This document shows, piece by piece, positions 1 through 64,000 of a stretch of DNA of 64,000 nt (position 1 is the first letter of the stretch; every line of letters begins with the position of its first letter). This stretch comes from an uncultured Granulosicoccaceae bacterium (lineage in GTDB: Bacteria > Pseudomonadota > Gammaproteobacteria > Granulosicoccales > Granulosicoccaceae). The DNA lies in the NCBI GenBank assembly GCA_938003855.1, contig CALKXD010000019.1, positions 1 through 64,000 on the forward strand, given 5' to 3'. The notes under the pieces were generated by a model. It did no database searches. It was not told where the DNA came from and saw only the letters and a list, made by a program, of their open reading frames with translations. A program made the translations under genes and the position numbers.

Positions 1-2
1 CT

Positions 3-245
3 GAGGAATGGGGTCTGGGAAAAATGACCGAAGCACTGACAGCAGTCGTGTCAGCCGGACATGATGTCTTCGAGCTCAACAGGCTAGAGGCGTGGACTCT
101 ACCGGGAAATACGGCATCGGACCGTGTTCTTGAAAAGTCAGGTTTTAGGTACGAAGGTACGTTGCGGCATAAGGAATATTTCAAACAGAAATTTCAGGAT
201 TTAAAATTATTTGCAAGATTATCTTGTGATCCGTGGGTGACCTAG
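3..245 (+). CDS. GNAT-family N-acetyltransferase, C-terminal part (5' end outside window)
   Basis: The reading frame is open from the first bases of the window, so the start lies upstream. The visible 80 or so residues match the C-terminal half of RimJ/RimL-type acetyltransferases: a G-x-G-K-M-T-E-A-L acetyl-CoA binding segment, then N-T-A-S-D-R-V-L-E-K-S-G-F and Y-E-G-T-L-R, ending in the usual short beta strand. Such enzymes move an acetyl group from acetyl-CoA to a protein N-terminus or small amine; the substrate cannot be told from sequence. An ATG at 24 exists but would remove part of the acetyl-CoA loop, so I treat it as internal. No operon partner is visible. Confidence 0.8.
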   Translation, partial: EEWGLGKMTEALTAVVSAGHDVFELNRLEAWTLPGNTASDRVLEKSGFRYEGTLRHKEYFKQKFQDLKLFARLSCDPWVT

Positions 246-1065
246 ATACCTGTTCTGCATTCAGGGGGGCAGTGCCGGAAACCTTTGGAGGGACTTGATT
301 TGTTGGTGAGTCAGTTTTGCTGATATAAATCCCTTATGTTTTCTGCGGGCGCTGTGCGGTCATGGCGATTAACAAATTGACCATCTGGTTTGCCCCGTTG
401 GTGGAATAATCTATCTTGTCGGTTGTGAACTGTCTAGGTGTCCCTGCCACAGATCCGGATGTGCTGAGCCGGACACGTTTGATTTCCTGTGTTGGCGACG
501 CCCAATAACTGGTAGGACAAGCCAGCGATGACTGCGTATTCGGTTTTATTTTCAGACAAGTGTTAATGGAAGAGTGCAGAATTCACCCAAACTGGCGTCT
601 ACGGCGAGGAAATAAAATCCGTGCGCCATCGCCAGATGCAGTGGTGAGGCGGCAGCCAACGATCCGGTCAGGGTGTAAGCTGACGGTGTAGGCGCCAATC
701 GCTACAGAACAGATACCGAAACCGGCCCCTGTGGTTGTCCGGTGTCGGGTAATGATGAATGATCGCGAGTGATGCGGGCAACAATCGCTATGGCGAGGGG
801 ATGCTGTTTCAGCGGATCCCGAGTCGATCGAGAGGGGCTTTCCCGGCGCATGGCCTGTCGTAAATTGCTAAGCCATTGTAAATTAATATTACGAGGCTTA
901 ATATAGTTGCGGGGGGAAACGATTCTGCATATTCCAATTATGATCTGTAAATTTGTACGACCACGAAATTCGACAGTCTTTCAAGCGAGCCCGTGTACTC
1001 ACCTGGGAATGTAGCTGTACAGCGATTTGTGCTGACTGCAGCTCTAATTGACGGAGAAAACTAAA
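246..1065. other. Long intergenic region upstream of phoX-like gene
   Basis: About 820 bases without a convincing gene. The segment around 840-950 is AT-rich compared with its surroundings and is the likely promoter region of the downstream Tat-exported protein. I looked for a tandem Pho box (CTGTCAT-type half sites) and did not find a convincing pair. A leftward frame around 560-690 encodes about 40 readable residues but has no supporting homology that I recognise. Confidence 0.4.
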
Positions 1066-2994
1066 GTGAAATCAGATAGCAAAACAGACCTGACGCAAGA
1101 TGAGCTCGATCGCTTGTCGTTTGATGACTACGATGAAGTTATAAATCCCAAACCGGCGGATACCGAATTCGATGCCGTTGTTGAAATGGCTATGTCACGG
1201 CGTGGCTTTATGCAGGGGGTACTTGCGTTTGGTGGTGCTGCCACACTTGGCGTAACAGGAACGGCGCTTACCTCATTTTCAGTGGAAGCCGCCGACAGCC
1301 GCTTTGGCTTTACTGCGGTGGCAAGCAGCACGGCAGATTCCATTGTCGTCCCAGAGGGATACAACTGGCATGTGGCAAGCCGTTGGGGGGATCCGCTGTT
1401 TTCCGATATCCCCGAATTTGATCACGCAACACGCGGGACGGCGGCAAGTCAGGCCGGTGCGTTTGGCGACAACAACGACGGCATGTCGATGTTCTCTGAT
1501 AAAGACGGGCGCCAGATCCTTGTGGTAAACAACGAATACACCAATCGATCTGTCATGTGGGGCAATAATCCCGATGGAAAATTCGCCAGTGATGACGATA
1601 TCAACAAAGGCAAAAATGCACACGGGCTGACCGCCGTTGAACTTAAATTAATCGATGAAAAATGGCAGATCGTCAAAGACTCCCCTTATAACCGTCGCTT
1701 CACACCCGATGAGCCCATGGACATCACCGGCCCGGCCCGGGGCCATGACTTAATGAAAACCAATGCCGATCCGGAGGGTGTGACAGCACTCGGCACCTTC
1801 AACAACTGCGGCAACGGACGTACACCCTGGGGCACTTATCTGGCCTGTGAAGAGAATTTCAACGGCTATTTCGGCACCACCGACGCAGACGCCTATGAGC
1901 AGGATGCAGCCAAGAAACGCTATGGAGTCAGCGGTAAGGACCGTGGCTATGGCTGGTGGAAAGTCGATGATCGATTTGACGTCGTTAAGGATCCCAATGA
2001 GGCGAACCGGCACGGTTATATTACCGAGGTTGATCCCTACGACCCGAAATCCAAACCGAAAAAGCGCACGGCACTGGGGCGATTCAAGCACGAAAATGCG
2101 GAAGTTGTTGTCAATTCAGACGGCCGCATTGCCATCTATATGGGGGACGATGAGCGCGGTGAATTCCTCTATAGATATGTATCAGACGGTTTTTACGCGG
2201 AAGGTGGCGATACCGATGACTTAATGGAAAACGGCACGATCTACGTGGCAAAGTTCAGCTCCGATGGCACTGGCAAGTGGTTGCCGCTGACACCTGAGAC
2301 TACCGGTATGGACAAGCAGACAATTTGCATAAACACCCGCATGGCGGGTTCAATTGTTGGCGCGACTACGATGGATCGACCGGAATGGGTGACCGCTAAT
2401 CCGCTAAAGGCAGAACTCTATTGTGCCCTGACGAACAATAAAAACCGTGGTGTTAAAACCAATGCAGGTGGTGACGAGACGCCGGTTGGCGGACCGAACC
2501 CGCGCGAAGCCAATAAATACGGTCAGATCGTCAGATGGTGGCCCTCCAATTCTGATCACACCGCAGACACCTTTAGGTGGGATCTTTATGTCATGGCCGG
2601 GAATCCAACGGTACATGAAGGCGCCAATGGTGGGTCGAGCAATGTGACGGAAGGCAATATGTTTAACTCACCTGACGGCCTTTCGTTCGATAACAAAGGG
2701 TTGCTGTGGATTCAAACAGATGGCAACTACTCTAACGAGAAAGACTTTGCTGGTCAGGGCAATAACCAGATGTTGATTGGCGATCCAGCTACCGGCGAGA
2801 TCCGTCGATTTCTGGTGGGGCCCAGGCAGGCAGAAATAACCGGTATTGCGTGGTCTGCGGATCGTCGAACGGTATTTGTCGGAGTACAGCACCCGGGCGA
2901 ACGCGGTGATTCCAACTGGCCCGACGGTGGGGATAAAACACCCCGATCTGCGATCGTCGCCGTCAGACGGGACGACGGTGGCCCGATTGGCTAG
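1066..2994 (+). CDS. PhoX/DUF839-family protein, Tat-exported, probable alkaline phosphatase-like
   Basis: A 642-residue protein of the PhoX (DUF839) family, periplasmic calcium/iron-dependent phosphatase-like beta-propellers. The N-terminus has a long hydrophilic lead, then a twin-arginine motif S-R-R-G-F-M followed by a hydrophobic stretch and a probable cleavage site near V-E-A-A. Later segments such as N-N-E-Y-T-N, H-G-L-T-A-V-E, T-P-W-G-T-Y-L-A-C-E-E-N and P-D-G-L-S-F-D are typical of the family. I chose GTG at 1066 because a GGAG sits at 1053-1056, nine bases upstream; a TTG at 1048 would overlap that site. It appears monocistronic. Substrate range (phosphate esters) is inferred from the family only. 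Confidence 0.88.
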   Translation: MKSDSKTDLTQDELDRLSFDDYDEVINPKPADTEFDAVVEMAMSRRGFMQGVLAFGGAATLGVTGTALTSFSVEAADSRFGFTAVASSTADSIVVPEGYNWHVASRWGDPLFSDIPEFDHATRGTAASQAGAFGDNNDGMSMFSDKDGRQILVVNNEYTNRSVMWGNNPDGKFASDDDINKGKNAHGLTAVELKLIDEKWQIVKDSPYNRRFTPDEPMDITGPARGHDLMKTNADPEGVTALGTFNNCGNGRTPWGTYLACEENFNGYFGTTDADAYEQDAAKKRYGVSGKDRGYGWWKVDDRFDVVKDPNEANRHGYITEVDPYDPKSKPKKRTALGRFKHENAEVVVNSDGRIAIYMGDDERGEFLYRYVSDGFYAEGGDTDDLMENGTIYVAKFSSDGTGKWLPLTPETTGMDKQTICINTRMAGSIVGATTMDRPEWVTANPLKAELYCALTNNKNRGVKTNAGGDETPVGGPNPREANKYGQIVRWWPSNSDHTADTFRWDLYVMAGNPTVHEGANGGSSNVTEGNMFNSPDGLSFDNKGLLWIQTDGNYSNEKDFAGQGNNQMLIGDPATGEIRRFLVGPRQAEITGIAWSADRRTVFVGVQHPGERGDSNWPDGGDKTPRSAIVAVRRDDGGPIG

Positions 2995-3583
2995 CAGATA
3001 AACCACAACACCAACACCAATACCAACACCGGCATGCGGCGCGAGCACCGTGAAAGGTGCTCGCGAACGCAAGGGGTTCCTGTTGAATGACTAAAACGGT
3101 GCGGACAGGATTGCGACCGGTTTTAATCTATCGAAAAGCACGGGCAGTGCTTTGCCGTCTGACTGCACGTTGATCGGGTGAAGGCAGTAGAAGCCCGATT
3201 GTCGGGTTTAGAGATTGTGCACCCGGTTGTTATAAAGTGCGTTGCTGCAAGGGCGCGGCACGCAGGCCTGGCGAAGTAAGGTACTGCCGGTGATGTGGCT
3301 GTGCGTCGCTCGTGACCCGGCGTTACGGGTCCGGTTGTTTGAGAGTTGACTGACAAAAGCGCAATAGAATAGGCAGAAAGATTGGAAGCACCGCCCGTGT
3401 GATGCATCGGATTCAGACACATTAAATACGGCATCGACCTGATAGGATATTGCTCCGTGCGGTTAAGGTCATAGGCTGGCGCTGACGGCATTGTCCCGGT
3501 CTCACCTATTTGCTACTTGTTACCGCGATTCTTAACTTACTGTATAGCACAGCGTTTATTGCTCCCCTGCCTGAACCCGTGTG
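2995..3583. other. Intergenic region between convergent genes
   Basis: About 590 bases separating the phoX-like gene from the leftward rhomboid gene. It begins with short ACCAAC-like tandem repeats (about 3001-3030) and a perfect hairpin (3041-3064). Leftward open frames of 70-122 codons occur here, but their composition is unlike a protein and they resemble nothing I know, so I do not call them. Confidence 0.5.
3041..3064. terminator. Perfect 9-bp hairpin downstream of phoX-like gene
   Basis: GCGAGCACC pairs with GGTGCTCGC around a six-base loop, 47 bases past the stop codon. There is no following T-run, so this may stabilise the mRNA end or act in a factor-dependent way rather than as a classical intrinsic terminator. 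Confidence 0.45.
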
Positions 3584-4369
3584 TTATTCAGACGTCTTTT
3601 TCCATGGCTGTTGAGTATAAGAATAAGTGCGATTGAAGTACTCCGCTCCATTGTTGTGCTGGCCAACTGGCGGTGAATCCAGACAGTTGCTGCTCAGTCG
3701 CCACTGATCACCTATGATCGGGTCGTCTTCCTCCTCAACGAAATTTTCATCGGTACCGGATTCCCAGGCATAAGTTTTTCGTTGCGGCTTGGGGTCGCTG
3801 TGCCGGAAGGCTATCGCGCAGGCCGCACCACTTAGTGCGCCAAAAAAATGATACTCGAATGACACGCCGGGGTCGTATGGGAAAATCGTCCATAGCATCG
3901 TGCCATACATGAAAAACGCGACCATCAGCAGGGCTATCGAACGCTTGTCGCGCCGCAGGATTCCAATGGTAAACAGGTAAAAAAACACGCCGTGGGTCAG
4001 GCCACTGGCGCCGATATGATAGCTGGATCGAGCAAACCACCACACCCCCAGGCCGGATACAACCCAAACTACTGCCAACACCCACCAGCGTGACTTCGGG
4101 TAACCGTAAATTAACATGCTGCCCAACAGCAGTATGGGAATGGTATTGCTGATGACATGTTCCCAGGAGCCGTGAATCAACGGGCCCGTAACTATGCCAA
4201 AGAGTCCGCCCGGTGTTTGCGGTTGTACGCCTAGCTGGTGCAGGCTCACGCCTAGTATTGACTCACCAAGCTTGAGTGTCCAGATCACCAGAGCGAAACA
4301 GACAGCGAGCAGAATACTGTCTTTCAGCGCGAATTTATTATCCATCAGAGGGATGTTGGGGTTTATCAA
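3584..4369 (-). CDS. Rhomboid-family intramembrane serine protease
   Basis: A 261-residue polytopic membrane protein. Rhomboids cut single-pass membrane proteins inside the bilayer with a Ser-His dyad. The nucleophile motif G-A-S-G is present (Ser122), and the partner His is probably His174 in E-Y-H-F-F-G-A. The H-x(4)-H-x(3)-N signature of the second helix is at His66, His71 and Asn75. About six hydrophobic segments span residues 15-190, followed by an acidic, polar tail of roughly 70 residues that is probably cytoplasmic. A second ATG eight codons downstream is an alternative start. Substrate unknown. It is transcribed leftward, 70 bases beyond the stop of the MerR gene, and might be cotranscribed with it. 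Confidence 0.9.
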   Translation of the reverse strand: MINPNIPLMDNKFALKDSILLAVCFALVIWTLKLGESILGVSLHQLGVQPQTPGGLFGIVTGPLIHGSWEHVISNTIPILLLGSMLIYGYPKSRWWVLAVVWVVSGLGVWWFARSSYHIGASGLTHGVFFYLFTIGILRRDKRSIALLMVAFFMYGTMLWTIFPYDPGVSFEYHFFGALSGAACAIAFRHSDPKPQRKTYAWESGTDENFVEEEDDPIIGDQWRLSSNCLDSPPVGQHNNGAEYFNRTYSYTQQPWKKTSE

Positions 4370-4439
4370 AAACTTTTAAAGTGTTGCTGATCTGGCAATG
4401 AACCGTGAGTTGATCCGGTGTGCGTTGTTGCGAGCTGCT

Positions 4440-4820
4440 TCAATTGCCGCATTTTCTGACCTGTTTACCTGGCATGCATCTGAATTCGCAACTCTTTCTC
4501 GCTGTCTGCAAGAGCTCAATTCGCTTTTTAACCAGTGCTTCCATTTGGCGGCATTTTGCTATTTGTATGTCGAGGCTGGTGATCAGATTACCACACGATT
4601 TTGACTCATCGCCAAGCAGTTTTTTGATTTCTTCCAGCTCCAGACCAAACTCTTTAAACTGGATGATAAGCAGGATTTCATCGATGTCTTTCTGATTGTA
4701 GTTACGGTACCCGTTTGCAGCTCTGGAAATAGCGTTGGCATTAATTAATCCGTGTCGCTCGTAGAACCGGATCGCGGAGCTGCTGATGCCGACAATTTTG
4801 GCTACCTCACCGATTTTCAT
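4440..4820 (-). CDS. MerR-family metal-responsive transcriptional regulator
   Basis: A 126-residue regulator starting M-K-I-G-E-V-A-K, the standard MerR opening. The winged-helix DNA-binding part (residues 1-70) has R-F-Y-E-R-H-G-L and Y-R-N-Y. A dimerisation helix follows, then a Cys-rich end. Cysteines fall at 76, 90, 111, 115 and 124; Cys76 and Cys111 have the same 35-residue spacing as the mercury ligands 82 and 117 of classical MerR, but the third ligand is shifted, so the metal is uncertain. An upstream ATG at 4874 would add 18 residues and run through the operator; 4820 is preferred from the family alignment. Divergent from a small membrane protein gene with a MerR-type promoter between them. 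Confidence 0.88.
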   Translation of the reverse strand: MKIGEVAKIVGISSSAIRFYERHGLINANAISRAANGYRNYNQKDIDEILLIIQFKEFGLELEEIKKLLGDESKSCGNLITSLDIQIAKCRQMEALVKKRIELLQTARKSCEFRCMPGKQVRKCGN

Positions 4821-4827
4821 TGTCTTC

Positions 4828-4859
4828 TTGACCTTGAACATGACTTGAAGGTTTAGCAT
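4828..4859 (+). promoter_or_regulatory. MerR-type promoter/operator with stretched spacer
   Basis: A -35 element TTGACC (4828-4833) and a -10-like TAGCAT (4854-4859) are 20 bases apart, the overlong spacing that MerR-family activators correct by twisting DNA. Between them a dyad ACCTT (4831-4835) / AAGGT (4848-4852) matches the typical operator core of CueR/ZntR/MerR-like regulators. It faces the small membrane protein gene starting at 4887. Confidence 0.8.
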
Positions 4860-4886
4860 ACAGATTACCTTCACCGTTGAGCAATC

Positions 4887-5105
4887 ATGAAAATAAACAA
4901 ACCTGGTAAATTAATCCTGACCGGTATCGTCGGCTGTGGCATTTGCTGCCTTCCACTACTATTGCCTGTTGGTGTCGGTTTGGCAGGGCTGTCAATTCTG
5001 GGTTTTTCCTTCAACAGCCTATGGTGTGGATTAATTGCGCTGTTTCTTTCGATTGCCCTGGTCGGGTTCTGGCTCGTTACCAAAAGAAAGACGACGGATA
5101 ATTAG
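4887..5105 (+). CDS. Small Cys-rich membrane protein, MerT/MerF-like
   Basis: A 72-residue protein with two hydrophobic helices (about 9-37 and 44-64) and a Lys/Arg-rich end, so an inner-membrane hairpin. The first helix carries G-C-G-I-C-C-L-P (Cys17, Cys20, Cys21), like the vicinal Cys pair of mercuric-ion uptake proteins MerT and MerF. Cys47 lies in the second helix. The divergent MerR gene and stretched promoter support a metal-linked role, uptake or export. No MerP or MerA gene is nearby, so mercury resistance is not established. The TAG stop codon coincides with the edge of the palindromic repeat that follows. Confidence 0.72.
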   Translation: MKINKPGKLILTGIVGCGICCLPLLLPVGVGLAGLSILGFSFNSLWCGLIALFLSIALVGFWLVTKRKTTDN

Positions 5106-5247
5106 AGCCCAGCCGGAAACAAGCGCTACTGCGCACCACTCAGGCACGCAATCTTTTGCCGACCACAGGCAGTTACTTAAGAACAACTAAGCGCCTACAT
5201 GGGGTAGGCAAAATCTCACGCACCTTCATGATCCTCGCGACACCCTG
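5101..5247. repeat. Palindromic dispersed repeat, copy A (degenerate MITE-like)
   Basis: Bases 5116-5247 align without gaps to the reverse complement of 52530-52661 with about seven mismatches over 132 bases. An inner dyad pairs 5154-5172 with 5195-5213 imperfectly. The left edge (5101-5121) matches about 16 of 21 positions of the terminal repeat seen in copy B; the right terminal repeat is not recognisable, so this copy is partly decayed. It lies at the 3' ends of convergent genes. Confidence 0.85.
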
Positions 5248-5582
5248 AATTAGCGACAATGAAACCCTGTAGCCCTTTGCGTATACAATGCCGCGCCGGA
5301 CAGAAGGTTTGAGTGAATTGGCCTGATTGAAAGCGCAGGATATTGTGGCGCTGTGAGAATGGTCAACGCTGCTGGCTGCAAGTACCCGTGATAACCTTGT
5401 CGGCCGGGCGCCGGTGACCATCGGAGTGCCGGGGATAACATCACCCGAAGTAGACTGCCGTGCATCTCTGTTGCAACTTGAGCGGTTTTTGTAGCCAATG
5501 CCAATGCCGTTGCTATGTAGTGGTGTCGTGAGTCAGGCCAAGGCTCTGACGGCACTGGACAATCGTGCCTTGCGCGTATTGT
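5248..5582. other. Intergenic remainder between repeat copy A and the glycosyltransferase gene
   Basis: About 335 bases with no gene I can support. Leftward frames of 80-100 codons cross it but also run through the repeat element and look non-coding. It probably holds the 3' untranslated end of the leftward glycosyltransferase transcript. Confidence 0.4.
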
Positions 5583-7925
5583 TCATGCCGCTACGGCCTC
5601 GGCGAGGACGCTGTCGAGTAGTTGCAAATCGGTTTGCCAGCTTATGTTACCGCCGATATTCTGCGCAGGGGCCGGGTGAGAACCGGCCGCTTTGGTATCT
5701 GCGACCGCTTCACCGATCAGCACGCTATAGCGGTGGCCGCAGTTGATTGCGAGTTGCTTAAACAGTGGCGTCATATATTTTTCGGGGATTAATTCAATAA
5801 CATCGCAGCCATTCGGCATAAATACCATATTTGCCAGCCCGGCCCCATGCGGTGCGACAATACTTGTAGCGCTGGCAATGGTCGCTATTTGCTGTTCAAA
5901 GCCTAGGTCCTCCATGCGTACCACACGGTACCCGTGACGTTGCACCAGTTGCTCGACTGCTTGCTCGTTAACCATTGACCGTTGTGGTGAGTTAAGGCGG
6001 CTGATATAGAGTTTGCCTGACTCAGCGATGTCTGTGTTCGACTGTGCTTGCTTTATGCGCTGGCCGATCTGAGTACAGTAATCGAAAAACAATGGCTGCA
6101 AGCTGTACACATCGGGCAACAGGGCGTTGCTGATTTCATACTCGCCATGCAGGTCAACAATGATCGAGTCGGGGTCGATACCCATCTGTCGGGCGAGGGC
6201 GATTTCAACAGCGTCCAGATCGTAGCAGGATACTATCGGGCACTTCAGTCCCAGGATGTGGTAGCCATACAGTGCCGGGAGTTTATCGACTATTGAATGA
6301 TAGTGATTGTTTTTACCGAAACGTGGCAGCAACCAGGCTTGCGGGATTTTCTTCAACGGCGGTTTCAGACTCACTCTGCAAGTACTGCGAATATAGTGGT
6401 ACAGATCGCTGATTCCCTCGGCAAAGTAATAGACGCTCTGTTCCCGAAAAACAATGCCGGTTGGTGTACTGCATATACGCAGATCGGGGAGGCTGAGCAC
6501 GGGCAGCGATTCGAGGTCGTCAAGGCAGATGCTGCTGATCCATTTTCTGGAAGCTGCCTTGCTGTGGTCATTTGATGACACGGGTATTGCGTGTCGTTGT
6601 GTTGTTTGCGCCAACCTGATTTCTATTTGCACGGCTTCGGGTGGCGTATCATTCGCTGGAGTATTCTTCAGGCTGTGGTTGAACTGCGCTATTGATTGCA
6701 TCGTTCGGGTGGAGAAACCGTTGTGTGGTCTTGGCAGTGCCGGATAAACAGTGAATCCACTCTGAAGGCTTCTCTTTAACAGTTCGCGGCTACGTTGCAA
6801 TGCCGTACTTATTCTGTTGTAGCGAACCAGAGAACTGCCGTTTTTTTCATACAGTGGGGCGGCACTTTGATTGACGGCTATCGCATGGTCGATGTTATAT
6901 CCGGATAGAAAATACAGGCCTCGCAGATACTGGGCATCGAAGCTGCCACGCAATTGTAATGGCAAGCCGCATAGCAAATGCTGCAGCAGGTCACCACCGA
7001 GGCGCTGGAACTGGCCTGCGAAATTTCTTTCCAGCACGCTGAGCAAAAGAAGAAATTCTTCGATGCAGGAAGCCTGTGTCGCCAACTCGCAGATAGTCTG
7101 GTAACGTCGGCCGGGGTTCTCCTGCGCCAGTAACCTGCCGGTAAGGGCGTCTGCAGAAAAAACGGTGCAGTTACTATCAGCGCGGCTGGCGGGTCTGGCC
7201 TGAGCGCTGACAAGCGGGGTCTTTAAACGCGCAGTGATAATCGGGTCGGTATTCAAGCGCTCAAATAGATTGCACCAAGTCTGTTTGTTAAACCGGTGTG
7301 GCTGCTGTGATGGTGCAAATTGCTCGACGGACGCCTGACCTTTGGTGCTGCCCAGCCAGCGTATTGTCAATGCTGCATCTGAAGAGCGCTCGGCGGTTTG
7401 TGATGTGGCTGTGATACCGATAATGACATAGTTGCATGGCTGATTGTTTCTGTCCCGTTGCTTTGCTATAGCCCGATCGAGTAAGGCCAGTTGATCATTA
7501 TTGGTGTCGTCTGGCACTTTGCAGACAAACAGGGTGAACTCGCCACCACAAACCTTTTTCCAGAAACGATCACAGCGCGCATCGTATTTCTTTTTGTCTG
7601 CGCGGTAGTGTATTTTGCGGGTGGCATCATTGTCATCGAAGCGGTAGCCGTGCTCGACGACGCTTGAGCGCATCCCGCTGTGGAACAGGAAGCCTGTCAG
7701 TGTATCGCGTACCAGACCACCACCTGCCGGTTGCAGGTTGTGAAATTGAAAACCGTCCTGTTGAGGTCCCGCGTTAATGAAGCGGATGACATTTTCTGCC
7801 GAGGCCTCACTGAATGCCAGTAGCGATGGCCATTCGATGCCATGGTGTCGCTGGAAAAATCCGAGCTCACCATCAAAGCCGAGGGACACAGTCACTTCAA
7901 GCAGTTTAAGCAGGTTTTTCGACAT
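5583..7925 (-). CDS. Glycosyltransferase family 61 (DUF563) protein with DUF1796-like N-terminal domain
   Basis: A 780-residue protein. Roughly residues 480-760 are a GT61/DUF563 domain, recognised from L-L-P-R-F-G-K-N-N-H-Y-H, Y-I-S-R-L-N-S-P-Q-R, the G-F-E-Q-Q-I-A-T-I-A-S-A segment and A-P-H-G-A-G-L-A-N. Such enzymes add sugars to surface glycans. The first about 200 residues resemble the DUF1796 papain-like peptidase fold (S-L-G-F-D-G-E-L-G-F-F-Q-R), but the position where I expect the catalytic Cys holds Gly, so this part is probably not a protease. The middle about 280 residues are unassigned. No signal peptide is evident, suggesting a cytosolic enzyme. It appears to be a single-gene unit. 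Confidence 0.75.
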   Translation of the reverse strand: MSKNLLKLLEVTVSLGFDGELGFFQRHHGIEWPSLLAFSEASAENVIRFINAGPQQDGFQFHNLQPAGGGLVRDTLTGFLFHSGMRSSVVEHGYRFDDNDATRKIHYRADKKKYDARCDRFWKKVCGGEFTLFVCKVPDDTNNDQLALLDRAIAKQRDRNNQPCNYVIIGITATSQTAERSSDAALTIRWLGSTKGQASVEQFAPSQQPHRFNKQTWCNLFERLNTDPIITARLKTPLVSAQARPASRADSNCTVFSADALTGRLLAQENPGRRYQTICELATQASCIEEFLLLLSVLERNFAGQFQRLGGDLLQHLLCGLPLQLRGSFDAQYLRGLYFLSGYNIDHAIAVNQSAAPLYEKNGSSLVRYNRISTALQRSRELLKRSLQSGFTVYPALPRPHNGFSTRTMQSIAQFNHSLKNTPANDTPPEAVQIEIRLAQTTQRHAIPVSSNDHSKAASRKWISSICLDDLESLPVLSLPDLRICSTPTGIVFREQSVYYFAEGISDLYHYIRSTCRVSLKPPLKKIPQAWLLPRFGKNNHYHSIVDKLPALYGYHILGLKCPIVSCYDLDAVEIALARQMGIDPDSIIVDLHGEYEISNALLPDVYSLQPLFFDYCTQIGQRIKQAQSNTDIAESGKLYISRLNSPQRSMVNEQAVEQLVQRHGYRVVRMEDLGFEQQIATIASATSIVAPHGAGLANMVFMPNGCDVIELIPEKYMTPLFKQLAINCGHRYSVLIGEAVADTKAAGSHPAPAQNIGGNISWQTDLQLLDSVLAEAVAA

Positions 7926-8022
7926 TAATGGCCGTGTAGATCCGATTCCCCGGACGCGCCTAACGCAGAATCTGTGCCATATAATTCCGGGCGACAGACG
8001 GGCCGTGTGACAGGCTTGCGGC

Positions 8023-8637
8023 TTATATTTTAAGTCCGGGTTCGTGCAGGTCCCGGTAGTGCTCCGGCCACATGTCTTTCGGTAGTCCGCCGCGCTCTTT
8101 CAGCCAGGGATGCAGAGTAACCGCCTGTTGCAGGATAGTGAATGCAGCCTGGTGACGATTGTTGATTCTCAGAATGTGATAGAGACCGGACATAGCGCCG
8201 AAGTGATCGGGTTCCAGTTCCAGGGCAATTTCCAGATCGTCGCTGGCAGCGGAAAAATTCTCGCGCAAAAACCGCACGAAAGCGCGCTGGTTGTATCCTT
8301 CAGCGTAGTCAGGGGCGTTTTTCACGACCTGATCGAGGTGATTTTCAGCCGCTTCAAAGTCGTAGGCTTCACGGCGCTCGATACCGGCGTCGAGTGATTT
8401 GCGGGTTGCAGGCGTGGGTGCTTGATTAAACCAGAACTGCCAAATGGCGGCTTCGGCATCACGTCCGGAGCGTTCGTCGGGTGCGGTGGCTAGGTCATGG
8501 AACAACGTGATTTTCTGACGTTCGGCAAATGATAGTTTATCGACAGTGGCGGCGGGCGAATTATCGGCGGCCCGGGTGGGAGAGGATAGAACCAGCATAA
8601 AGGCTGCCGTTGTGAGCAGAGCGATTAGTCCGTTCAT
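8023..8637 (-). CDS. Exported tetratricopeptide-repeat protein
   Basis: A 204-residue protein beginning M-N-G-L-I-A-L-L with a signal peptide ending near S-P-T-R-A, so periplasmic. Residues about 85-170 form two to three TPR units (A-E-G-Y-N-Q-R-A-F-V-R-F, A-S-D-D-L-E-I-A-L-E-L-E-P). TPRs mediate protein contacts; no enzyme motif is visible. An upstream in-frame start at 8769 would add 44 residues that hide the signal peptide and overlap the neighbouring hydrolase gene, so I use the ATG at 8637, preceded by a GAGAA-type site. It lies 58 bases after the hydrolase gene on the same strand and may be cotranscribed with it. Confidence 0.8.
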   Translation of the reverse strand: MNGLIALLTTAAFMLVLSSPTRAADNSPAATVDKLSFAERQKITLFHDLATAPDERSGRDAEAAIWQFWFNQAPTPATRKSLDAGIERREAYDFEAAENHLDQVVKNAPDYAEGYNQRAFVRFLRENFSAASDDLEIALELEPDHFGAMSGLYHILRINNRHQAAFTILQQAVTLHPWLKERGGLPKDMWPEHYRDLHEPGLKI

Positions 8638-8695
8638 TGTATTCTCGCTGGATTTTTGCGTTGACGTGATTTGCAAAGGTGGCCTGCGGCGGCGG

Positions 8696-9361
8696 TTATT
8701 GCGGTGGATTGTCGATAAACGCCCGTACTGCGGTGGCAGCTTCGGTATAGATATCGATCTCTGAAGCACGGGTGCGTTTTAGTATTTTAAAGGAATGATC
8801 ACCGGTATGCAGCCAGTGAATTTTGTGTGGTGCAGCCAGCGTATTGACCACGTTATCGAGCAGTTCCCGATTGCCGAGCGCATCGCGTGTTCCACTTAAA
8901 AATAACATTGGCGTTGCAATGTTCTGAAGATGCGCTGCGCGCTCCAGGGCGGGTTTGCCTGCCGGGTGAAGAGGGAAAGAGCACAGAATCAAGGCTGTGC
9001 ACTGCAGGCCTGATTCTGCCACTGCGTGTGTGGCCATACGACCGCCGAAACTGTGGCCGCCAATCAGTAGTGGCAATGCTACCTGCTCGCGTAGATAAGC
9101 GGCTGCCTCTATGAGGCAAGAGGTAGAGACGGCTTTTGAGTCGACTCGGTTTCGACCGGCTTGCTTAAACGGAAAGTTAAAGCGAAGTGTGGTGAGCTGG
9201 CAGGCTTCAAACGCAGCTGCCAGTGCAGTCATATGGACGTGTCTATGGTTTGCACCGGCACCATGGGCCAACAATAGGGCGTGAGTAGCGTTGTCTGCAA
9301 TGTTCAGTGTGGCTGACAACTCGCCATGGTTGGTGTCAAGTGTGAGTTGCTGTTCTGCCAT
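8696..9361 (-). CDS. Alpha/beta-hydrolase of the KANL3/TEX30-like family
   Basis: A 221-residue cytosolic alpha/beta-hydrolase. The nucleophile elbow G-H-S-F-G-G places Ser104, the acid is probably Asp160 in S-G-T-R-D-A-L-G, and the base His189 is in T-G-D-H-S-F. An oxyanion segment A-H-G-A-G-A-N follows the first core strand. These small bacterial proteins are annotated as dienelactone-hydrolase-like or TEX30-like; natural substrates are unknown. It is upstream of, and probably in one transcript with, the TPR protein gene. Confidence 0.82.
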   Translation of the reverse strand: MAEQQLTLDTNHGELSATLNIADNATHALLLAHGAGANHRHVHMTALAAAFEACQLTTLRFNFPFKQAGRNRVDSKAVSTSCLIEAAAYLREQVALPLLIGGHSFGGRMATHAVAESGLQCTALILCSFPLHPAGKPALERAAHLQNIATPMLFLSGTRDALGNRELLDNVVNTLAAPHKIHWLHTGDHSFKILKRTRASEIDIYTEAATAVRAFIDNPPQ

Positions 9362-9533
9362 TGTTGTCTGCTGCGTTGTAACTTATAGAAAAATGATGCC
9401 TGTGTGCAGGCTTTTATGGTCGACAATCGGGTGTCTGTGATTTTTGTGTATTTAGAAAACCTGTCATATCGCCATTATGATAACCGGGTACCCTTAAACT
9501 ACTTGAAAGCACTGGGCGCTGTTGCTCAATTGC

Positions 9534-10592
9534 CTAGTTCATCAGGTCCGGATAAAACTGTCTTACGTTGTCCGGGTAGCTGCGGCAGAAATAATTCCAC
9601 AGCTGGTCGCCGTAGGTGGAGGCGTGTAGTTTGCCTTGCATGTCACCAACGCCGGATTCTGTTTCGGCGATCGGTGCCATAAAGCCGGCTTTTTTATGGC
9701 GATCACTTTTGTTGACGATGTCAGTGTACCGGTCTGTTAATGGCAGGCGGTTTATGGGGGTTTGCAGCGACGGCCCGTGAAAATAGCCAATCGATAAACG
9801 CTTTTGGTTGGTTGTGACGCGGTGGGGAGTTGCCAGGTAGTAGTTGCCGGTTACTGCTTGCAGCATTTCTCCGAGATTGACGATAAACGTATCGGCAATC
9901 ACCGGCACCGGCAGCCAGCTGCCATCCGCTGTTTCTATTTCCAGGCCGGGAGTGCCACCGGGGTTGAGGATTGTTAGAAAGCCGGTATCGTGATGGGCGT
10001 TGACGCCGAATTGACCAGCGGGTGTCTCGGGGTAATTGATCAACTTGGTCAGGCTCATGCGTTCTGTACCGAAATAGCTGTCGAAGTAGTGCTGCGGCAG
10101 GCCGAGGCCACTGGCAAGCAGTTCCAGTAGCAAATCACCGATGGCTTTCATCTCAGTGACATAGGCTGACACACACGCTCTGAAGCCGGGTAGCAGATCA
10201 TCGGGAAGCCACTGGTTGGGGCCCAGCAATTTCAGGTAATGCGGTTGCAGTGTGCTGGTGAGCGGGTGCTCACTCCACAGGTCTATCTGCTCACGTATAT
10301 CGGGTCGATTGTTGGTGAATTCGCTGCCTACTGCCTCCCAGCCTCTGAAGTGCGGCGAGTTTTTTTTGTCGATGAGAGCTTTTTGCGCCGCTGGAAGCTC
10401 GAAAAACTGCCGGCTATAGTCAAATGTCTTAGCAATGAGGTTGGTATCGACCCGGTGATTTTTAATGATGAAAAATCCCACTTCGTGGCAGATCGTGCTA
10501 AGTGAGTCGGCCAGTTGCCGGCGCTCGTCAGCACCTGCACGTGCAATGGACAGATCGACTATCGGAAAAGTCGGTGGTTCGGTTGTATCCAT
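9534..10592 (-). CDS. 2-oxoglutarate/Fe(II)-dependent dioxygenase, isopenicillin-N-synthase-like
   Basis: A 352-residue member of the isopenicillin N synthase/gibberellin oxidase fold. The N-terminal DIOX_N part shows F-P-I-V-D-L and H-E-V-G-F-F-I-I-K-N-H. The iron-binding H-x-D is in N-A-H-H-D-T-G-F (about residue 200), the distal His in T-P-H-R-V-T, and the 2-oxoglutarate-binding R-x-S in K-R-L-S-I-G-Y-F. All key residues are present, so the enzyme should be active. Bacterial homologues act on amino acids, nucleosides or small metabolites; the substrate cannot be assigned. It starts 48 bases before the stop side of the leftward cyclase gene and is transcribed in the same direction, after it. 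Confidence 0.87.
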   Translation of the reverse strand: MDTTEPPTFPIVDLSIARAGADERRQLADSLSTICHEVGFFIIKNHRVDTNLIAKTFDYSRQFFELPAAQKALIDKKNSPHFRGWEAVGSEFTNNRPDIREQIDLWSEHPLTSTLQPHYLKLLGPNQWLPDDLLPGFRACVSAYVTEMKAIGDLLLELLASGLGLPQHYFDSYFGTERMSLTKLINYPETPAGQFGVNAHHDTGFLTILNPGGTPGLEIETADGSWLPVPVIADTFIVNLGEMLQAVTGNYYLATPHRVTTNQKRLSIGYFHGPSLQTPINRLPLTDRYTDIVNKSDRHKKAGFMAPIAETESGVGDMQGKLHASTYGDQLWNYFCRSYPDNVRQFYPDLMN

Positions 10593-10640
10593 GGTCGGGT
10601 TTCTCCGGGTGCAGGCGAAGAATAATCTTAACCGACTTGG

Positions 10641-13600
10641 TCAAAGGGAGACAGGGGAAGCCTGCTGAGCTTTGAGAATTTGCCCGGCGGTGTGCAGATA
10701 GGTGTTATTGCCATGCTCCGGTATTGCTTTGTACACCGGTGCGAGTAGTTGCTGTGCCTGTGTGAGGTCGCCGCGCCTTACGTAGAGTTGTGCCAGCGCC
10801 ACGGAGGACCGCAACTCTGCGTACAGGTTGTGGTGGCGTCGGGAGGATCGGATAGCGTCCTCGAGGGTAGCCTCGGCAAGCCTATGCAGTCCTTTCGCTG
10901 CCAGTGCATTGCCCCTGGCAAGCAGTGCTTCGGATAAAAACTGCAGTTCCTGTGTTTGTTCCGACATGGCGATTGCCCTGTCCGCCTCTTGAATGGCGCG
11001 ATTAACGTCCTTTTTCGCCAGGTACGCATTTGACGAGAGTGAGTACCACCAGATCGTGGTGACTGTGGCGCCGGTCGCCTGCCAGGCGGCAATACCGTTT
11101 TCCAGCAGTTGAATGCCTCTGTCATGCTGGCCATCACGGCTTAGTGCCGCCCCCTTGATTATTCCTGCAAATGTGGCCCAGAACGGGAGGTCCTGAGATA
11201 GCGAAAGCTCAATGCATTGATCGCAATGTTCGACAATGCTTCTGGCAGGTTTATCCAGCATCAGCCGGACAGACAGGCCAATGGCTTTTGCATAGCAGGT
11301 GGTTGGTGCATGGTTGACTTCGTCGGCGTGCGCAATGCAGGTGTCGAGTAAGGTTTCAGCAAATGCCAGATAACCGCGTCCCATTCTGGACAGCGCATAG
11401 TATACGCCGCTGAACAAGCCCATATTAAAGCCATAGTCCCTGACCAGTTCACTGTGCATCGCGGGTTGATACATGCGATAGGAAAGTTGCAGTCGCCGGT
11501 CAGCTTCCAGAACATCGCCGACGTGGAAGTTGATCGCACCGATAGCGCTATTGGCTACCAGCGAAGCAATCGGTGTGTCCATCTGGTCTGCAAGATCACG
11601 CATTTTAAGCGCGGTGGGGAGTGCTTTGTGATTGTCAAGGCGTTCCCAGTGGTGATAAAAAAGCCCGAAATTCACCGCAAACAACTGCTGTGTGTTACCG
11701 ATGCTCACGCTGATTGCCTCAGCGATCTCGAAAGAGGACTCTGCCTCCTTCGATGCACCACCAAAAAGCTGGGCGGCCGCATGGCCACGGATAAAATGCA
11801 ATGCCAACGCACACTCGTTGTAGTCGGGTGATCCTCCGCGAAAATTCTCCAGTGCCTGCAAACCCTGCCGCGCGCAGGACAACGCATCGGCCATAGCCGC
11901 TTTGGCAAATTGTGATTGAGAAGCGCGTTGCCAGCATCGTGCACCTTGGTCGAATTTCTCGGCGAGCACGTAGTGCCGGGCGATGTTCTCCATGTGCGTC
12001 TCGGTCGTGAGGTCCTCTTCACGGTAGAGATGATTTGCCAATGTCAGATGCAGTTTTTTGCGGTGATTGAGTAGTAGTGAATCGTATGCTGATTGCTGAA
12101 TCAGCGCGTGTCGAAATACGTAGGTAGCTTCGATTGATGTACTGATTGAGGTGGTGGTATCTTTCAGCTCAACGATATTAGCGCCTAGAAGTTCCTGCAG
12201 CCCGTAGCGTAAGCGGCGTTTGTCTATATTTGAGATTTCCTCAAGCAGACCGGCCTGAAACTCGCGGCCGATTAAGGCGCCCACCTGTGCGATATAACGC
12301 GCTGAGTTCAAGCTGTCGAGTCGTTCCATCAAGGCGTCGTGCAAGGTAGAGGGAACACCCCCCAGTTCATCGTCTGGTATTTCCAGATAATCACCGGAGC
12401 GGTAGTGGTTGAGGAATGACCGGGCCAGTTCTTCCACATACAGGGGATTGCCGTCAGACTGTGCGACGATTTGACGGATAATCTGCTGGGGCAGAGTGAC
12501 ACCGTCGGTGAGCTTTGAAATCAGTCTGATTGCGCTGTCCGTTGGTAACGGGTTGAGTGCGATAAAGCTGCATTGTTCTGAATCGTGCAGCTGCGTCATC
12601 CATTCGGGCGGCGAGAATTCAGACCGGTAGTTGGCAATCAGTATTATATTGCCGGTACTCACGGTTTGAAAAAAAATATTGATTAGCTCAAGAGTGGATG
12701 AGTCGGCCCATTGCAGATCTTCAAAAATAACCAGGCAAGGTTGCAGCGCAGATCTGGCGCGACAATTCTCAACCAATACTTCGAGTGTGCGTTTGCGCTG
12801 TCGTTGCGGGCTCTGAGTTGCCTCGCTACTGGCCGGTGACGTGAGCTCGAGTAACTTGCCGACCACATCAATGTGATCATCGGAGTGCTCGCACGGCAGG
12901 TACCATTTTTGTTTAATGGTGCTTAGTGCATCGTCGGAGTTTTCGATCTGCAAGTCATGGATCAGTTGTTCAACCACCGGGTGCATAAAAGTGTTTGAGT
13001 GGTTTTGCGAGCACTGATAATGTACTTTATAGATCGGTGAATCCGCATAAAAGCCATCGACTTCGTGGATCAACCGACTTTTCCCCACCCCTGCTTCACC
13101 AGATACAAAAAAACCGTGAAACGACTGTCTGTCGATGGCAACTCTGAACGCATCCAGTTCGCTGTGTCTTCCGACTAGTGGCGCAATCCTGCGACCAGAG
13201 CGTGCCTGAAACCGGTTGATATCGGTTCGCTTGCGCAAAACCCGCCACGGTTCAACCTGATGTTTGATGCCTTTGAGTGTTTGCGGTTTTAATGATTCAA
13301 ACTCAAAAGCATCACCGAGGCGGGTGCGTGTGTGTGGCCCGATCACGACTTCGCCCGGTTTGGCCAAAGATTGCAATCTGGCCGCGCGATTGGGTGCGTC
13401 ACCGACAACTGCCTTTTCCTGAGAAATACCCTGACCGATAATTTCCCCGACGACGACCAGGCCACTGTCTATACCGACACGTGCGTTAAGTTTGCTGCCG
13501 CCGATATCGACAATGTTGCCAACCTCAGAAACGATGGCAAGGCCGGCAATCACTGACTGGTGGGCATCATCCTCTCTGGCCTTTGGCCAGCCGAAATAGA

Positions 13601-14000
13601 CCAGCATGCCGTCACCCATATAGCGGGCGATATAACCGCCGTGCTGCTCTATCTGCTGCTCGACCGCATGATTGTATTGCCGCAACAGATCTGCCATTTC
13701 TTCGGGATCGAATTGCTCGGTGAGTGCAGTGGAGCCGACCAGATCGATGAACATAACGGTGAGCTGCCGACGCTCTGCTTCAACCAGTTTGATGTCATCG
13801 TCGGTTGCTGCCGGTTGGCGTTTGTCATTATTGCTGATCGCCTGAAGAAAAATTCGCCTATGGCCGACGGTCAGTCCCAGTTCCCGCAGGTCCTCTGCCT
13901 GTAGCATGGGGAGCACTTCGAGGGTGATGTTTTCGTCTTCAAATATCTGCAGGTATTTTACCAGCCCGTGCTGCTCAAGCCAGGTTTTGAGCGAACTCAT
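10641..14000 (-). CDS. SAM domain-class III adenylate/guanylate cyclase-AAA ATPase-TPR signalling protein
   Basis: A 1119-residue multidomain protein. Residues 1-55 form a SAM domain (L-K-T-W-L-E-Q-H-G-L). Residues about 75-250 are a class III nucleotide cyclase, with the metal-binding D in V-M-F-I-D-L-V-G-S-T and the second D in R-Y-M-G-D-G-M-L-V-Y-F-G. A predicted ATPase follows, with Walker A G-E-A-G-V-G-K-S (about 295) and Walker B L-V-I-F-E-D-L-Q-W-A-D. From about 690 to the end the protein is helical, TPR-like. Such proteins are thought to couple nucleotide-dependent sensing to cAMP production. No membrane segment is seen. Ligand and targets are unknown. The start M-S-S-L-K-T-W fits the SAM domain edge. 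Confidence 0.9.
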   Translation of the reverse strand: MSSLKTWLEQHGLVKYLQIFEDENITLEVLPMLQAEDLRELGLTVGHRRIFLQAISNNDKRQPAATDDDIKLVEAERRQLTVMFIDLVGSTALTEQFDPEEMADLLRQYNHAVEQQIEQHGGYIARYMGDGMLVYFGWPKAREDDAHQSVIAGLAIVSEVGNIVDIGGSKLNARVGIDSGLVVVGEIIGQGISQEKAVVGDAPNRAARLQSLAKPGEVVIGPHTRTRLGDAFEFESLKPQTLKGIKHQVEPWRVLRKRTDINRFQARSGRRIAPLVGRHSELDAFRVAIDRQSFHGFFVSGEAGVGKSRLIHEVDGFYADSPIYKVHYQCSQNHSNTFMHPVVEQLIHDLQIENSDDALSTIKQKWYLPCEHSDDHIDVVGKLLELTSPASSEATQSPQRQRKRTLEVLVENCRARSALQPCLVIFEDLQWADSSTLELINIFFQTVSTGNIILIANYRSEFSPPEWMTQLHDSEQCSFIALNPLPTDSAIRLISKLTDGVTLPQQIIRQIVAQSDGNPLYVEELARSFLNHYRSGDYLEIPDDELGGVPSTLHDALMERLDSLNSARYIAQVGALIGREFQAGLLEEISNIDKRRLRYGLQELLGANIVELKDTTTSISTSIEATYVFRHALIQQSAYDSLLLNHRKKLHLTLANHLYREEDLTTETHMENIARHYVLAEKFDQGARCWQRASQSQFAKAAMADALSCARQGLQALENFRGGSPDYNECALALHFIRGHAAAQLFGGASKEAESSFEIAEAISVSIGNTQQLFAVNFGLFYHHWERLDNHKALPTALKMRDLADQMDTPIASLVANSAIGAINFHVGDVLEADRRLQLSYRMYQPAMHSELVRDYGFNMGLFSGVYYALSRMGRGYLAFAETLLDTCIAHADEVNHAPTTCYAKAIGLSVRLMLDKPARSIVEHCDQCIELSLSQDLPFWATFAGIIKGAALSRDGQHDRGIQLLENGIAAWQATGATVTTIWWYSLSSNAYLAKKDVNRAIQEADRAIAMSEQTQELQFLSEALLARGNALAAKGLHRLAEATLEDAIRSSRRHHNLYAELRSSVALAQLYVRRGDLTQAQQLLAPVYKAIPEHGNNTYLHTAGQILKAQQASPVSL

Positions 14001-14171
14001 GGTCGATGCCCGGTTTGTGCATACTTTCCGCGATTTCCGGTGTGGCAGGGCAGTGTGTTCATGGCGGTCATATAGCGACCATTGTACGGTTTATTGCAAT
14101 TAGCAGTTGTATTGTGACGTCTTTAAATGCCGCTGATACCGCCCTATTTCGGTGGTCACGTCAAAACCGGA

Positions 14172-14615
14172 CTATAGCGTCAGCGAGTAGGCGTAAAAAT
14201 CCCCGAGTACCTTGCGGTAACCCAGTTTCTCGTAGAGGTGCTGGGCGGCGTGGTTGCTGTGCGCGGTGAGCAGATCAACACGCACTGCTTCGTTTTCCGC
14301 TGCCCACTTATGTGCCGCTTCCATGAGCCGGGTGCCGGTACCCGCTTTGCGATGTTTTTCATCAACATAAAGATCATAGAGGATGTAGATTCTGTGTGCT
14401 TCCAGCGAACAGAAAGACGGGTACAGCTGCACAAAGCCGACCATGACTTCATTGTCGTGGGCGATAAATATATCGGATTCCTGATTTGCCAGGCGGTCGC
14501 TGATAAAGCGTGTCGCCAGCGGCAGGTCGGATTCACACTGATAAAACTGTCGGTACAGGTTAAACAGCCTTGAGACCCCGGTTATGTGTTGCTGGTTTGC
14601 TTTAACGATTCTCAT
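14172..14615 (-). CDS. GNAT-family N-acetyltransferase
   Basis: A 147-residue single-domain acetyltransferase. The acetyl-CoA loop is seen in E-K-H-R-K-A-G-T-G-T-R-L-M, a variant of the R-x-x-G-x-G/A motif, preceded by the strand Y-D-L-Y-V-D. The C-terminal N-H-A-A-Q-H-L-Y-E-K-L-G-Y segment is standard. The overall look is that of YhbS/polyamine-type acetyltransferases, but the acceptor cannot be assigned. Start M-R-I-V-K-A-N-Q fits the first strand. It is a separate leftward unit between the decayed dioxygenase and the cyclase gene. Confidence 0.87.
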   Translation of the reverse strand: MRIVKANQQHITGVSRLFNLYRQFYQCESDLPLATRFISDRLANQESDIFIAHDNEVMVGFVQLYPSFCSLEAHRIYILYDLYVDEKHRKAGTGTRLMEAAHKWAAENEAVRVDLLTAHSNHAAQHLYEKLGYRKVLGDFYAYSLTL

Positions 14616-14708
14616 GCGTGTGTCGAGCCCTCATCGATGCACCGGTGTTGTCCGGCTTCACCAGGATTATAGCGCCTGTCGACGAGTCCCTGTGCCTACC
14701 GTACAGTA

Positions 14709-14891
14709 CTAAGCCGATGGCAATGGAAAGCATCCTGTCAGTCCCGCCGGAAGCATCAGTCTGGCTCCGGCGCGATAGAGCAAGGCGGTAAATTGAGGGT
14801 GCTGGCTTTTAAGTGTAATACGGTAGCGATTGTGAGCAAGAATTGCCGCGCCTGGCATTTGCTTTAAAAATTCGTCATCAGGCAATAACAC
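14709..14891 (-). CDS. Possible short ORF or gene remnant (60 codons)
   Basis: A GTG-started leftward frame whose composition (L-L-P-D-D-E-F-L, then L-K-S-Q-H-P-Q-F-T-A-L-L-Y-R-A-G) reads like real protein, with a hydrophobic segment near the end (G-A-R-L-M-L-P-A-G-L-T-G-C). The frame stays open for about 15 codons upstream without a better start, so it may be the 3' remnant of a longer lost gene. No family recognised. It lies next to the decayed dioxygenase gene, which would fit a region of gene loss. Confidence 0.25.
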   Translation of the reverse strand: MLLPDDEFLKQMPGAAILAHNRYRITLKSQHPQFTALLYRAGARLMLPAGLTGCFPLPSA

Positions 14892-15016
14892 CAGTGCTGC
14901 GGGTGCTGCACTCAGTGCGCGGTGTGGTTATAAATAACTATAGGTCGACTTTTTTCCGCATCGCCTGTAACCCGGTTGTTATACCGGGCGGGTCATAACG
15001 CAGCATGTGAAGCAAG

Positions 15017-15661
15017 GTGGCAACAATAGATTATTTTGCCGGTTCGTATCAGCGGGATGGTTTTGTCCCGGCGGCTGCCACTATCAGTGCGGCTGCAGCT
15101 GCCGGACACCGCACAGCGCTGGAGGCGGCGGACGCAAAAGTTGGCAGTCTGCACTGCAAAGAAAGTGCAAACAATTTCACGTTCGCCTGCCGGGCTGGCC
15201 ACATTGCCTGGCGTGCTGGAGAGTGTCGAGTGGCTGATCGGACCGGATATACTGCTTTATAACGTGACCCACATTATCAAGCAGACGCATTCCGAGGTGC
15301 AGGTCAGCTGGTATCAGGATCTAACTTACCGGGGACTCAACGCTGATGATCAAGTCAATTTGGGGCTGGCGCTGTGCCTGGCTCGCTGTTACCGGACGAG
15401 GCCTCGCATCATGATGGCCGGACATTGCATGCCTCGATGTCCTGCCTCAATGATGATCGTCGAATCGGCTTGAAAATCCCGTACCTCGCCACGCACGTCA
15501 AACAGACCAGGCACGAACTGGATACGGCTGTGCTGGCGCGCAGTGTCTATAGATACCGGTATTTTGGTATTGACGTAGCGGCTAAAACGGGTCTCTCACC
15601 AGAAGCCGTTGCGGCAACAGTAGCGCTGGAGGAAAAATACCGAGCAATCGCCGGATCATGA
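15017..15661 (+). pseudogene. Decayed phytanoyl-CoA dioxygenase (PhyH)-family gene
   Basis: Pieces of one PhyH-type protein appear in order but in changing frames. A GTG at 15017 opens with Y-Q-R-D-G-F-V and A-K-V-G-S-L-H. Near 15160 the match moves one frame: L-A-T-L-P-G-V-L-E-S-V-E-W-L, I-G-P-D-I-L-L-Y-N-V, V-S-W-Y-Q-D-L-T-Y. Near 15375 it moves back: G-R-T-L-H-A-S-M, D-D-R-R-I-G-L-K-I-P-Y-L-A, ending at 15661. Compared with the family as I remember it, some 50 residues are missing around the second shift, and the iron-ligand His of W-H-Q-D has become Tyr. Frameshifts, deletion and loss of a ligand together argue for a dead gene. Confidence 0.82.
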
Positions 15662-15705
15662 TGCGTCACCCCGGCGTAACTGTCCGGGGTGACTGTAGCG
15701 ACTAT

Positions 15706-18294
15706 CTAGATTTTCCGCGCCGGGGCTGCGCCAGCGTCGCCAAAACTGGCCTCGTTAGCGGGCGCGTTACCGGCGATCGCATTCAGTTTGGCGGCAGCCG
15801 TTTGCTCAGCTGTCGGTTCGGTATCGAAGAACTGAATTAGCTCGATCAGGGTTTGCGCCTGTTCGGTGGTTGACTGACTGGCCGCCGACGCTTCTTCAAC
15901 CAGAGAGGCGTTTTGCTGTGTGGCATCGTCAATTTGCACGATAGCGTTGTGCACTAGTTTCACCCCGTCGGCTTGTTCCTGACTCGCTGAATATATTTCG
16001 GCGATGATATCGGCGACCTTTTTCACCTGAGTGACAATGCTCTCGAGGGTATTGCCGGTTTCATTCACCAGTTCGACGCCGCTTTCGACGCGCTTGACGC
16101 TGTCGCCGATCAATTCCTTGATCTCCTTTGCGGCCCCGGCACTGCGACCGGCCAGATTTCTGACTTCACTGGCGACAACCGCGAAACCGCGCCCTTGCTC
16201 GCCTGCGCGTGCGGCCTCAACCGATGCGTTCAGCGCTAGTAGATTGGTTTGAAAGGCGATATCGTCGATCACACCGGTAATGTCGGCAATCTTTTTACTG
16301 GACTCATTGATATCAACCATGGCACTTACCGCATGGCCGACAATCTCGCCCCCTTTCTCGGCTTCTTTGTGTGCCTCGAGAGCCAGCTCGTTTGCCTGCG
16401 CTGAGTTATCTGCGTTTTGCGCGACTGTGGTGGTGATTTCTTCCATGCTGGAGGCGGTTTCTTGCAGTCTTGCTGCTGCGTTTTCACTGCGCTGAGTAAG
16501 ATCGGCGTTTCCGGCGTTGATTTCACGGGCGGCGGTATCCACGGTACTGGCTACCATACGAATCCGTTCTACCACATCAACCAGATTCTCTACTGTTTCA
16601 TTGATGGCCAGGCCTATTTCGTTGAATGTACCTTTATACTCCCCGTTCATCGGGCGATTGAGCTTGCCTTGTGCCAATGCTTTCAGCACGGCAACCGATT
16701 CGCGCATGCCTCGTTCGTTTTCCAGATTGCGGATTTTATTCTCCGTAACCTCTCCTTGAATCGATACAAATCGGATCAGATTGCCGTTGTCGTCGAATAC
16801 CGGGTTAATAGCCAGTGAAACCCAGTAAGGTTTGCCTTCCTTTGAGTAGTTAAGTATTTCGTCGTAGAACGGTTTTTTTGTGGAAATCGACTGGCGTATA
16901 TTACTGACAGTGTTTTTATCTGTTTTGCTGCCCTGCAACAGTTTGCCGGGCTTTCTACCTAGTGCCTCTTCTGCGGTGTAACCGGTGAGTCGAGTGAACC
17001 CTTCATTGACGTATTCGATGCATTGGTTGGCGTCAGTAATAACCACCGAGTTATCGGTCTTTGCCGCCACCAGGGATATCATCTCGATTTCTTTACGCTG
17101 CTGGACCTCATGGGTAATATCGGACGCATACATAACAGCGCGACTGACTTTGCCATTCTCTCCGATGATCGGATTGATGGTCGCATGAATCCAGCGGTCT
17201 TGACCATTGTGGTGATCCAGGCGGTATTCCCCGGACATAGCCTGTCCCGATAAGATACTGGACCACTGTTGTCCCCACGGTGCCTGGCTCGCCTCATCGT
17301 TACGTATTAATGATGAGAGCTGCATTCCCTTGAGTTGATCGGAGCTGTAGCCCACAAGGGTTAGAAAGTTCTGGTTGGCGTGTTGTATATTTCCGTCCAG
17401 GTCAATAAACAATCCGCATTGGGTACGGTTTATCGCATCGAAATTGTTACCAATGACTGATATTGAGTGATAGATTTTGCCCAGCTCGGTCCCTTCTTCA
17501 AAGGGCGGTAAGGGAATGCTGTGACCGTCTTCCAGTTTTGTCAGCGCGTTTTTCATGTGTTGTAACGGTATTGATATACTGCGTATAAACCGCCACGAAA
17601 CAAAAGACGCCATAATCAAAAAGGCAGCCGAAAGCAAAATGATGTTCTGCTTTGCGGCTATTTCATTTTGATTGGCCTTCTCCATTGATTCAGCCGTGAA
17701 GCTCTCAAACTTGTTGAGTAGTCCCTGGGTAATGGCGTCGAGCTCACCTTCTTTGACGGTCAGTTCTTTGATTTTGGCATCGGCGTCGTGAAGGTTGCCG
17801 CTTTTCATCAGGGCGAAGGTTTCATTGGCCAGAACTGATACCTCTGCCTGAATCGAACTGATGCGCGTCACGCCATTCCTGACGTTTTCGAGTTCGTTGG
17901 TAACGGCCGAGGTGTGGGTTGTTTGCAGAAAGGTAGTGACGAGTGAGTTCACTTCAGCGAGCTCAGTCTCCAGCTCGTGCGAATAGTGCTTGAACTGATT
18001 GATTTCCTGAGTCAGCGCGGCGTTGGTCGGCTGCCCCAGCGCCATTAACTCCCCATAGCGAAATGCTCGCTCCAGGTGCAGGCCTTGTTCCAATTGGGTG
18101 CTGGTGATGGAGGTCAGGTGGCGGGTGAGCGGTATGTCTTCATGGGCCACTTGCTCGAGTTCGTGGCTTATGGCCTTAAGGTAATAAATACTTGTGGCTG
18201 AGATCGTTATAGCGACGAGTACATTAATGGCAAATAGTGCGACTACTTTTTGAGCAATTGACAGGCGTGCCAGAACGCCATGTGAGCTATCCAT
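15706..18294 (-). CDS. Methyl-accepting chemotaxis protein with two PAS domains
   Basis: An 862-residue inner-membrane chemoreceptor. Transmembrane helices lie at about 16-38 and 217-236 around a helical periplasmic sensor. A HAMP-like segment follows, then PAS domain 1 (about 285-400, [13 protein letters not shown]) and PAS domain 2 (about 405-525, [13 protein letters not shown]). A second HAMP-like linker leads to the signalling hairpin, whose tip has [15 protein letters not shown]. Methylation-helix Glu/Gln-rich segments flank it. The C-terminus lacks a clear N-W-E-T-F receptor-docking pentapeptide. The PAS domains may bind flavin or haem, but this cannot be judged here. No che genes are in the window. 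Confidence 0.92.
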
Positions 18295-18700
18295 TTCTTT
18301 TTTTCCTTATCCTTAGGGTACACCCGCTGGCCAAACAAGCCCATTGATTAAGCTTTGCGTCATCCCGGCAGCCTGGGTTTTTTTGGTGCCTTGGTTTTAT
18401 GGTCCCATGCGGGAATAGCGGCGAAACCCTCTGATGCTTGAAGCTGTGAGACCGGTATTCAGCCTTGCCGGTTTGCTGATCTGGCTGATTGCGGCGGCAG
18501 GTTGAAGTTTGTTTTGTTGAGCAAGTAGTGCGTCGGGGAAGGGCTTCATCGCTTTGGAAGTGCTGCAATTACCCGCGCTACCTCGTCGTTTGCGCAATAT
18601 CGTAAGATAGTCTGCAATACACTATATATTAACCGATTCATTGCCGGGAATGTGCACGGTTGTGATTACGGCAGACGGAACCGGATGACGACAGGCAAAC
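18295..18700. other. Divergent intergenic region
   Basis: About 400 bases between the leftward chemoreceptor and the rightward esterase gene, so it should contain both promoters. Small frames here show no protein-like character. I see no clear operator. Confidence 0.4.
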
Positions 18701-19681
18701 ATGAATAATAACCACGAAGAAATCAATTACCACACGCTGATCGATGCGCAGACCTGGCGCTTTATAGAGAAGACCGGAGAATGGTTTCCACCGGATGCCG
18801 TTGATCTGAGCGTCGAGCGGCAACGGGAAATTTATAACGCTATGTGCCGTGAGTTTTACCAGGGGCATGCGCCGGGTATTGTCAGCAGTGATCGGGTTAT
18901 TTCTGCCCGTGCCGCGGACGACGGCCGCGATGCGTATCCGGTGCCGTTGCGCCGGTACTGTAGCAGCAGCCCTGACAACACCGCGGTGGTTGTCTATTTA
19001 CACGGCGGCGGGTTTGTCGTCGGTGGGCTCGATAGCCACGATGATGTCTGCAGTGAAATTTGCCAATCCAGTGGTTTTGATGTCTATTCCGTTGACTATC
19101 GTTTATCACCGGAGCATGTACACCCGGCGGCTTTTAATGATGCGCTGATGGCGGTGGAAACTATTGCCGCTGAGCGGTCATTGCCAATTGTGCTGTGCGG
19201 AGACAGCGCAGGTGCCAATCTGGCGGCAGCGGTCGCACATGACGTGCGAGGCCGGAAAATTGAGGTTGCCGGTCAGTTGCTGATTTACCCTGGTCTGGGG
19301 GGCGATATGACAAACGGTTCCTACGTCAGTCACGCCCATGCACCGATGCTGACAACCCGGGATGTGCTTTTCTATGCCACTGTGCGTACAGCCAATGAGC
19401 CTGTGCTGCATGATCCAACCTACGCGCCTCTGCAGGACACTGATTTCACCAATCTGCCGCCGACAGTAATTGTCAGTGCCGAGTGTGACCCGCTGTCAGA
19501 CGATGGTCGTGACTATCGCGATGCTATTATTGGTGCCGGCGGGCAGGCGGTTTGGATCAATGAAAAAGGCCTGGTGCATGGTTACCTGCGGGCGCGTTCG
19601 TCGGTGGCTCGCGCCCGGCAGAGCTTTGACCGTATTCTGCAGGGTATCGCTATGCTCGGGCATCGACAGTGGCATTATTAA
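18701..19681 (+). CDS. Alpha/beta-hydrolase, hormone-sensitive-lipase (family IV) esterase
   Basis: A 326-residue cytosolic esterase. The oxyanion motif H-G-G-G-F-V-V-G-G is followed by the nucleophile elbow G-D-S-A-G-A-N, the classic family IV pair. The catalytic Asp is in A-E-C-D-P-L-S-D-D-G and the His in K-G-L-V-H-G-Y. Such enzymes hydrolyse short-chain carboxylic esters. It converges with the CocE-like gene, whose stop lies nine bases past this stop codon; a shared hydrolytic pathway is possible but unproven. Confidence 0.9.
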   Translation: MNNNHEEINYHTLIDAQTWRFIEKTGEWFPPDAVDLSVERQREIYNAMCREFYQGHAPGIVSSDRVISARAADDGRDAYPVPLRRYCSSSPDNTAVVVYLHGGGFVVGGLDSHDDVCSEICQSSGFDVYSVDYRLSPEHVHPAAFNDALMAVETIAAERSLPIVLCGDSAGANLAAAVAHDVRGRKIEVAGQLLIYPGLGGDMTNGSYVSHAHAPMLTTRDVLFYATVRTANEPVLHDPTYAPLQDTDFTNLPPTVIVSAECDPLSDDGRDYRDAIIGAGGQAVWINEKGLVHGYLRARSSVARARQSFDRILQGIAMLGHRQWHY

Positions 19682-19690
19682 GTAGCCAGA

Positions 19691-21706
19691 CTATATCCAG
19701 TCACGTGCAATGACATCGGTAAAAGTCCGGTGGAAAAACAGTTCACCGTTGTCGAACACGTTCAGCTCGGCCTGCAGGTAAAAGGCCTGTTCATCACTGT
19801 GCATGGTGACCAGCGCGTCGGTTTTCCAGTGCCAGTCGTCCCGCCCCCCGGTCTGCTGCCAGTGGATTTCTGCCTTGGCCGATAGCGGGTCATCCGGGTG
19901 GATGGACCATCGTTCACGGGCAAAGCTACCCGACAGCAGGCCATGGGCCAGATCCCGGTTTTCGCCAAAATCATTGTCTATTGCGGTGGTCACGATACCG
20001 GTGTTTTCATCGATCAGGGTTTGCCGGGTTGAAGACGTTGCGCGCACTGCTTCGCACTGCCATCCACTGGCGGCGACTGCGGGCTCGAAGCTGATCTGAC
20101 GGTCGTTTGCCCTGGTGCGCACCGGCAGTTGCACCGACCCCGATTGCAAGGTGATCGTGCTGCGTGCCGGTGATGGCCAGACAAACGGCCAGTAGGTTGT
20201 CGATAGCGCAATGCGCAGTTGATGCCCGGGCGGCACCCGATAGGCGATGTGGTCTAGCATTATGTTGGTGGTAAAGCGCTCGCCGGGGGTCAATTTTTGC
20301 GGATGCTCAGATGAGTTCCGATGGGTCAGGTTCAGGAGTCCCATGGTGATCAATGCCGAGGTGCCATCCGGTCGGATATCACACAGGCGCACGATTAGCG
20401 ATCCGGTGGTCTTATCAGCGCTGGCAGAAATGCTAAGCACAGGGGCACCGACGATATCGAGCGGTTGATCAAGGAGGTCGGAATCAAAACAGACTGATTT
20501 TGCATCGTCGTTATTTTGACTGTCGGGTAGTTCGGGGCCAAACGTGAACGGAAAGTACTCTCCGGTATTGCTGCCGCAATCCTGTGTCGTGGCAACATCA
20601 CATTGCAGTGGAGCCGGCTGTCTGGAGAGCGTGCGGCCAGCACCCGGATGGCTGGACAGATGCAGGGTGATTGGGTCAATACCGGGGGATGGCAAGGTGT
20701 TCTCGGCAATCCAGCGCCCGGGGCGCTCAGGCAGCCAGCGTGCCGGATGTACGCTATCCATCAGCCAGACCCGGTAGTCGGGTTCATTTTCTATATCGTT
20801 GTCTTTTTCTTTCAGCCAGTGATTCCACCAGCGCAATGCCTCTTGTAAAAATCCGATGGCGGGTTGCGGTTCAGCGTAGTGAGGATATTTATGAATCCAC
20901 GGCCCGACAATCCCTTTAACCGGTGCGGTGATATTTTCAACCAAATGACTAATGGTATTTCGATAGCCATCGTGCCAGCCGCCGATCGAAAGTACCGCCG
21001 CCTTGATCGCGCCGTAGTCTTCGCACACGGATCCGTGTTGCCAGTAGGCGTCACGATGTTGGTGGCGAAGCCACACCGAAGCCAGAAAAGGCTGATGCTC
21101 GAGGCGCTCCCGCCACAGTGCCCGCCATCCGTCACCAATCAGCAGTGGATCGGGGGGCGGCGACGCATAGGACAGCATATTGGCGGCCCAGCCAAGGTTT
21201 TCATTCAGCAGACAGCCGCCTTTGTAGTGGATATCGTCGGCGTAACGATCAACGGTCGAACATAACGTGATGATGGCGTTGAGGCCGGGCGGTTGCAGTG
21301 CGGCGACCTGCAGACTGTTGAAGCCACCCCACGAAATACCCATCATGCCGACGCTGCCATCACACCAGGGTTGCGCCCGGGCCCATGCAATGACATCGCA
21401 GGCATCCTGCAGTTCCTGTGGTGTGTATTCATCGGTGAGTAATCCTTCTGAATCACCGCTGCCACGTATATCGACCCGGATACAGGCGTAGCCATGCCCG
21501 GCAAACCACGGGTGGCTAAGCTCATCGCGGTGTACCGTGCCATCGCGCTTGCGGTAGGGCAGATACTCCAGAATGGCCGGCACCGGGTTCAGCGCTGCGT
21601 CGATCGGCATCCAGATTCGGGCCGATAATCTGCAGCCGTCCGGCAGAGTAATCAGTACGTGTGGCTGCTCGGTGATCTCCAGCGGGGATGATTCTGTCTG
21701 CGTCAT
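19691..21706 (-). CDS. CocE/NonD-family hydrolase (X-Pro dipeptidyl-peptidase-like)
   Basis: A 671-residue hydrolase of the CocE/NonD family (peptidase S15 type). The N-terminal alpha/beta-hydrolase core has the nucleophile in G-M-M-G-I-S-W-G-G-F and an early R-I-W-M-P segment. The C-terminal half has the jelly-roll domain typical of PepX_C, with G-A-P-V-L-S-I-S-A-S-A-D and G-H-Q-L-R-I-A-L-S-T-T. Family members cut X-Pro dipeptides, cocaine-like esters or glutaryl amides; the actual substrate is unknown. The absence of a signal peptide implies a cytosolic enzyme. It is divergent from the peptide ABC operon, so it may act on imported peptides. Confidence 0.87.
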   Translation of the reverse strand: MTQTESSPLEITEQPHVLITLPDGCRLSARIWMPIDAALNPVPAILEYLPYRKRDGTVHRDELSHPWFAGHGYACIRVDIRGSGDSEGLLTDEYTPQELQDACDVIAWARAQPWCDGSVGMMGISWGGFNSLQVAALQPPGLNAIITLCSTVDRYADDIHYKGGCLLNENLGWAANMLSYASPPPDPLLIGDGWRALWRERLEHQPFLASVWLRHQHRDAYWQHGSVCEDYGAIKAAVLSIGGWHDGYRNTISHLVENITAPVKGIVGPWIHKYPHYAEPQPAIGFLQEALRWWNHWLKEKDNDIENEPDYRVWLMDSVHPARWLPERPGRWIAENTLPSPGIDPITLHLSSHPGAGRTLSRQPAPLQCDVATTQDCGSNTGEYFPFTFGPELPDSQNNDDAKSVCFDSDLLDQPLDIVGAPVLSISASADKTTGSLIVRLCDIRPDGTSALITMGLLNLTHRNSSEHPQKLTPGERFTTNIMLDHIAYRVPPGHQLRIALSTTYWPFVWPSPARSTITLQSGSVQLPVRTRANDRQISFEPAVAASGWQCEAVRATSSTRQTLIDENTGIVTTAIDNDFGENRDLAHGLLSGSFARERWSIHPDDPLSAKAEIHWQQTGGRDDWHWKTDALVTMHSDEQAFYLQAELNVFDNGELFFHRTFTDVIARDWI

Positions 21707-22084
21707 AGGGCTCGCGGGTTGGTGTCGGCAATCGGGACGGTGCCGTGGAAATCGTACCAGTAACCCGGCGGTTGCGGGTGGATTAGACGCCAGCTCATGG
21801 CGGCGATTCGGGTAATGGATGAGTACCTATGCCGCCCGAAGCGGTGGCTGTTGTCGTCGGCGAGTGGCTTTCACATGACTTGCAAATGCCACCGTGCAGA
21901 GGTTTGGCTTTTCAGTCGAGCTCGATTTGTAGTTGCATTAGCCGGCGATATGATGTTCGCTGGAGGCACAATAGTGCGGGTATTTTTGCAGAAGTCACAT
22001 ACAGGCATTCCCAAGCGGCGCAAATGCGTTGATGCTGTAAGGGGGAGTTGAAATTTTTACCGGATATCGGAGGAGACCTCAATA
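21707..22084. other. Divergent intergenic region before peptide ABC operon
   Basis: About 380 bases holding the promoters of the CocE-like gene and of the ABC operon. A strong ribosome-binding sequence GGAGGAG lies just before the ATG at 22085. No operator is recognisable. Confidence 0.45.
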
Positions 22085-23671
22085 ATGACAGATTCACTCA
22101 ACCAACTGGGCAAACTGGCGGCGGCCGGAGTGATAGATCGCCGAACGTTCATGAAGCAGGCGGCAGCGATGGGTGCCAGTGTGGCGCTGTCCGGCGCGGT
22201 GCTGAGCAAAGCGGCTATGGCAGCGGAGCCGGTGACGGGTGGCCTACTGAAAATGGGGTCGTCCGGCGGCGAGTCCACCAATAGCCTCGATCCGGCAACT
22301 TCCTCGAGTGCGGTGCCGTTTCTCAACGGTCATCAGTGGGGCGATCTGCTGGTCGATATCGCCGATGACGGCAGTGTGGAAAATCGCCTGGCAGAAGAGT
22401 ACGGCTCGTCGGCTGATGCGAAAACCTGGACCTTTAAAATACGCAAAGGCGTAGAATTCCATAATGGTAAAACACTGACCCCGGATGATGTCATTGCTAC
22501 CCTGGAGCGACACTCCGGTGAAGACACCAAATCAGGGGCGCTGGGTGTGATGCGCGGCATCGATACCATGAAAGTCGACGGTGACAACGTTGTGATCGGA
22601 TTGAAAAATGCCAACGCCGATCTGCCCTTCCTGATGGCCGATTATCACCTGGTCATCCAGCCCAACGGGGGTAAAGATCAACCGGATGCAGGTATCGGAA
22701 CCGGCCCCTATAAGATGATGGTGAATGAGCCGGGCGTGCGTCACGGCTATGAGAAAAACACCAACGACTGGAAATCCGGCCGAGGTTTTGCCGAGCAGGT
22801 GGAAATACTGGTGATCAACGATGACACCGCCCGTGTCGCGGCGCTTCAGTCAGGGCAGGTGCACATGATCGAGCGCGTTCCGCCAAAGATTGTTGAACTG
22901 GTAAAACGCATACCGAACGTCGAGATTAAATCAGCGCCGGGTCGCGGTCACTACGTGTTTATTATGCATGCGAATACAGCACCATTTGACAACAAAGATC
23001 TGCGCCTGGCATTGAAATATGGCATCAACCGACAGGAGATGGTAGACAAAATTTTATTTGGCTATGGCTCTATCGGAAATGATATGCCGATCAATGCGGC
23101 CTACCCGTTGTTTTCCGATGATATAGAACAGCGTCAGTACGATCCTGACAAAGCAGCATTCCACTTTAAAAAATCAGGTCACAGCGGTTCGGTGGTGCTT
23201 AGAACCGCCGATGGTTCATTCCCGGGGGCGGTCGATGCCTCACAGTTGTTTCAACAGAGCTTGTCTCAGGCGGGTATCGAGCTTGAAGTCAAACGGGAAC
23301 CCAATGATGGTTACTGGTCCGAAGTATGGAATAAGCAACCGTTCTGCACGTCCTACTGGGGTGGTCGGCCGACGCAGGATCAGATGTATTCGACGGCCTA
23401 TTTGTCCAGTGCAGACTGGAACGACACGCGCTTTTTCAACGAAGGATTCGACAAAATGCTGCTGGCGGCAAAGGGCGAGCTGGACACTGCAAAGCGCAAA
23501 CAGATCTACCGCGACATGGGCACGCTGGTGCGTGACGACGGTGGTTTGATTTGTCCGATGTTCAACGACTGGGTTGAAGGTGTGTCGAATAAAGTCGGTG
23601 GCTGGGCGGTGAACTCGAACCAGACCATGATGAACGGGCAGGCACTGTCGCGCTGCTGGCTGAACGCCTAG
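22085..23671 (+). CDS. ABC transporter substrate-binding protein, oligopeptide type (SBP_bac_5), Tat signal
   Basis: A 528-residue periplasmic binding protein. The leader has D-R-R-T-F-M-K-Q, a twin-arginine motif, followed by A-S-V-A-L-S-G-A-V-L and an A-M-A-A cleavage region. The mature part has the family 5 signature (E-N-R-L-A-E-E-Y, T-W-T-F-K-I-R-K-G-V-E-F-H-N-G-K). It should deliver peptides or related ligands to the two permeases encoded next, 17 bases downstream. Tat export of a binding protein is found in some members and suggests folding before export. Confidence 0.92.
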   Translation: MTDSLNQLGKLAAAGVIDRRTFMKQAAAMGASVALSGAVLSKAAMAAEPVTGGLLKMGSSGGESTNSLDPATSSSAVPFLNGHQWGDLLVDIADDGSVENRLAEEYGSSADAKTWTFKIRKGVEFHNGKTLTPDDVIATLERHSGEDTKSGALGVMRGIDTMKVDGDNVVIGLKNANADLPFLMADYHLVIQPNGGKDQPDAGIGTGPYKMMVNEPGVRHGYEKNTNDWKSGRGFAEQVEILVINDDTARVAALQSGQVHMIERVPPKIVELVKRIPNVEIKSAPGRGHYVFIMHANTAPFDNKDLRLALKYGINRQEMVDKILFGYGSIGNDMPINAAYPLFSDDIEQRQYDPDKAAFHFKKSGHSGSVVLRTADGSFPGAVDASQLFQQSLSQAGIELEVKREPNDGYWSEVWNKQPFCTSYWGGRPTQDQMYSTAYLSSADWNDTRFFNEGFDKMLLAAKGELDTAKRKQIYRDMGTLVRDDGGLICPMFNDWVEGVSNKVGGWAVNSNQTMMNGQALSRCWLNA

Positions 23672-23688
23672 CCCGAAAGGACTGACCA

Positions 23689-24645
23689 GTGCCCTATTTG
23701 CTGATCCTGGTTGCCCAGCGGCTTGCGCTGGGTGCGTTGTTGTTGCTGGCCGTGTCTGCACTGATTTTCATCGGTACGGAAATTCTGCCGGGAGATGTCG
23801 CGCAATCTATTTTAGGGCAGTCTGCCACCCCCGAGGCGCTGGCCAATCTGCGCCGGGACCTGGGGTTGGAGGACCCGCCACACAAGCGTTACTTCAGTTG
23901 GTTGTGGGGCTTGTTGCACGGTGACCTCGGTACCGCACTGACGAATGGCGTTGATATCGCGTCGTCTATATCGAAACGTCTTTACAACACGATGTTTCTG
24001 GCGTCGGTCGCGGCTGTGATTGCAGTACCTCTGGCACTGCTGCTGGGTATGATCGCGGTGCGCTTTCGCAACCGCTGGCCAGATAAGCTGATTTCAGGCA
24101 CTACGCTCGGGTTTATTTCGCTGCCGGAGTTTTTTATTGGCTATTTACTGATCTATTTTGTCGCAGTGAAGCTGGGTTGGTTTCCCAGTGTCGCCACCGT
24201 CTACGATTCAATGAACTTCAGTGAGCGGCTGGCGGCGGTAGCTTTACCGGCGGCGACGTTGACGCTGGTGGTGCTGGCGCACATGATGCGCATGACTCGG
24301 GCGGCCATTCTTAACGTGATGCAGTCTGCCTATATAGAAACCGCTGAGTTGAAAGGGCTGTCCTCTTTCAAGGTTATTTTCCGCCACGCCTTCCCCAACG
24401 CAATCGCGCCGATCATCAATGTTGTGATGCTCAATCTTGCGTATCTGGTGGTCGGGGTGGTGGTGGTCGAGGTGATATTCGTGTTCCCGGGGATGGGGCA
24501 ATACCTGGTTGACCATGTCGCCAAGCGTGACGTGCCGGTGGTGCAGGCCTGTGGGTTGATCTTTGCCGGCTTTTATATTGTGTTGAATATGCTGGCAGAC
24601 ATCATCGCCATCATCAGCAATCCGCGTCTGCGACACCCCAAGTAG
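23689..24645 (+). CDS. ABC transporter permease, DppB type
   Basis: A 318-residue inner-membrane permease with about six helices and the coupling-loop E-A-A-like motif around A-E-L-K-G-L-S-S-F-K-V-I-F-R-H-A-F-P-N-A. The start is GTG (23689), 17 bases after the binding-protein gene. It is the first of two permease halves of a dipeptide-type importer. The stop is two bases before the next ATG, so translation is likely coupled. Confidence 0.92.
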   Translation: MPYLLILVAQRLALGALLLLAVSALIFIGTEILPGDVAQSILGQSATPEALANLRRDLGLEDPPHKRYFSWLWGLLHGDLGTALTNGVDIASSISKRLYNTMFLASVAAVIAVPLALLLGMIAVRFRNRWPDKLISGTTLGFISLPEFFIGYLLIYFVAVKLGWFPSVATVYDSMNFSERLAAVALPAATLTLVVLAHMMRMTRAAILNVMQSAYIETAELKGLSSFKVIFRHAFPNAIAPIINVVMLNLAYLVVGVVVVEVIFVFPGMGQYLVDHVAKRDVPVVQACGLIFAGFYIVLNMLADIIAIISNPRLRHPK

Positions 24646-24647
24646 CT

Positions 24648-25472
24648 ATGTTCTCCCGAATTCCAGTCAGCGCTCTGCTCGGTATGTTTGTCACATCGCT
24701 GTTTTTATTTGCAGCGGTTTTCGCTCCGTGGATTGCGCCTTACCCATTAACAGAGATCGTCGGTGGCGTCTGGGAGCCGGCCTCCAGTCAGTTCTGGCTC
24801 GGCACCGACAACCTCGGACGGGATCTGCTTTCCCGCATGATATACGGGGCACGGACCACGATATTTATCGCCTCTATGGCAACCTTGCTTTCATTTACAC
24901 TGGGGTCGGTACTCGGTTTGACGGCAGCCGTGATCGGTGGCTGGTTTGATCAGCTATTGTCACGCTTTGTCGATCTGCTGATGTCTATACCGACGCTGAT
25001 TTTTGCGCTGGTGGTGCTGTCGGTATTACCGGCCAACTTGATCACTCTGATCCTTGTCATGGGAATTCTTGATTCAACCCGAGTGTATCGGCTGGCCCGC
25101 TCGGTGGCTGTCGACATCAACGTTATGGACTTTGTGGAAACCGCCAAGCTGCGGGGTGAGGGGCGGATGTGGATTGTGTTCCGGGAAATTCTGCCCAACG
25201 CACTATCACCACTGGTGGCAGAGCTCGGGCTGCGATTTATATTTCAAGTGTTGTTTTTATCGGCGCTGTCTTTTCTGGGGCTGGGGATTCAGCCCCCGGA
25301 AGCCGACTGGGGTGGCATGGTTAAAGAAAACAAGGATGGCATTATCTTCGGTATACCGGCCGCGCTGATTCCGGCGGCAGCGATTTCTATACTGGCGATT
25401 GCAGTAAACCTTATTGCTGACTGGGTGTTGAACCGCACCACTGATCTGAAAGGCGGCCGCAGCGGACACTAA
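24648..25472 (+). CDS. ABC transporter permease, DppC type
   Basis: A 274-residue permease half with G-T-D-N-L-G-R-D-L-L-S-R, the conserved DppC/OppC N-terminal feature, and the coupling motif E-T-A-K-L-R-G-E-G-R. It has about six hydrophobic helices. It should pair with the preceding DppB-type protein. Its TAA stop shares one base with the ATG of the ATPase gene, a TAATG overlap that supports one polycistronic mRNA. Confidence 0.92.
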   Translation: MFSRIPVSALLGMFVTSLFLFAAVFAPWIAPYPLTEIVGGVWEPASSQFWLGTDNLGRDLLSRMIYGARTTIFIASMATLLSFTLGSVLGLTAAVIGGWFDQLLSRFVDLLMSIPTLIFALVVLSVLPANLITLILVMGILDSTRVYRLARSVAVDINVMDFVETAKLRGEGRMWIVFREILPNALSPLVAELGLRFIFQVLFLSALSFLGLGIQPPEADWGGMVKENKDGIIFGIPAALIPAAAISILAIAVNLIADWVLNRTTDLKGGRSGH

Positions 25473-27118
25473 TGACTGACGCTAACGACACTCTGTTACA
25501 GGTTGATGGTCTTTGCATCGGTGCCACGGTGTATCCACCCGACGCGAAGCCTCACGAAATAGCCATTGTGGATGACGTGTCTTTTTCGCTTTCGACAGGG
25601 CGAGTGCTTGGACTGATCGGGGAGTCCGGAGCCGGTAAATCCACCATTGGTCTGGCAGCGCTGGCCTATGGTCGCGGTGGTGTTCGGATCACCGGCGGTA
25701 GTGCGGTTATCAATGGTCGTGATGTTCTTGCGATCGGCAGAAAAGACTTACGGGATGTTCGCGGCAGTGATGTTTGTTACGTCGCGCAATCCGCGGCAGC
25801 GGCGTTTAACCCGGCGCATAAATTGATTGATCAGGTAGTTGAGGCGGCTCTGGCAAAAGGTGACCAAAGTAAGGCGTCACTGCATGAGCGAGCTATTGAA
25901 TTGTTCCGCACGCTGGGTTTGCCGGAGCCGGATCTTATCGGTAACCGCTACCCGCATCAGGTGTCCGGTGGGCAGTTGCAGCGCATCATGACGGCGATGG
26001 CGTTGTGCTCTAAACCAGACCTGATTATTTTTGACGAGCCCACCACCGCACTCGATGTCACGACACAAATCGATGTACTGGCAGCGATTAAGCATGCCAT
26101 CCACGAAACCGGTGTCGCGGCGATCTATATCACGCATGACCTGGCGGTTGTGGCGCAGGTCTCCGATGAAATCATGGTGCTGCGTCATGGTAAAACAATA
26201 GAGCATGGCAATACCCGTCAGATCATTGAGCAACCCGCTGATCCCTACACGCGCGCGTTGGTGAACGTGCGAACCATTGATCATCCGGAGGCGCCAGCAG
26301 ATGGCGAACCGCTGCTCGCTGTCAGCAGTGTCACTGCATCATATGCGGGTAGCAGCGAGCAGGTGTTGCGAAATGTGTCCGTTGAACTTCGACCCGGCCA
26401 GACATTGGCAGTGGTGGGTGAGTCGGGATCTGGTAAGTCGACGCTGGCGCGGGTGATTACCGGCTTGCTGCAACCTTCTGATGGGCAGATTCGCTTTAAT
26501 AACCGGCTTCTGCCTCCGGCGCTTGCCGGGCGCACTAAAAATGATCTGCGTGAACTGCAAATGATTCACCAGATGGCTGATGTTGCCATGAACCCGAGGC
26601 ACACGGTTCGCACCATTGTGGGCCGACCGCTGGAGTTTTACTTTGGCCTTAAGGGGGCGGCGAAAAAACAGCGTATTGCCGAGTTGCTCGATGAGATTGA
26701 GCTCGGTCCCGAATTTGCCGATCGCTACCCGGCAGAGTTGTCCGGTGGTCAAAAACAGCGTGTCTGCATAGCGCGTGCGCTGGCCGCTCAACCCAGGCTG
26801 ATTATCTGCGATGAAGTAACCAGTGCGCTTGATCCGCTGATCGCTGACGGCATACTGAAGCTGCTACTCGAATTACAACGCATCGAGCAGGTGGCATTTT
26901 TGTTTATTACCCATGACCTGGCTACCGTCAAAGCCATTGCCGATTCTATAGCCGTGATGTATCAGGGGGAAGTAGTGCGCTATGGCACTAAAACACAAGT
27001 GCTGACACCGCCCTACGATGACTACACCGATCTATTGCTCGCGTCAGTGCCGCGCATGGAGATCGGCTGGCTGGACAAGGCTATCGCCGGCCGCCGTATG
27101 GGCAGCGCGGGTAACTAG
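25472..27118 (+). CDS. Fused dipeptide-type ABC ATP-binding protein (DppD-DppF in one chain)
   Basis: A 548-residue protein with two complete nucleotide-binding domains. The first (about 30-265) has G-E-S-G-A-G-K-S, signature V-S-G-G-Q-L-Q and Walker B L-I-I-F-D-E-P. The second (about 290-530) has [16 protein letters not shown] and L-I-I-C-D-E-V. Both have the H-loop histidine in T-H-D-L-A. All catalytic elements are present in both halves, so both sites should work. This completes the importer encoded from 22085 onward. A weak dyad followed by ATTTTT near 27145-27166 may end transcription. Confidence 0.92.
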   Translation: MTDANDTLLQVDGLCIGATVYPPDAKPHEIAIVDDVSFSLSTGRVLGLIGESGAGKSTIGLAALAYGRGGVRITGGSAVINGRDVLAIGRKDLRDVRGSDVCYVAQSAAAAFNPAHKLIDQVVEAALAKGDQSKASLHERAIELFRTLGLPEPDLIGNRYPHQVSGGQLQRIMTAMALCSKPDLIIFDEPTTALDVTTQIDVLAAIKHAIHETGVAAIYITHDLAVVAQVSDEIMVLRHGKTIEHGNTRQIIEQPADPYTRALVNVRTIDHPEAPADGEPLLAVSSVTASYAGSSEQVLRNVSVELRPGQTLAVVGESGSGKSTLARVITGLLQPSDGQIRFNNRLLPPALAGRTKNDLRELQMIHQMADVAMNPRHTVRTIVGRPLEFYFGLKGAAKKQRIAELLDEIELGPEFADRYPAELSGGQKQRVCIARALAAQPRLIICDEVTSALDPLIADGILKLLLELQRIEQVAFLFITHDLATVKAIADSIAVMYQGEVVRYGTKTQVLTPPYDDYTDLLLASVPRMEIGWLDKAIAGRRMGSAGN

Positions 27119-27164
27119 AGTCATCACCCGTAGCGCTCGTCTGTCACTGATGTCAGTGCTATTT

Positions 27165-29303
27165 TTAAAGACAATTGATTACCAGTCGAGTGCCTGTGCC
27201 GGTCACTAACGGCACCTCTAGTGCGGTCACCAGTCGGTTGCTATCAACCGTGGTGCTGCCGCTGCCGAGTTGACTGCCGTCACTGTTTTGCTCTGCCGTC
27301 CAGGTGCATGATTGGCCGCTGGCCGGTTTGAACACACTGGTGTTGCGAGGTGTGACCGACGCGCTCTGGTTATGGTTTGTTGAGCGCAAGGACACTTCAT
27401 AGCGCGTAGCCGTTTCCGTCACTGGCAGGTGAAAGTTGTTTTCAGTGGTTGACCATTCGATGTTCTGGTTGTAGTTGTCGTCCCCGCTGCCCACCGGCGG
27501 TACCGCGCCGGAATTGCTTGCGTTTTGCAGCGCGATCAGGCTCTGTGAGTTCGGATGGTGCCACGGGTTGGTGTTGGCAGGGCTGAGGCCGAACTGCTCA
27601 ACGTCGACGGCATTGAAGTCCCGCCAGCTGTGATCAACACCGGCGGCGAGTACCGAACTAAACGGGATTTTGCCCTCGGTCATAGCCTGAATCAGTGGTT
27701 GTCCCTGAGTCGGGTAGTCAATCGTAGTATCTGCCTTGCCAATATCTATAATCAGGTAGGAGAAGTTATCGCTGCTGCGTGTACGGAATTGCTGTTGGGA
27801 GTTCAGCCAGCTCCAGGTCGATACCGGCTGTGCGCCTTCAGCGCTGTATTGACTGATCAGATCGGTGTGCGGCCCGCGTATCACATTGGCTAGATCGCTG
27901 GACTGCTCTCCCCAGAGTTGCACAAAAAACTCCTGGAACAACGGGCTTGCAGCGAAATTTGTCATCGGCTGACTGGCGTAAATACCAGAGAAAACTGAAG
28001 GGTAGCGCATGCCCAGGCTCAGAGCGCCTCCGGCCCCCATCGAATTACCAACGGCATGGATGTAGTCGGTATCGACGGTAAAATCAGGGTGGTTGATGAC
28101 TTCATCGATAGCCAGCATGACACGTTGCTCGGTGAAGTTTTCAACGTTGCCTCTGTCGGGTATCGGTCCGTCTGTCAGATAGTTGTGGTCTGCAGCATAG
28201 CCGTACCACCAGGTATGCAGTGCGTTTTCGTCGGGACCGGGATCACTCGGAAATAACTGAATTACCTGCCATTGGTTTTCAGTCTCTGACAGCACATTAG
28301 GTTTGCCGCCGAACTCATGTAACCCCACTTGTAGTGGATAAGCGCGGGCGGGATCAAAGTTATGTGGCAGTGCCACCATATAGTTGAAGGCGTAGCCGTT
28401 TAATGTGGGGTTCCAGTTGGCGTAGTCCATGAAGTGGGTATAGATACGTCCTTTTCCCGAATTAAAGCTGGTTGTCAGAATCGCCGTCGGCGTTGCTACG
28501 GTTTCGTTCACTGCTGATGACAACGTATTAGAGCCAGCGACCACAGTTTTGTTCTCGCGGCCGTTGTCGATTGACGTGACTGCGTAGTAGGCATCACCGG
28601 CTTCGTCGCTCTGAGTGGTGTAGACAAATAGACCGGTGCTTGAGTCCAGTGGAGCGCCGCCATCGTCAATCACCAGGTAACCGGGTACATCAATTGAGCC
28701 GTACTTGTGTACAGAGCTGTCCTGATCCACCGGACCCCAGCGGTTCGTCAGCAGTGTGGCGGAGGCCAGGTTGGCGGTGGTGATAGGTTGTTTGGATCGA
28801 TACACATGATAGTGGCTGCTGGAGTCCACCTCGTCCCAGGTCAGAAAGCTCTGGCCACTGCGATTCTCTATAGACAGACCGGTCACTAGGCTGGGTTCCG
28901 GTTCTGAACTTCGGTCGGTGGTGTCAGAGCCACCGGTGTTGTCAGAGCCACCGGTGTTGTCAGAGCCATCGGTGTTGTCAGAGCCATCGGTGGCGTCAGG
29001 GCCATCGGTGTTGTCAGAGCCATCGGTGGCGTCAGGGCCATCGGTGTTGTCAGAGCCATCGGTGTTGTCAGAGCCATCGGTGGCGTCAGGGCCATCGGTG
29101 TTGTCAGAGCCATCAGTGGTGTCAGGACCATCGGTGTTGTCAGAGTTATGGTCGGTGTCGGGGCTGGTATCAGTGCCATCACCCTCGCCACCAGCGCCGA
29201 GGTCGATATTGTCTTCGTTACCGGCATCGGGAACAACGACACTTGATTCTCCCGAGCAACCGGCAAGAGTCAGTGTTAAAAAGATAGGTATTAGTTTTTT
29301 CAA
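27165..29303 (-). CDS. Lipoprotein with Asp/Thr-rich repeat linker and esterase-like domain
   Basis: A 712-residue outer-surface candidate. The leader M-K-K-L-I-P-I-F-L-T-L-T-L-A-G-C is a lipoprotein signal with the lipid-bearing Cys at 16. Residues about 50-125 are twelve six-residue units of type T-D-G-[SP]-D-[NAT], an acidic flexible linker encoded by an 18-base minisatellite. A fibronectin-like segment follows (S-F-L-T-W-D-E-V), then an alpha/beta-hydrolase region with G-N-S-M-G-A-G-G as nucleophile elbow and D-H-S-W-R-D as probable His. Related domains occur in secreted carboxylesterases and feruloyl-esterase-like proteins. The substrate is probably extracellular and ester-linked; not assignable. 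Confidence 0.78.
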   Translation of the reverse strand: MKKLIPIFLTLTLAGCSGESSVVVPDAGNEDNIDLGAGGEGDGTDTSPDTDHNSDNTDGPDTTDGSDNTDGPDATDGSDNTDGSDNTDGPDATDGSDNTDGPDATDGSDNTDGSDNTGGSDNTGGSDTTDRSSEPEPSLVTGLSIENRSGQSFLTWDEVDSSSHYHVYRSKQPITTANLASATLLTNRWGPVDQDSSVHKYGSIDVPGYLVIDDGGAPLDSSTGLFVYTTQSDEAGDAYYAVTSIDNGRENKTVVAGSNTLSSAVNETVATPTAILTTSFNSGKGRIYTHFMDYANWNPTLNGYAFNYMVALPHNFDPARAYPLQVGLHEFGGKPNVLSETENQWQVIQLFPSDPGPDENALHTWWYGYAADHNYLTDGPIPDRGNVENFTEQRVMLAIDEVINHPDFTVDTDYIHAVGNSMGAGGALSLGMRYPSVFSGIYASQPMTNFAASPLFQEFFVQLWGEQSSDLANVIRGPHTDLISQYSAEGAQPVSTWSWLNSQQQFRTRSSDNFSYLIIDIGKADTTIDYPTQGQPLIQAMTEGKIPFSSVLAAGVDHSWRDFNAVDVEQFGLSPANTNPWHHPNSQSLIALQNASNSGAVPPVGSGDDNYNQNIEWSTTENNFHLPVTETATRYEVSLRSTNHNQSASVTPRNTSVFKPASGQSCTWTAEQNSDGSQLGSGSTTVDSNRLVTALEVPLVTGTGTRLVINCL
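28922..29142. repeat. 18-base coding minisatellite, about 12 units
   Basis: Tandem 18-base units such as TCAGAGCCATCGGTGTTG, with a few variant positions, lie inside the lipoprotein gene. The unit length is a multiple of three, so copy-number change alters the linker length and keeps the frame. The open frames on other strands across this stretch are by-products of the repeat. Confidence 0.92.
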
Positions 29304-29593
29304 CGCGATTATATTCTGAGGTTAAGCCAGTGAGGCGTTGCGCTATGAAGCTTAGAGATCCGGCAGGCCACTGAACTTCGGGCAGACATGCCCGATAAAA
29401 CGGGCGGAGAGTAGGTCTTCGGTTGTCCGCCGCAAATACCACGCCATTGAACATTGCCGGTTAGTTGCCTCGATGCGGCCAGTCAAGCCACGCCGCACGG
29501 TTGCAAGCGCAGTGGCGAATGCGCCTTGTTGTCTGACGCTGCTGGCAATTTCAGGCGATGGTCTCAGCGCGGCCGGCGACTACTGACAACTGG

Positions 29594-30628
29594 CTAGCGG
29601 CTGTTTTTTTCTTTACGGCCGGGCAAGTGCAGCACTCGGGCGACAAAAGCAGCTAACTGCGCCAGTAAAGATTTAAACCTCCGAAGTCTGGACAGCGTTC
29701 GCCTGCGCAGGTTTGGCCTGTTCGCGGTCGGTCGGCTGGCCGCGGATTGCAGTGGTGTCGCGGTTTTTTTTTGTTCGATGCCAGCCACCGGTAATTGCGA
29801 CACCAGTGGGGTTTGCTGTTTCACAACTGCGGGGTATCTCCTGAAGAGGTAGGACATACCGGGTCCGAGTAAGGGGATTGCAAATGCTGGTGTTGAGACG
29901 ACCGGGTGATGCGCTGAAGAATCGTTGAGGGGTGCGACCGCTGGCTGATGCGTTAACGGCGGTGGTGAATAGGATTTGAAGCTTGCTGGAACCTCGACAA
30001 TACTGCCCGGGGTTATCGTGTAGGCGCCTGCAGACAGGGTTAGTCCCGAGGCGCTCCGTAGGGTGACTGCGGTTTCCGGCAATGCTGCTGTGGGCTTGAT
30101 CTCGGCGCCGGGCGCTGGTCGATTGTCCGCTGGTCGATTATCGATGCCGGCGTGCTGATCGCTGATTGTCTGCTTAACACGGCTGTCTGGCAGAATGGTG
30201 TTGCGTTGGCCAGCCACTGTGTGCTGATGTGGAGCGTTTTGGCCCAGTGTTATTCCGTCGCTGATTGGGCCTGTGTGACCTGATGTGGTTGTCGGCTGAC
30301 TTGCCCGGGCGGCGGTTTTCCAGGTGCTGGCTGCCGGCGGCTGGTGCGCGGGCGTTGAATGGTTTGCTGGTGTCGGGACGGCTGGCGTCATACCGGAGTG
30401 ACGATCTGCCTTGTTGTTGGCTGTTTGCGAGGGGGGATTGCTGTTGGCTGTTTTTTTCAGTACCAGCCGTAACGTCTCGATCAATAGTGTGGACGTTGCT
30501 GCTTGTGCGGGCAGTAGCGTGGCTGCCGGGTGTGCCGCGGGTGATCTTGACGCTGTGTGTGCGTATGCGGCAGCGTTGTTGGCCTGACACTGTGAAAGCA
30601 CTGGCTGTTCCTGGTCTCTTTGTCCCAA
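29594..30628 (-). CDS. Hypothetical Ala/Pro/Thr-rich protein
   Basis: A 344-codon leftward frame rich in Ala, Pro, Thr, Ser and Gln, with no family I recognise. The first 200 residues are low-complexity; residues about 190-215 (T-L-R-S-A-S-G-L-T-L-S-A-G-A-Y-T-I-T-P-G-S) look folded; the end is strongly basic and amphipathic (R-R-R-T-L-S-R-L-R-R-F-K). No signal peptide is apparent. Length without a stop and the ordered C-terminus favour a real gene, but a chance open frame in GC-rich DNA cannot be excluded. A 138-codon frame overlaps it and looks spurious. Confidence 0.45.
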   Translation of the reverse strand: MGQRDQEQPVLSQCQANNAAAYAHTASRSPAAHPAATLLPAQAATSTLLIETLRLVLKKTANSNPPSQTANNKADRHSGMTPAVPTPANHSTPAHQPPAASTWKTAARASQPTTTSGHTGPISDGITLGQNAPHQHTVAGQRNTILPDSRVKQTISDQHAGIDNRPADNRPAPGAEIKPTAALPETAVTLRSASGLTLSAGAYTITPGSIVEVPASFKSYSPPPLTHQPAVAPLNDSSAHHPVVSTPAFAIPLLGPGMSYLFRRYPAVVKQQTPLVSQLPVAGIEQKKTATPLQSAASRPTANRPNLRRRTLSRLRRFKSLLAQLAAFVARVLHLPGRKEKNSR

Positions 30629-30923
30629 ATAGTGTGCTTGACTTTACCTCTTGTCACAACAGGGACAGGACCTGAAATCAGGGTGATTACAGGGTTTTTA
30701 CAGGGTTAATGCGTACATCGTTTTTCAATTGACAGGTGTGCCGGCAAAAGTCAGCTTCTAGAGTGAACATTTGCAGTGAGTGCTTTTCGTTTGTCAGTTT
30801 TGCTGCGGGGATTTCGTGGCTTCACCCGGCACGCTTGAACCGTCGGCTGGCAAGCCGGGCCGCAAACCCCGGGGCGGGGTTCGCGGCTGATCGATCAATG
30901 CTGTGTCAGCAGGCTAGCTGGCG

Positions 30924-31835
30924 TTACCCGATTGCTGTCAACAGGGTTTCACCGAGTTTGGCCGGTGACGGTGATACAACAATACCGGCGCTTTCCATCG
31001 CGGCGATTTTATCATCGGCCCCGCCTTTGCCACCGGAGATTACCGCACCGGCATGGCCCATCGTGCGACCGGGAGGAGCGGTTCGACCGGCAATAAAACC
31101 TGCCATGGGCTTCTTGCGACCTTTGGCGGCTTGCTCTTTCAGCCACTCGGAAGCATCTTCCTCAGCAGAGCCGCCAATCTCGCCAATCATAATAATTGAC
31201 TGAGTTTCGTCGTCGTCTAGAAAGAGGTCTAGCACATCAATGAACTCGGTGCCTTTTACCGGATCACCGCCGATGCCGACCGCTGTGGTCTGGCCGAGCC
31301 CGGCAGTGGTGGTTTGGTATACCGCTTCATAGGTCAGTGTGCCAGAGCGGGATACCACGCCAACCGACCCCTGCTTGAAAATACTGCCTGGCATAATGCC
31401 GATCTTGCACTGATTCGGTGTCAGGATACCCGGGCAGTTAGGTCCCACCAATCTAGAGGCAGAGTCTTTCAGTCGCGCTTTGACATTGACCATATCCCGT
31501 ACCGGTACGCCTTCAGTGATACAGATAATCAATGGCACTTCCGCATCAATCGCTTCAATGATGGCAGCCGCCGCGCCAGCGGGTGGCACATAAACTACCG
31601 AGGCATCGGCGCCGGTGGCTTCGCGACCTTCGCGTACAGAGGCAAACACCGGTAGTTCGGTCCCTTCTGCATCGCCGTTGCCGCAAGTCCAGGTGGAACC
31701 GCCTTTTTTCGGATGGATGCCGCCGACCATTTGGGTGCCGTGGTAGGCAAGCGCTTGTTCGGTGTGGAAGGTGCCGGTTTTTCCGGTCAGTCCCTGTACC
31801 AGTACTTTGGTGTCTTTATTGATCAGTATTGACAT
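30924..31835 (-). CDS. sucD: Succinate-CoA ligase (ADP-forming) alpha subunit
   Basis: A 303-residue alpha subunit. It carries the CoA-binding Rossmann part ([11 protein letters not shown]) and the ligase part with the phosphorylated His in [12 protein letters not shown]. With SucC it interconverts succinyl-CoA and succinate with ADP phosphorylation. A short insertion, [11 protein letters not shown], follows the P-K-K-G-G segment and is longer than in the E. coli enzyme; I remember a similar variant from alphaproteobacterial-type enzymes. It starts five bases after the sucC stop, so it is cotranscribed. No sucAB genes adjoin, unlike many TCA-cycle operons. Confidence 0.95.
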
Positions 31836-31840
31836 GTGCC

Positions 31841-33034
31841 TTACCCCTTGACCGCTTTGACGATTTTCTGTGCTGCATCATCGAGGTCATCAGCGGCGAT
31901 AACATTGAGGCCACTGTTGTTGATGATGTCTTTGCCCTCGGCGACTTTGGTACCTTCGAGTCTGACCACCAGAGGTACTTCAAGACCGACTTCCTTAATG
32001 GCCTGTACCACACCTTCGGCAATTACGTCGCAGCGCATAATGCCGCCGAAGATATTGACCAGAATTCCTTTGACGTTGGGGTCAGAGGTAATGATCTTAA
32101 AAGCGGCGGTAACTTTTTCTGTGGTTGCGCCACCACCGACATCGAGAAAGTTGGCCGGCTCAGCACCGTAGAGTTTGATGATATCCATGGTTGCCATGGC
32201 CAGGCCGGCGCCGTTCACCATGCAGCCGATATCCCCGTCCAGAGCGATATAAGCGAGGTCGTGCTTGGAGGCTTCGATTTCTTTGTCGTCTTCTTCTGTT
32301 TCGTCACGCAGCCCGGCGATGTCGGGGTGGCGGAACATGGCGTTGCTATCGAATGATACTTTGGCATCCAGCACCTTAAGGTGGCCGTCTTTCAATGTGA
32401 CCAGCGGGTTGATTTCCAGCAGGCTCATATCGCTTTCAACAAACGCGTTATAGAGAATCGGGAACAGCGTTTTGCCATCTTCGGCGGCGTCGCCGCTGAG
32501 CTCAAAAGCGCTGTTCAGGTTGTTGATGTCATCGGCGGTGATGCCTTTCAGTGGATCAATGCCGATGGTGTGTATTTTTTCCGGGGTATCGTGGGCAACG
32601 GCCTCGATATCCATGCCGCCTTCGGTGGATGCTACAAACGACACCTGGCTGGTTTCGCGATCAACCAGAATAGACAGATACAGTTCGGTTTCAATGTCAG
32701 CGCCATCTTCAATGTAGAGGCGATTGACCTGCTTGCCGGCCGGTCCGGTTTGCTGCGTTACCAGGGTTTTGCCAAACATTTCATTGGCATTGGCCTTTGC
32801 TTCGTCAGCGGAAAAACTGACCCGAACCCCGCCTTTGGCGTCGGCACCGAGCTCCTTGAATTTGCCCTTGCCGCGACCTCCTGCGTGAATCTGACTTTTG
32901 ACCACATACACCGGCCCCGGCAGTGCCGCTATGGCTTGGTCGATATCGTTCAGTGATAGTACGGGCTCGCCTTTCGATACTGGCGCGCCGAAGCCCGCCA
33001 GCAGTTTTTTGGCCTGATACTCATGAATGTTCAT
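31841..33034 (-). CDS. sucC: Succinate-CoA ligase (ADP-forming) beta subunit
   Basis: A 397-residue beta subunit beginning M-N-I-H-E-Y-Q-A-K, with the ATP-grasp domain ([14 protein letters not shown]) and the C-terminal ligase domain ([21 protein letters not shown]). It forms the heterodimer with SucD. In this neighbourhood it may balance succinyl-CoA/CoA pools for CoA-transfer chemistry on oxalate, which is inference. A malate-CoA ligase identity is a less likely alternative, since the sequence reads as standard SucC. Confidence 0.95.
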
Positions 33035-33066
33035 TTAACATCGTTCTCCATTGAGGTCGCAAATTT

Positions 33067-33612
33067 CTAGTGTTTGATATGTGGTAAAAGTGATTTGAAT
33101 GCCGGGGTGCCTGCTTTGCCCAGCCATTCGAAAACCGCCATTTCTGTTGTGACAATACCTATTCCCATGGCGCTTAGTCGGGTAATGCAGGCGCGTTCAC
33201 TCTCGAGGGTTCGAGATGCTGTGGCGTCAGCGACAACAAACACCTCGTAACCGTCTTCAATCAGGCTGGCAGCGGTTTGCATCACGCAGATGTGTGCCTC
33301 CATACCGGCGAGCACTGCCTGCCTGCGGTTGAGCTGCTTAAACGCATATGAAAAATCCTGATCTTCCATGCAGGAAAAATGAATCTTCTCAAAGACCCGG
33401 CTGCTGCCCGAGGCGCTGATGATTTGTGGCATTGTTGCCCCCAGTCCTTCGGGGTATTGCTCGGTAATAAGAGCCGGAACATGACAAGCCTGCGCCGCCG
33501 TTAAAAGCAGCGTTGTGTTTTTCAGGGTGCGGGCAGGCGCCTGCATCGCAGGTACCAGTTTTTCCTGTATATCAATTACAACCAAAACTGAATCTGTTGC
33601 GCGTATAAGCAA
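33067..33612 (-). CDS. Isochorismatase-family (YcaC-like) cysteine hydrolase
   Basis: A 181-residue hydrolase of the isochorismatase superfamily. The triad is readable: Asp in V-V-I-D-I-Q-E-K, Lys in F-E-K-I-H-F-S and the nucleophilic Cys in G-M-E-A-H-I-C-V-M-Q-T-A. The pattern without an obvious metal-binding set fits YcaC-like hydrolases rather than nicotinamidase. Substrate unknown. It precedes sucC on the leftward strand by 32 bases and diverges from the oxalate genes, so it may share regulatory DNA with them. Confidence 0.87.
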   Translation of the reverse strand: MLIRATDSVLVVIDIQEKLVPAMQAPARTLKNTTLLLTAAQACHVPALITEQYPEGLGATMPQIISASGSSRVFEKIHFSCMEDQDFSYAFKQLNRRQAVLAGMEAHICVMQTAASLIEDGYEVFVVADATASRTLESERACITRLSAMGIGIVTTEMAVFEWLGKAGTPAFKSLLPHIKH

Positions 33613-33932
33613 ACCTGCCTCACTTTACTAGTGCAAGAACCAGCCCTGTCTGAGGCGTGCGCAGTTTACTGGCAGGAAATTCGTGCCAACTGGCAGATAC
33701 TGGTCGGGGCGTACAAAGGCCGGAATTATACCGATACGCCAGTGACATTGGACGAACCTTTGTGGAACGACATAAAGAGTGTTTTCTTTTATGCAGTGTA
33801 TATTGTATATTGTATACCAGAGAAAAATCCAAAGTCACTGGGTCCCTGGCAGGCGCAACGCTGGCCGGGGTGTGGGGGATAACAACAGCAACGGTATACA
33901 AACTAAGGTTGCTTGAAGGACAAACTAACGCG
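33613..33932. other. Divergent control region of the oxalate island
   Basis: About 320 bases between the leftward isochorismatase-like gene and the rightward oxalyl-CoA decarboxylase gene. The second half is AT-rich and contains the TGTATAT direct repeats and an operator-like dyad. The open frames across it are extensions of the decarboxylase frame or chance frames and do not resemble proteins. Confidence 0.6.
33797..33819. promoter_or_regulatory. Operator-like dyad and TGTATAT direct repeats upstream of oxc
   Basis: Three head-to-tail heptamers (TGTATAT, TGTATAT, TGTATAC) end in GTATACCA at 33812-33819. Around the base at 33811 the left side TTGTATAT matches six of eight positions of the mirror of GTATACCA. 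The geometry equals that of the perfect palindrome at 39877-39899 before the transporter genes. GntR-family (FadR-like) regulators commonly use such sites; that link is inference. Confidence 0.6.
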
Positions 33933-35660
33933 ATGACAAATTCTGCAGACACTCAATCTGGCAACACCAATGAGTTGACCGACGGATTTCACCTGCTAAT
34001 CGATGCACTCAAATTAAACGGGTTGAACACCATCTATGGTGTACCCGGTATTCCCATCACTGATTTTGGCCGTTTGGCGCAAGCCAGTGGTATGCGGGTT
34101 ATCTCTTTTCGCCATGAGCAGCACGCAGGTAATGCTGCTGCAATCGCGGGCTATCTGACGCAAAAGCCGGGTGTCTGTCTGACAGTGTCCGCACCGGGTT
34201 TTCTGAACGGGTTAACTGCGCTGGCCAATGCCACTACCAATTGCTTCCCGATGATTTTACTCAGCGGTTCGTCAGAGCGGGAAATCGTTGACCTGCAGCA
34301 GGGTGACTATGAAGAAATGGACCAGCTCGCTATCGCCAAGCCATTGTGCAAGGCGGCATTCCGGGTCTTGCATGCCGAAGACATCGGCATTGCAGTCGCA
34401 CGTGCGATACGGGCCGCGGTATCCGGCAGACCGGGGGGCGTTTATCTGGATCTGCCGGCCAAATTGTTCGGCCAGGTGATGGATGCCGAGGCAGGTCGGC
34501 AGTCACTGGTTGAGGTGGTCGATCCTGCCCCTAAGCAGTTGCCTGCGCCTGACGCGGTTGCGCGTGCGCTCGACGTTTTAAAGAGCGCTAAAAAGCCGCT
34601 GATCATCCTTGGTAAAGGGGCTGCTTATGCGCAGCAGGATGAGGTCGTGCGAAATTTTGTTGAGCGCAGCGGTATTCCGTACCTGCCAATGAGCATGGCA
34701 AAGGGTCTGCTGCCGGATAACCATCCACAGTCGGCCGGTGCTGCCCGGTCGCTCGCGCTAAAAGAATCAGATGTCGTTGTAATGGTTGGAGCACGGCTGA
34801 ACTGGCTGTTGTCGCACGGCAAAGGCAAAAGCTGGGGGGCACCGGGGTCGAAAAAATTTATCCAGATTGATATCGAGCCCCGTGAGATGGACAGTAATGT
34901 CGAGATCGCTGCACCACTGGTGGGCGATATCGGTTCCTGTCTGGCTGCGCTGAATGACGGTATGGCCGGTGACTGGCAGGCACCGCCGCAAACCTGGCTG
35001 ACAGCGATCAATGAAAAGCGCGAAGGCAATCTGGCAAAAATGGCACAGCGGCTTGGCTCCGATACCACGCCGATGGATTTCCACACCGCGTTGAGTGCTT
35101 TGCGAGACATCGTCAAAGACCGACCCGACGCCATGCTGGTGAATGAAGGCGCTAACACGCTCGACTTCGCCCGCAGCATTATCGATATGTATAAACCACG
35201 CAAGCGACTTGATGTGGGTACCTGGGGCATTATGGGCATCGGTATGGGAGCGGCTGTGGCTGCTGCTATCGAAACCGGTAATCAAGTGCTGGCAGTAGAA
35301 GGTGACAGCGCGTTTGGGTTCTCCGGAATGGAAATCGAAACTATCTGTCGCTATCAGCTACCGGTCTGTATCGTTGTGTTTAATAATAACGGCATCTATC
35401 GCGGTACTGATGTGAATCCCTCCGGCGGCAGTGACGTTGCGCCGACGGTATTTGTAAAGGATTGTCGCTACGATAAAATGATGGAAGCGTTTGGTGGCGT
35501 TGGTGTCTATGCCACTAGCCGTGACGAGCTTAGTAAAGCCGTTAATGAGGCCATGGACGCTGGTGTGCCCACACTTGTTAATGCGGTAATTGATGAAAAC
35601 TCCGGGACTGAAAGCGGTCGTATAGGCAATTTGAACCCGCAGAGTGTCGTGAAGAAATAA
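33933..35660 (+). CDS. oxc: Oxalyl-CoA decarboxylase
   Basis: A 575-residue thiamine-diphosphate enzyme converting oxalyl-CoA to formyl-CoA and CO2. The N-terminal Pyr domain has the activating Glu in [11 protein letters not shown]. The central domain and the C-terminal PP domain follow, the latter with [11 protein letters not shown] and N-N-N-G-I-Y, the thiamine-phosphate/Mg motif. The stretch [10 protein letters not shown] and the tail R-I-G-N-L-N-P are typical of oxalyl-CoA decarboxylase rather than acetolactate synthase. I start at ATG 33933 with an AAGGA upstream; the open frame extends to 33657 but crosses the operator region. It is the first gene of the catabolic operon. Confidence 0.93.
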
Positions 35661-35703
35661 ACTCACTTTTAACGCTGTAGAAAACAGCAGACCAGGTAAT
35701 TTC

Positions 35704-36966
35704 ATGAAAGCACTGGAAGGTATAAAGATACTCGACTTCACTCATGTACAGTCCGGACCCACCTGCACCCAGCTGCTGGCCTGGTTCGGTGCTGACGTGA
35801 TCAAGGTAGAGAGACCGGGTGTCGGTGATGCAACCCGTCAGCAATTGGTTGATGTACCCGGTGCCGACAGTCTCTATTTCACCATGCTCAACCACAACAA
35901 GCGTTCCATCGAGCTGAATTCCAAAAATGAGACCGGTAAAGAAGTACTTACCCGCTTAATAGAAGAATGCGATGTGCTGGTCGAGAACTTTGCACCGGGC
36001 GCTCTGGATCGCATGGGATTTACCTGGGAGCGGATTCAGGAAATTAACCCGCGTATCATAATGGCATCTATTAAAGGATTCGGGCCGGGTAAATACGAAG
36101 ACTGCAAAGTCTATGAAAATGTCGCTCAGTGTGCTGGCGGCTCGGCGTCGACAACCGGTTTTCTGGATGGTCCGCCATTGGTCACTGGTGCTCAAATCGG
36201 TGATTCCGGTACGGGTTTGCACTTGTGTCTGGGGATTGTTACGGCTTTGTTTCAGCGTGAAAAGACCGGACGGGGTCAGAAAGTATCCTGTGCTATGCAA
36301 GACAGCGTATTGAATCTGGCCAGAGTTAAGCTGCGCGATCAGCAGCGGCTTAATGCCGGTCCGCTCAAGGAGTACTCACAGTTTGGTGAAGGTATTCCTT
36401 TTGGTGAAGCGACCCCCAGGGCGGGCAATGATTCCGGTGGTGGCCAGCCCGGCAGAATACTGAAGTGCAAAGGCTGGGAGCAGGACCCCAACGCCTATAC
36501 GTATTTTATTATTCAGGCGGCCGTGTGGGAGAAAGTCTGCGATGTTATCGGTAAGCCCGAGTGGAAAACTCAGGAAGGTTATGCCAAGCCTCCTGAGCGT
36601 CTCGATAAACTCAACGAAATATTCAATGCGGTAGAACAGTGGACCATGACCAAAAATAAATTTGAGGTCATGGAAATCTGTAATCCGCAGAATATTCCGG
36701 TCGGTCCTATTTTGTCGATGAAAGAAATTTCTGAAGACGAGGGGCTGTACGCCACTGGTACGATGGTTAAAGTCGACCACCCGGAGCGTGGCGCGTATCT
36801 GAGTGTTGGCTGCCCGATAAAACTCTCGGATACCAGTGTTGAAGTAACCCGCTCGCCACTGCTTGGTGAGCACACCAGCGAGATACTTGAGCAGGTATTG
36901 GGTTATCAGGGCGATGACTTGCAGCGGGTGATTGGATCCGGCGCCGTTGGCGATGTGAAATCTTAA
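35704..36966 (+). CDS. frc: Formyl-CoA:oxalate CoA-transferase
   Basis: A 420-residue class III (CaiB/BaiF) CoA-transferase. It transfers CoA from formyl-CoA to oxalate, making oxalyl-CoA for the decarboxylase and releasing formate. The catalytic Asp is Asp167 in Q-I-G-D-S-G-T-G, two positions from the Asp169 of the Oxalobacter enzyme. Full-length similarity to Frc is clear ([28 protein letters not shown]). It is 43 bases after oxc in the same direction. Some relatives use succinyl-CoA, which would suit the neighbouring sucCD. Confidence 0.94.
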
Positions 36967-37000
36967 GCTTTGTGGGTCAACTAAAGAGTAAGGGTAAAAT

Positions 37001-37921
37001 ATGCGCTTAATAGTGATGGGGCAGCAGGCCTTTGGTAAAGATGCGTTGGCTAAAATTCTCGATGCCGGGGTGGATGAAGTAGTTGCCGTCTACTGCGAGC
37101 CTGATCGGGATGGTGGTAAGGTTGACCCGATCAAAGAGTTTGCGTTGGAAAAGGGTATTGCCGTTTTTCAACCTCCCCACTTTAAAGAGCAGCAGTCACT
37201 CGATGATATGGCCGCACTGAATGCAGATCTCATGGTCATGGCATTTGTGAATGTGTTTGTGCCGCAGGCCGCGCGCGATACCCCCCGGCAGGGTTCTATT
37301 TGTTTCCATCCGTCACTATTGCCATTGCATCGCGGTCCATCGGCGGTGAACTGGCCGATTATTGCCGGGCGTCGGGAGTCTGGTTATTCATGGTTTTACC
37401 CGACCGATGGTCTCGATGAGGGTGATGTTCTGCTGCAGTGGCAGTGCCCGATAGAGCCCGATGACACAGTCATTAACCTGTACTTTAAAAAGATCTATCC
37501 GTCGGCCATCGATTCAGTTCTGGAAGTCTGTGATTTGTTCCGCTCCGGCAATCCGCCACACAGTGTGCAGGATGAGTCACAGGCAACCTATGAGCGGCGC
37601 TGCACAACCAGGCACGCACGCATAGACTGGTGTAAGCCGGTTGATCAGGTTTACAACCTGATACGGGGTTGCAATCCGGCTCCCGGTGCCTGGACCACGC
37701 ACAACGGAGACAAGCTGGGTATCTTTGATTGTGCTCGTATTGACGGCGATGGCATTGCCGGCAGGGTAATGGATGTCACAGATGAGGGTTTTGTGTTGCA
37801 AAGTGTCGGTGGGCGGATACTTATAAAACGGGTTAAGCCGCATGATGGCGGGAAACTCCCGGCGGTTGAATGGGTGGCTGCCAGTGGTCTGGCAGTTGGC
37901 GATACGTTAGGTGACCTGTAA
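37001..37921 (+). CDS. Formyltransferase/10-formyl-THF hydrolase-like protein
   Basis: A 306-residue protein of the methionyl-tRNA formyltransferase fold, most like the hydrolase domain of 10-formyl-THF dehydrogenase. The folate-binding core reads S-I-C-F-H-P-S-L-L-P-L-H-R-G. His103 and Asp139 (L-D-E-G-D) are kept, but the catalytic Asn of tRNA formyltransferases, two places before the His, is Cys101. A C-terminal domain (about 205-300) resembles FMT_C (P-G-A-W-T). Placed between frc and the formate-THF ligase gene, it could pass formyl groups between formyl-CoA, folate and formate. It is unlikely to be the housekeeping fmt. The reaction is unproven. Confidence 0.72.
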   Translation: MRLIVMGQQAFGKDALAKILDAGVDEVVAVYCEPDRDGGKVDPIKEFALEKGIAVFQPPHFKEQQSLDDMAALNADLMVMAFVNVFVPQAARDTPRQGSICFHPSLLPLHRGPSAVNWPIIAGRRESGYSWFYPTDGLDEGDVLLQWQCPIEPDDTVINLYFKKIYPSAIDSVLEVCDLFRSGNPPHSVQDESQATYERRCTTRHARIDWCKPVDQVYNLIRGCNPAPGAWTTHNGDKLGIFDCARIDGDGIAGRVMDVTDEGFVLQSVGGRILIKRVKPHDGGKLPAVEWVAASGLAVGDTLGDL

Positions 37922-37988
37922 GCATTAGTGCCGGAGGCTGGTCGCGATCACAGGTAACCGTTTTTCACAGACAAACGAGGCAAACAAG

Positions 37989-39668
37989 ATGGCAGTTAAG
38001 ACCGATATAGAAATTGCTCGCGAGGCAACCAAGCGGCCGATACTCGAGATAGGAGATAAACTTGGCATTCCGTCCGAGTCAATGGTTCCCTACGGACATG
38101 ATAAGGCCAAGGTATCTGAAGAATTCATCAAGGCCCAAGCCGGTAAAGAAGACGGTAAATTGATACTGGTAACCGCGATCAACCCGACACCTGCCGGTGA
38201 AGGCAAGACGACCACCACGGTGGGTCTGGGCGATGGTCTGAATGCTATTGGTAAAAACGCGGTGATCTGCATTCGTGAAGCCTCACTCGGGCCTTGCTTT
38301 GGCATGAAAGGCGGTGCGGCAGGCGGTGGCTATGCCCAGGTGGTGCCGATGGAAGACATGAACCTCCACTTCACCGGTGATTTTCACGCTATCACGTCGG
38401 CACACAATCTGTTGGCGGCAATGATCGACAACCATATCTACTGGGGCAATGAGCTTGAGATAGACTCGCGTCGTGTGGTTTGGCGTCGTGTTATGGATAT
38501 GAATGATCGCGCCTTGCGTCAGATTACGGCAAGCCTCGGTGGCGCCACCAATGGTTTCCCCAGAGAAGCAGGCTTCGATATCACCGTAGCCTCTGAAGTT
38601 ATGGCGATACTGTGCCTGGCGAATGATCTCGAAGATCTGGAAAAGCGCCTGGGTGATATTATCGTGGCCTACAAGCGGGATAAAATCACCCCGATCTATT
38701 GCCGCGATATAAAAGCTGACGGGGCCATGGCAGTACTACTGAAAGACGCCATGCAACCGAATCTGGTGCAAACCCTCGAGAACAACCCGGCGTTTGTTCA
38801 TGGTGGACCATTTGCCAATATTGCCCACGGCTGCAACTCGGTCATCGCCACTAAGACAGCGTTGAAACTCGGTGACTACGTAGTGACTGAAGCGGGCTTT
38901 GGTGCTGACCTGGGGGCCGAGAAATTTCTCGATATAAAATGCCGTAAAGCAGGGCTGGCTCCATCGGCGGTTGTACTGGTCGCTACGGTCCGTGCCATGA
39001 AAATGAATGGTGGCGTGGCTAAAGAAGATCTCAATGCCGAAAACGTCGAGGCGGTATCCAATGGCTGCGCCAACCTGGGCCGTCATATAGAAAATCTTAA
39101 ACAGTACGGTGTACCGGTGGTGGTTGCGATTAATCACTTTACCCTCGATACCGACGCCGAGATTGCGGCGGTACAAGACTATGTAAAATCACAGGGGTCT
39201 GATGCTGTTGTGTGCAAGCATTGGGCGCATGGCTCGGACGGTACCAAAGACCTGGCAAACCGGGTGGTTGAAGTGATTGATCAGGGCGATTCGAATTTTG
39301 CCCCGCTGTACCCGGACGAGATGCCATTGATGGATAAAATCGAAACTATCGCCAAACGCATCTATCGAGCTGAAGAAGTACAGGCTGACCAGCCTATTCG
39401 CGATCAACTGAAAGCCTGGGAAGATGCGGGCTACGGCCATTTGCCGATTTGCATCGCTAAAACACAGTACTCGTTCAGTACCGATCCTAATGAGCGTGGC
39501 GCTCCGACCGGACACAGCATCCCGATCCGTGAGGTGCGTTTATCTGCAGGGGCCGGATTTATCGTGGCGATTTGCGGGTCGATCATGACCATGCCCGGCC
39601 TGCCCAGAGTGCCGTCGGCCGAAGTTATTCGATTGAACGATGATGGACAGATAGACGGCTTGTTCTAG
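37989..39668 (+). CDS. fhs: Formate-tetrahydrofolate ligase
   Basis: A 559-residue enzyme, the usual family length, that joins formate to tetrahydrofolate with ATP to give 10-formyl-THF. The ATP loop is in [14 protein letters not shown], and the downstream [15 protein letters not shown] and [11 protein letters not shown] motifs are intact. It is the last gene of the oxc-frc-formyl hydrolase set, 67 bases after its neighbour, with a purine-rich segment before the ATG. It would capture formate released by Frc into one-carbon metabolism. Also named ftfL. Confidence 0.96.
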
Positions 39669-39876
39669 CGATACATCGGGAGGCGGTTTTCCGTTCTCTC
39701 GCGGGTAAGACAGATCGAGTCCGTGGTGGCTCGATGCGGTAGCGTGAGGCTGGGCTGATGTTTGGCGCACGAAGTCCAAGCGGCTTTTAGGGTCAGTAGC
39801 CTCTTGTGAACTGTGAGGGTCTGATCGTGTCCGCTTCTGTGCATAATGCTAGATTAGGAATTGCGCTTTGCAGTAA

Positions 39877-39899
39877 CGCTGGTATACAGTATACCAGCG
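39877..39899. promoter_or_regulatory. Perfect 23-base palindromic operator upstream of the transporter operon
   Basis: CGCTGGTATAC (39877-39887) and GTATACCAGCG (39889-39899) are perfect mirror arms around a single A. It ends 27 bases before the tctC-like ATG. A weak promoter (TTGCGC at 39861, TATACA at 39883) would place it over the -10 region, fitting repression. Its core is shared with the dyad before oxc. Confidence 0.8.
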
Positions 39900-39926
39900 G
39901 TTCAAACCCAACATAGAGAGAGGAAT

Positions 39927-40901
39927 ATGACAATATCTATCCGAAAACTGGTAAGCACCGGCGCGATTTGCCTGGCTTCCATGGGACTTACCAACATTGC
40001 CCAGGCATGGGAGCCCACCAAGCCGGTAGACTTCGTCATTATGGCTGGTAAAGGCGGTGGCGCAGACAAGATGGCCAGACTGATGCAGTCTATTGTCGAA
40101 AAAGAAGATCTGGCTTCACGGCCGCTGGTTCCAACCAATAAGCCCGGCGGTTCAGGTGCCGAGGCACTGGTACACATGAAAGGGGTCAATGATCCTGATC
40201 ACACCATCATGGTTACTCTTAACTCATTCTTCACCACGCCGCTGCGTCAGCCCGGCCTTGATATCGATATCATGAAATTCGCGCCGGTCGGGCGTATGGC
40301 TGAAGATACGTTTCTGCTTTGGGTAAACAAAGAAGAAGGCATCAACACTTTTGAGGAGTTCGTTGCTGAAGCTCAAAAACGCGGCTCTGGCTGGGTGATG
40401 GGTGGTACCGGAAAGAACTCCGAAGATAACATTATTACAGACCATCTGAACGGCGCTTACGACCTGAAAATCAAGTATATCCCGTACAAAGGTGGTGGTG
40501 CGGTTGCCAAGGATCTGGCGGGTCAGCAGATTCACAGCTCGGTGAATAACCCTTCAGAAGCACTGGGTTTTTATGAAAGCGGTGACGTCATACCGTTGGT
40601 AGCATTCACCGACGAGCGCCTGCCTATGTTTCCTGATGTTCCTACACTGAAAGAAACAGGTTCTGACTTCTCTTACTTTATGCAGCGTTCGGTAGTCGGT
40701 GCTCCGGGTATGTCTGATGACGCACTTGAGTATTTCACCGGTCTGTTCACCAAGGTATACGAGTCGTCTGACTGGCAGGACTATAAAAGTAGCAAATCAC
40801 TGATGGGTGATTTCATGGCGGGTTCTGATCTGTCTGATTACTGGGATGTTCAGCGTAATCGTCACACGGATATCCTGAAAGCCTCCGGTGCGATCAAGTA
40901 G
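39927..40901 (+). CDS. Tripartite tricarboxylate transporter substrate-binding protein (TctC type)
   Basis: A 324-residue periplasmic binding protein of the TctC/Bug family. A signal peptide (M-T-I-S-I-R-K-L to A-Q-A) leads into W-E-P-T-K-P-V-D-F-V-I-M-A-G-K-G-G-G-A-D, the family's first loop. Later N-K-P-G-G-S-G-A-E-A and Y-I-P-Y-K-G-G-G-A-V are standard. These proteins bind carboxylates such as citrate, tartrate or terephthalate. The start at 39927 follows an AGAGAGGAAT ribosome site; an upstream TTG would include the operator. Position behind the oxalate genes suggests oxalate or a related dicarboxylate as ligand, which is inference. Confidence 0.9.
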   Translation: MTISIRKLVSTGAICLASMGLTNIAQAWEPTKPVDFVIMAGKGGGADKMARLMQSIVEKEDLASRPLVPTNKPGGSGAEALVHMKGVNDPDHTIMVTLNSFFTTPLRQPGLDIDIMKFAPVGRMAEDTFLLWVNKEEGINTFEEFVAEAQKRGSGWVMGGTGKNSEDNIITDHLNGAYDLKIKYIPYKGGGAVAKDLAGQQIHSSVNNPSEALGFYESGDVIPLVAFTDERLPMFPDVPTLKETGSDFSYFMQRSVVGAPGMSDDALEYFTGLFTKVYESSDWQDYKSSKSLMGDFMAGSDLSDYWDVQRNRHTDILKASGAIK

Positions 40902-40918
40902 CAGTCAGCACTGCAGTA

Positions 40919-40946
40919 CCACGTCCCGCGATGGGGCGTGGTTTTT
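40919..40946 (+). terminator. Hairpin with T-run between tctC- and tctB-like genes
   Basis: CCACGTCCC pairs with GGGGCGTGG (one G-T pair) around GCGAT, followed by five T. It looks like an intrinsic terminator or an attenuator that leaves the binding protein more abundant than the membrane subunits. Confidence 0.75.
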
Positions 40947-41011
40947 GTAAAAACCCCCTGTTCGTGTGGCAGTCCGGCCACTAATTTTCCTGGGTCTAAA
41001 GGTACCAATCG

Positions 41012-41542
41012 ATGCGTCGTGCCGAACTCGTCACCGCCTTTGTGCTTGCTCTATTGTCTGCCTATTTGATGTGGAAAAGCGGTGAAGGGCCCTCCTGGGA
41101 CCCTGATATAGCCCGTTTTGATAACATCGGGTTTGATGAAACCGGTGCACCCGGTTCGGGCTTCTGGCCGTTCTGGCTGTCACTGACGATGTTAATCTCC
41201 AGTATCTGGATCATGGTTAACTGGTGGCGCAAAACCTCACCACCTTCACGATCGACAAAGCCTTATATGGACAGCTACTCGTGGCGCATGATGTTGTTGG
41301 TCGGCGGAGGACTATTTGCCTTTCTGGGGCTGATTGAATGGCTCGGTTTCTACATCGGTATATTTCTTTTCCTGGTGTATTACCTGCGTTTTCTAGGTAG
41401 CCATGCGTGGCGCCGTACGCTGTTGATCTCAACTCTGACACCAGTGTTTTGCTTCTTTTTCTTTGATGTGGCAATGCGGATTGTGCTTCCGAAAGGTATC
41501 AGTGAACCGCTATTCCTACCGCTTTATGACATCTTTCTCTGA
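41012..41542 (+). CDS. Tripartite tricarboxylate transporter small membrane subunit (TctB type)
   Basis: A 176-residue protein with four hydrophobic helices (about 5-20, 44-70, 90-118, 128-160), the normal plan of TctB. It is the accessory membrane subunit of the sodium- or proton-driven transporter. S-G-F-W-P-F-W-L-S is typical. It lies nine bases before the tctA-like gene and probably forms a tight complex with that subunit. Confidence 0.88.
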   Translation: MRRAELVTAFVLALLSAYLMWKSGEGPSWDPDIARFDNIGFDETGAPGSGFWPFWLSLTMLISSIWIMVNWWRKTSPPSRSTKPYMDSYSWRMMLLVGGGLFAFLGLIEWLGFYIGIFLFLVYYLRFLGSHAWRRTLLISTLTPVFCFFFFDVAMRIVLPKGISEPLFLPLYDIFL

Positions 41543-41551
41543 GGCTGTGGC

Positions 41552-43108
41552 ATGGATATTATCCCTTCACTAATTGATGGAATTTTTCAGGCCCTGCTGC
41601 CGATCAACCTGGCGCTGTGCGTGGTCGGGGTGGTCGTCGGTTTATTTGTCGGTGCGATGCCGGGGCTGGGGTCGGTCAACGGTGTTGCCATTCTGTTGCC
41701 GTTCACCTTTGTGATTCAGGACCTAACCGGCACGGCAACGTCGCCGATGATTTTTCTTGCGGCGATCTATTACGGGGCAATGTACGGCGGGGCGATATCT
41801 TCGATCACACTTGGCATTCCGGGGGCATCAACGGCGGTGGCAACCACTTTTGATGGTCGGCCACTGGCACTGAAGGGCCATGCCGAGCGCGCACTGGTCA
41901 CAGCGGCGATAGCTTCATTTGTCGGGGCGACGGTTGCCAATATCTTTTTCACCGCGTTTGCACCGCCGCTGGCGACGGTGGCGTTGAAGTTTGGTAACCC
42001 TGAAATATTTGCTCTGATGCTGCTGGCGTTTTCCACCTTCATCGGACTAGGGGGCGACGACATCCCAAAGACTATTATTTCTATATCACTGGGTCTGGTA
42101 CTGGCGACGGTCGGCTTTGACATTATCACCGGAGAGCCGCGGTTGCAGTTTGGCGATCCGCTTGATTTGTTCGCGGCGACGGCGGGCTGGATCGATACCA
42201 CCGGTTTTTCACACGGTATTCGATTTCTGGTGTTGGCGATTGGTGTATACGGCATCGGCGAGATGATCTGGACCATCAACAGCACGCGTGGTGAGGTCAC
42301 CATGACCGAGGCCAACGTGAATTTTAAATCGGTGATGGCGGCGATCAAAGCGTTTCCGAAAGCCTGGAAAGGCACAACGATTGGCTCGTTCCTCGGTTTT
42401 TTTGTTGGTATTCTGCCAGCGGCGGGGGCAACACCTGGATCGCTGATGTCCTACGGGGTTACCAAAATGCTGTCCAAGGACAAGGACTCCTACGGCAAAG
42501 GCAATGTCAACGGGATCGCGGCCCCTGAGGCTGCCAACAATTCTGCATCGACCGGCGCTATGTTGCCGATGATGACACTGGGTATTCCCGGCTCACCGAC
42601 TACTGCGGTATTGCTTGCCGGCATGGTGATCTGGGGTCTGCAGCCCGGCCCGCTGCTGTTTTCGGAGCAGCCTGATTTTGTCTGGCCGTTGATCGGCAGT
42701 TTTTATGTATCAAATTTAGTCGCGGTGCTAGTGAACCTGGCTTTTATTCCGGTGTTTCTGTGGATGTTGCGCATGCCATTTACAATACTGGCTCCAATGA
42801 TTTTTGTGCTAAGCGTGATTGGTACCTATGCCGCTTATCAGAATATGTTTGATGTCTGGCTCATGCTGATATTTGGTATGGGGGCCTATCTGCTGCGTAT
42901 TCTGGATTACCCGCTGGCACCGGCGGTGCTGGCGATTGTGCTGGGCCCGATTGCCGAGCCGACCATGCGTCAGTCGCTGCTGTTATCGGACGGGAGTTTT
43001 GCAATTTTCTTTAACCGGCCGATTGCGGGTCCCATTACCGTGATTGCGTTGATACTCATTTTTCTGCCGCTGGTTAAATTTATTCTGGATAAGGTGCGCT
43101 CGAAGTAA
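41552..43108 (+). CDS. Tripartite tricarboxylate transporter large permease (TctA type)
   Basis: A 518-residue permease with about 11-12 helices. Family signatures include G-A-M-P-G-L-G-S-V-N-G, Y-Y-G-A-M-Y-G-G-A-I-S-S-I-T-L, G-I-P-G-A-S-T-A-V-A-T-T-F-D-G and, in the second half, A-A-P-E-A-A-N-N-S-A, G-I-P-G-S-P-T-T-A-V. It forms the transport path for the carboxylate captured by the TctC-type protein. It completes the transporter that follows the oxalate catabolic genes. Confidence 0.94.
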   Translation: MDIIPSLIDGIFQALLPINLALCVVGVVVGLFVGAMPGLGSVNGVAILLPFTFVIQDLTGTATSPMIFLAAIYYGAMYGGAISSITLGIPGASTAVATTFDGRPLALKGHAERALVTAAIASFVGATVANIFFTAFAPPLATVALKFGNPEIFALMLLAFSTFIGLGGDDIPKTIISISLGLVLATVGFDIITGEPRLQFGDPLDLFAATAGWIDTTGFSHGIRFLVLAIGVYGIGEMIWTINSTRGEVTMTEANVNFKSVMAAIKAFPKAWKGTTIGSFLGFFVGILPAAGATPGSLMSYGVTKMLSKDKDSYGKGNVNGIAAPEAANNSASTGAMLPMMTLGIPGSPTTAVLLAGMVIWGLQPGPLLFSEQPDFVWPLIGSFYVSNLVAVLVNLAFIPVFLWMLRMPFTILAPMIFVLSVIGTYAAYQNMFDVWLMLIFGMGAYLLRILDYPLAPAVLAIVLGPIAEPTMRQSLLLSDGSFAIFFNRPIAGPITVIALILIFLPLVKFILDKVRSK

Positions 43109-43146
43109 TAGCGAGTAACCAGGGCACACAGCAGGGACGCGACCAG

Positions 43147-44937
43147 ATGCCGGCCACCCGTCACCCGTCCGACCCCTGTGACGCGTGGAACCCCGGCCTT
43201 AATTCAACAATCCCTGCGGTACTTCAGCCGCAGGTCACACTGTTCCGGTCAGAAAACGCATTTATAGATTTTACCGAAGCGCAGGAGTTGTCCGACTTTT
43301 GCGGCCTGCGCTCAGCTGATCTTATTTCCCTTCGGCCTGAGCGACTGCTGATCCATGAACTGTTGATCAGAGTCAGTGCTGATTTATCGGTGCCGGATGG
43401 CCCGAACTACGAAGACCTGGGCATTAATTTGCGTGCGATGGTGGCCACCATCTATAACCGTGATCTTCAGGCTGAACTCCCCGCTTTGCTGGCAGCCTTC
43501 GAGCAATGCCGAAGTGAAGCTCAAGACTATATAGATGATCAGCTGGCACGTTATGTATTCAACCCACCGCCACCCGCAGTGGTTGAGCAACCGTCATGGT
43601 GGCAGCGATTAATATCTCCGGCACCGGCTGCAAAAAAATCTGTCCCCGCTGAGGCACCGGAAATACCGGCACTGGCCAGTTGGCAGCAACAGCTGGAGGG
43701 CACTGACAGGCCGTTGCATAAATCCTGTTTAACCGCGCTGATCAGCGTGGTTGGCGCCATCGTCGGCCATCGCGGGCGGCTGCCGCCGGACCCGGAGCTT
43801 GTCTGCCGGCTGGCCACTAATCAGGTGTGCAACCAACACGGTAGCGCTGTGCTAGGCGCACTGATTGAACCCCTGATCAAATCTGCCGCAGTACGTGAGG
43901 GATACCGCTATCTGCCGGAGCAGACCAGTCCGGTGATCATGAATGTTAAAGGTGCATCCGCGTCCGGCAAAAGCACCATCAGGCCACAGCAAACCCGGCT
44001 TGCCGGGCAACTCGGTATTCCGTGGCAGGACTTTGCACTGATCAGCCCGGACTATTGGCGAAAGTATCTGCTCGACTACAGCGCGCTCGGCAGTGACTAT
44101 AAATACGCAGCCATGCTGACCGGTCAGGAGCTTGAAATCATCGATAAAAAGCTTGATCGCTACATGGCAGAGAAAGCGACTCGCGGCAAAATATCTCACT
44201 TGCTGATCGATCGGTTTCGCTTTGACAGCTTCAGTGTTGATGGCGGTGGCAGTTCCGACAGCCGTTTATTGTCTCGATTCGGTGATCGCATCTTTATGTT
44301 TTTCATGGTTACCCCGCCGGCCGAGACGGTGGTCCGTGCCTGGGAGCGTGGAAAAACCACTGGTCGCTATAAAGCGGTGGATGATTTGCTCTACCACAAC
44401 GTTGAGGCTTTTACCGGTATGCCTGCGTTGTTTTTTTCGTGGGTGTTGTCCGACGAAAAAAAACGGGTTCATTTTGAATTTCTGGATAACGATGTACCGC
44501 TGGGGCAGTTGCCTAAAACCGCCGCATTTGGCTGGAACAACTGTCTGACGATTCTCGACGTTGAGGTAATGCTCAACATTGATCGGTATCGCAAGGTGAA
44601 TGTCGATGCGGCCGGTCCCACGGAGGTCTTTAAGTCCAGCGATCAGAATACCGCGGCTAACTCTGTCTTTTTGTCGCGCTGTATCAGCAAAATCAGTGAT
44701 GTGACGTTTGCCGATCAGGACACGGCGCAAGTGTACGCGCGCTTTGGCGATGGTAAACTGACAGGGTGGGATTCTACCTACCTTGATAGTCAACCCGACG
44801 ATTCCTGCCTGAAGCAGGTATTAGAACAATTCGGATATGACGGCAGCAGCGGTTCGGGTGGTATTGTCACGGAGCACGCTCTGAAAGTGTCTGGAGAAAA
44901 AAACTGCACGCTTGGTCGCTGGGGAATGTCCGGTTAG
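43147..44937 (+). CDS. Unrecognised P-loop (kinase-like) protein
   Basis: A 596-residue protein I cannot assign. Its clearest feature is a Walker A motif N-V-K-G-A-S-A-S-G-K-S-T at about residue 265-276, followed by a Walker-B-like strand S-H-L-L-I-D-R-F-R-F-D, and then R-A-W-E-R-G-K-T-T-G-R-Y-K resembling an arginine-rich lid. This layout recalls zeta-toxin-like or nucleoside-type kinases. Residues 1-250 are helical and include a Pro/Ala linker (about 160-180). No signal peptide. It starts 38 bases after the tctA-like stop codon in the same direction and could be cotranscribed, but a function in transport is not evident. Confidence 0.6.
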   Translation: MPATRHPSDPCDAWNPGLNSTIPAVLQPQVTLFRSENAFIDFTEAQELSDFCGLRSADLISLRPERLLIHELLIRVSADLSVPDGPNYEDLGINLRAMVATIYNRDLQAELPALLAAFEQCRSEAQDYIDDQLARYVFNPPPPAVVEQPSWWQRLISPAPAAKKSVPAEAPEIPALASWQQQLEGTDRPLHKSCLTALISVVGAIVGHRGRLPPDPELVCRLATNQVCNQHGSAVLGALIEPLIKSAAVREGYRYLPEQTSPVIMNVKGASASGKSTIRPQQTRLAGQLGIPWQDFALISPDYWRKYLLDYSALGSDYKYAAMLTGQELEIIDKKLDRYMAEKATRGKISHLLIDRFRFDSFSVDGGGSSDSRLLSRFGDRIFMFFMVTPPAETVVRAWERGKTTGRYKAVDDLLYHNVEAFTGMPALFFSWVLSDEKKRVHFEFLDNDVPLGQLPKTAAFGWNNCLTILDVEVMLNIDRYRKVNVDAAGPTEVFKSSDQNTAANSVFLSRCISKISDVTFADQDTAQVYARFGDGKLTGWDSTYLDSQPDDSCLKQVLEQFGYDGSSGSGGIVTEHALKVSGEKNCTLGRWGMSG

Positions 44938-45078
44938 CCGCGTCGAATTATTAACGTCGATGTCTGCAGACACCCTGATTGGTCAGATATTCCCACCGTT
45001 ATCAGACAAACTGCACCTTGAATCCCCGGGGTGATTAACTCGAGTTGAACTCAGTGCTACAACAATGCGATGTGATTT

Positions 45079-46722
45079 ATGTGGTTTGGTGAGTTGCCTG
45101 TCGAAGAGGCGGAAGGTTGCCTGCTTGCGCACAGTGTGCGGTTGCAACGGGGCCGGGTGGCCAAAGGCAGTGAAGTCACGTCAGCGCTGATCGAACAGTT
45201 ACGGGCTGACGGCTATTGCACGCTGACGGTCGCGCGTCTTGAAGAAGACGACATTCACGAGGATAGCGCCGCACTGGAACTGGCGTCGGCAATTGCCGGT
45301 GATGGAGTTACTATCGATCGTGCCCACACCGGTCGGGTAAACTTCTATGCTAGACATGACGGACTGTTGTGCTTTGAGCGGGACGCGGTCTGTGCCTTCA
45401 ATACTGCGGATGAAGCGGTTACATTGGCTACCTTGCCGGAAAACACCTGGGTACTTGCCGGCAGGATGGTAGCGACCTGCAAGATCATCAGTTACGCGGT
45501 AGAAAAAAAGTGCGTTGAGGCGGCCCGGCAATCGATCTCAGGCAAAACCATTGCCGTCCATGCGGCACAGCCGCATCGGGTGGTCTTGTTGCAAACCACC
45601 TTGCCGACAGTGAAATCAACAACGCTTGATAAAACCTGTGCGGTCACTGAGCAGCGTCTGACAATGCGGTCGGCCGTTCTGGCCTTTGAGGCTCGCTGTG
45701 ATCACTCTATAGAAGCGCTGGCCGCTGAACTGCAGAAAATAGATTATCAGGCGATCGACTGGATTCTGATCGTCGGTGCGTCAGCAATAACCGATCGCCG
45801 TGATGTCATACCACGGGCAATAGTGACCGCGGGTGGGGTGATTGATCGTTTTGGTATTCCGGTCGACCCCGGTAACCTGTTGCTGCTTGGTCAGCTGTCG
45901 AATTGTCGCGTCGTTGGTTTGCCGGGTTGTGCGCGTTCGCCAAAATATAACGGACTTGATCAACTGCTGGATCGTATGGCCTGCAACGTGGTTATTGATC
46001 AGCAATGGTTAAACAGTCTGGGGGTCGGTGGTCTGCTGACCGAGATGGTTGATCGACCGCAACCCAGAGTGTCCGCGAGGTCTGTCGTGTCTGACACCGC
46101 CAGAATTGCGGTGCAACCGCTGACAGACAAGCCGGTGATCGCGGGATTGCTGCTGGCGGCAGGGTCCTCACGTCGGGCCGGAGACATCAACAAGCTTCTG
46201 AGCCTTTACAAAGGCAGGCCGATGGTGCATGCCGCGCTGCAGGCACTAACGGCCAGTGATGTTGATGCTGTGCATGTTGTGACCGGCTTTGAACACGAAA
46301 AAATAGAGTCTGAACTTGCCGGCTATGATGTCAGAAGTCACTATTGTTCTTCTCATGCATTGGGTTTGGCGCACTCGCTGGCCAGCGGTATATCACGGCT
46401 GGAGAACACTGACGCGGTGCTGGTCTGCCTTGGCGATATGCCGCACATCAGCAGTGAGCTGATTAATCGCTTAATTGCCGCGGTCACCGATGATGCAGCG
46501 AATATCATTGTCGTGCCTGTGGCGAGTGGCAAGCGCGGTAACCCGGTGGTGGTCGGCAGCGCTTTTTTTGATGTGCTGCTGCAGCATGAGGGTGACAGTG
46601 GCGCTAAATTTTTAATGAAGCAATACCCTGAACTTGTGTTGGAAGTGCCTATCGAAGATGACAGTATATTTTTGGACTACGATACCTCTGATGCATTGCA
46701 GAATCTTTCCGATCTCTCCTGA
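45079..46722 (+). CDS. MoeA-like molybdopterin-binding domain fused to MobA-like nucleotidyltransferase
   Basis: A 547-residue two-domain protein. Residues about 1-340 resemble the MoeA/MoaB-like molybdopterin-binding region found ahead of molybdenum-hydroxylase maturation proteins (W-I-L-I-V-G-A-S-A-I-T-D-R-R-D-V-I-P, then G-V-I-D-R-F-G-I-P-V-D-P-G-N-L). From about 353 a MobA/MocA-type domain starts, V-I-A-G-L-L-L-A-A-G-S-S-R-R-A-G with a K nearby and C-L-G-D-M-P-H-I. MocA-type enzymes attach CMP to molybdopterin for xanthine-dehydrogenase-like enzymes. Neighbouring modA, CoxS and CoxM genes agree. It overlaps the next gene by about 32 bases. Confidence 0.82.
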   Translation: MWFGELPVEEAEGCLLAHSVRLQRGRVAKGSEVTSALIEQLRADGYCTLTVARLEEDDIHEDSAALELASAIAGDGVTIDRAHTGRVNFYARHDGLLCFERDAVCAFNTADEAVTLATLPENTWVLAGRMVATCKIISYAVEKKCVEAARQSISGKTIAVHAAQPHRVVLLQTTLPTVKSTTLDKTCAVTEQRLTMRSAVLAFEARCDHSIEALAAELQKIDYQAIDWILIVGASAITDRRDVIPRAIVTAGGVIDRFGIPVDPGNLLLLGQLSNCRVVGLPGCARSPKYNGLDQLLDRMACNVVIDQQWLNSLGVGGLLTEMVDRPQPRVSARSVVSDTARIAVQPLTDKPVIAGLLLAAGSSRRAGDINKLLSLYKGRPMVHAALQALTASDVDAVHVVTGFEHEKIESELAGYDVRSHYCSSHALGLAHSLASGISRLENTDAVLVCLGDMPHISSELINRLIAAVTDDAANIIVVPVASGKRGNPVVVGSAFFDVLLQHEGDSGAKFLMKQYPELVLEVPIEDDSIFLDYDTSDALQNLSDLS

Positions 46723-47539
46723 AGCCTGTCTGGTCCGTGTGCTACTGGCACTGGCAGTCGTACTCGCACCGTTGACCGCATCGGCGGCTTCCACTGATGA
46801 CAGTCGCGAGAACAACAAGGTTGTACGGATTGCCGCAGCGTCCTCTCTGCAGTTTGCTCTGAACGAAATTGCGACGGCTTTTGCCGATCAAACCGGAGCA
46901 GCACCACCGCAAATTGTGTATGGGTCTTCGGGTAATCTGTTCCGTCAGATTATGCAGGGGGCATCGTTTGATCTGTTCGTATCAGCGGACAGTAAGCTGG
47001 TTAGCCGGCTGGTAGAGGCGGGCAGGACTGATGGCGCAGGAGCGCAGTTCGGCAGCGGTCGACTGGTGCTGTACCGTGGCAAAAGTACCGGTCTCGAGCT
47101 CGATCAAAGTCTGGTCGGCTTTCGCGCCGCGTTGCAGGCGGGCCGTGTGAACAAAGACGACAAGCCAATCAACTTCAAGCTGGCGATGGCCAATCCGCGT
47201 CATGCGCCCTATGGTCTAGCCGCGCAACAGGCGCTTGAATCATTGCAGCTCTGGGATCTGGCCAAACCCCATCTGGTGTTTGGCGAGAAAGTATCGCAGG
47301 CGGCCCAGTTTGTTGCCAGTGGTGCCTCAGAGATGGGCCTGATATCGCTGTCACTGGCGCTGTCCGAGCCATTACGGCAGGCTGGTGATCATGTTGTGAT
47401 CGACGCGCAACACCATCAACCGTTACCCCTGTCAATGGCATTACTGGACGGCTCGGCGAAACTGACCGGAGACCTATACGGGTTTGTACTGCAGTCGCCG
47501 CTGGCAACGGAAATACTGCAGAAGTACGGGCTTCGTTAG
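46691..47539 (+). CDS. modA: Molybdate ABC transporter substrate-binding protein
   Basis: A 282-residue periplasmic protein. A hydrophobic leader ends near T-A-S-A-A, then I-A-A-A-S-S-L-Q-F-A-L-N-E-I-A begins the mature ModA fold, with Y-G-S-S-G-N-L-F-R-Q-I-M and F-D-L-F-V-S-A-D binding molybdate. The in-frame ATG at 46691 overlaps the upstream stop and gives a plausible signal peptide; the open frame begins at 46634. Unusually, modB is on the other strand and modC is 3.7 kb away. Confidence 0.88.
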   Translation: MHCRIFPISPEACLVRVLLALAVVLAPLTASAASTDDSRENNKVVRIAAASSLQFALNEIATAFADQTGAAPPQIVYGSSGNLFRQIMQGASFDLFVSADSKLVSRLVEAGRTDGAGAQFGSGRLVLYRGKSTGLELDQSLVGFRAALQAGRVNKDDKPINFKLAMANPRHAPYGLAAQQALESLQLWDLAKPHLVFGEKVSQAAQFVASGASEMGLISLSLALSEPLRQAGDHVVIDAQHHQPLPLSMALLDGSAKLTGDLYGFVLQSPLATEILQKYGLR

Positions 47540-47609
47540 AAGTCACAAGGGGGCGGCGAAACATTGCTGGTTCCGGTGAAGTGGGCAGCATTAGAGTCGC
47601 GCAGGCCGG

Positions 47610-48284
47610 TTAATTTTTTACGGCACCGCGATCATCACCGCCCGATAACGAAAACACCAGCGCTATAGCGCCTAGAGAAATCACCAGCAACAGTGCTGAC
47701 ATCACCGCCGCGGCGTGGTTGTCAAAGGATTGCACGCTGTCATAGATCGCAATTGCAATCGTGCGGGTCTCTCCGGGTATATTGCCTCCTACCATCAGCA
47801 CCACACCGAATTCACCGAGCGTGTGCGCAAAAACAAGTACCGCCGCGCCCAGTACCCCGGGCCATACCAGCGGCAGCTCGATGGTCCGGAATTGCTGCCA
47901 CTTCGACAACCCGCAGCAGGCCGCTGCATCTCTGACATCGCGGGATATTGTCTCGAATGCACGCTGCATCGGCTGTATGGCGAACGGGATATTAAAAATG
48001 ATAGAGGCGATCAGCAGTCCTTCAAAACTGAAAGCCAGCGAAGTGCCGAACACCGAGGCATACGCGCCGCCTAGACTCGAGTTGCTGGCAAAAACAGACA
48101 GCAGGTAAAAGCCCAGTACGGTTGGCGGCAGTACCAGTGGCAGCGCCAGCAGCGCCTGCACGATTGGCTTGGCTCTGAACTGACTCCAGGCCAGCCAGCG
48201 GCTGATCAGCAAACCTGTCGGCAGTAATAACACCAGCGTCCAGACAGACAGTTTCAATGACAGAGCAAATGCTGACCAATCCAT
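47610..48284 (-). CDS. modB: Molybdate ABC transporter permease
   Basis: A 224-residue inner-membrane permease with five to six helices and the coupling loop A-A-A-C-C-G-L-S-K-W-Q-Q-F-R-T-I-E-L-P. The segment H-T-L-G-E-F-G-V-V-L-M-V-G-G-N-I-P-G-E-T is diagnostic of ModB. Its ATG lies two bases after the stop codon of the CoA-transferase gene, so it is probably translated from that transcript. It converges with modA. Confidence 0.93.
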   Translation of the reverse strand: MDWSAFALSLKLSVWTLVLLLPTGLLISRWLAWSQFRAKPIVQALLALPLVLPPTVLGFYLLSVFASNSSLGGAYASVFGTSLAFSFEGLLIASIIFNIPFAIQPMQRAFETISRDVRDAAACCGLSKWQQFRTIELPLVWPGVLGAAVLVFAHTLGEFGVVLMVGGNIPGETRTIAIAIYDSVQSFDNHAAAVMSALLLVISLGAIALVFSLSGGDDRGAVKN

Positions 48285-48286
48285 AG

Positions 48287-49435
48287 TTAGTGTCCGGTGA
48301 ATTCGCTGCGAATCAGATCATTGTGTTCGCCTATCGCTGGTACCTTTCCCATGATTGACGGTTGATCAGGCGTTCGTGCAGAGGGTGCGAGTAATTCGAT
48401 CTCACTATGCTCACCGGCAATAGTGGCGTAGCGGTTTTGCGGGTGTTGCAATAGATCGTCAAGATCCGATAAGCGGCCGAAGGCAATGCCGGCTGTGTTG
48501 AGCCTTAGTATATTTTCTTCCCGCGAGTATTGCATAAAGGTCTTAGCCACCAGCGCATCGACGGCGGTGCGGTTGTTCATGCGCTCAGCATTACTGGCAA
48601 AGCCCGGCGACTCTGGCAGGTCCGGCTGTTGTAATACGATTTCGCAAAAGCGCTGCCATTCCCGTTCGTTTTGTATAGAGATAAGCAATACCTTGTCATC
48701 GCTGCAGGGGTAGGCGCCGTAGGGTGCAATGCTCGGGTGACTCAACCCGTGGCGACCGGGGTTGCGTCCGCCGTAGCGGTATTGCAGATACGGCACGTTC
48801 ATCCAGTCGGCCATTGCCTGATACAAGGACACTTCGATGTGGCGTCCTTTTCCCTGTGATGGTCCCTTGCGCTCACGAGCAAACAACGCTTGCAAAATAG
48901 ATTGATGGGCCGACATGCCGGCAGCGATATCGCACACCGACACCCCCACACGCGCCGGGCCGTCGGTGGTGCCGTTGATCGCGCACAAGCCCGATTCTGC
49001 CTGTATCAGCAGATCGTAGGCTTTTTGCAATCGATACGGGCCGTCTTCACCGTAGCCTGAAATTGAACAGTGGATCAATGATGGAAACTGCGTGCTCAGT
49101 TCGGTCGCACCAAAGCCCAGCCGCTGCGCTGCACCTGGTGCCAGGTTCTGAATGAAGACATCTGCCCGTTGCAGCATAGTGCGCAGTAAATCGTGGTCCT
49201 GCTGCTGTTTTAGGTTCAGTGTGATCGATTGCTTGCCATGATTAAGCCAGACAAAGTAGGCGCTTTCGCCGTTGACCAGAGCATCGTAGTTGCGGGCAAA
49301 ATCACCTTCTTCGCGTTCGATTTTGATCACCCGTGCACCGGCCTGCGCAAGGCGGCCTGAGGCGTAGGGTGCGGCGACAGCTTGTTCCAGGCTGACTACC
49401 GTGATTCCGTCGAGATCGAACATATCTGTGTCCAT
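48287..49435 (-). CDS. CaiB/BaiF-family CoA-transferase
   Basis: A 382-residue class III CoA-transferase, 14 percent identical-looking motifs aside from frc: V-V-S-L-E-Q-A-V-A-A-P-Y, I-K-I-E-R-E-E-G-D-F-A-R, N-L-A-P-G-A-A-Q-R-L-G and the catalytic Asp in V-S-V-C-D-I-A-A-G. It moves CoA between carboxylic acids. The substrate is unknown; relatives act on succinate, itaconate, mesaconate or carnitine. It is coupled to modB and divergent from the CoxS gene, suggesting a link to the product of a molybdenum hydroxylase. Confidence 0.88.
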   Translation of the reverse strand: MDTDMFDLDGITVVSLEQAVAAPYASGRLAQAGARVIKIEREEGDFARNYDALVNGESAYFVWLNHGKQSITLNLKQQQDHDLLRTMLQRADVFIQNLAPGAAQRLGFGATELSTQFPSLIHCSISGYGEDGPYRLQKAYDLLIQAESGLCAINGTTDGPARVGVSVCDIAAGMSAHQSILQALFARERKGPSQGKGRHIEVSLYQAMADWMNVPYLQYRYGGRNPGRHGLSHPSIAPYGAYPCSDDKVLLISIQNEREWQRFCEIVLQQPDLPESPGFASNAERMNNRTAVDALVAKTFMQYSREENILRLNTAGIAFGRLSDLDDLLQHPQNRYATIAGEHSEIELLAPSARTPDQPSIMGKVPAIGEHNDLIRSEFTGH

Positions 49436-49665
49436 GTGGTGTGAGGTGAGCGGCGTCTGTTCGACTGCGTCCGGGCGCGTAGGTTGCGTGCCCGGCGGCG
49501 TCCGTCACCATAGCGGTGACTGGCGCTGAATGTAACGCTGTCGCGCGCGTGTGTCGATGCACCTGTTTACTGATGGTTAGTTGCGGCTTTAATCGTTAAA
49601 CTGGGAAGCATTGATGATCGGGCTGTCTGTCCGATTGCCTTTGATGCATAAACAGGCTGAAAACT

Positions 49666-50139
49666 ATGTTGCAAAGCGTCGAGATGACGATCAATGGAAA
49701 AGCGGTCAAAGAGACCGTGGAGCCACGCAATCTGCTGGTGGAGTTTCTGCGTGAAAAACAACGTCTGACAGGCACTCACGTGGGATGCGATACCAGTCAG
49801 TGCGGCGCTTGCGTGGTACATGTCGATGGCAAACCGGTGAAAAGCTGTACCTTGCTTACTGTGCAGGCCGATGGCGCAGACATAAAAACGATTGAAGGTG
49901 TCGGCAGCGATCAGCAACTGCACCCGATGCAGGAGGCGTTTCGCCAGAATCACGGTCTGCAGTGCGGCTTCTGTACCCCGGGCATGGTGATGACCGCGCT
50001 GGGTCTTATCGAGGAAAACCCCGACCCGACAGAAACGGAGATCCGTCAGTGGCTGGAAGGTAATATCTGTCGTTGCACGGGTTATCACAATATCGTCAAA
50101 TCAATTCAGGCGGGTGCGAAAGCACTGCGGGAAGACTGA
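49666..50139 (+). CDS. Molybdenum hydroxylase [2Fe-2S] subunit (CoxS type)
   Basis: A 157-residue small subunit. The N-terminal plant-type cluster is bound by C-D-T-S-Q-C-G-A-C with a distal Cys in V-K-S-C. The C-terminal helical cluster domain has Q-C-G-F-C-T-P-G and C-R-C-T-G-Y. It passes electrons from the molybdenum subunit to the FAD subunit in xanthine-dehydrogenase/CO-dehydrogenase-like enzymes. Full length and all eight cysteines are present. It precedes the FAD subunit gene by 25 bases. Confidence 0.95.
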
Positions 50140-50164
50140 CTCAGGATTATCGGGAAGAAAACCT

Positions 50165-50965
50165 ATGTACGAATTCAGCTATCACAAAGCCGCATCCCTG
50201 AAGGATGCACTGGATACCCTGCAATCGGCTGATGACGGAAAACTGCTGGCGGGTGGCATGACGCTGTTGCCAACCATGAAGCAGCGTCTCGCCGCGCCCG
50301 ATCAACTGATCGATCTGGCCGGAGTCAAAGAACTTGCCGGTATAGAAAAGCACGATAATCATGTTGTGATTGGCGCGATGACCCGTCACGCCGAGGTTGC
50401 CTCTTCGGAACTCATCGAGTCAACGATTCCGGCGTTAGCAGCGTTGGCCGAACTCATCGGTGATCCTCAGGTGCGCAACCGTGGCACTCTGGGGGGCTCG
50501 GTGGCCAACTCTGATCCTGCCGCTGATTATCCCGCCGCGGTGGTGGGTCTGGGTGCGACTGTGATCACTGATAACCGGTCAATCGAGGCGGATGAGTTTT
50601 TTGTCGATATGTTTGAGACAGAGCTCGAAGAGCACGAAATTATCACCAGTATCAGTTTCCCGATTCCGGACACGGCGGCCTACATGAAATTTCCCAATCC
50701 AGCCTCGCGCTATGCGGTGGCGGGTGTGTTTGTCGCCAGATTCGGATCAACCGTACGGGTGGCAGTCACCGGGGCCGGTGGCAGTGTGTTTCGACAGGAC
50801 GCTATGGAAAAAGCACTCGAAGCCGATTTTTCACCGGCGGCACTCGAGGGCATTGTTGTCTCCGCAGACGGCCTTAACGAAGATATACACGCAAGCGCAG
50901 AGTACCGTGCCCATTTGGTTGGTGTGATGGCAAAGCGTGCAGTCGCTGCCTGTCTGGAAATCTGA
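50165..50965 (+). CDS. Molybdenum hydroxylase FAD-binding subunit (CoxM type)
   Basis: A 266-residue medium subunit with FAD loops L-L-A-G-G-M-T-L-L-P and R-N-R-G-T-L-G-G-S-V-A-N-S-D-P-A-A-D-Y-P, then a CO_deh_flav_C domain. It oxidises the [2Fe-2S] subunit and delivers electrons to an acceptor. The ATG at 50165 after a GGAAGAAA sequence is preferred over an upstream frame start. No large molybdopterin-binding CoxL subunit adjoins on either side in this window. Confidence 0.95.
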   Translation: MYEFSYHKAASLKDALDTLQSADDGKLLAGGMTLLPTMKQRLAAPDQLIDLAGVKELAGIEKHDNHVVIGAMTRHAEVASSELIESTIPALAALAELIGDPQVRNRGTLGGSVANSDPAADYPAAVVGLGATVITDNRSIEADEFFVDMFETELEEHEIITSISFPIPDTAAYMKFPNPASRYAVAGVFVARFGSTVRVAVTGAGGSVFRQDAMEKALEADFSPAALEGIVVSADGLNEDIHASAEYRAHLVGVMAKRAVAACLEI

Positions 50966-51279
50966 GCAAGGGCGAATCAATCATCCATCAGCGCTAAGCA
51001 GTGAATGGATCGCCACTGATTATCGCAGGTGCAGCTGCCGTTGTTGTGTGGCTGATCCGCTGCAACAAAATAGCCCGGCACGCTTTACAGAAAAGTCGCT
51101 TTCGTTACCCGGCATCAGCGGGCGGCGCATATCGGGCAGGGGACTATCTTACCGCAGGGTCAGTGATGCAGCTGGCGGAACTGATATCGCCGTTAAACGT
51201 TACCCAGCAATGAGCGTTGAAAACCCGAAGACGCACAAAGGCCGGCGCTGCGCCACGCCGGGCATAAGGGCCATGCGAC
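50966..51279. other. Gap between CoxM and modC genes
   Basis: About 314 bases. A GTG-started frame of 70 codons (51001-51213) begins with a hydrophobic segment, I-I-A-G-A-A-A-V-V-V-W-L-I, that could be one membrane helix, but codon pattern and start context are poor. No trace of a large molybdenum subunit is visible. Confidence 0.35.
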
Positions 51280-52413
51280 GTGGGTGCTAGACCTGCGTCA
51301 GGCGGCCTGAGCGTTAGGGTGCAGCAGCAGTCACCGATTGCACTCGATGCGCGGCTGCAATGTGCCGCTGGTGAGTTGCTGGCGCTGGTCGGGCCGTCTG
51401 GTGCGGGCAAGTCGACATTGCTGCGTATGATTGCCGGGCTGATGACGCCTGAGTCTGGCACAGTGCACTGTGCTGATCAAACCTGGCTTGACACAGGTAA
51501 TCACATTTGCCTGACGGCGCAGAGGCGCAAAGTCGGTTTTGTGTTTCAACAGTATGCGCTGTTCCCCCACCTGTCTGCGCTGCAGAATGTCGCTCAGGCT
51601 TGTCGGCATCTACCGTCGGCACAGCGCCACTCAGTGGCGCAGCACTGGCTTAAAAAAGTTAACCTTGATGGTCTGGAATCACGCCGGCCGGATCAATTGT
51701 CCGGTGGCCAGCAACAGCGCGTCGGCCTGGCCCGTGCGTTAGCCAGAGAGCCACGGGTACTGTTACTGGATGAGCCGTTTTCAGCGGTAGATCGAGCCAC
51801 TCGTGAGCGTTTGTACGGGGAGCTTGCGACACTTCGACGCGAGTTGTTGATTCCGACGGTGCTGGTCACACACGATCTCGACGAGGCGGTCGTGCTTAGC
51901 GATCAGATCAGTATGTTATCGCAGGGTGTCACGCTGCAAAGCGGCCCGGTGCGCGAGGTGCTAAACCGACCGGTATCCGTGCTGGTGGCACGGCTGGTCG
52001 GCTTTAAAAATATTTTTCGTGGCACTGTGATCGACACCAGCGATCAACGTGCTGTGATTGAGTGGCGCGGTGTGCGTCTTGATGTGAGTCAGCGTGGCGC
52101 GTTCTCTATCGGCCAGGCAGTGCATTGGTGCATTCCGCAGTCGCACATTGTTTTGCACCGTGCTGATCGCCCTTCACGAGGCGAGCGTGAGAATCCCCTG
52201 TCGGGACCGGTCGCCGGCCTACTGGGTATGGGGGACAACACACTGGTGTCCGTGCAGGTTGGCAACCCCGGCAGACCACCGCTGTATTTTTCGGTGCCGA
52301 CGCATGTTGCTGAGCGCAATCAGTTGCAGGAAGGCGTGCAGGTGCGCTGCTCGTTGCTGGCCGACAGCATTCATCTGATGCCGCCTGACCGCATAGGCCG
52401 AAGCCGGCGCTAG
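51280..52413 (+). CDS. modC: Molybdate ABC transporter ATP-binding protein
   Basis: A 377-residue ATPase with Walker A G-P-S-G-A-G-K-S-T, Q-loop F-Q-Q-Y-A-L-F, signature L-S-G-G-Q-Q-Q-R and Walker B L-L-L-D-E-P-F-S-A-V-D. The C-terminal about 130 residues (from about 245) are the MOP/TOBE region expected of ModC, S-G-P-V-A-G-L-L-G-M-G. It should energise ModB on the opposite strand. The GTG start has little room upstream for a better choice. Related sulfate or iron transport ATPases are an alternative, but modA and modB nearby decide it. Confidence 0.87.
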   Translation: MGARPASGGLSVRVQQQSPIALDARLQCAAGELLALVGPSGAGKSTLLRMIAGLMTPESGTVHCADQTWLDTGNHICLTAQRRKVGFVFQQYALFPHLSALQNVAQACRHLPSAQRHSVAQHWLKKVNLDGLESRRPDQLSGGQQQRVGLARALAREPRVLLLDEPFSAVDRATRERLYGELATLRRELLIPTVLVTHDLDEAVVLSDQISMLSQGVTLQSGPVREVLNRPVSVLVARLVGFKNIFRGTVIDTSDQRAVIEWRGVRLDVSQRGAFSIGQAVHWCIPQSHIVLHRADRPSRGERENPLSGPVAGLLGMGDNTLVSVQVGNPGRPPLYFSVPTHVAERNQLQEGVQVRCSLLADSIHLMPPDRIGRSRR

Positions 52414-52510
52414 AAAAAAACATCCAGCACGCTGGCTGCCGGTTAAGCAGTAATTCTGATCATCGGTTTTGCCTGGCTAAAAATTATCACCCGGCTGGCC
52501 TGGTGATCAA

Positions 52511-52676
52511 GCTAGCGCCTATCCAGAAACAGGGTGTCGCGAGGATCATTCAGGTGCGTGAGATTTTGCCTACCACAGGTAGGCGCTTAGTTGTTCTTAA
52601 GTAACTACCTGTGGTCGGCAAAAGATGGCGTGCCTGAGTGGTACGCAGTAGCGCTTGTTTCTGGATGGGCGCTAGC
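52511..52676. repeat. Palindromic MITE-like element with terminal inverted repeats, copy B
   Basis: A 166-base element bounded by 21-base inverted ends: 52511-52531 (starts GCTAGCGCCTATCC) and 52656-52676 (mirror, one mismatch). An inner dyad pairs 52564-52582 with 52605-52623 at 18 of 19 positions. Bases 52530-52661 match copy A near 5.2 kb in reverse orientation. No transposase is present; no target duplication is obvious. Its right end contains the stop codon of the leftward coiled-coil gene. Confidence 0.88.
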
Positions 52677-53373
52677 TATAGTCGTCAAACCGCATGGCGT
52701 TAGCGATTAGATTGGCATTGTTAAAACCGGAAGTCAGCGCTTCCAGAATAACGGTTTGCAATACGGTGCCAAGCACCGCCAGCGTTAGTTCATCGATACC
52801 CGTCTGCACCTGCTCATTGAGCGCTTCGACATCGGCATCAAGTGTTGCACTGCGCGTAGCGGTGGCATCAAAGGAGGTCTTTGCCGTGTCGAAATTGGCA
52901 CTGGCCGTATTATAGGCCTGCAGTGCTGACTGCGACTGTTGCCTGGCCGTATTTAGAGTGTTGAGTTCTTCGGTGGAAAGGTCTTCAATGGTTTTGCCTT
53001 CGGTGAGCAGTTCGGCTTCCAGTGCCTGGTAGGCTTCACTGGTGGCAACAAACGCTTCCTGGGCATTACGTTTTTTCTGTTCGGCTTCGTCCAGCGTTTG
53101 CTGTTGGGATTGCAATTCTTTTTGTGCTGCATCGCGCGCGGTAGTGGCGGAGTCTAGCTCAACAGCCAGGGCATCTAGATTACGGCTGGCCTCTTCAAGA
53201 GATAAATTGCCGGTGGCCTGCGTTGTACGGGTGGCGGGCTGGTTTGATGTTTGTTCTGTCGGGTTGGCGTTACCCTTGGCGTCGGTAAACCGGGCATTCA
53301 GTGCGGCGTTCGATTGATTGTTATCAGATTGCGAGCGCAGCGACGCGTTGTTTGTCATCGGTCCGATCAGCAT
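52672..53373 (-). CDS. Hypothetical coiled-coil protein
   Basis: A 233-residue protein with a polar, Asn/Gln/Thr-rich first 55 residues and a long heptad-rich helix (about 55-190) with alternating Leu/Ala and charged residues (L-D-A-L-A-V-E-L-D-S-A, L-Q-S-Q-Q-Q-T-L-D-E-A-E-Q-K). A short hydrophobic segment precedes the end. No signal peptide and no family recognised. Similar low-complexity coiled-coil proteins occur as cell-envelope or flagellar-region proteins, but nothing here decides. The TAG stop lies in the terminal repeat of the adjacent element, so the original C-terminus may have been changed by its insertion. Confidence 0.7.
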   Translation of the reverse strand: MLIGPMTNNASLRSQSDNNQSNAALNARFTDAKGNANPTEQTSNQPATRTTQATGNLSLEEASRNLDALAVELDSATTARDAAQKELQSQQQTLDEAEQKKRNAQEAFVATSEAYQALEAELLTEGKTIEDLSTEELNTLNTARQQSQSALQAYNTASANFDTAKTSFDATATRSATLDADVEALNEQVQTGIDELTLAVLGTVLQTVILEALTSGFNNANLIANAMRFDDYS

Positions 53374-53496
53374 TGCGATCCTGCCTGTGATGTTGGAGTC
53401 GCGCAGAGTAGCGGCAGTGCTAGTTGATACTGGAACTTAAAACGTGACGCAGAGCGTGTTTGTTGGCAGGGTTGCCACGCAATTGTGGGGTCAGGG

Positions 53497-53523
53497 GATG
53501 CCCCGTCAGACCGACGGGGCATC
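53497..53523. terminator. Perfect 11-bp hairpin downstream of sodB
   Basis: GATGCCCCGTC and GACGGGGCATC pair around AGACC just beyond the sodB stop codon. No T-run follows on the sodB strand, so it is a strong stem that may protect the mRNA end. Confidence 0.6.
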
Positions 53524-53536
53524 GAGAGTCAATAAC

Positions 53537-54145
53537 TCAGGTGTTGGCCAGACGTGACGCAACGTTTTCCCAGTTGACCAGTTTGTCGAGGAAATTGCTG
53601 AGGTAGACCGGGCGCTTGTTGCGGAAGTCGATGTAGTAGGAATGCTCCCAGACGTCGCAACCAAGCAAAGCGGTTTGATTGAAGCACAACGGGTTAACAC
53701 CGTTTTCTGTTTTAGTGACTTTTAGCGAACCGTCGGTGTCGACGACCAGCCAGCACCAGCCCGAGCCAAACTGGCCGGCGCCAGCGGCGGCGAATTCTTC
53801 TTTGAATTTATCGACTGAGCCGAAGCCGTCGTTAAGGCGTGACTCAAGCTCGGAAGGCATGCTGTTGCCACCGGGGCCCATCATTTCCCAGAACTGCATG
53901 TGGTTCCAGTGTTGGGAGGCGTTGTTGAAGATGCCATTCTGGGCAACATCGCCAGCGGCGTAGGTGCCTTTGATGATCTCTTCGAGTGATTTGTTTTCCC
54001 ACTCGGTGCCTGCAATCAGCTTATTGCCATTGTCGACATAGGCTTTGTGGTGGAGGTCGTGATGGAATTCAAGAGTCTCTTTTGACATGCCTGCATCGGC
54101 GAGAGCATCGTGTGCGTAGGGGAGATCGGGTAATTCGAAAGCCAT
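53537..54145 (-). CDS. sodB: Superoxide dismutase [Fe]
   Basis: A 202-residue Fe/Mn-type superoxide dismutase converting superoxide to peroxide and oxygen. Metal ligands are readable: His in L-E-F-H-H-D, His in S-Q-H-W-N-H, and Asp and His in D-V-W-E-H-S-Y-Y. G-A-G-Q-F-G-S-G-W-C-W is the conserved core, and the Gln at A-A-A-G-A-G-Q-F-type position and A-Q-N-G-I-F-N-N favour an iron enzyme. No signal peptide, so cytosolic. The sequence looks close to alphaproteobacterial versions by memory. Confidence 0.94.
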   Translation of the reverse strand: MAFELPDLPYAHDALADAGMSKETLEFHHDLHHKAYVDNGNKLIAGTEWENKSLEEIIKGTYAAGDVAQNGIFNNASQHWNHMQFWEMMGPGGNSMPSELESRLNDGFGSVDKFKEEFAAAGAGQFGSGWCWLVVDTDGSLKVTKTENGVNPLCFNQTALLGCDVWEHSYYIDFRNKRPVYLSNFLDKLVNWENVASRLANT

Positions 54146-54330
54146 TGGTCTGCCTCTGATGTTTGATGTGAAAATTCAGTGTTGCACTGCGGAGTTTATA
54201 CGAATTCCCGATCCCGCGATATCTGTGTGGGTGTGATGACTTTGCCTGTGCCACCGTAGAAATGTATCAAGAGACCGGGTACTAACCTGTTGACAGGCAG
54301 CCGTGTACACTGCCGTCTGATTCAGGTTTG

Positions 54331-54894
54331 ATGGAAACTATGACTGAACTCTGGTTATTCGGTTACGGGTCATTGATATGGCGCCCGGATTTTAATTATG
54401 TGGAAAAGCGGGTCGGCCGTATTAGCGGCTGGACGCGTCGATTCTGGCAGGGTTCACACGATCATCGTGGTGTGCCTGACGCCCCCGGTCGCGTTGTGAC
54501 GTTAATTCCCGACCTTGCCGGCAGTTGCGATGGTATGGCTTTTCGTATTCCCCCGGACGAGGTCGCGGGGGTGGTTGAGCAACTCGACTATCGAGAGAAA
54601 AACGGTTACGAACGACATCAGATCGATTGTCAGTTAGCGCCGGTAGAGTGCGGTGGTAAGGTACTACCGGCAACCACCGTCAATTGCCTTGTTTATCTAG
54701 CCGGTCAATCCAATCACGCGTTTCTCGGGGAAGCACCCATGGCGCAGATTGCCGCCCAGATTGAACGCTCACAGGGTCCCAGTGGTTCGAACCGGGAGTA
54801 CTTGCTTGAGTTGGCTGCAGCGCTGCGCGAGCACAGTCTGGAAGACGAGCATGTCTTCGAGCTTGAACGTCTGTTACATCGCTGCGCTGAATAG
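54331..54894 (+). CDS. ChaC-like gamma-glutamylcyclotransferase
   Basis: A 187-residue cytosolic protein. The substrate-binding G-Y-G-S-L is in W-L-F-G-Y-G-S-L-I-W, and the catalytic Glu is in L-D-Y-R-E-K-N-G-Y-E. ChaC-type enzymes cleave the gamma-glutamyl bond of glutathione, giving 5-oxoproline and Cys-Gly. Length fits the bacterial ChaC family. The ATGs at 54331 and 54340 are both possible; a TTG just upstream is less likely. It is divergent from sodB, and both concern redox chemistry. Confidence 0.9.
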   Translation: METMTELWLFGYGSLIWRPDFNYVEKRVGRISGWTRRFWQGSHDHRGVPDAPGRVVTLIPDLAGSCDGMAFRIPPDEVAGVVEQLDYREKNGYERHQIDCQLAPVECGGKVLPATTVNCLVYLAGQSNHAFLGEAPMAQIAAQIERSQGPSGSNREYLLELAAALREHSLEDEHVFELERLLHRCAE

Positions 54895-54914
54895 CCTGTT
54901 TGCGCCGTTGGTTT

Positions 54915-56096
54915 TCAGGACGGTGCAGAGGCGGGCATTAACTGTTCGACAAGCTGCACCCAGTAGGAGCACCCATAGGGAATTGCCTCGTCGTTGAAGT
55001 CGTATTCGGGGTGATGCAGGTTTGCGGTATCGCCATTGCCAAGAAATATAAATGCGCCGGGTCGGGCGTTGAGCATAAAGGAAAAGTCTTCCCCGCCCAT
55101 TAGCGGGAGTGCATCGTCGTCGACCTGATGTTCTCCGACCACGCTGCGGGCGATGTTGGCGGCCTGGCGGGTTTGCTCGGCGGCGTTAACCGTTACCGGG
55201 TAGTTGCGCTGGTAGTCAAACACCGCTGTGGTGCCCATCGCCAGTGCCGTGTGCTCGACGACTTCAGCCATGCGTTTCTCAATCTGATCCCGGATATCAG
55301 GGGACAATGTTCGCACCGTACCTTTGAGGTGTACTTGCTGCGGGATAACATTGAATGCACTGGAATCGGTGTGGAATGAGGTGACCGAAACCACCGCGTT
55401 TTCCAGCGGGTCGACGTTGCGCGAGACCAGGGTTTGCAGGGCCAGCGTGATTTGCGCAGCGGCAATGGTTGGATCGACGCAATTGTGCGGCATCGCTGCG
55501 TGACCGCCGACACCGGAGATCTCGATCATGAACAAGTCTGTCGCTGCCATAAAAGGGCCGCTTCGAATGGTGAATTTGCCAACCGGCACTCCGGGCATGT
55601 TGTGCATGCCGAACACCTGATCAATCCCGAAACGTTCCATCATGCCGTCGTTGACCATTTCGCGGCCGCCACCACCGCCTTCTTCGGCCGGCTGAAAAAT
55701 CACTGCCACATCACCGCTGAAGTTGCGTGTTTCGCACAAATACTTTGCCGCCCCCAGCAGCATGGCGGTGTGCCCGTCGTGACCACAGGCGTGCATTTTT
55801 CCGTCGGTGAGAGAGGCGTGTGGAAGTCCGGTCGCCTCCAGAATCGGCAGGGCGTCCATGTCAGCCCGCAATCCGATGACCTGTTGAGTCTCGCTGTTTT
55901 TGCCTTTAATCAAGCCGACAACACCGGTTTTGCCGATGCCTTCGACGACTTCATCCACGCCGAATTCGCGTAATTTACCGGCCACCAGGCCAGCAGTCCG
56001 GTGGACATCGAAAAGCAGTTCCGGCTGGCTGTGGATATCACGGCGCCAGGCGGTAATCTCTGGCAGCAGGTCGGCAAAACGATTCACTATCGGCAT
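54915..56096 (-). CDS. M20-family amidohydrolase (hippurate hydrolase/HipO-like)
   Basis: A 393-residue metallohydrolase. The metal-binding residues appear in G-L-R-A-D-M-D-A-L-P, H-A-C-G-H-D-G-H-T and P-A-E-E-G-G-G-G. The family removes acyl or amino-acid groups from N-acyl amino acids such as hippurate or indoleacetyl conjugates. I start at M-P-I-V-N-R-F; five more codons are possible upstream. No signal peptide. It converges on the ChaC-like gene (gap about 20 bases) and diverges from the second peptide ABC operon, so it may process imported amides. Confidence 0.92.
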   Translation of the reverse strand: MPIVNRFADLLPEITAWRRDIHSQPELLFDVHRTAGLVAGKLREFGVDEVVEGIGKTGVVGLIKGKNSETQQVIGLRADMDALPILEATGLPHASLTDGKMHACGHDGHTAMLLGAAKYLCETRNFSGDVAVIFQPAEEGGGGGREMVNDGMMERFGIDQVFGMHNMPGVPVGKFTIRSGPFMAATDLFMIEISGVGGHAAMPHNCVDPTIAAAQITLALQTLVSRNVDPLENAVVSVTSFHTDSSAFNVIPQQVHLKGTVRTLSPDIRDQIEKRMAEVVEHTALAMGTTAVFDYQRNYPVTVNAAEQTRQAANIARSVVGEHQVDDDALPLMGGEDFSFMLNARPGAFIFLGNGDTANLHHPEYDFNDEAIPYGCSYWVQLVEQLMPASAPS

Positions 56097-56326
56097 GTGG
56101 GTTTCTCTCAACGGGTCTGGCGGTTAGTAACCCGCCACAGGGATATTGCAGTCTCGGCACACAGGGCGTCGGATTGAGGTTACCGAGAGCATGCATCGGG
56201 CTGCCGGATGGCGCAAGCGGTGATCATCGCACCGTGATCAGGTTATTTGTTTATTTTGCGTCAGCTTGTGTTGCACATTCCGGGCGTTAGTGTTGTAGTT
56301 GAGCCCGAGTGGAACATCGTGAACGA

Positions 56327-57349
56327 ATGACTGATTCTGTAGCACCGACAACTGTCCTCGAGGTTAGCGACCTCAAAACAGTTTTTAAAACCCGTGACGG
56401 CGCAGTACATGCGGTCAATGGAGTAAGTTTTTCTGTCGCAACCGGGGAGCTGCTGGGAGTTGTCGGCGAGAGCGGCTCCGGCAAAAGTGTGACGATGATG
56501 TCGCTGCTGAAGTTGCTGCCGAGTCCACCAGCCGAAATTGTCGAAGGCTCTGTGCGCTTCGAGGGCCGCGATGTCCTGTCGATGGACGACGAGCAAATGC
56601 GCGCCCTGCGCGGGGGCGATATCGGCTTTGTCTTCCAGGATCCAATGACTTCCCTCAATCCGGTATTCACGGTCGGATTTCAAATTGTTGAGTCGTTGCG
56701 TGAGCATCTGGATATCAGTAAAAAGGACGCCCGCAAGCGTGCCGCCGAGCTACTCGCGAAGGTAGGCATAGCGCAACCCGAGCAACGCTTGAAAGACTAC
56801 CCGCACCAGTTTTCCGGCGGCATGCGGCAACGGGTAATGATTGCTATGGCACTTGCCTGCCAGCCCAAGCTGCTGATCGCTGACGAACCAACCACTGCAC
56901 TTGACGTTACCATTCAAGCACAAATACTCGAGCTCATTCGCGAGCTGCGCAATGATCAGGGCATGGGCATTATCTGGATCACACACGACCTGGGAGTAGT
57001 CGCCGGTATTGCCGACCGGGTGATGGTGATGTACGGCGGACAAATCGTTGAGCACGCCAGGGTGGCTGATCTGTTTAAAAACCCCCGACACCCCTATACC
57101 AAAGCGCTGCTGGCGACGATTCCGAGTGTCGATGCAAGCCGATCCGAGCGACTTTACTCTATCGCCGGACAACCACCGAACCTATCACAGCACCCGACCA
57201 GTTGTCCGTTTGCACCGCGCTGTGAACACGCCTTTGACCGTTGCCTGAAAGAAAATCCGCCGGTCATGCAGGTAAGTGACAATCACGACGTCGCCTGCTG
57301 GCTGGGGCGCGAGCCCACCGACGATATTCCGCTTCGAGGTAATTTCTAG
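56327..57349 (+). CDS. Peptide ABC transporter ATP-binding protein, DppD type
   Basis: A 340-residue ATPase with Walker A G-E-S-G-S-G-K-S, signature F-S-G-G-M-R-Q-R and Walker B L-L-I-A-D-E-P. The C-terminal oligopeptide-transporter tail with three cysteines (C-P-F-A-P-R-C and C-L-K-E) is present, typically binding an iron-sulfur cluster or structural metal. The ATG at 56327 is favoured; a GTG at 56309 is possible. Its TAG stop shares a G with the GTG start of the next gene, indicating coupling. Confidence 0.93.
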
Positions 57350-58356
57350 TGACACAGCAGGCGTCGGAAATCAATTCGACCGCGGAAGATCAGGTGCTGC
57401 TGCAAGTCAGCAATTTGAGCATGCACTTTCCGATCTATCAGGGCTTGATGCGTCGGCAGGTCGGTGAAGTAAAGGCCGTTGATGATATCTCTTTTGATAC
57501 CTATCGGGGCGAAACACTGGGTCTGGTCGGAGAGAGCGGTTGCGGGAAATCTACCGCGGGCCGTGCAATCCTGAAACTCTACCAGCCAACAGCCGGGCGC
57601 GTTATGCTGGATGGTGTCGACGTGACGCAAATGGAAGGCGAGCAATTGCGTGCCCTGCGTACAGACATGCAGATGATTTTCCAGGACCCGCAAGCCTGTC
57701 TCAACCCGCGCATGACCGTCGGCTCTATTATTGCCGAACCGCTCGATGAGCACACCCGATTGAAACGCGCGCAAAAGCGAGAGCGTGTTCGGGAGCTACT
57801 TGACGCGGTGGGTATGAACCCGGCATTCGAAAACCGTTATCCGCACGAGTTTTCAGGGGGTCAGCGTCAACGTATCGGGATAGCCCGTGCGCTGGCGTTA
57901 GAGCCTAAGTTTATCGTTTGCGATGAGCCGATAGCAGCGCTTGATGTCTCTATTCAGGCACAGGTTGTTAATTTGCTGGAAGACCTGCAAAGCCAGCTTA
58001 ACCTGACGTATCTATTTATCAGTCACGACCTATCCATGGTGCGTCATATCGCGGACCGCATAGCCGTGATGTATCTTGGTAAACTGGTCGAGCTCGCGCC
58101 CCGGCAACGGCTTTATAGTTTGCCTCAACACCCTTACACCAAAGCCCTGTTGTCTGCGGTGCCGGAGCCCAACCCTGAAACCGAGGCTGTACGCGAGAGA
58201 ATAATCCTGCAGGGGGATGTTCCGAGTCCGGCCAACCCGCCGAGCGGGTGTAATTTTTCAACTCGTTGCCCTGTCGCCGAAGCAAGATGCCGTACCGAAA
58301 TTCCGGCGTGGCGGGAACTGGACAGCGGGCATTTTGTTGCTTGCCATATGGTATAG
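57349..58356 (+). CDS. Peptide ABC transporter ATP-binding protein, DppF type
   Basis: A 335-residue partner ATPase with [16 protein letters not shown] and F-I-V-C-D-E-P. The tail C-P-V-A-E-A-R-C matches the DppF/OppF C-terminal extension. It starts at a GTG overlapping the previous stop by one base. Unlike the first operon, D and F subunits are separate genes here. Confidence 0.93.
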
Positions 58357-58409
58357 TTGATGGTGCGGTTTGCACTCTATGGCCTTACATATTCTTTAAA
58401 GGAGCTGCT

Positions 58410-60107
58410 ATGAAAAAAACACTTTTGGTTGCTGCCCTCGCGGCAGGATTCTATAACGGGACAGCTGTTGCCGACCGAGGCACCGATGGTCAGTTGAAGA
58501 TCATCTACTGGCAGGCTGTTTCTATATTAAACCCGTTTCTGTCTTCAGGTACCAAAGATATAGAAGCGTCATCACTGGTGGTTGAGCCACTGGCAAAGTA
58601 TGACGAGAAGGGCAACATGGTGGCCAACCTGGTTGATGAAATACCGACGATTGAAAACGGCGGTGTCTCGGAAGACCTGAAAAGCATCACCTGGAAACTA
58701 AGCGATGGCCTGATCTGGTCGGATGGCACGAAGGTCACATCAGCCGATGTCGCTTTTACTGCCGCCTATTGCATGCACCCGGAAGGGGGCTGTGCGCAGA
58801 TTTCAAACTTCACTGATGTGGAATCCGTAGAAGAAGTCGATGAATCTACTGTCAAAGTGAACTTCTCGGTAGCCAAGCCTTTTCCTTACGGGCCATTTGT
58901 CGGGTCACAGTCGCCGATTATTCAAAAAGCGCAATTTGAAAACTGCATGGGCGCCAAAGCCCCTGAATGTACCGAGCAGAACTTTGGTCCTGTCGGCACT
59001 GGACCGTTTGTCGCCACCGAATTCAAGGCTAATGATGTAGTCGCTTACAGCGTCAATGAAAATTATCGCGACCCGGCCAAGCCTGCATTTTCAAGTGTGG
59101 TGCTGAAAGGGGGTGGCGATGCCGCGTCAGCTGCGCGTTCTGTTCTGGAAACAGGTGAGTTCGATTACGCCTGGAACCTTCAGGTTGAGCCTGAAATTCT
59201 CGATCAGATGGCCCAGGGCGGCAAGGGCATGGTTGTCTCTGCTTACGGTACCTCCGTTGAGCGACTGATGGTTAACCTTACCAACCCCGACCCTGCTCTG
59301 GGTGATAAACGTGGCACCATTGAAGGCGGAGCCCATCCGTTCCTCAGCGATCTCGCGGTCAGGCAAGCACTGTCACTTGCAATCGATCGGCAGACATTGG
59401 TTGATGTGGGCTACGGCGATGCCGGTCAGGTAACTTGCAACGTATTGCCGGCCCCTGATGTCTATGCGTCCACCGCCAATGATGCCTGCAAGCAACAGGA
59501 TATGGCTGCGGCTAAAAAGTTACTCGACGACGCCGGCTGGGTGCCGGGTAGTGACGGTATCCGTGCCAAAGACGGCGTGCGAATCTCTATTCTCTATCAA
59601 ACGTCAACCAACTCGGTTCGCCAGGCAACGCAGGCGCTGATCAAACAGTGGTGGGCTGAGCTCGGTGTTGAAACAGAATTGCGGAATATAGACGGCGGTG
59701 TGTTCTTCGGCGGCGATCAGTCCAGCCCCGATACCTTCCAGAAGTTCTTTGCCGATATAGAAATGTACACCAACAACTTCGACGGTACTGATCCCGAGAA
59801 GTACATGGCCAACTGGCATTGCAGCGATATCCCGAGTCCGGCGAATCAGTGGCTGGGAAGCAACATGCCACGTTATTGCAACGCGGAGTATGATGCACTG
59901 GTAGCAGAAATGGGCACCGCAGCAAAACTGGAAGATCGCGCAGCACTGGCAAAAAAGATGAACGACATGCTGATGCAGGACGTTGCCATGATCCCGTTGA
60001 TTCACCGTGGTGGTGTGTCTGCGCATGCCACAACACTTGAGGGTGTTCGTATGAACGAATGGGATTCTGAACTTTGGAATGCCGCTGACTGGAGTCGTGC
60101 CAAGTAG
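58410..60107 (+). CDS. Peptide ABC transporter substrate-binding protein (SBP_bac_5)
   Basis: A 565-residue periplasmic protein with a Sec signal peptide (M-K-K-T-L-L-V-A-A-L-A-A-G-F to A-V-A). It has family 5 features: P-F-L-S-S-G-T-K-D, W-K-L-S-D-G-L-I-W-S-D-G-T-K and G-P-V-G-T-G-P-F. A cluster of cysteines (Cys near C-M-H-P-E-G-G-C, N-C-M-G, E-C-T-E-Q) is more than usual and may form disulfides. The start ATG follows GGAG. The binding-protein gene lies between the ATPase genes and the permease genes. Confidence 0.93.
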   Translation: MKKTLLVAALAAGFYNGTAVADRGTDGQLKIIYWQAVSILNPFLSSGTKDIEASSLVVEPLAKYDEKGNMVANLVDEIPTIENGGVSEDLKSITWKLSDGLIWSDGTKVTSADVAFTAAYCMHPEGGCAQISNFTDVESVEEVDESTVKVNFSVAKPFPYGPFVGSQSPIIQKAQFENCMGAKAPECTEQNFGPVGTGPFVATEFKANDVVAYSVNENYRDPAKPAFSSVVLKGGGDAASAARSVLETGEFDYAWNLQVEPEILDQMAQGGKGMVVSAYGTSVERLMVNLTNPDPALGDKRGTIEGGAHPFLSDLAVRQALSLAIDRQTLVDVGYGDAGQVTCNVLPAPDVYASTANDACKQQDMAAAKKLLDDAGWVPGSDGIRAKDGVRISILYQTSTNSVRQATQALIKQWWAELGVETELRNIDGGVFFGGDQSSPDTFQKFFADIEMYTNNFDGTDPEKYMANWHCSDIPSPANQWLGSNMPRYCNAEYDALVAEMGTAAKLEDRAALAKKMNDMLMQDVAMIPLIHRGGVSAHATTLEGVRMNEWDSELWNAADWSRAK

Positions 60108-60131
60108 GCTCTGACCATCAGCACTAGTAAC

Positions 60132-60164
60132 AGCACTGACCGCGGTATCGCGGTCAGTGCTTTT
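60132..60164 (+). terminator. Strong hairpin with short T-run between binding protein and permease genes
   Basis: AGCACTGACCGCG and CGCGGTCAGTGCT form a perfect 13-base-pair stem around GTAT, followed by TTT. It should stop most transcripts after the binding-protein gene, giving excess binding protein over permeases, or stabilise its mRNA 3' end. Confidence 0.8.
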
Positions 60165-60178
60165 GAAAAGACACCCTC

Positions 60179-61192
60179 ATGCTGAACTATGCAATTCGCA
60201 GATTACTGTTTGCGATCCCCACCCTGCTGATCATCAGTTTTCTGATCTTTGCCATTCTGGATCTGGCGCCGAATGATCCGACCGGCAATCTGCCGCTGAC
60301 TATCCCGCCTGAAGTACGCGAAAAAATCCGTATGGCACTGGGGCTGGGTGATCCCTTCCCGATACGCTACCTCAAATGGTTACAGCAATTTTTCATCAAT
60401 GAACCGCTGAATATCATAGAGCAGGCGTTCGGTATCACCATCGGTGACAGCGAGAATCGCCTGCGTGTGCAGTCGTGGGCGACGCGCAGTCCTGTCGTAG
60501 ATCTAATCATTGAGCGCACACCGCAAACCCTCTGGGTGGTCGGGATGTCTTATGTGGTTGGAATTCTTATCGCAATTCCGATCGGAGTTATCTCGGCCTA
60601 TCGTCAGTACTCTGTGTTTGATCAGGTCGGTACATTTATTTCGATGATAGGTTTTTCAGTGCCGACTTTTTTCACCGGCTTGTTGTTTATCGTAATCTTC
60701 AGCTCAACGCTGGGCTGGCTGCCGTCAATCTACGATACAACGCATGAGGTCACTGATTTTGCGAGCTTCTGGTTTCAGGTCAAGCAGATGATTATGCCGG
60801 TGATGGTGCTTGCCTTGTTTAATGCTTCGCAGTTGTCGCGTTTTATGCGCGCTTCTATGCTCGATAACCTGTCTCAGGATTATGTACGCACTGCACGCGC
60901 GAAAGGCTTGAAAGAAAAAGTCGTGCTTCTGGTACACGTACTAAGAAATTCACTTATCCCGGTGGTGACGGTGATCGCTCTGGGTATTCCGCAGATCTTT
61001 GGCGGTGCGATAATTACCGAGCAGATTTTTCGTGTCAACGGACTGGGTCAGTTGCTGATTGTTGGAATTCAGGGGGCGGACATTCCTCTGGTCCAGACAC
61101 TCACTTTTATCTTCGCTATTTTGATCGTCTTCTTTAACCTGGTCGCAGATATCGTCTACGGCATGCTTGATCCGCGAATTCGCTATGAGTAA
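60179..61192 (+). CDS. Peptide ABC transporter permease, DppB type
   Basis: A 337-residue inner-membrane subunit with about six helices and the coupling motif R-T-A-R-A-K-G-L-K-E-K. The first periplasmic loop is longer than in the 318-residue permease of the other operon. It lies just after a strong hairpin, so its expression may be lower than that of the binding protein. Its stop overlaps the next ATG. Confidence 0.93.
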   Translation: MLNYAIRRLLFAIPTLLIISFLIFAILDLAPNDPTGNLPLTIPPEVREKIRMALGLGDPFPIRYLKWLQQFFINEPLNIIEQAFGITIGDSENRLRVQSWATRSPVVDLIIERTPQTLWVVGMSYVVGILIAIPIGVISAYRQYSVFDQVGTFISMIGFSVPTFFTGLLFIVIFSSTLGWLPSIYDTTHEVTDFASFWFQVKQMIMPVMVLALFNASQLSRFMRASMLDNLSQDYVRTARAKGLKEKVVLLVHVLRNSLIPVVTVIALGIPQIFGGAIITEQIFRVNGLGQLLIVGIQGADIPLVQTLTFIFAILIVFFNLVADIVYGMLDPRIRYE

Positions 61193-62105
61193 TGCAAGTA
61201 ACGTAGTAGCCGCCGAAGAGATGCCACAGCATCGATCCCTGTGGGGTGATGTCTGGTCGCAGTTTCGCACCCACAAAGGGGCGGTGGCCGGCGCCGCGGT
61301 ATTTTTTCTGATCGTATTAGGCGTGGTGCTGGGGCCTTACATCCACACGCTTGATCCACAGTTCCTGGACATCAGAAACAAAAACCTGGGACCATCGTTA
61401 GCTCATCCTATGGGCACTGACAATCTGGGTCGGGATACGCTCGCGCAGGTAATGGCCGGTGGCAGAGTGTCTCTGCTGGTTGGCATAGTAGCCATGTTGC
61501 TGTCGCTTGTGGTGGGTACCGCCATTGGCGTGCTGGCGGGCTTTTTCAAAAAGCTTGATGGCCCGTTGATGCGATTCACTGATTTGTTTCTGGCGCTGCC
61601 ATTACTGCCATTGCTGCTGGTGATCATTATGCTGTTCCGCGACTCCTTACGTGCCGCATTCGGTCCGGAAACCGGCATCTTTCTGCTGATCGTTTTTGTC
61701 ATTGGTATAACCAGCTGGATGCAGACAGCCAGAATTGTACGCGGTGATGTACTGGCGTTAAAGGAAATGGAGTTTGTGGTGGCTGCAAGAAGTATCGGTG
61801 CACCATCGCGTCGTATCATCAGTCGCCATATCCTGCCTAACGTACTGAGTCCTATAATGGTATCTGCCACGCTCGGTATTGCTAATGCGATCATCACTGA
61901 GTCGGCGCTTAGTTTTCTTGGTCTGGGCTTTCCATCCGACTTCCCCACCTGGGGCCGCTTGCTTTATGACGGTGCCAACTTTATGCAGTTGACCCCAGAG
62001 CGGGTTATATGGCCGGGGCTAGCGATATCGCTGACAGTGCTTAGCGTAAATTATATGGGTGACGGCCTGCGCGATGCACTTGATCCTAGAATACGTGGCC
62101 GTTGA
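61185..62105 (+). CDS. Peptide ABC transporter permease, DppC type
   Basis: A 306-residue permease with the conserved G-T-D-N-L-G-R-D-T-L-A-Q and coupling segment A-A-R-S-I-G-A-P-S-R-R. The ATG at 61185 overlaps the upstream stop by eight bases, a sign of coupled translation; a TTG start at 61167 is less likely. The TGA stop directly abuts the stop codon of the convergent HEAT-repeat gene. Confidence 0.93.
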   Translation: MSNASNVVAAEEMPQHRSLWGDVWSQFRTHKGAVAGAAVFFLIVLGVVLGPYIHTLDPQFLDIRNKNLGPSLAHPMGTDNLGRDTLAQVMAGGRVSLLVGIVAMLLSLVVGTAIGVLAGFFKKLDGPLMRFTDLFLALPLLPLLLVIIMLFRDSLRAAFGPETGIFLLIVFVIGITSWMQTARIVRGDVLALKEMEFVVAARSIGAPSRRIISRHILPNVLSPIMVSATLGIANAIITESALSFLGLGFPSDFPTWGRLLYDGANFMQLTPERVIWPGLAISLTVLSVNYMGDGLRDALDPRIRGR

Positions 62106-63131
62106 TTACTGGCGGGTACGCCTCACCGTGATGACGGCTTGCTCATAGCGGCTTTGAGTATCCAGCGACAGGGTTTTGTTTTCCAGCGCATACAATGCTG
62201 ATTGTCGTGTTACCTTGCTTTCCTGCGGGTTCTCAGCCACCGATAGCAGGGCATAGATAGCATCGTCCGACGGGCTTGCAACATTGCGCATTGCTGATGC
62301 TGATCGCGCTCTGACCACAGGGTTTGGATCACTGAGACCTTGCACCAGTACCGTGCTGGTATCCAGTGAAGGTTGCCAGCGGCCGATCAGGGAAACGCTG
62401 TGACTGCGCACGTCTGGATCGGGATGCTCTGACAGCAGCAGAAGATTATCGATAAGCAAAGTTCGCTGTGCGTCGGTGGTGCCGCCTGACGGGGTTGCCA
62501 GTACGTTCATCGTCGACACCAGTGTGGTCGGGTTGGTTTCGCTGGAAAGCAGATCTATAGCGATATCACGGGCGGCACTGCTGTGCGGCTGAATCCGGCT
62601 GAGTAACTCAAGCCCACGCTCGATAGATCCGGCTTCTCCGGAGTAGATAAGCGAGGCGGCGGTCTCGACGATTTCCGGATTGCGTGAGCCGGCCAGGAGT
62701 GCGGCCAGTTGCTTTGCTACCACCAGATCGGTGTTGGTGCGGAACTGAACCAGCAGCTCGGCCACCAGTGCCGGCTCTTTGCTGATTCGTCGTTCAAGTG
62801 ATTTAAATTCTTCTTCGGAGAGACGCTTTGCCCCGGCTTCAGCGATAACGTCTGCGTCTGGCAGAAGCGCTGGTCGGGGCGTTGCCGGATCGGTGTTCGG
62901 TAATGCCGGTATCCGCTGACCGGTATCTGATTGGCGATCTGACGCGTCGACCGTAGGCGTCGGAAGCCGGGATGAGGGGGCCTCGTTTGGGGATGCCGTG
63001 GTATTTTTTTCGTTGCTGACGAGCACCGGTTTATCCGGTGCCGTCAGGCGCTGATACACTAGCCAGCTGCCCGCTAACAGCGCGAGCGGCAGCAACATGC
63101 CTACTGACTGTGTGAACAGCGTTTTACGCAT
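62106..63131 (-). CDS. HEAT-repeat protein with N-terminal membrane anchor
   Basis: A 341-residue protein starting M-R-K-T-L-F-T-Q-S with one hydrophobic anchor (L-L-P-L-A-L-L-A-G-S-W-L) and a Pro/Ser/Thr linker. From about residue 190 onward are HEAT-like alpha repeats (P-D-V-R-S-H-S-V-S-L-I-G-R-W, P-V-V-R-A-R-S-A-S-A-M-R). These are protein-docking solenoids, here probably periplasmic. A longer frame start at 63236 would overlap the next gene, so ATG 63131 is chosen. It starts four bases after the stop of the leftward calcium-repeat/peptidoglycan-binding gene, suggesting one operon. Confidence 0.82.
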   Translation of the reverse strand: MRKTLFTQSVGMLLPLALLAGSWLVYQRLTAPDKPVLVSNEKNTTASPNEAPSSRLPTPTVDASDRQSDTGQRIPALPNTDPATPRPALLPDADVIAEAGAKRLSEEEFKSLERRISKEPALVAELLVQFRTNTDLVVAKQLAALLAGSRNPEIVETAASLIYSGEAGSIERGLELLSRIQPHSSAARDIAIDLLSSETNPTTLVSTMNVLATPSGGTTDAQRTLLIDNLLLLSEHPDPDVRSHSVSLIGRWQPSLDTSTVLVQGLSDPNPVVRARSASAMRNVASPSDDAIYALLSVAENPQESKVTRQSALYALENKTLSLDTQSRYEQAVITVRRTRQ

Positions 63132-63135
63132 GAGA

Positions 63136-64000
63136 TCAGTAGGGTGCGCCGGTCGAAAAATCAACCCGTTCGGCGCTGCCGGGTGTACGTGCCATTTGCC
63201 ACTCGAACAGGTCGGTGGTAGTGGCGCCGGATGCATCAGTGCTCTCTACGGTGCGCTGGTAGAATTGAACGTCGGAGTCACAGCCGATAATACTGTGCGT
63301 ATCGTAGCCTTCGGCGGTCGCAGAAAAACTGACGACGCTGAGTTTGCTTCTGAGAGAGTTCCAGGTGTCAGGGCCGACAACACCGTCGACGGCGATTGAA
63401 TTGGCTGCCTGGAAGTCACGCACTGCTTGTTCTGTCATAGGGCCAAACGCACCATCGGCAAACGCCGTAATGGTGGCGACGTTCTGGCCATTGCCCTGGC
63501 ACCACAAAATGCGCTGCACACCTTGTGTGTATGAGCTGCGCGCGTAGTCGCCAAAGCGGTTTAGCTGACAGTTGTCACCCCAGAAGTCATTGCTGGAATT
63601 GGTGTCGGAACAGGCTTGCGGGGTAGGATTGTTTGTGCCGTTGGCGACGATAGGATCAGTGCCATTTGCAACTTCATCAGCGTCGGTGACGCCGTCGCCG
63701 TCGCTGTCTTCGTCACCGTCGTCGGTGCCGTCGAAGTCGGAATCTACCAGGTTTGGATTAGTCAGCAGGGTGTTGTACTCAAGGCCGTCCGGCAGGCCGT
63801 CACTGTCGGAATCCGCGACAATCGGGCTGGATAATACGGTGTTGACTTCAAAGCCGTCGTCAAGGCCGTCGGCATCAGTATCAGTGAGTGCCGGATCGCT
63901 GCCGATAGTGGCTTCTTCGGTGTCTGTCAGTCCGTCGCCGTCACTGTCGGTACCTGATCCGAACAGAGTTTGGGTGTCGGTGGTACCGCTGCTACCGCCG
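63136..64000 (-). CDS. Calcium-binding (TSP3-like) repeat protein with C-terminal peptidoglycan-binding domain, partial
   Basis: The leftward frame has no stop from 63136 to the window edge, so the gene begins outside. The visible 288 or so residues contain five thrombospondin-type-3-like units (D-S-D-G-D-G-V-T-D, D-S-D-F-D-G-T-D-D, D-S-D-S-D-G-L-P-D, D-T-D-A-D-G-L-D-D, D-S-D-G-D-G-L-T-D), which bind calcium. A Cys-containing linker follows, then a PG_binding_1 domain (G-A-F-G-P-M-T-E-Q-A-V-R-D-F-Q and V-D-G-V-V-G-P-D-T-W). It should be an exported cell-wall or surface protein. It is followed at four bases by the HEAT-repeat gene. Confidence 0.85.
   Translation of the reverse strand, partial: GGSSGTTDTQTLFGSGTDSDGDGLTDTEEATIGSDPALTDTDADGLDDGFEVNTVLSSPIVADSDSDGLPDGLEYNTLLTNPNLVDSDFDGTDDGDEDSDGDGVTDADEVANGTDPIVANGTNNPTPQACSDTNSSNDFWGDNCQLNRFGDYARSSYTQGVQRILWCQGNGQNVATITAFADGAFGPMTEQAVRDFQAANSIAVDGVVGPDTWNSLRSKLSVVSFSATAEGYDTHSIIGCDSDVQFYQRTVESTDASGATTTDLFEWQMARTPGSAERVDFSTGAPY

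Follow-up and report, generated by a model that had tools for sequence, protein, structure and literature searches.

A 158-bp MITE family of an uncultured Granulosicoccaceae bacterium with ends like those of ISNCY-family insertion sequences

The element at the locus and its family in the genome

The window analysed here, a stretch of 64,000 nucleotides from an uncultured Granulosicoccaceae bacterium (contig CALKXD010000019.1), carries a short palindromic element, named copy B, between two convergent genes. On its left lies a gene for an ABC transporter ATP-binding protein (51280-52413, + strand), molybdate-type by sequence alone, and on its right an ORF of 233 aa (52672-53373, − strand). The mobile core of copy B, 158 bp long (52515-52672, + strand), runs from GCGCCTATCCAGAAAC to GTTTCTGGATGGGCGC and is bounded by a left terminal inverted repeat, GCGCCTATCCAGAAACA (52515-52531, + strand), and a right one, which reads GCGCCCATCCAGAAACA on the − strand (52656-52672), both recognised from their letters. 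Flanking the core are AAGCTA (52509-52514) and TAGCTA (52673-52678), two copies of a target-site duplication that differ at one position, the direct duplication of 6 bp being established over the family. As had been described, no gene is present inside copy B; at its 3' end the ORF on the right just reaches the edge of the element, its TAG stop (52674-52672) being composed of target duplication and the terminal base of the element.

The preliminary description had delimited an element of 166 bp with a near-perfect inner dyad and with inverted ends of 21 bp that carry one mismatch. These ends are present (52511-52531 and 52656-52676), and all 166 nt fold into a single hairpin (z of -14.8 as RNA and -10.1 as DNA), which no shuffled sequence equalled in either form. 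This extent holds for the palindrome, but not for the mobile core; most of the outer AGCTA/TAGCT comes from target duplication and does not belong to the element. The inner stem of the hairpin (52543-52644) comprises 41 pairs, 17 of them with compensatory changes between species, and the + strand is the one that folds better as RNA. Elsewhere in the window, a tandem array (28861-29200) consists of an 18-bp unit in 13 overlapping copies in register, and is possibly an in-frame protein repeat of 6 aa.

A second, degenerate copy (copy A) is located at 5098-5247 on the − strand, in the opposite orientation to copy B as previously noticed, with an inverted match of 150 nt at 92% identity; its ends are damaged, and a TAG codon in the context DN* stands at its edge. 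The initial picture of two copies has been superseded. In the host assembly, which is 98% complete and comprises 6.84 Mb in 312 contigs, the 16-base end motif, with up to two mismatches, has 74 forward and 79 reverse matches, against 3 and 1 for its reversed control, and from these counts about 75 dispersed copies of the 158-bp element are present. A DNA search of the same genome found 45 whole or partial copies, most of them with 93-98% identity, and 64 end-to-end pairings were extracted, a few of them called twice. The core of nearly all extracted copies begins with G[C/T]GCC, ends with GGC[A/G]C and measures exactly 158 bp, TA adjoining it on both sides; in 58 full copies the mean pairwise identity is 92% and the identity to the consensus 96%.

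Tandem dimers are also found, with a period of 164 (158 + 6) and one TAGCTA or TAATTA in common, the arrangement that the target rule predicts if one copy has landed in the target duplication of another. One dimer, at the end of a host contig (C174; L006/L020), has a perfect inverted repeat of about 24 bp on its flanks and is likely an assembly fold-back; this dimer and the flanks that different copies seem to have in common were ascribed to the joining of repeats during assembly.

Short (158 bp), multicopy (about 75), with terminal inverted repeats of 16-17 bp and without coding capacity, the element has the attributes of a MITE, and copy B is confirmed as a member of a family of non-autonomous DNA transposons. 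It is a new MITE family, of a known kind. A search of the available literature for its end sequence or for ISNCY MITEs found none; a Microcystis MITE has been attributed to ISL3, not to ISNCY. Relatives of the element, at roughly 70-90% identity, exist in 12 of 13 congeners, and this conservation over the genus extends to the core, beyond the ends; searches of 11 genomes from other genera of this family and of 15 from the wider class gave no match.

Insertion sites, target rule and insertion sequences with the same ends

For eight copies, the two flanks were fused computationally and the joined sequence was sought in the 13 congeners, whose distance makes base-exact empty sites only approximate. 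Three sites were element-free in congeners, with conserved flanks. One of them (L073) is free in G007 and G012; in G007 the gene continues to ...LLASN-stop (CTCGCATCAAATTAACG), and the host reads CTCGCTTCTAATTA, the MITE and then TAATCAG. The other two (L083 and L015) lack the element in G012, with the neighbours on both sides conserved. Thus, the situation that would speak against a mobile element, two copies only and no empty site in any relative, is not the one encountered, and the suspected mobility is borne out by dispersed copies, target duplications, element-free sites and insertion sequences (ISs) with the same ends. At a further site (L061), the host has one MITE and G012 a MITE dimer (G012:C193, L278) at the same gene 3' end, reflecting either an old common insertion or the reuse of one site.

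None of the 44 host copies with two called neighbours lies inside an ORF of at least 110 aa. The convergent setting proposed for both copies is correct for copy B, and genome-wide it is mixed (24 convergent, 18 tandem and 2 divergent); no clear orientation bias of the copies relative to neighbouring genes was observed. Among 68 3' ends of genes that face an element, 19 have their stop codon inside the target duplication or at its border. Since TAG always results in one frame where the last TA of the target meets the element's first G, some of these stops were made by the insertion; others, such as that at L073, predate it.

The target common to MITEs and ISs is 6 bp (sometimes 7), TANNTA, and is duplicated on insertion. 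For 104 end pairs taken from other genomes, the agreement between left and right 6-mers is 0.769, compared with 0.620 after shuffling (sd 0.011), and no comparable excess of direct repeats appears at other lengths from 2 to 10 in the same pairs. In the host genome, the 6-mers agree in 298 matches versus 254 shuffled (sd 7), and targets are mostly TAGCTA and TAATTA, palindromes in which direct and inverted repeats are indistinguishable; at L017 there is one clear case with an inverted, not direct, target repeat. Non-palindromic duplications of 6 bp include TAGTTA (L224, L128), TATCTA (L164), TAGGTA (L138) and TAAATA (L151), and those of 7 bp include TAGACTA/TAGATTA (L154, L130), TAGACTA in ISRm17 and TAGTCTA in ISMlo5. 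The IS of Vreelandella rituensis (L103) is flanked by TAGCTA; among the full-length ISs, L136 (TAATTA/TAGCTA) is an exception to the duplication.

The 16-bp MITE ends, GTGCCYATCCAGAAAC, match those of full-length ISs that carry an ISNCY-family DDE transposase (NCBIfam NF033593). When 84,980 species genomes were scanned for the end pattern TAGTGCCYRTCCAKAAAC, some single matches being chance, such ends proved widespread among the matches listed, in gamma-, delta- and alphaproteobacteria, Bacteroidota and others. In V. rituensis (L103), they lie 1.68 kb apart around a transposase of 464 aa, which scores 429.6 bits against NF033593, 'ISNCY family transposase' (cut-off 325), and also matches Pfam DDE_Tnp_1. 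Homologous transposases occur at loci caught by the end pattern alone (L136, L144, L164, L128, L219, L147, L220). The ends common to the MITE and full-length ISNCY elements are those of L103, L224, L136, L164, L128, ISRm17 and ISMlo5, and the left repeat of copy B itself matches L103, L224 and ISRm17. ISRm17 and ISMlo5, rhizobial ISNCY-like ISs with NF033593 transposases, have the ends GTGCCCATCCATAAAC and GTGCGCGTCCATAAAC and TA...TA duplications; unlike the MITE, they are full-length (about 1.66 kb with transposase) and duplicate 7 bp instead of 6, and only the ends are in common. More generally, the likeness between ISs and the MITE is confined to the ends, without common subterminal sequence.

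One of these elements belongs to a congener. In G012 (L224), a complete ISNCY element (C144:145-1827, 461 aa) is flanked by TAGTTA on both sides; it resembles the MITE in its ends and 6-bp duplication, and differs in being autonomous and in a slightly diverged right end (GTGCCCATCCAGGCAG). Both ISNCY copies seen in G012, the second truncated by the contig, adjoin a MITE directly across a common 6 bp. A further NF033593 transposase within the genus is present in G010. The preliminary description had placed the transposase outside the window and advised looking for a full-length IS with such ends; the full-length ISs with the same ends, located elsewhere, agree with this.

In the host assembly, fragmented into 312 contigs, a profile search found no NF033593 transposase, and the end matches examined for a full-length IS, a listing that leaves aside about 50 with two mismatches, were MITEs or MITE remnants. 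No autonomous partner is therefore seen there, which bears on the mobiliser and not on the class of the ends. Mobilisation in trans follows from a host assembly without detectable ISNCY transposase, and the mobilising element of the host copies has probably been lost, remained unassembled or fallen outside the bin.

Taking into account that ends and target duplication are common to the MITE and full-length ISNCY elements, we consider it highly probable (about 0.88) that the MITE is mobilised by an ISNCY-family DDE transposase from a full-length IS elsewhere, inserting at TANNTA; from the same ends and target rule we infer that such an enzyme would have moved the host copies. In the proposed mechanism, a transposase of this family (NF033593; relatives of ISRm17/ISMlo5) would recognise the 16-bp ends and cut or copy the 158-bp element, either cut-and-paste or copy-out chemistry being conceivable, and the element would be inserted at TANNTA with duplication of 6 bp. 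Its own duplicated TAGCTA would then be a favoured target, giving dimers with a common 6-bp joint, and the insertions that persist would lie chiefly at the 3' ends of genes, in many cases at a TAG stop codon.

Two further observations concern elements of this type. In a Marinobacter sp. M3C plasmid (L255, 43484-44866), an ISNCY element 87.5% like the Vreelandella one follows on the right end of a further copy, the two being joined through TAGCTA, as in MITE dimers. A separate family of 141-bp hairpin MITEs, with ISNCY-type ends and TANNTA duplications, has many copies in one deltaproteobacterial MAG (JAFDFH01: L130, L138, L149, L151, L154, L202), and the Desulfobacterota loci L204 and L205 also belong to it.

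The hairpin and its possible role as RNA

Across 21 copies from 10 species, with a mean identity of about 80%, 94% of the cells are paired and 22 of 61 pairs show compensatory changes that keep the pairing, a level reached in none of 500 shuffles and far above that of register slides. Of these compensated pairs, 17 belong to the inner stem, beyond the transposase ends. Within the stem, a tandem G-A/A-G mismatch (columns 50-51 with 112-113 of the alignment) is conserved in 17-20 of the 21 sequences; such motifs typify structured RNA or sites of protein binding. The + strand folds better as RNA in all 97 copies compared (about -88 versus -60 kcal/mol on average), with 10-11 G-U pairs versus 2 on the other strand. 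In 17 hairpin MITEs with these ends, several of which may come from related families, strand asymmetry amounts to 35.5, compared with 16.7 for a decayed-palindrome null (sd 6.0; 0/24).

Within the host genome, changes that keep + strand pairs and those that break them are equally frequent (69 versus 72), and co-variation among copies is marginal; individual landed copies decay essentially neutrally, with no visible selection on their hairpins. Our reading is that the hairpin is maintained in the copies that spawn new ones and relaxes after landing, a pattern suggestive of selection acting on the lineage that spreads, perhaps at the RNA level. This upkeep may come from RNA, from DNA structure during transposition or from template repair between the arms. 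Since template repair and cruciform stability would both remove G-T mismatches, the conserved wobble pairs lean towards RNA.

It has been considered that the + strand hairpin RNA is functional and selected in the spreading lineage, for example through a part in the processing or protection of the 3' ends of adjacent mRNAs, or in mobilisation itself. Such a role would add to mobilisation by an ISNCY transposase and not replace it. The compensation across species, the uniform strand preference and the asymmetry over 17 elements speak for it; against it stand the balance of changes in the host genome, the possible kinship of the 17 families, the missing orientation bias to genes, and a ratio of G-T to A-C majority pairs of only 9:2 (p ~0.07) in copies of a single ancestry. 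On balance we regard this role as possible, with the odds against it, and the narrower proposal, that the strand-specific RNA hairpin of ISNCY-dependent MITEs is itself selected, with wobbles that break the DNA palindrome and keep the RNA stem, as slightly more doubtful. No Rfam family matched above its gathering score, with only plant miRNA hairpins below threshold.

Other mobile palindromes and significance of the family

Short intergenic hairpin MITEs of the same working style are known in Correia/NEMIS of Neisseria, the enterobacterial 127-bp RU-1 (ERIC) and 168-bp RU-2, and the pneumococcal RUP, whose transcribed hairpins have been proposed to act on adjacent mRNA (PMC2229807, PMC2759123). 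Their ends differ from those of the 158-bp MITE, and no sequence relation was found. RUP, unlike this MITE, targets TA and is linked to IS630. The invariant TA beside GTGCC could place the present element among such IS630/Tc1-type MITEs with a TA-only duplication; this is very improbable, given the direct duplication of 6 bp, with hardly any excess at 2 bp (0.808 versus 0.795 shuffled), the many copies with directly repeated non-palindromic 6-mers, and the ISNCY transposases in full-length ISs with these ends.

The REP-like family also suggested initially, a REP/BIME-like palindrome spread by a RAYT (Y1 HUH) transposase via single-stranded intermediates, would fit a long palindromic, intergenic, clustered and sometimes tandem element at 3' ends, but is scarcely credible, as Y1_Tnp (PF01797) has no match in the 98%-complete genome although control genomes gave matches, targets of 6 bp are duplicated, the ends are common with DDE ISs, and REPs measure 20-40 bp (PMC3733652).

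Mobilisation by an ISNCY transposase also has to be set apart from the IS1202 family, a former ISNCY group, which duplicates 5 bp near dif/pdif sites and has a TnsB-like transposase (PMC10132070). This candidate was ruled out by the 6-bp TANNTA and the transposase matches to NF033593 and DDE_Tnp_1.

The name ISNCY stands for 'not characterised yet', and its ISfinder subgroup ISDol1 is a candidate assignment for these ends. For this poorly characterised transposase family, the present elements supply a dependent MITE family, a target rule (TANNTA) and an end motif that can be recognised in proteobacteria and outside them. The roughly 75 copies of one genome, together with congeneric families and independent ones with the same ends, constitute a dataset on the upkeep of MITE hairpins, which could test an RNA role against DNA cruciform and template-switch repair in bacterial MITEs. 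If the RNA hairpin is indeed selected, constraint would act on the RNA of the spreading lineage and leave each landed copy free to decay, and the element would amount to a structured RNA that is mobile, more than a pair of transposon ends.
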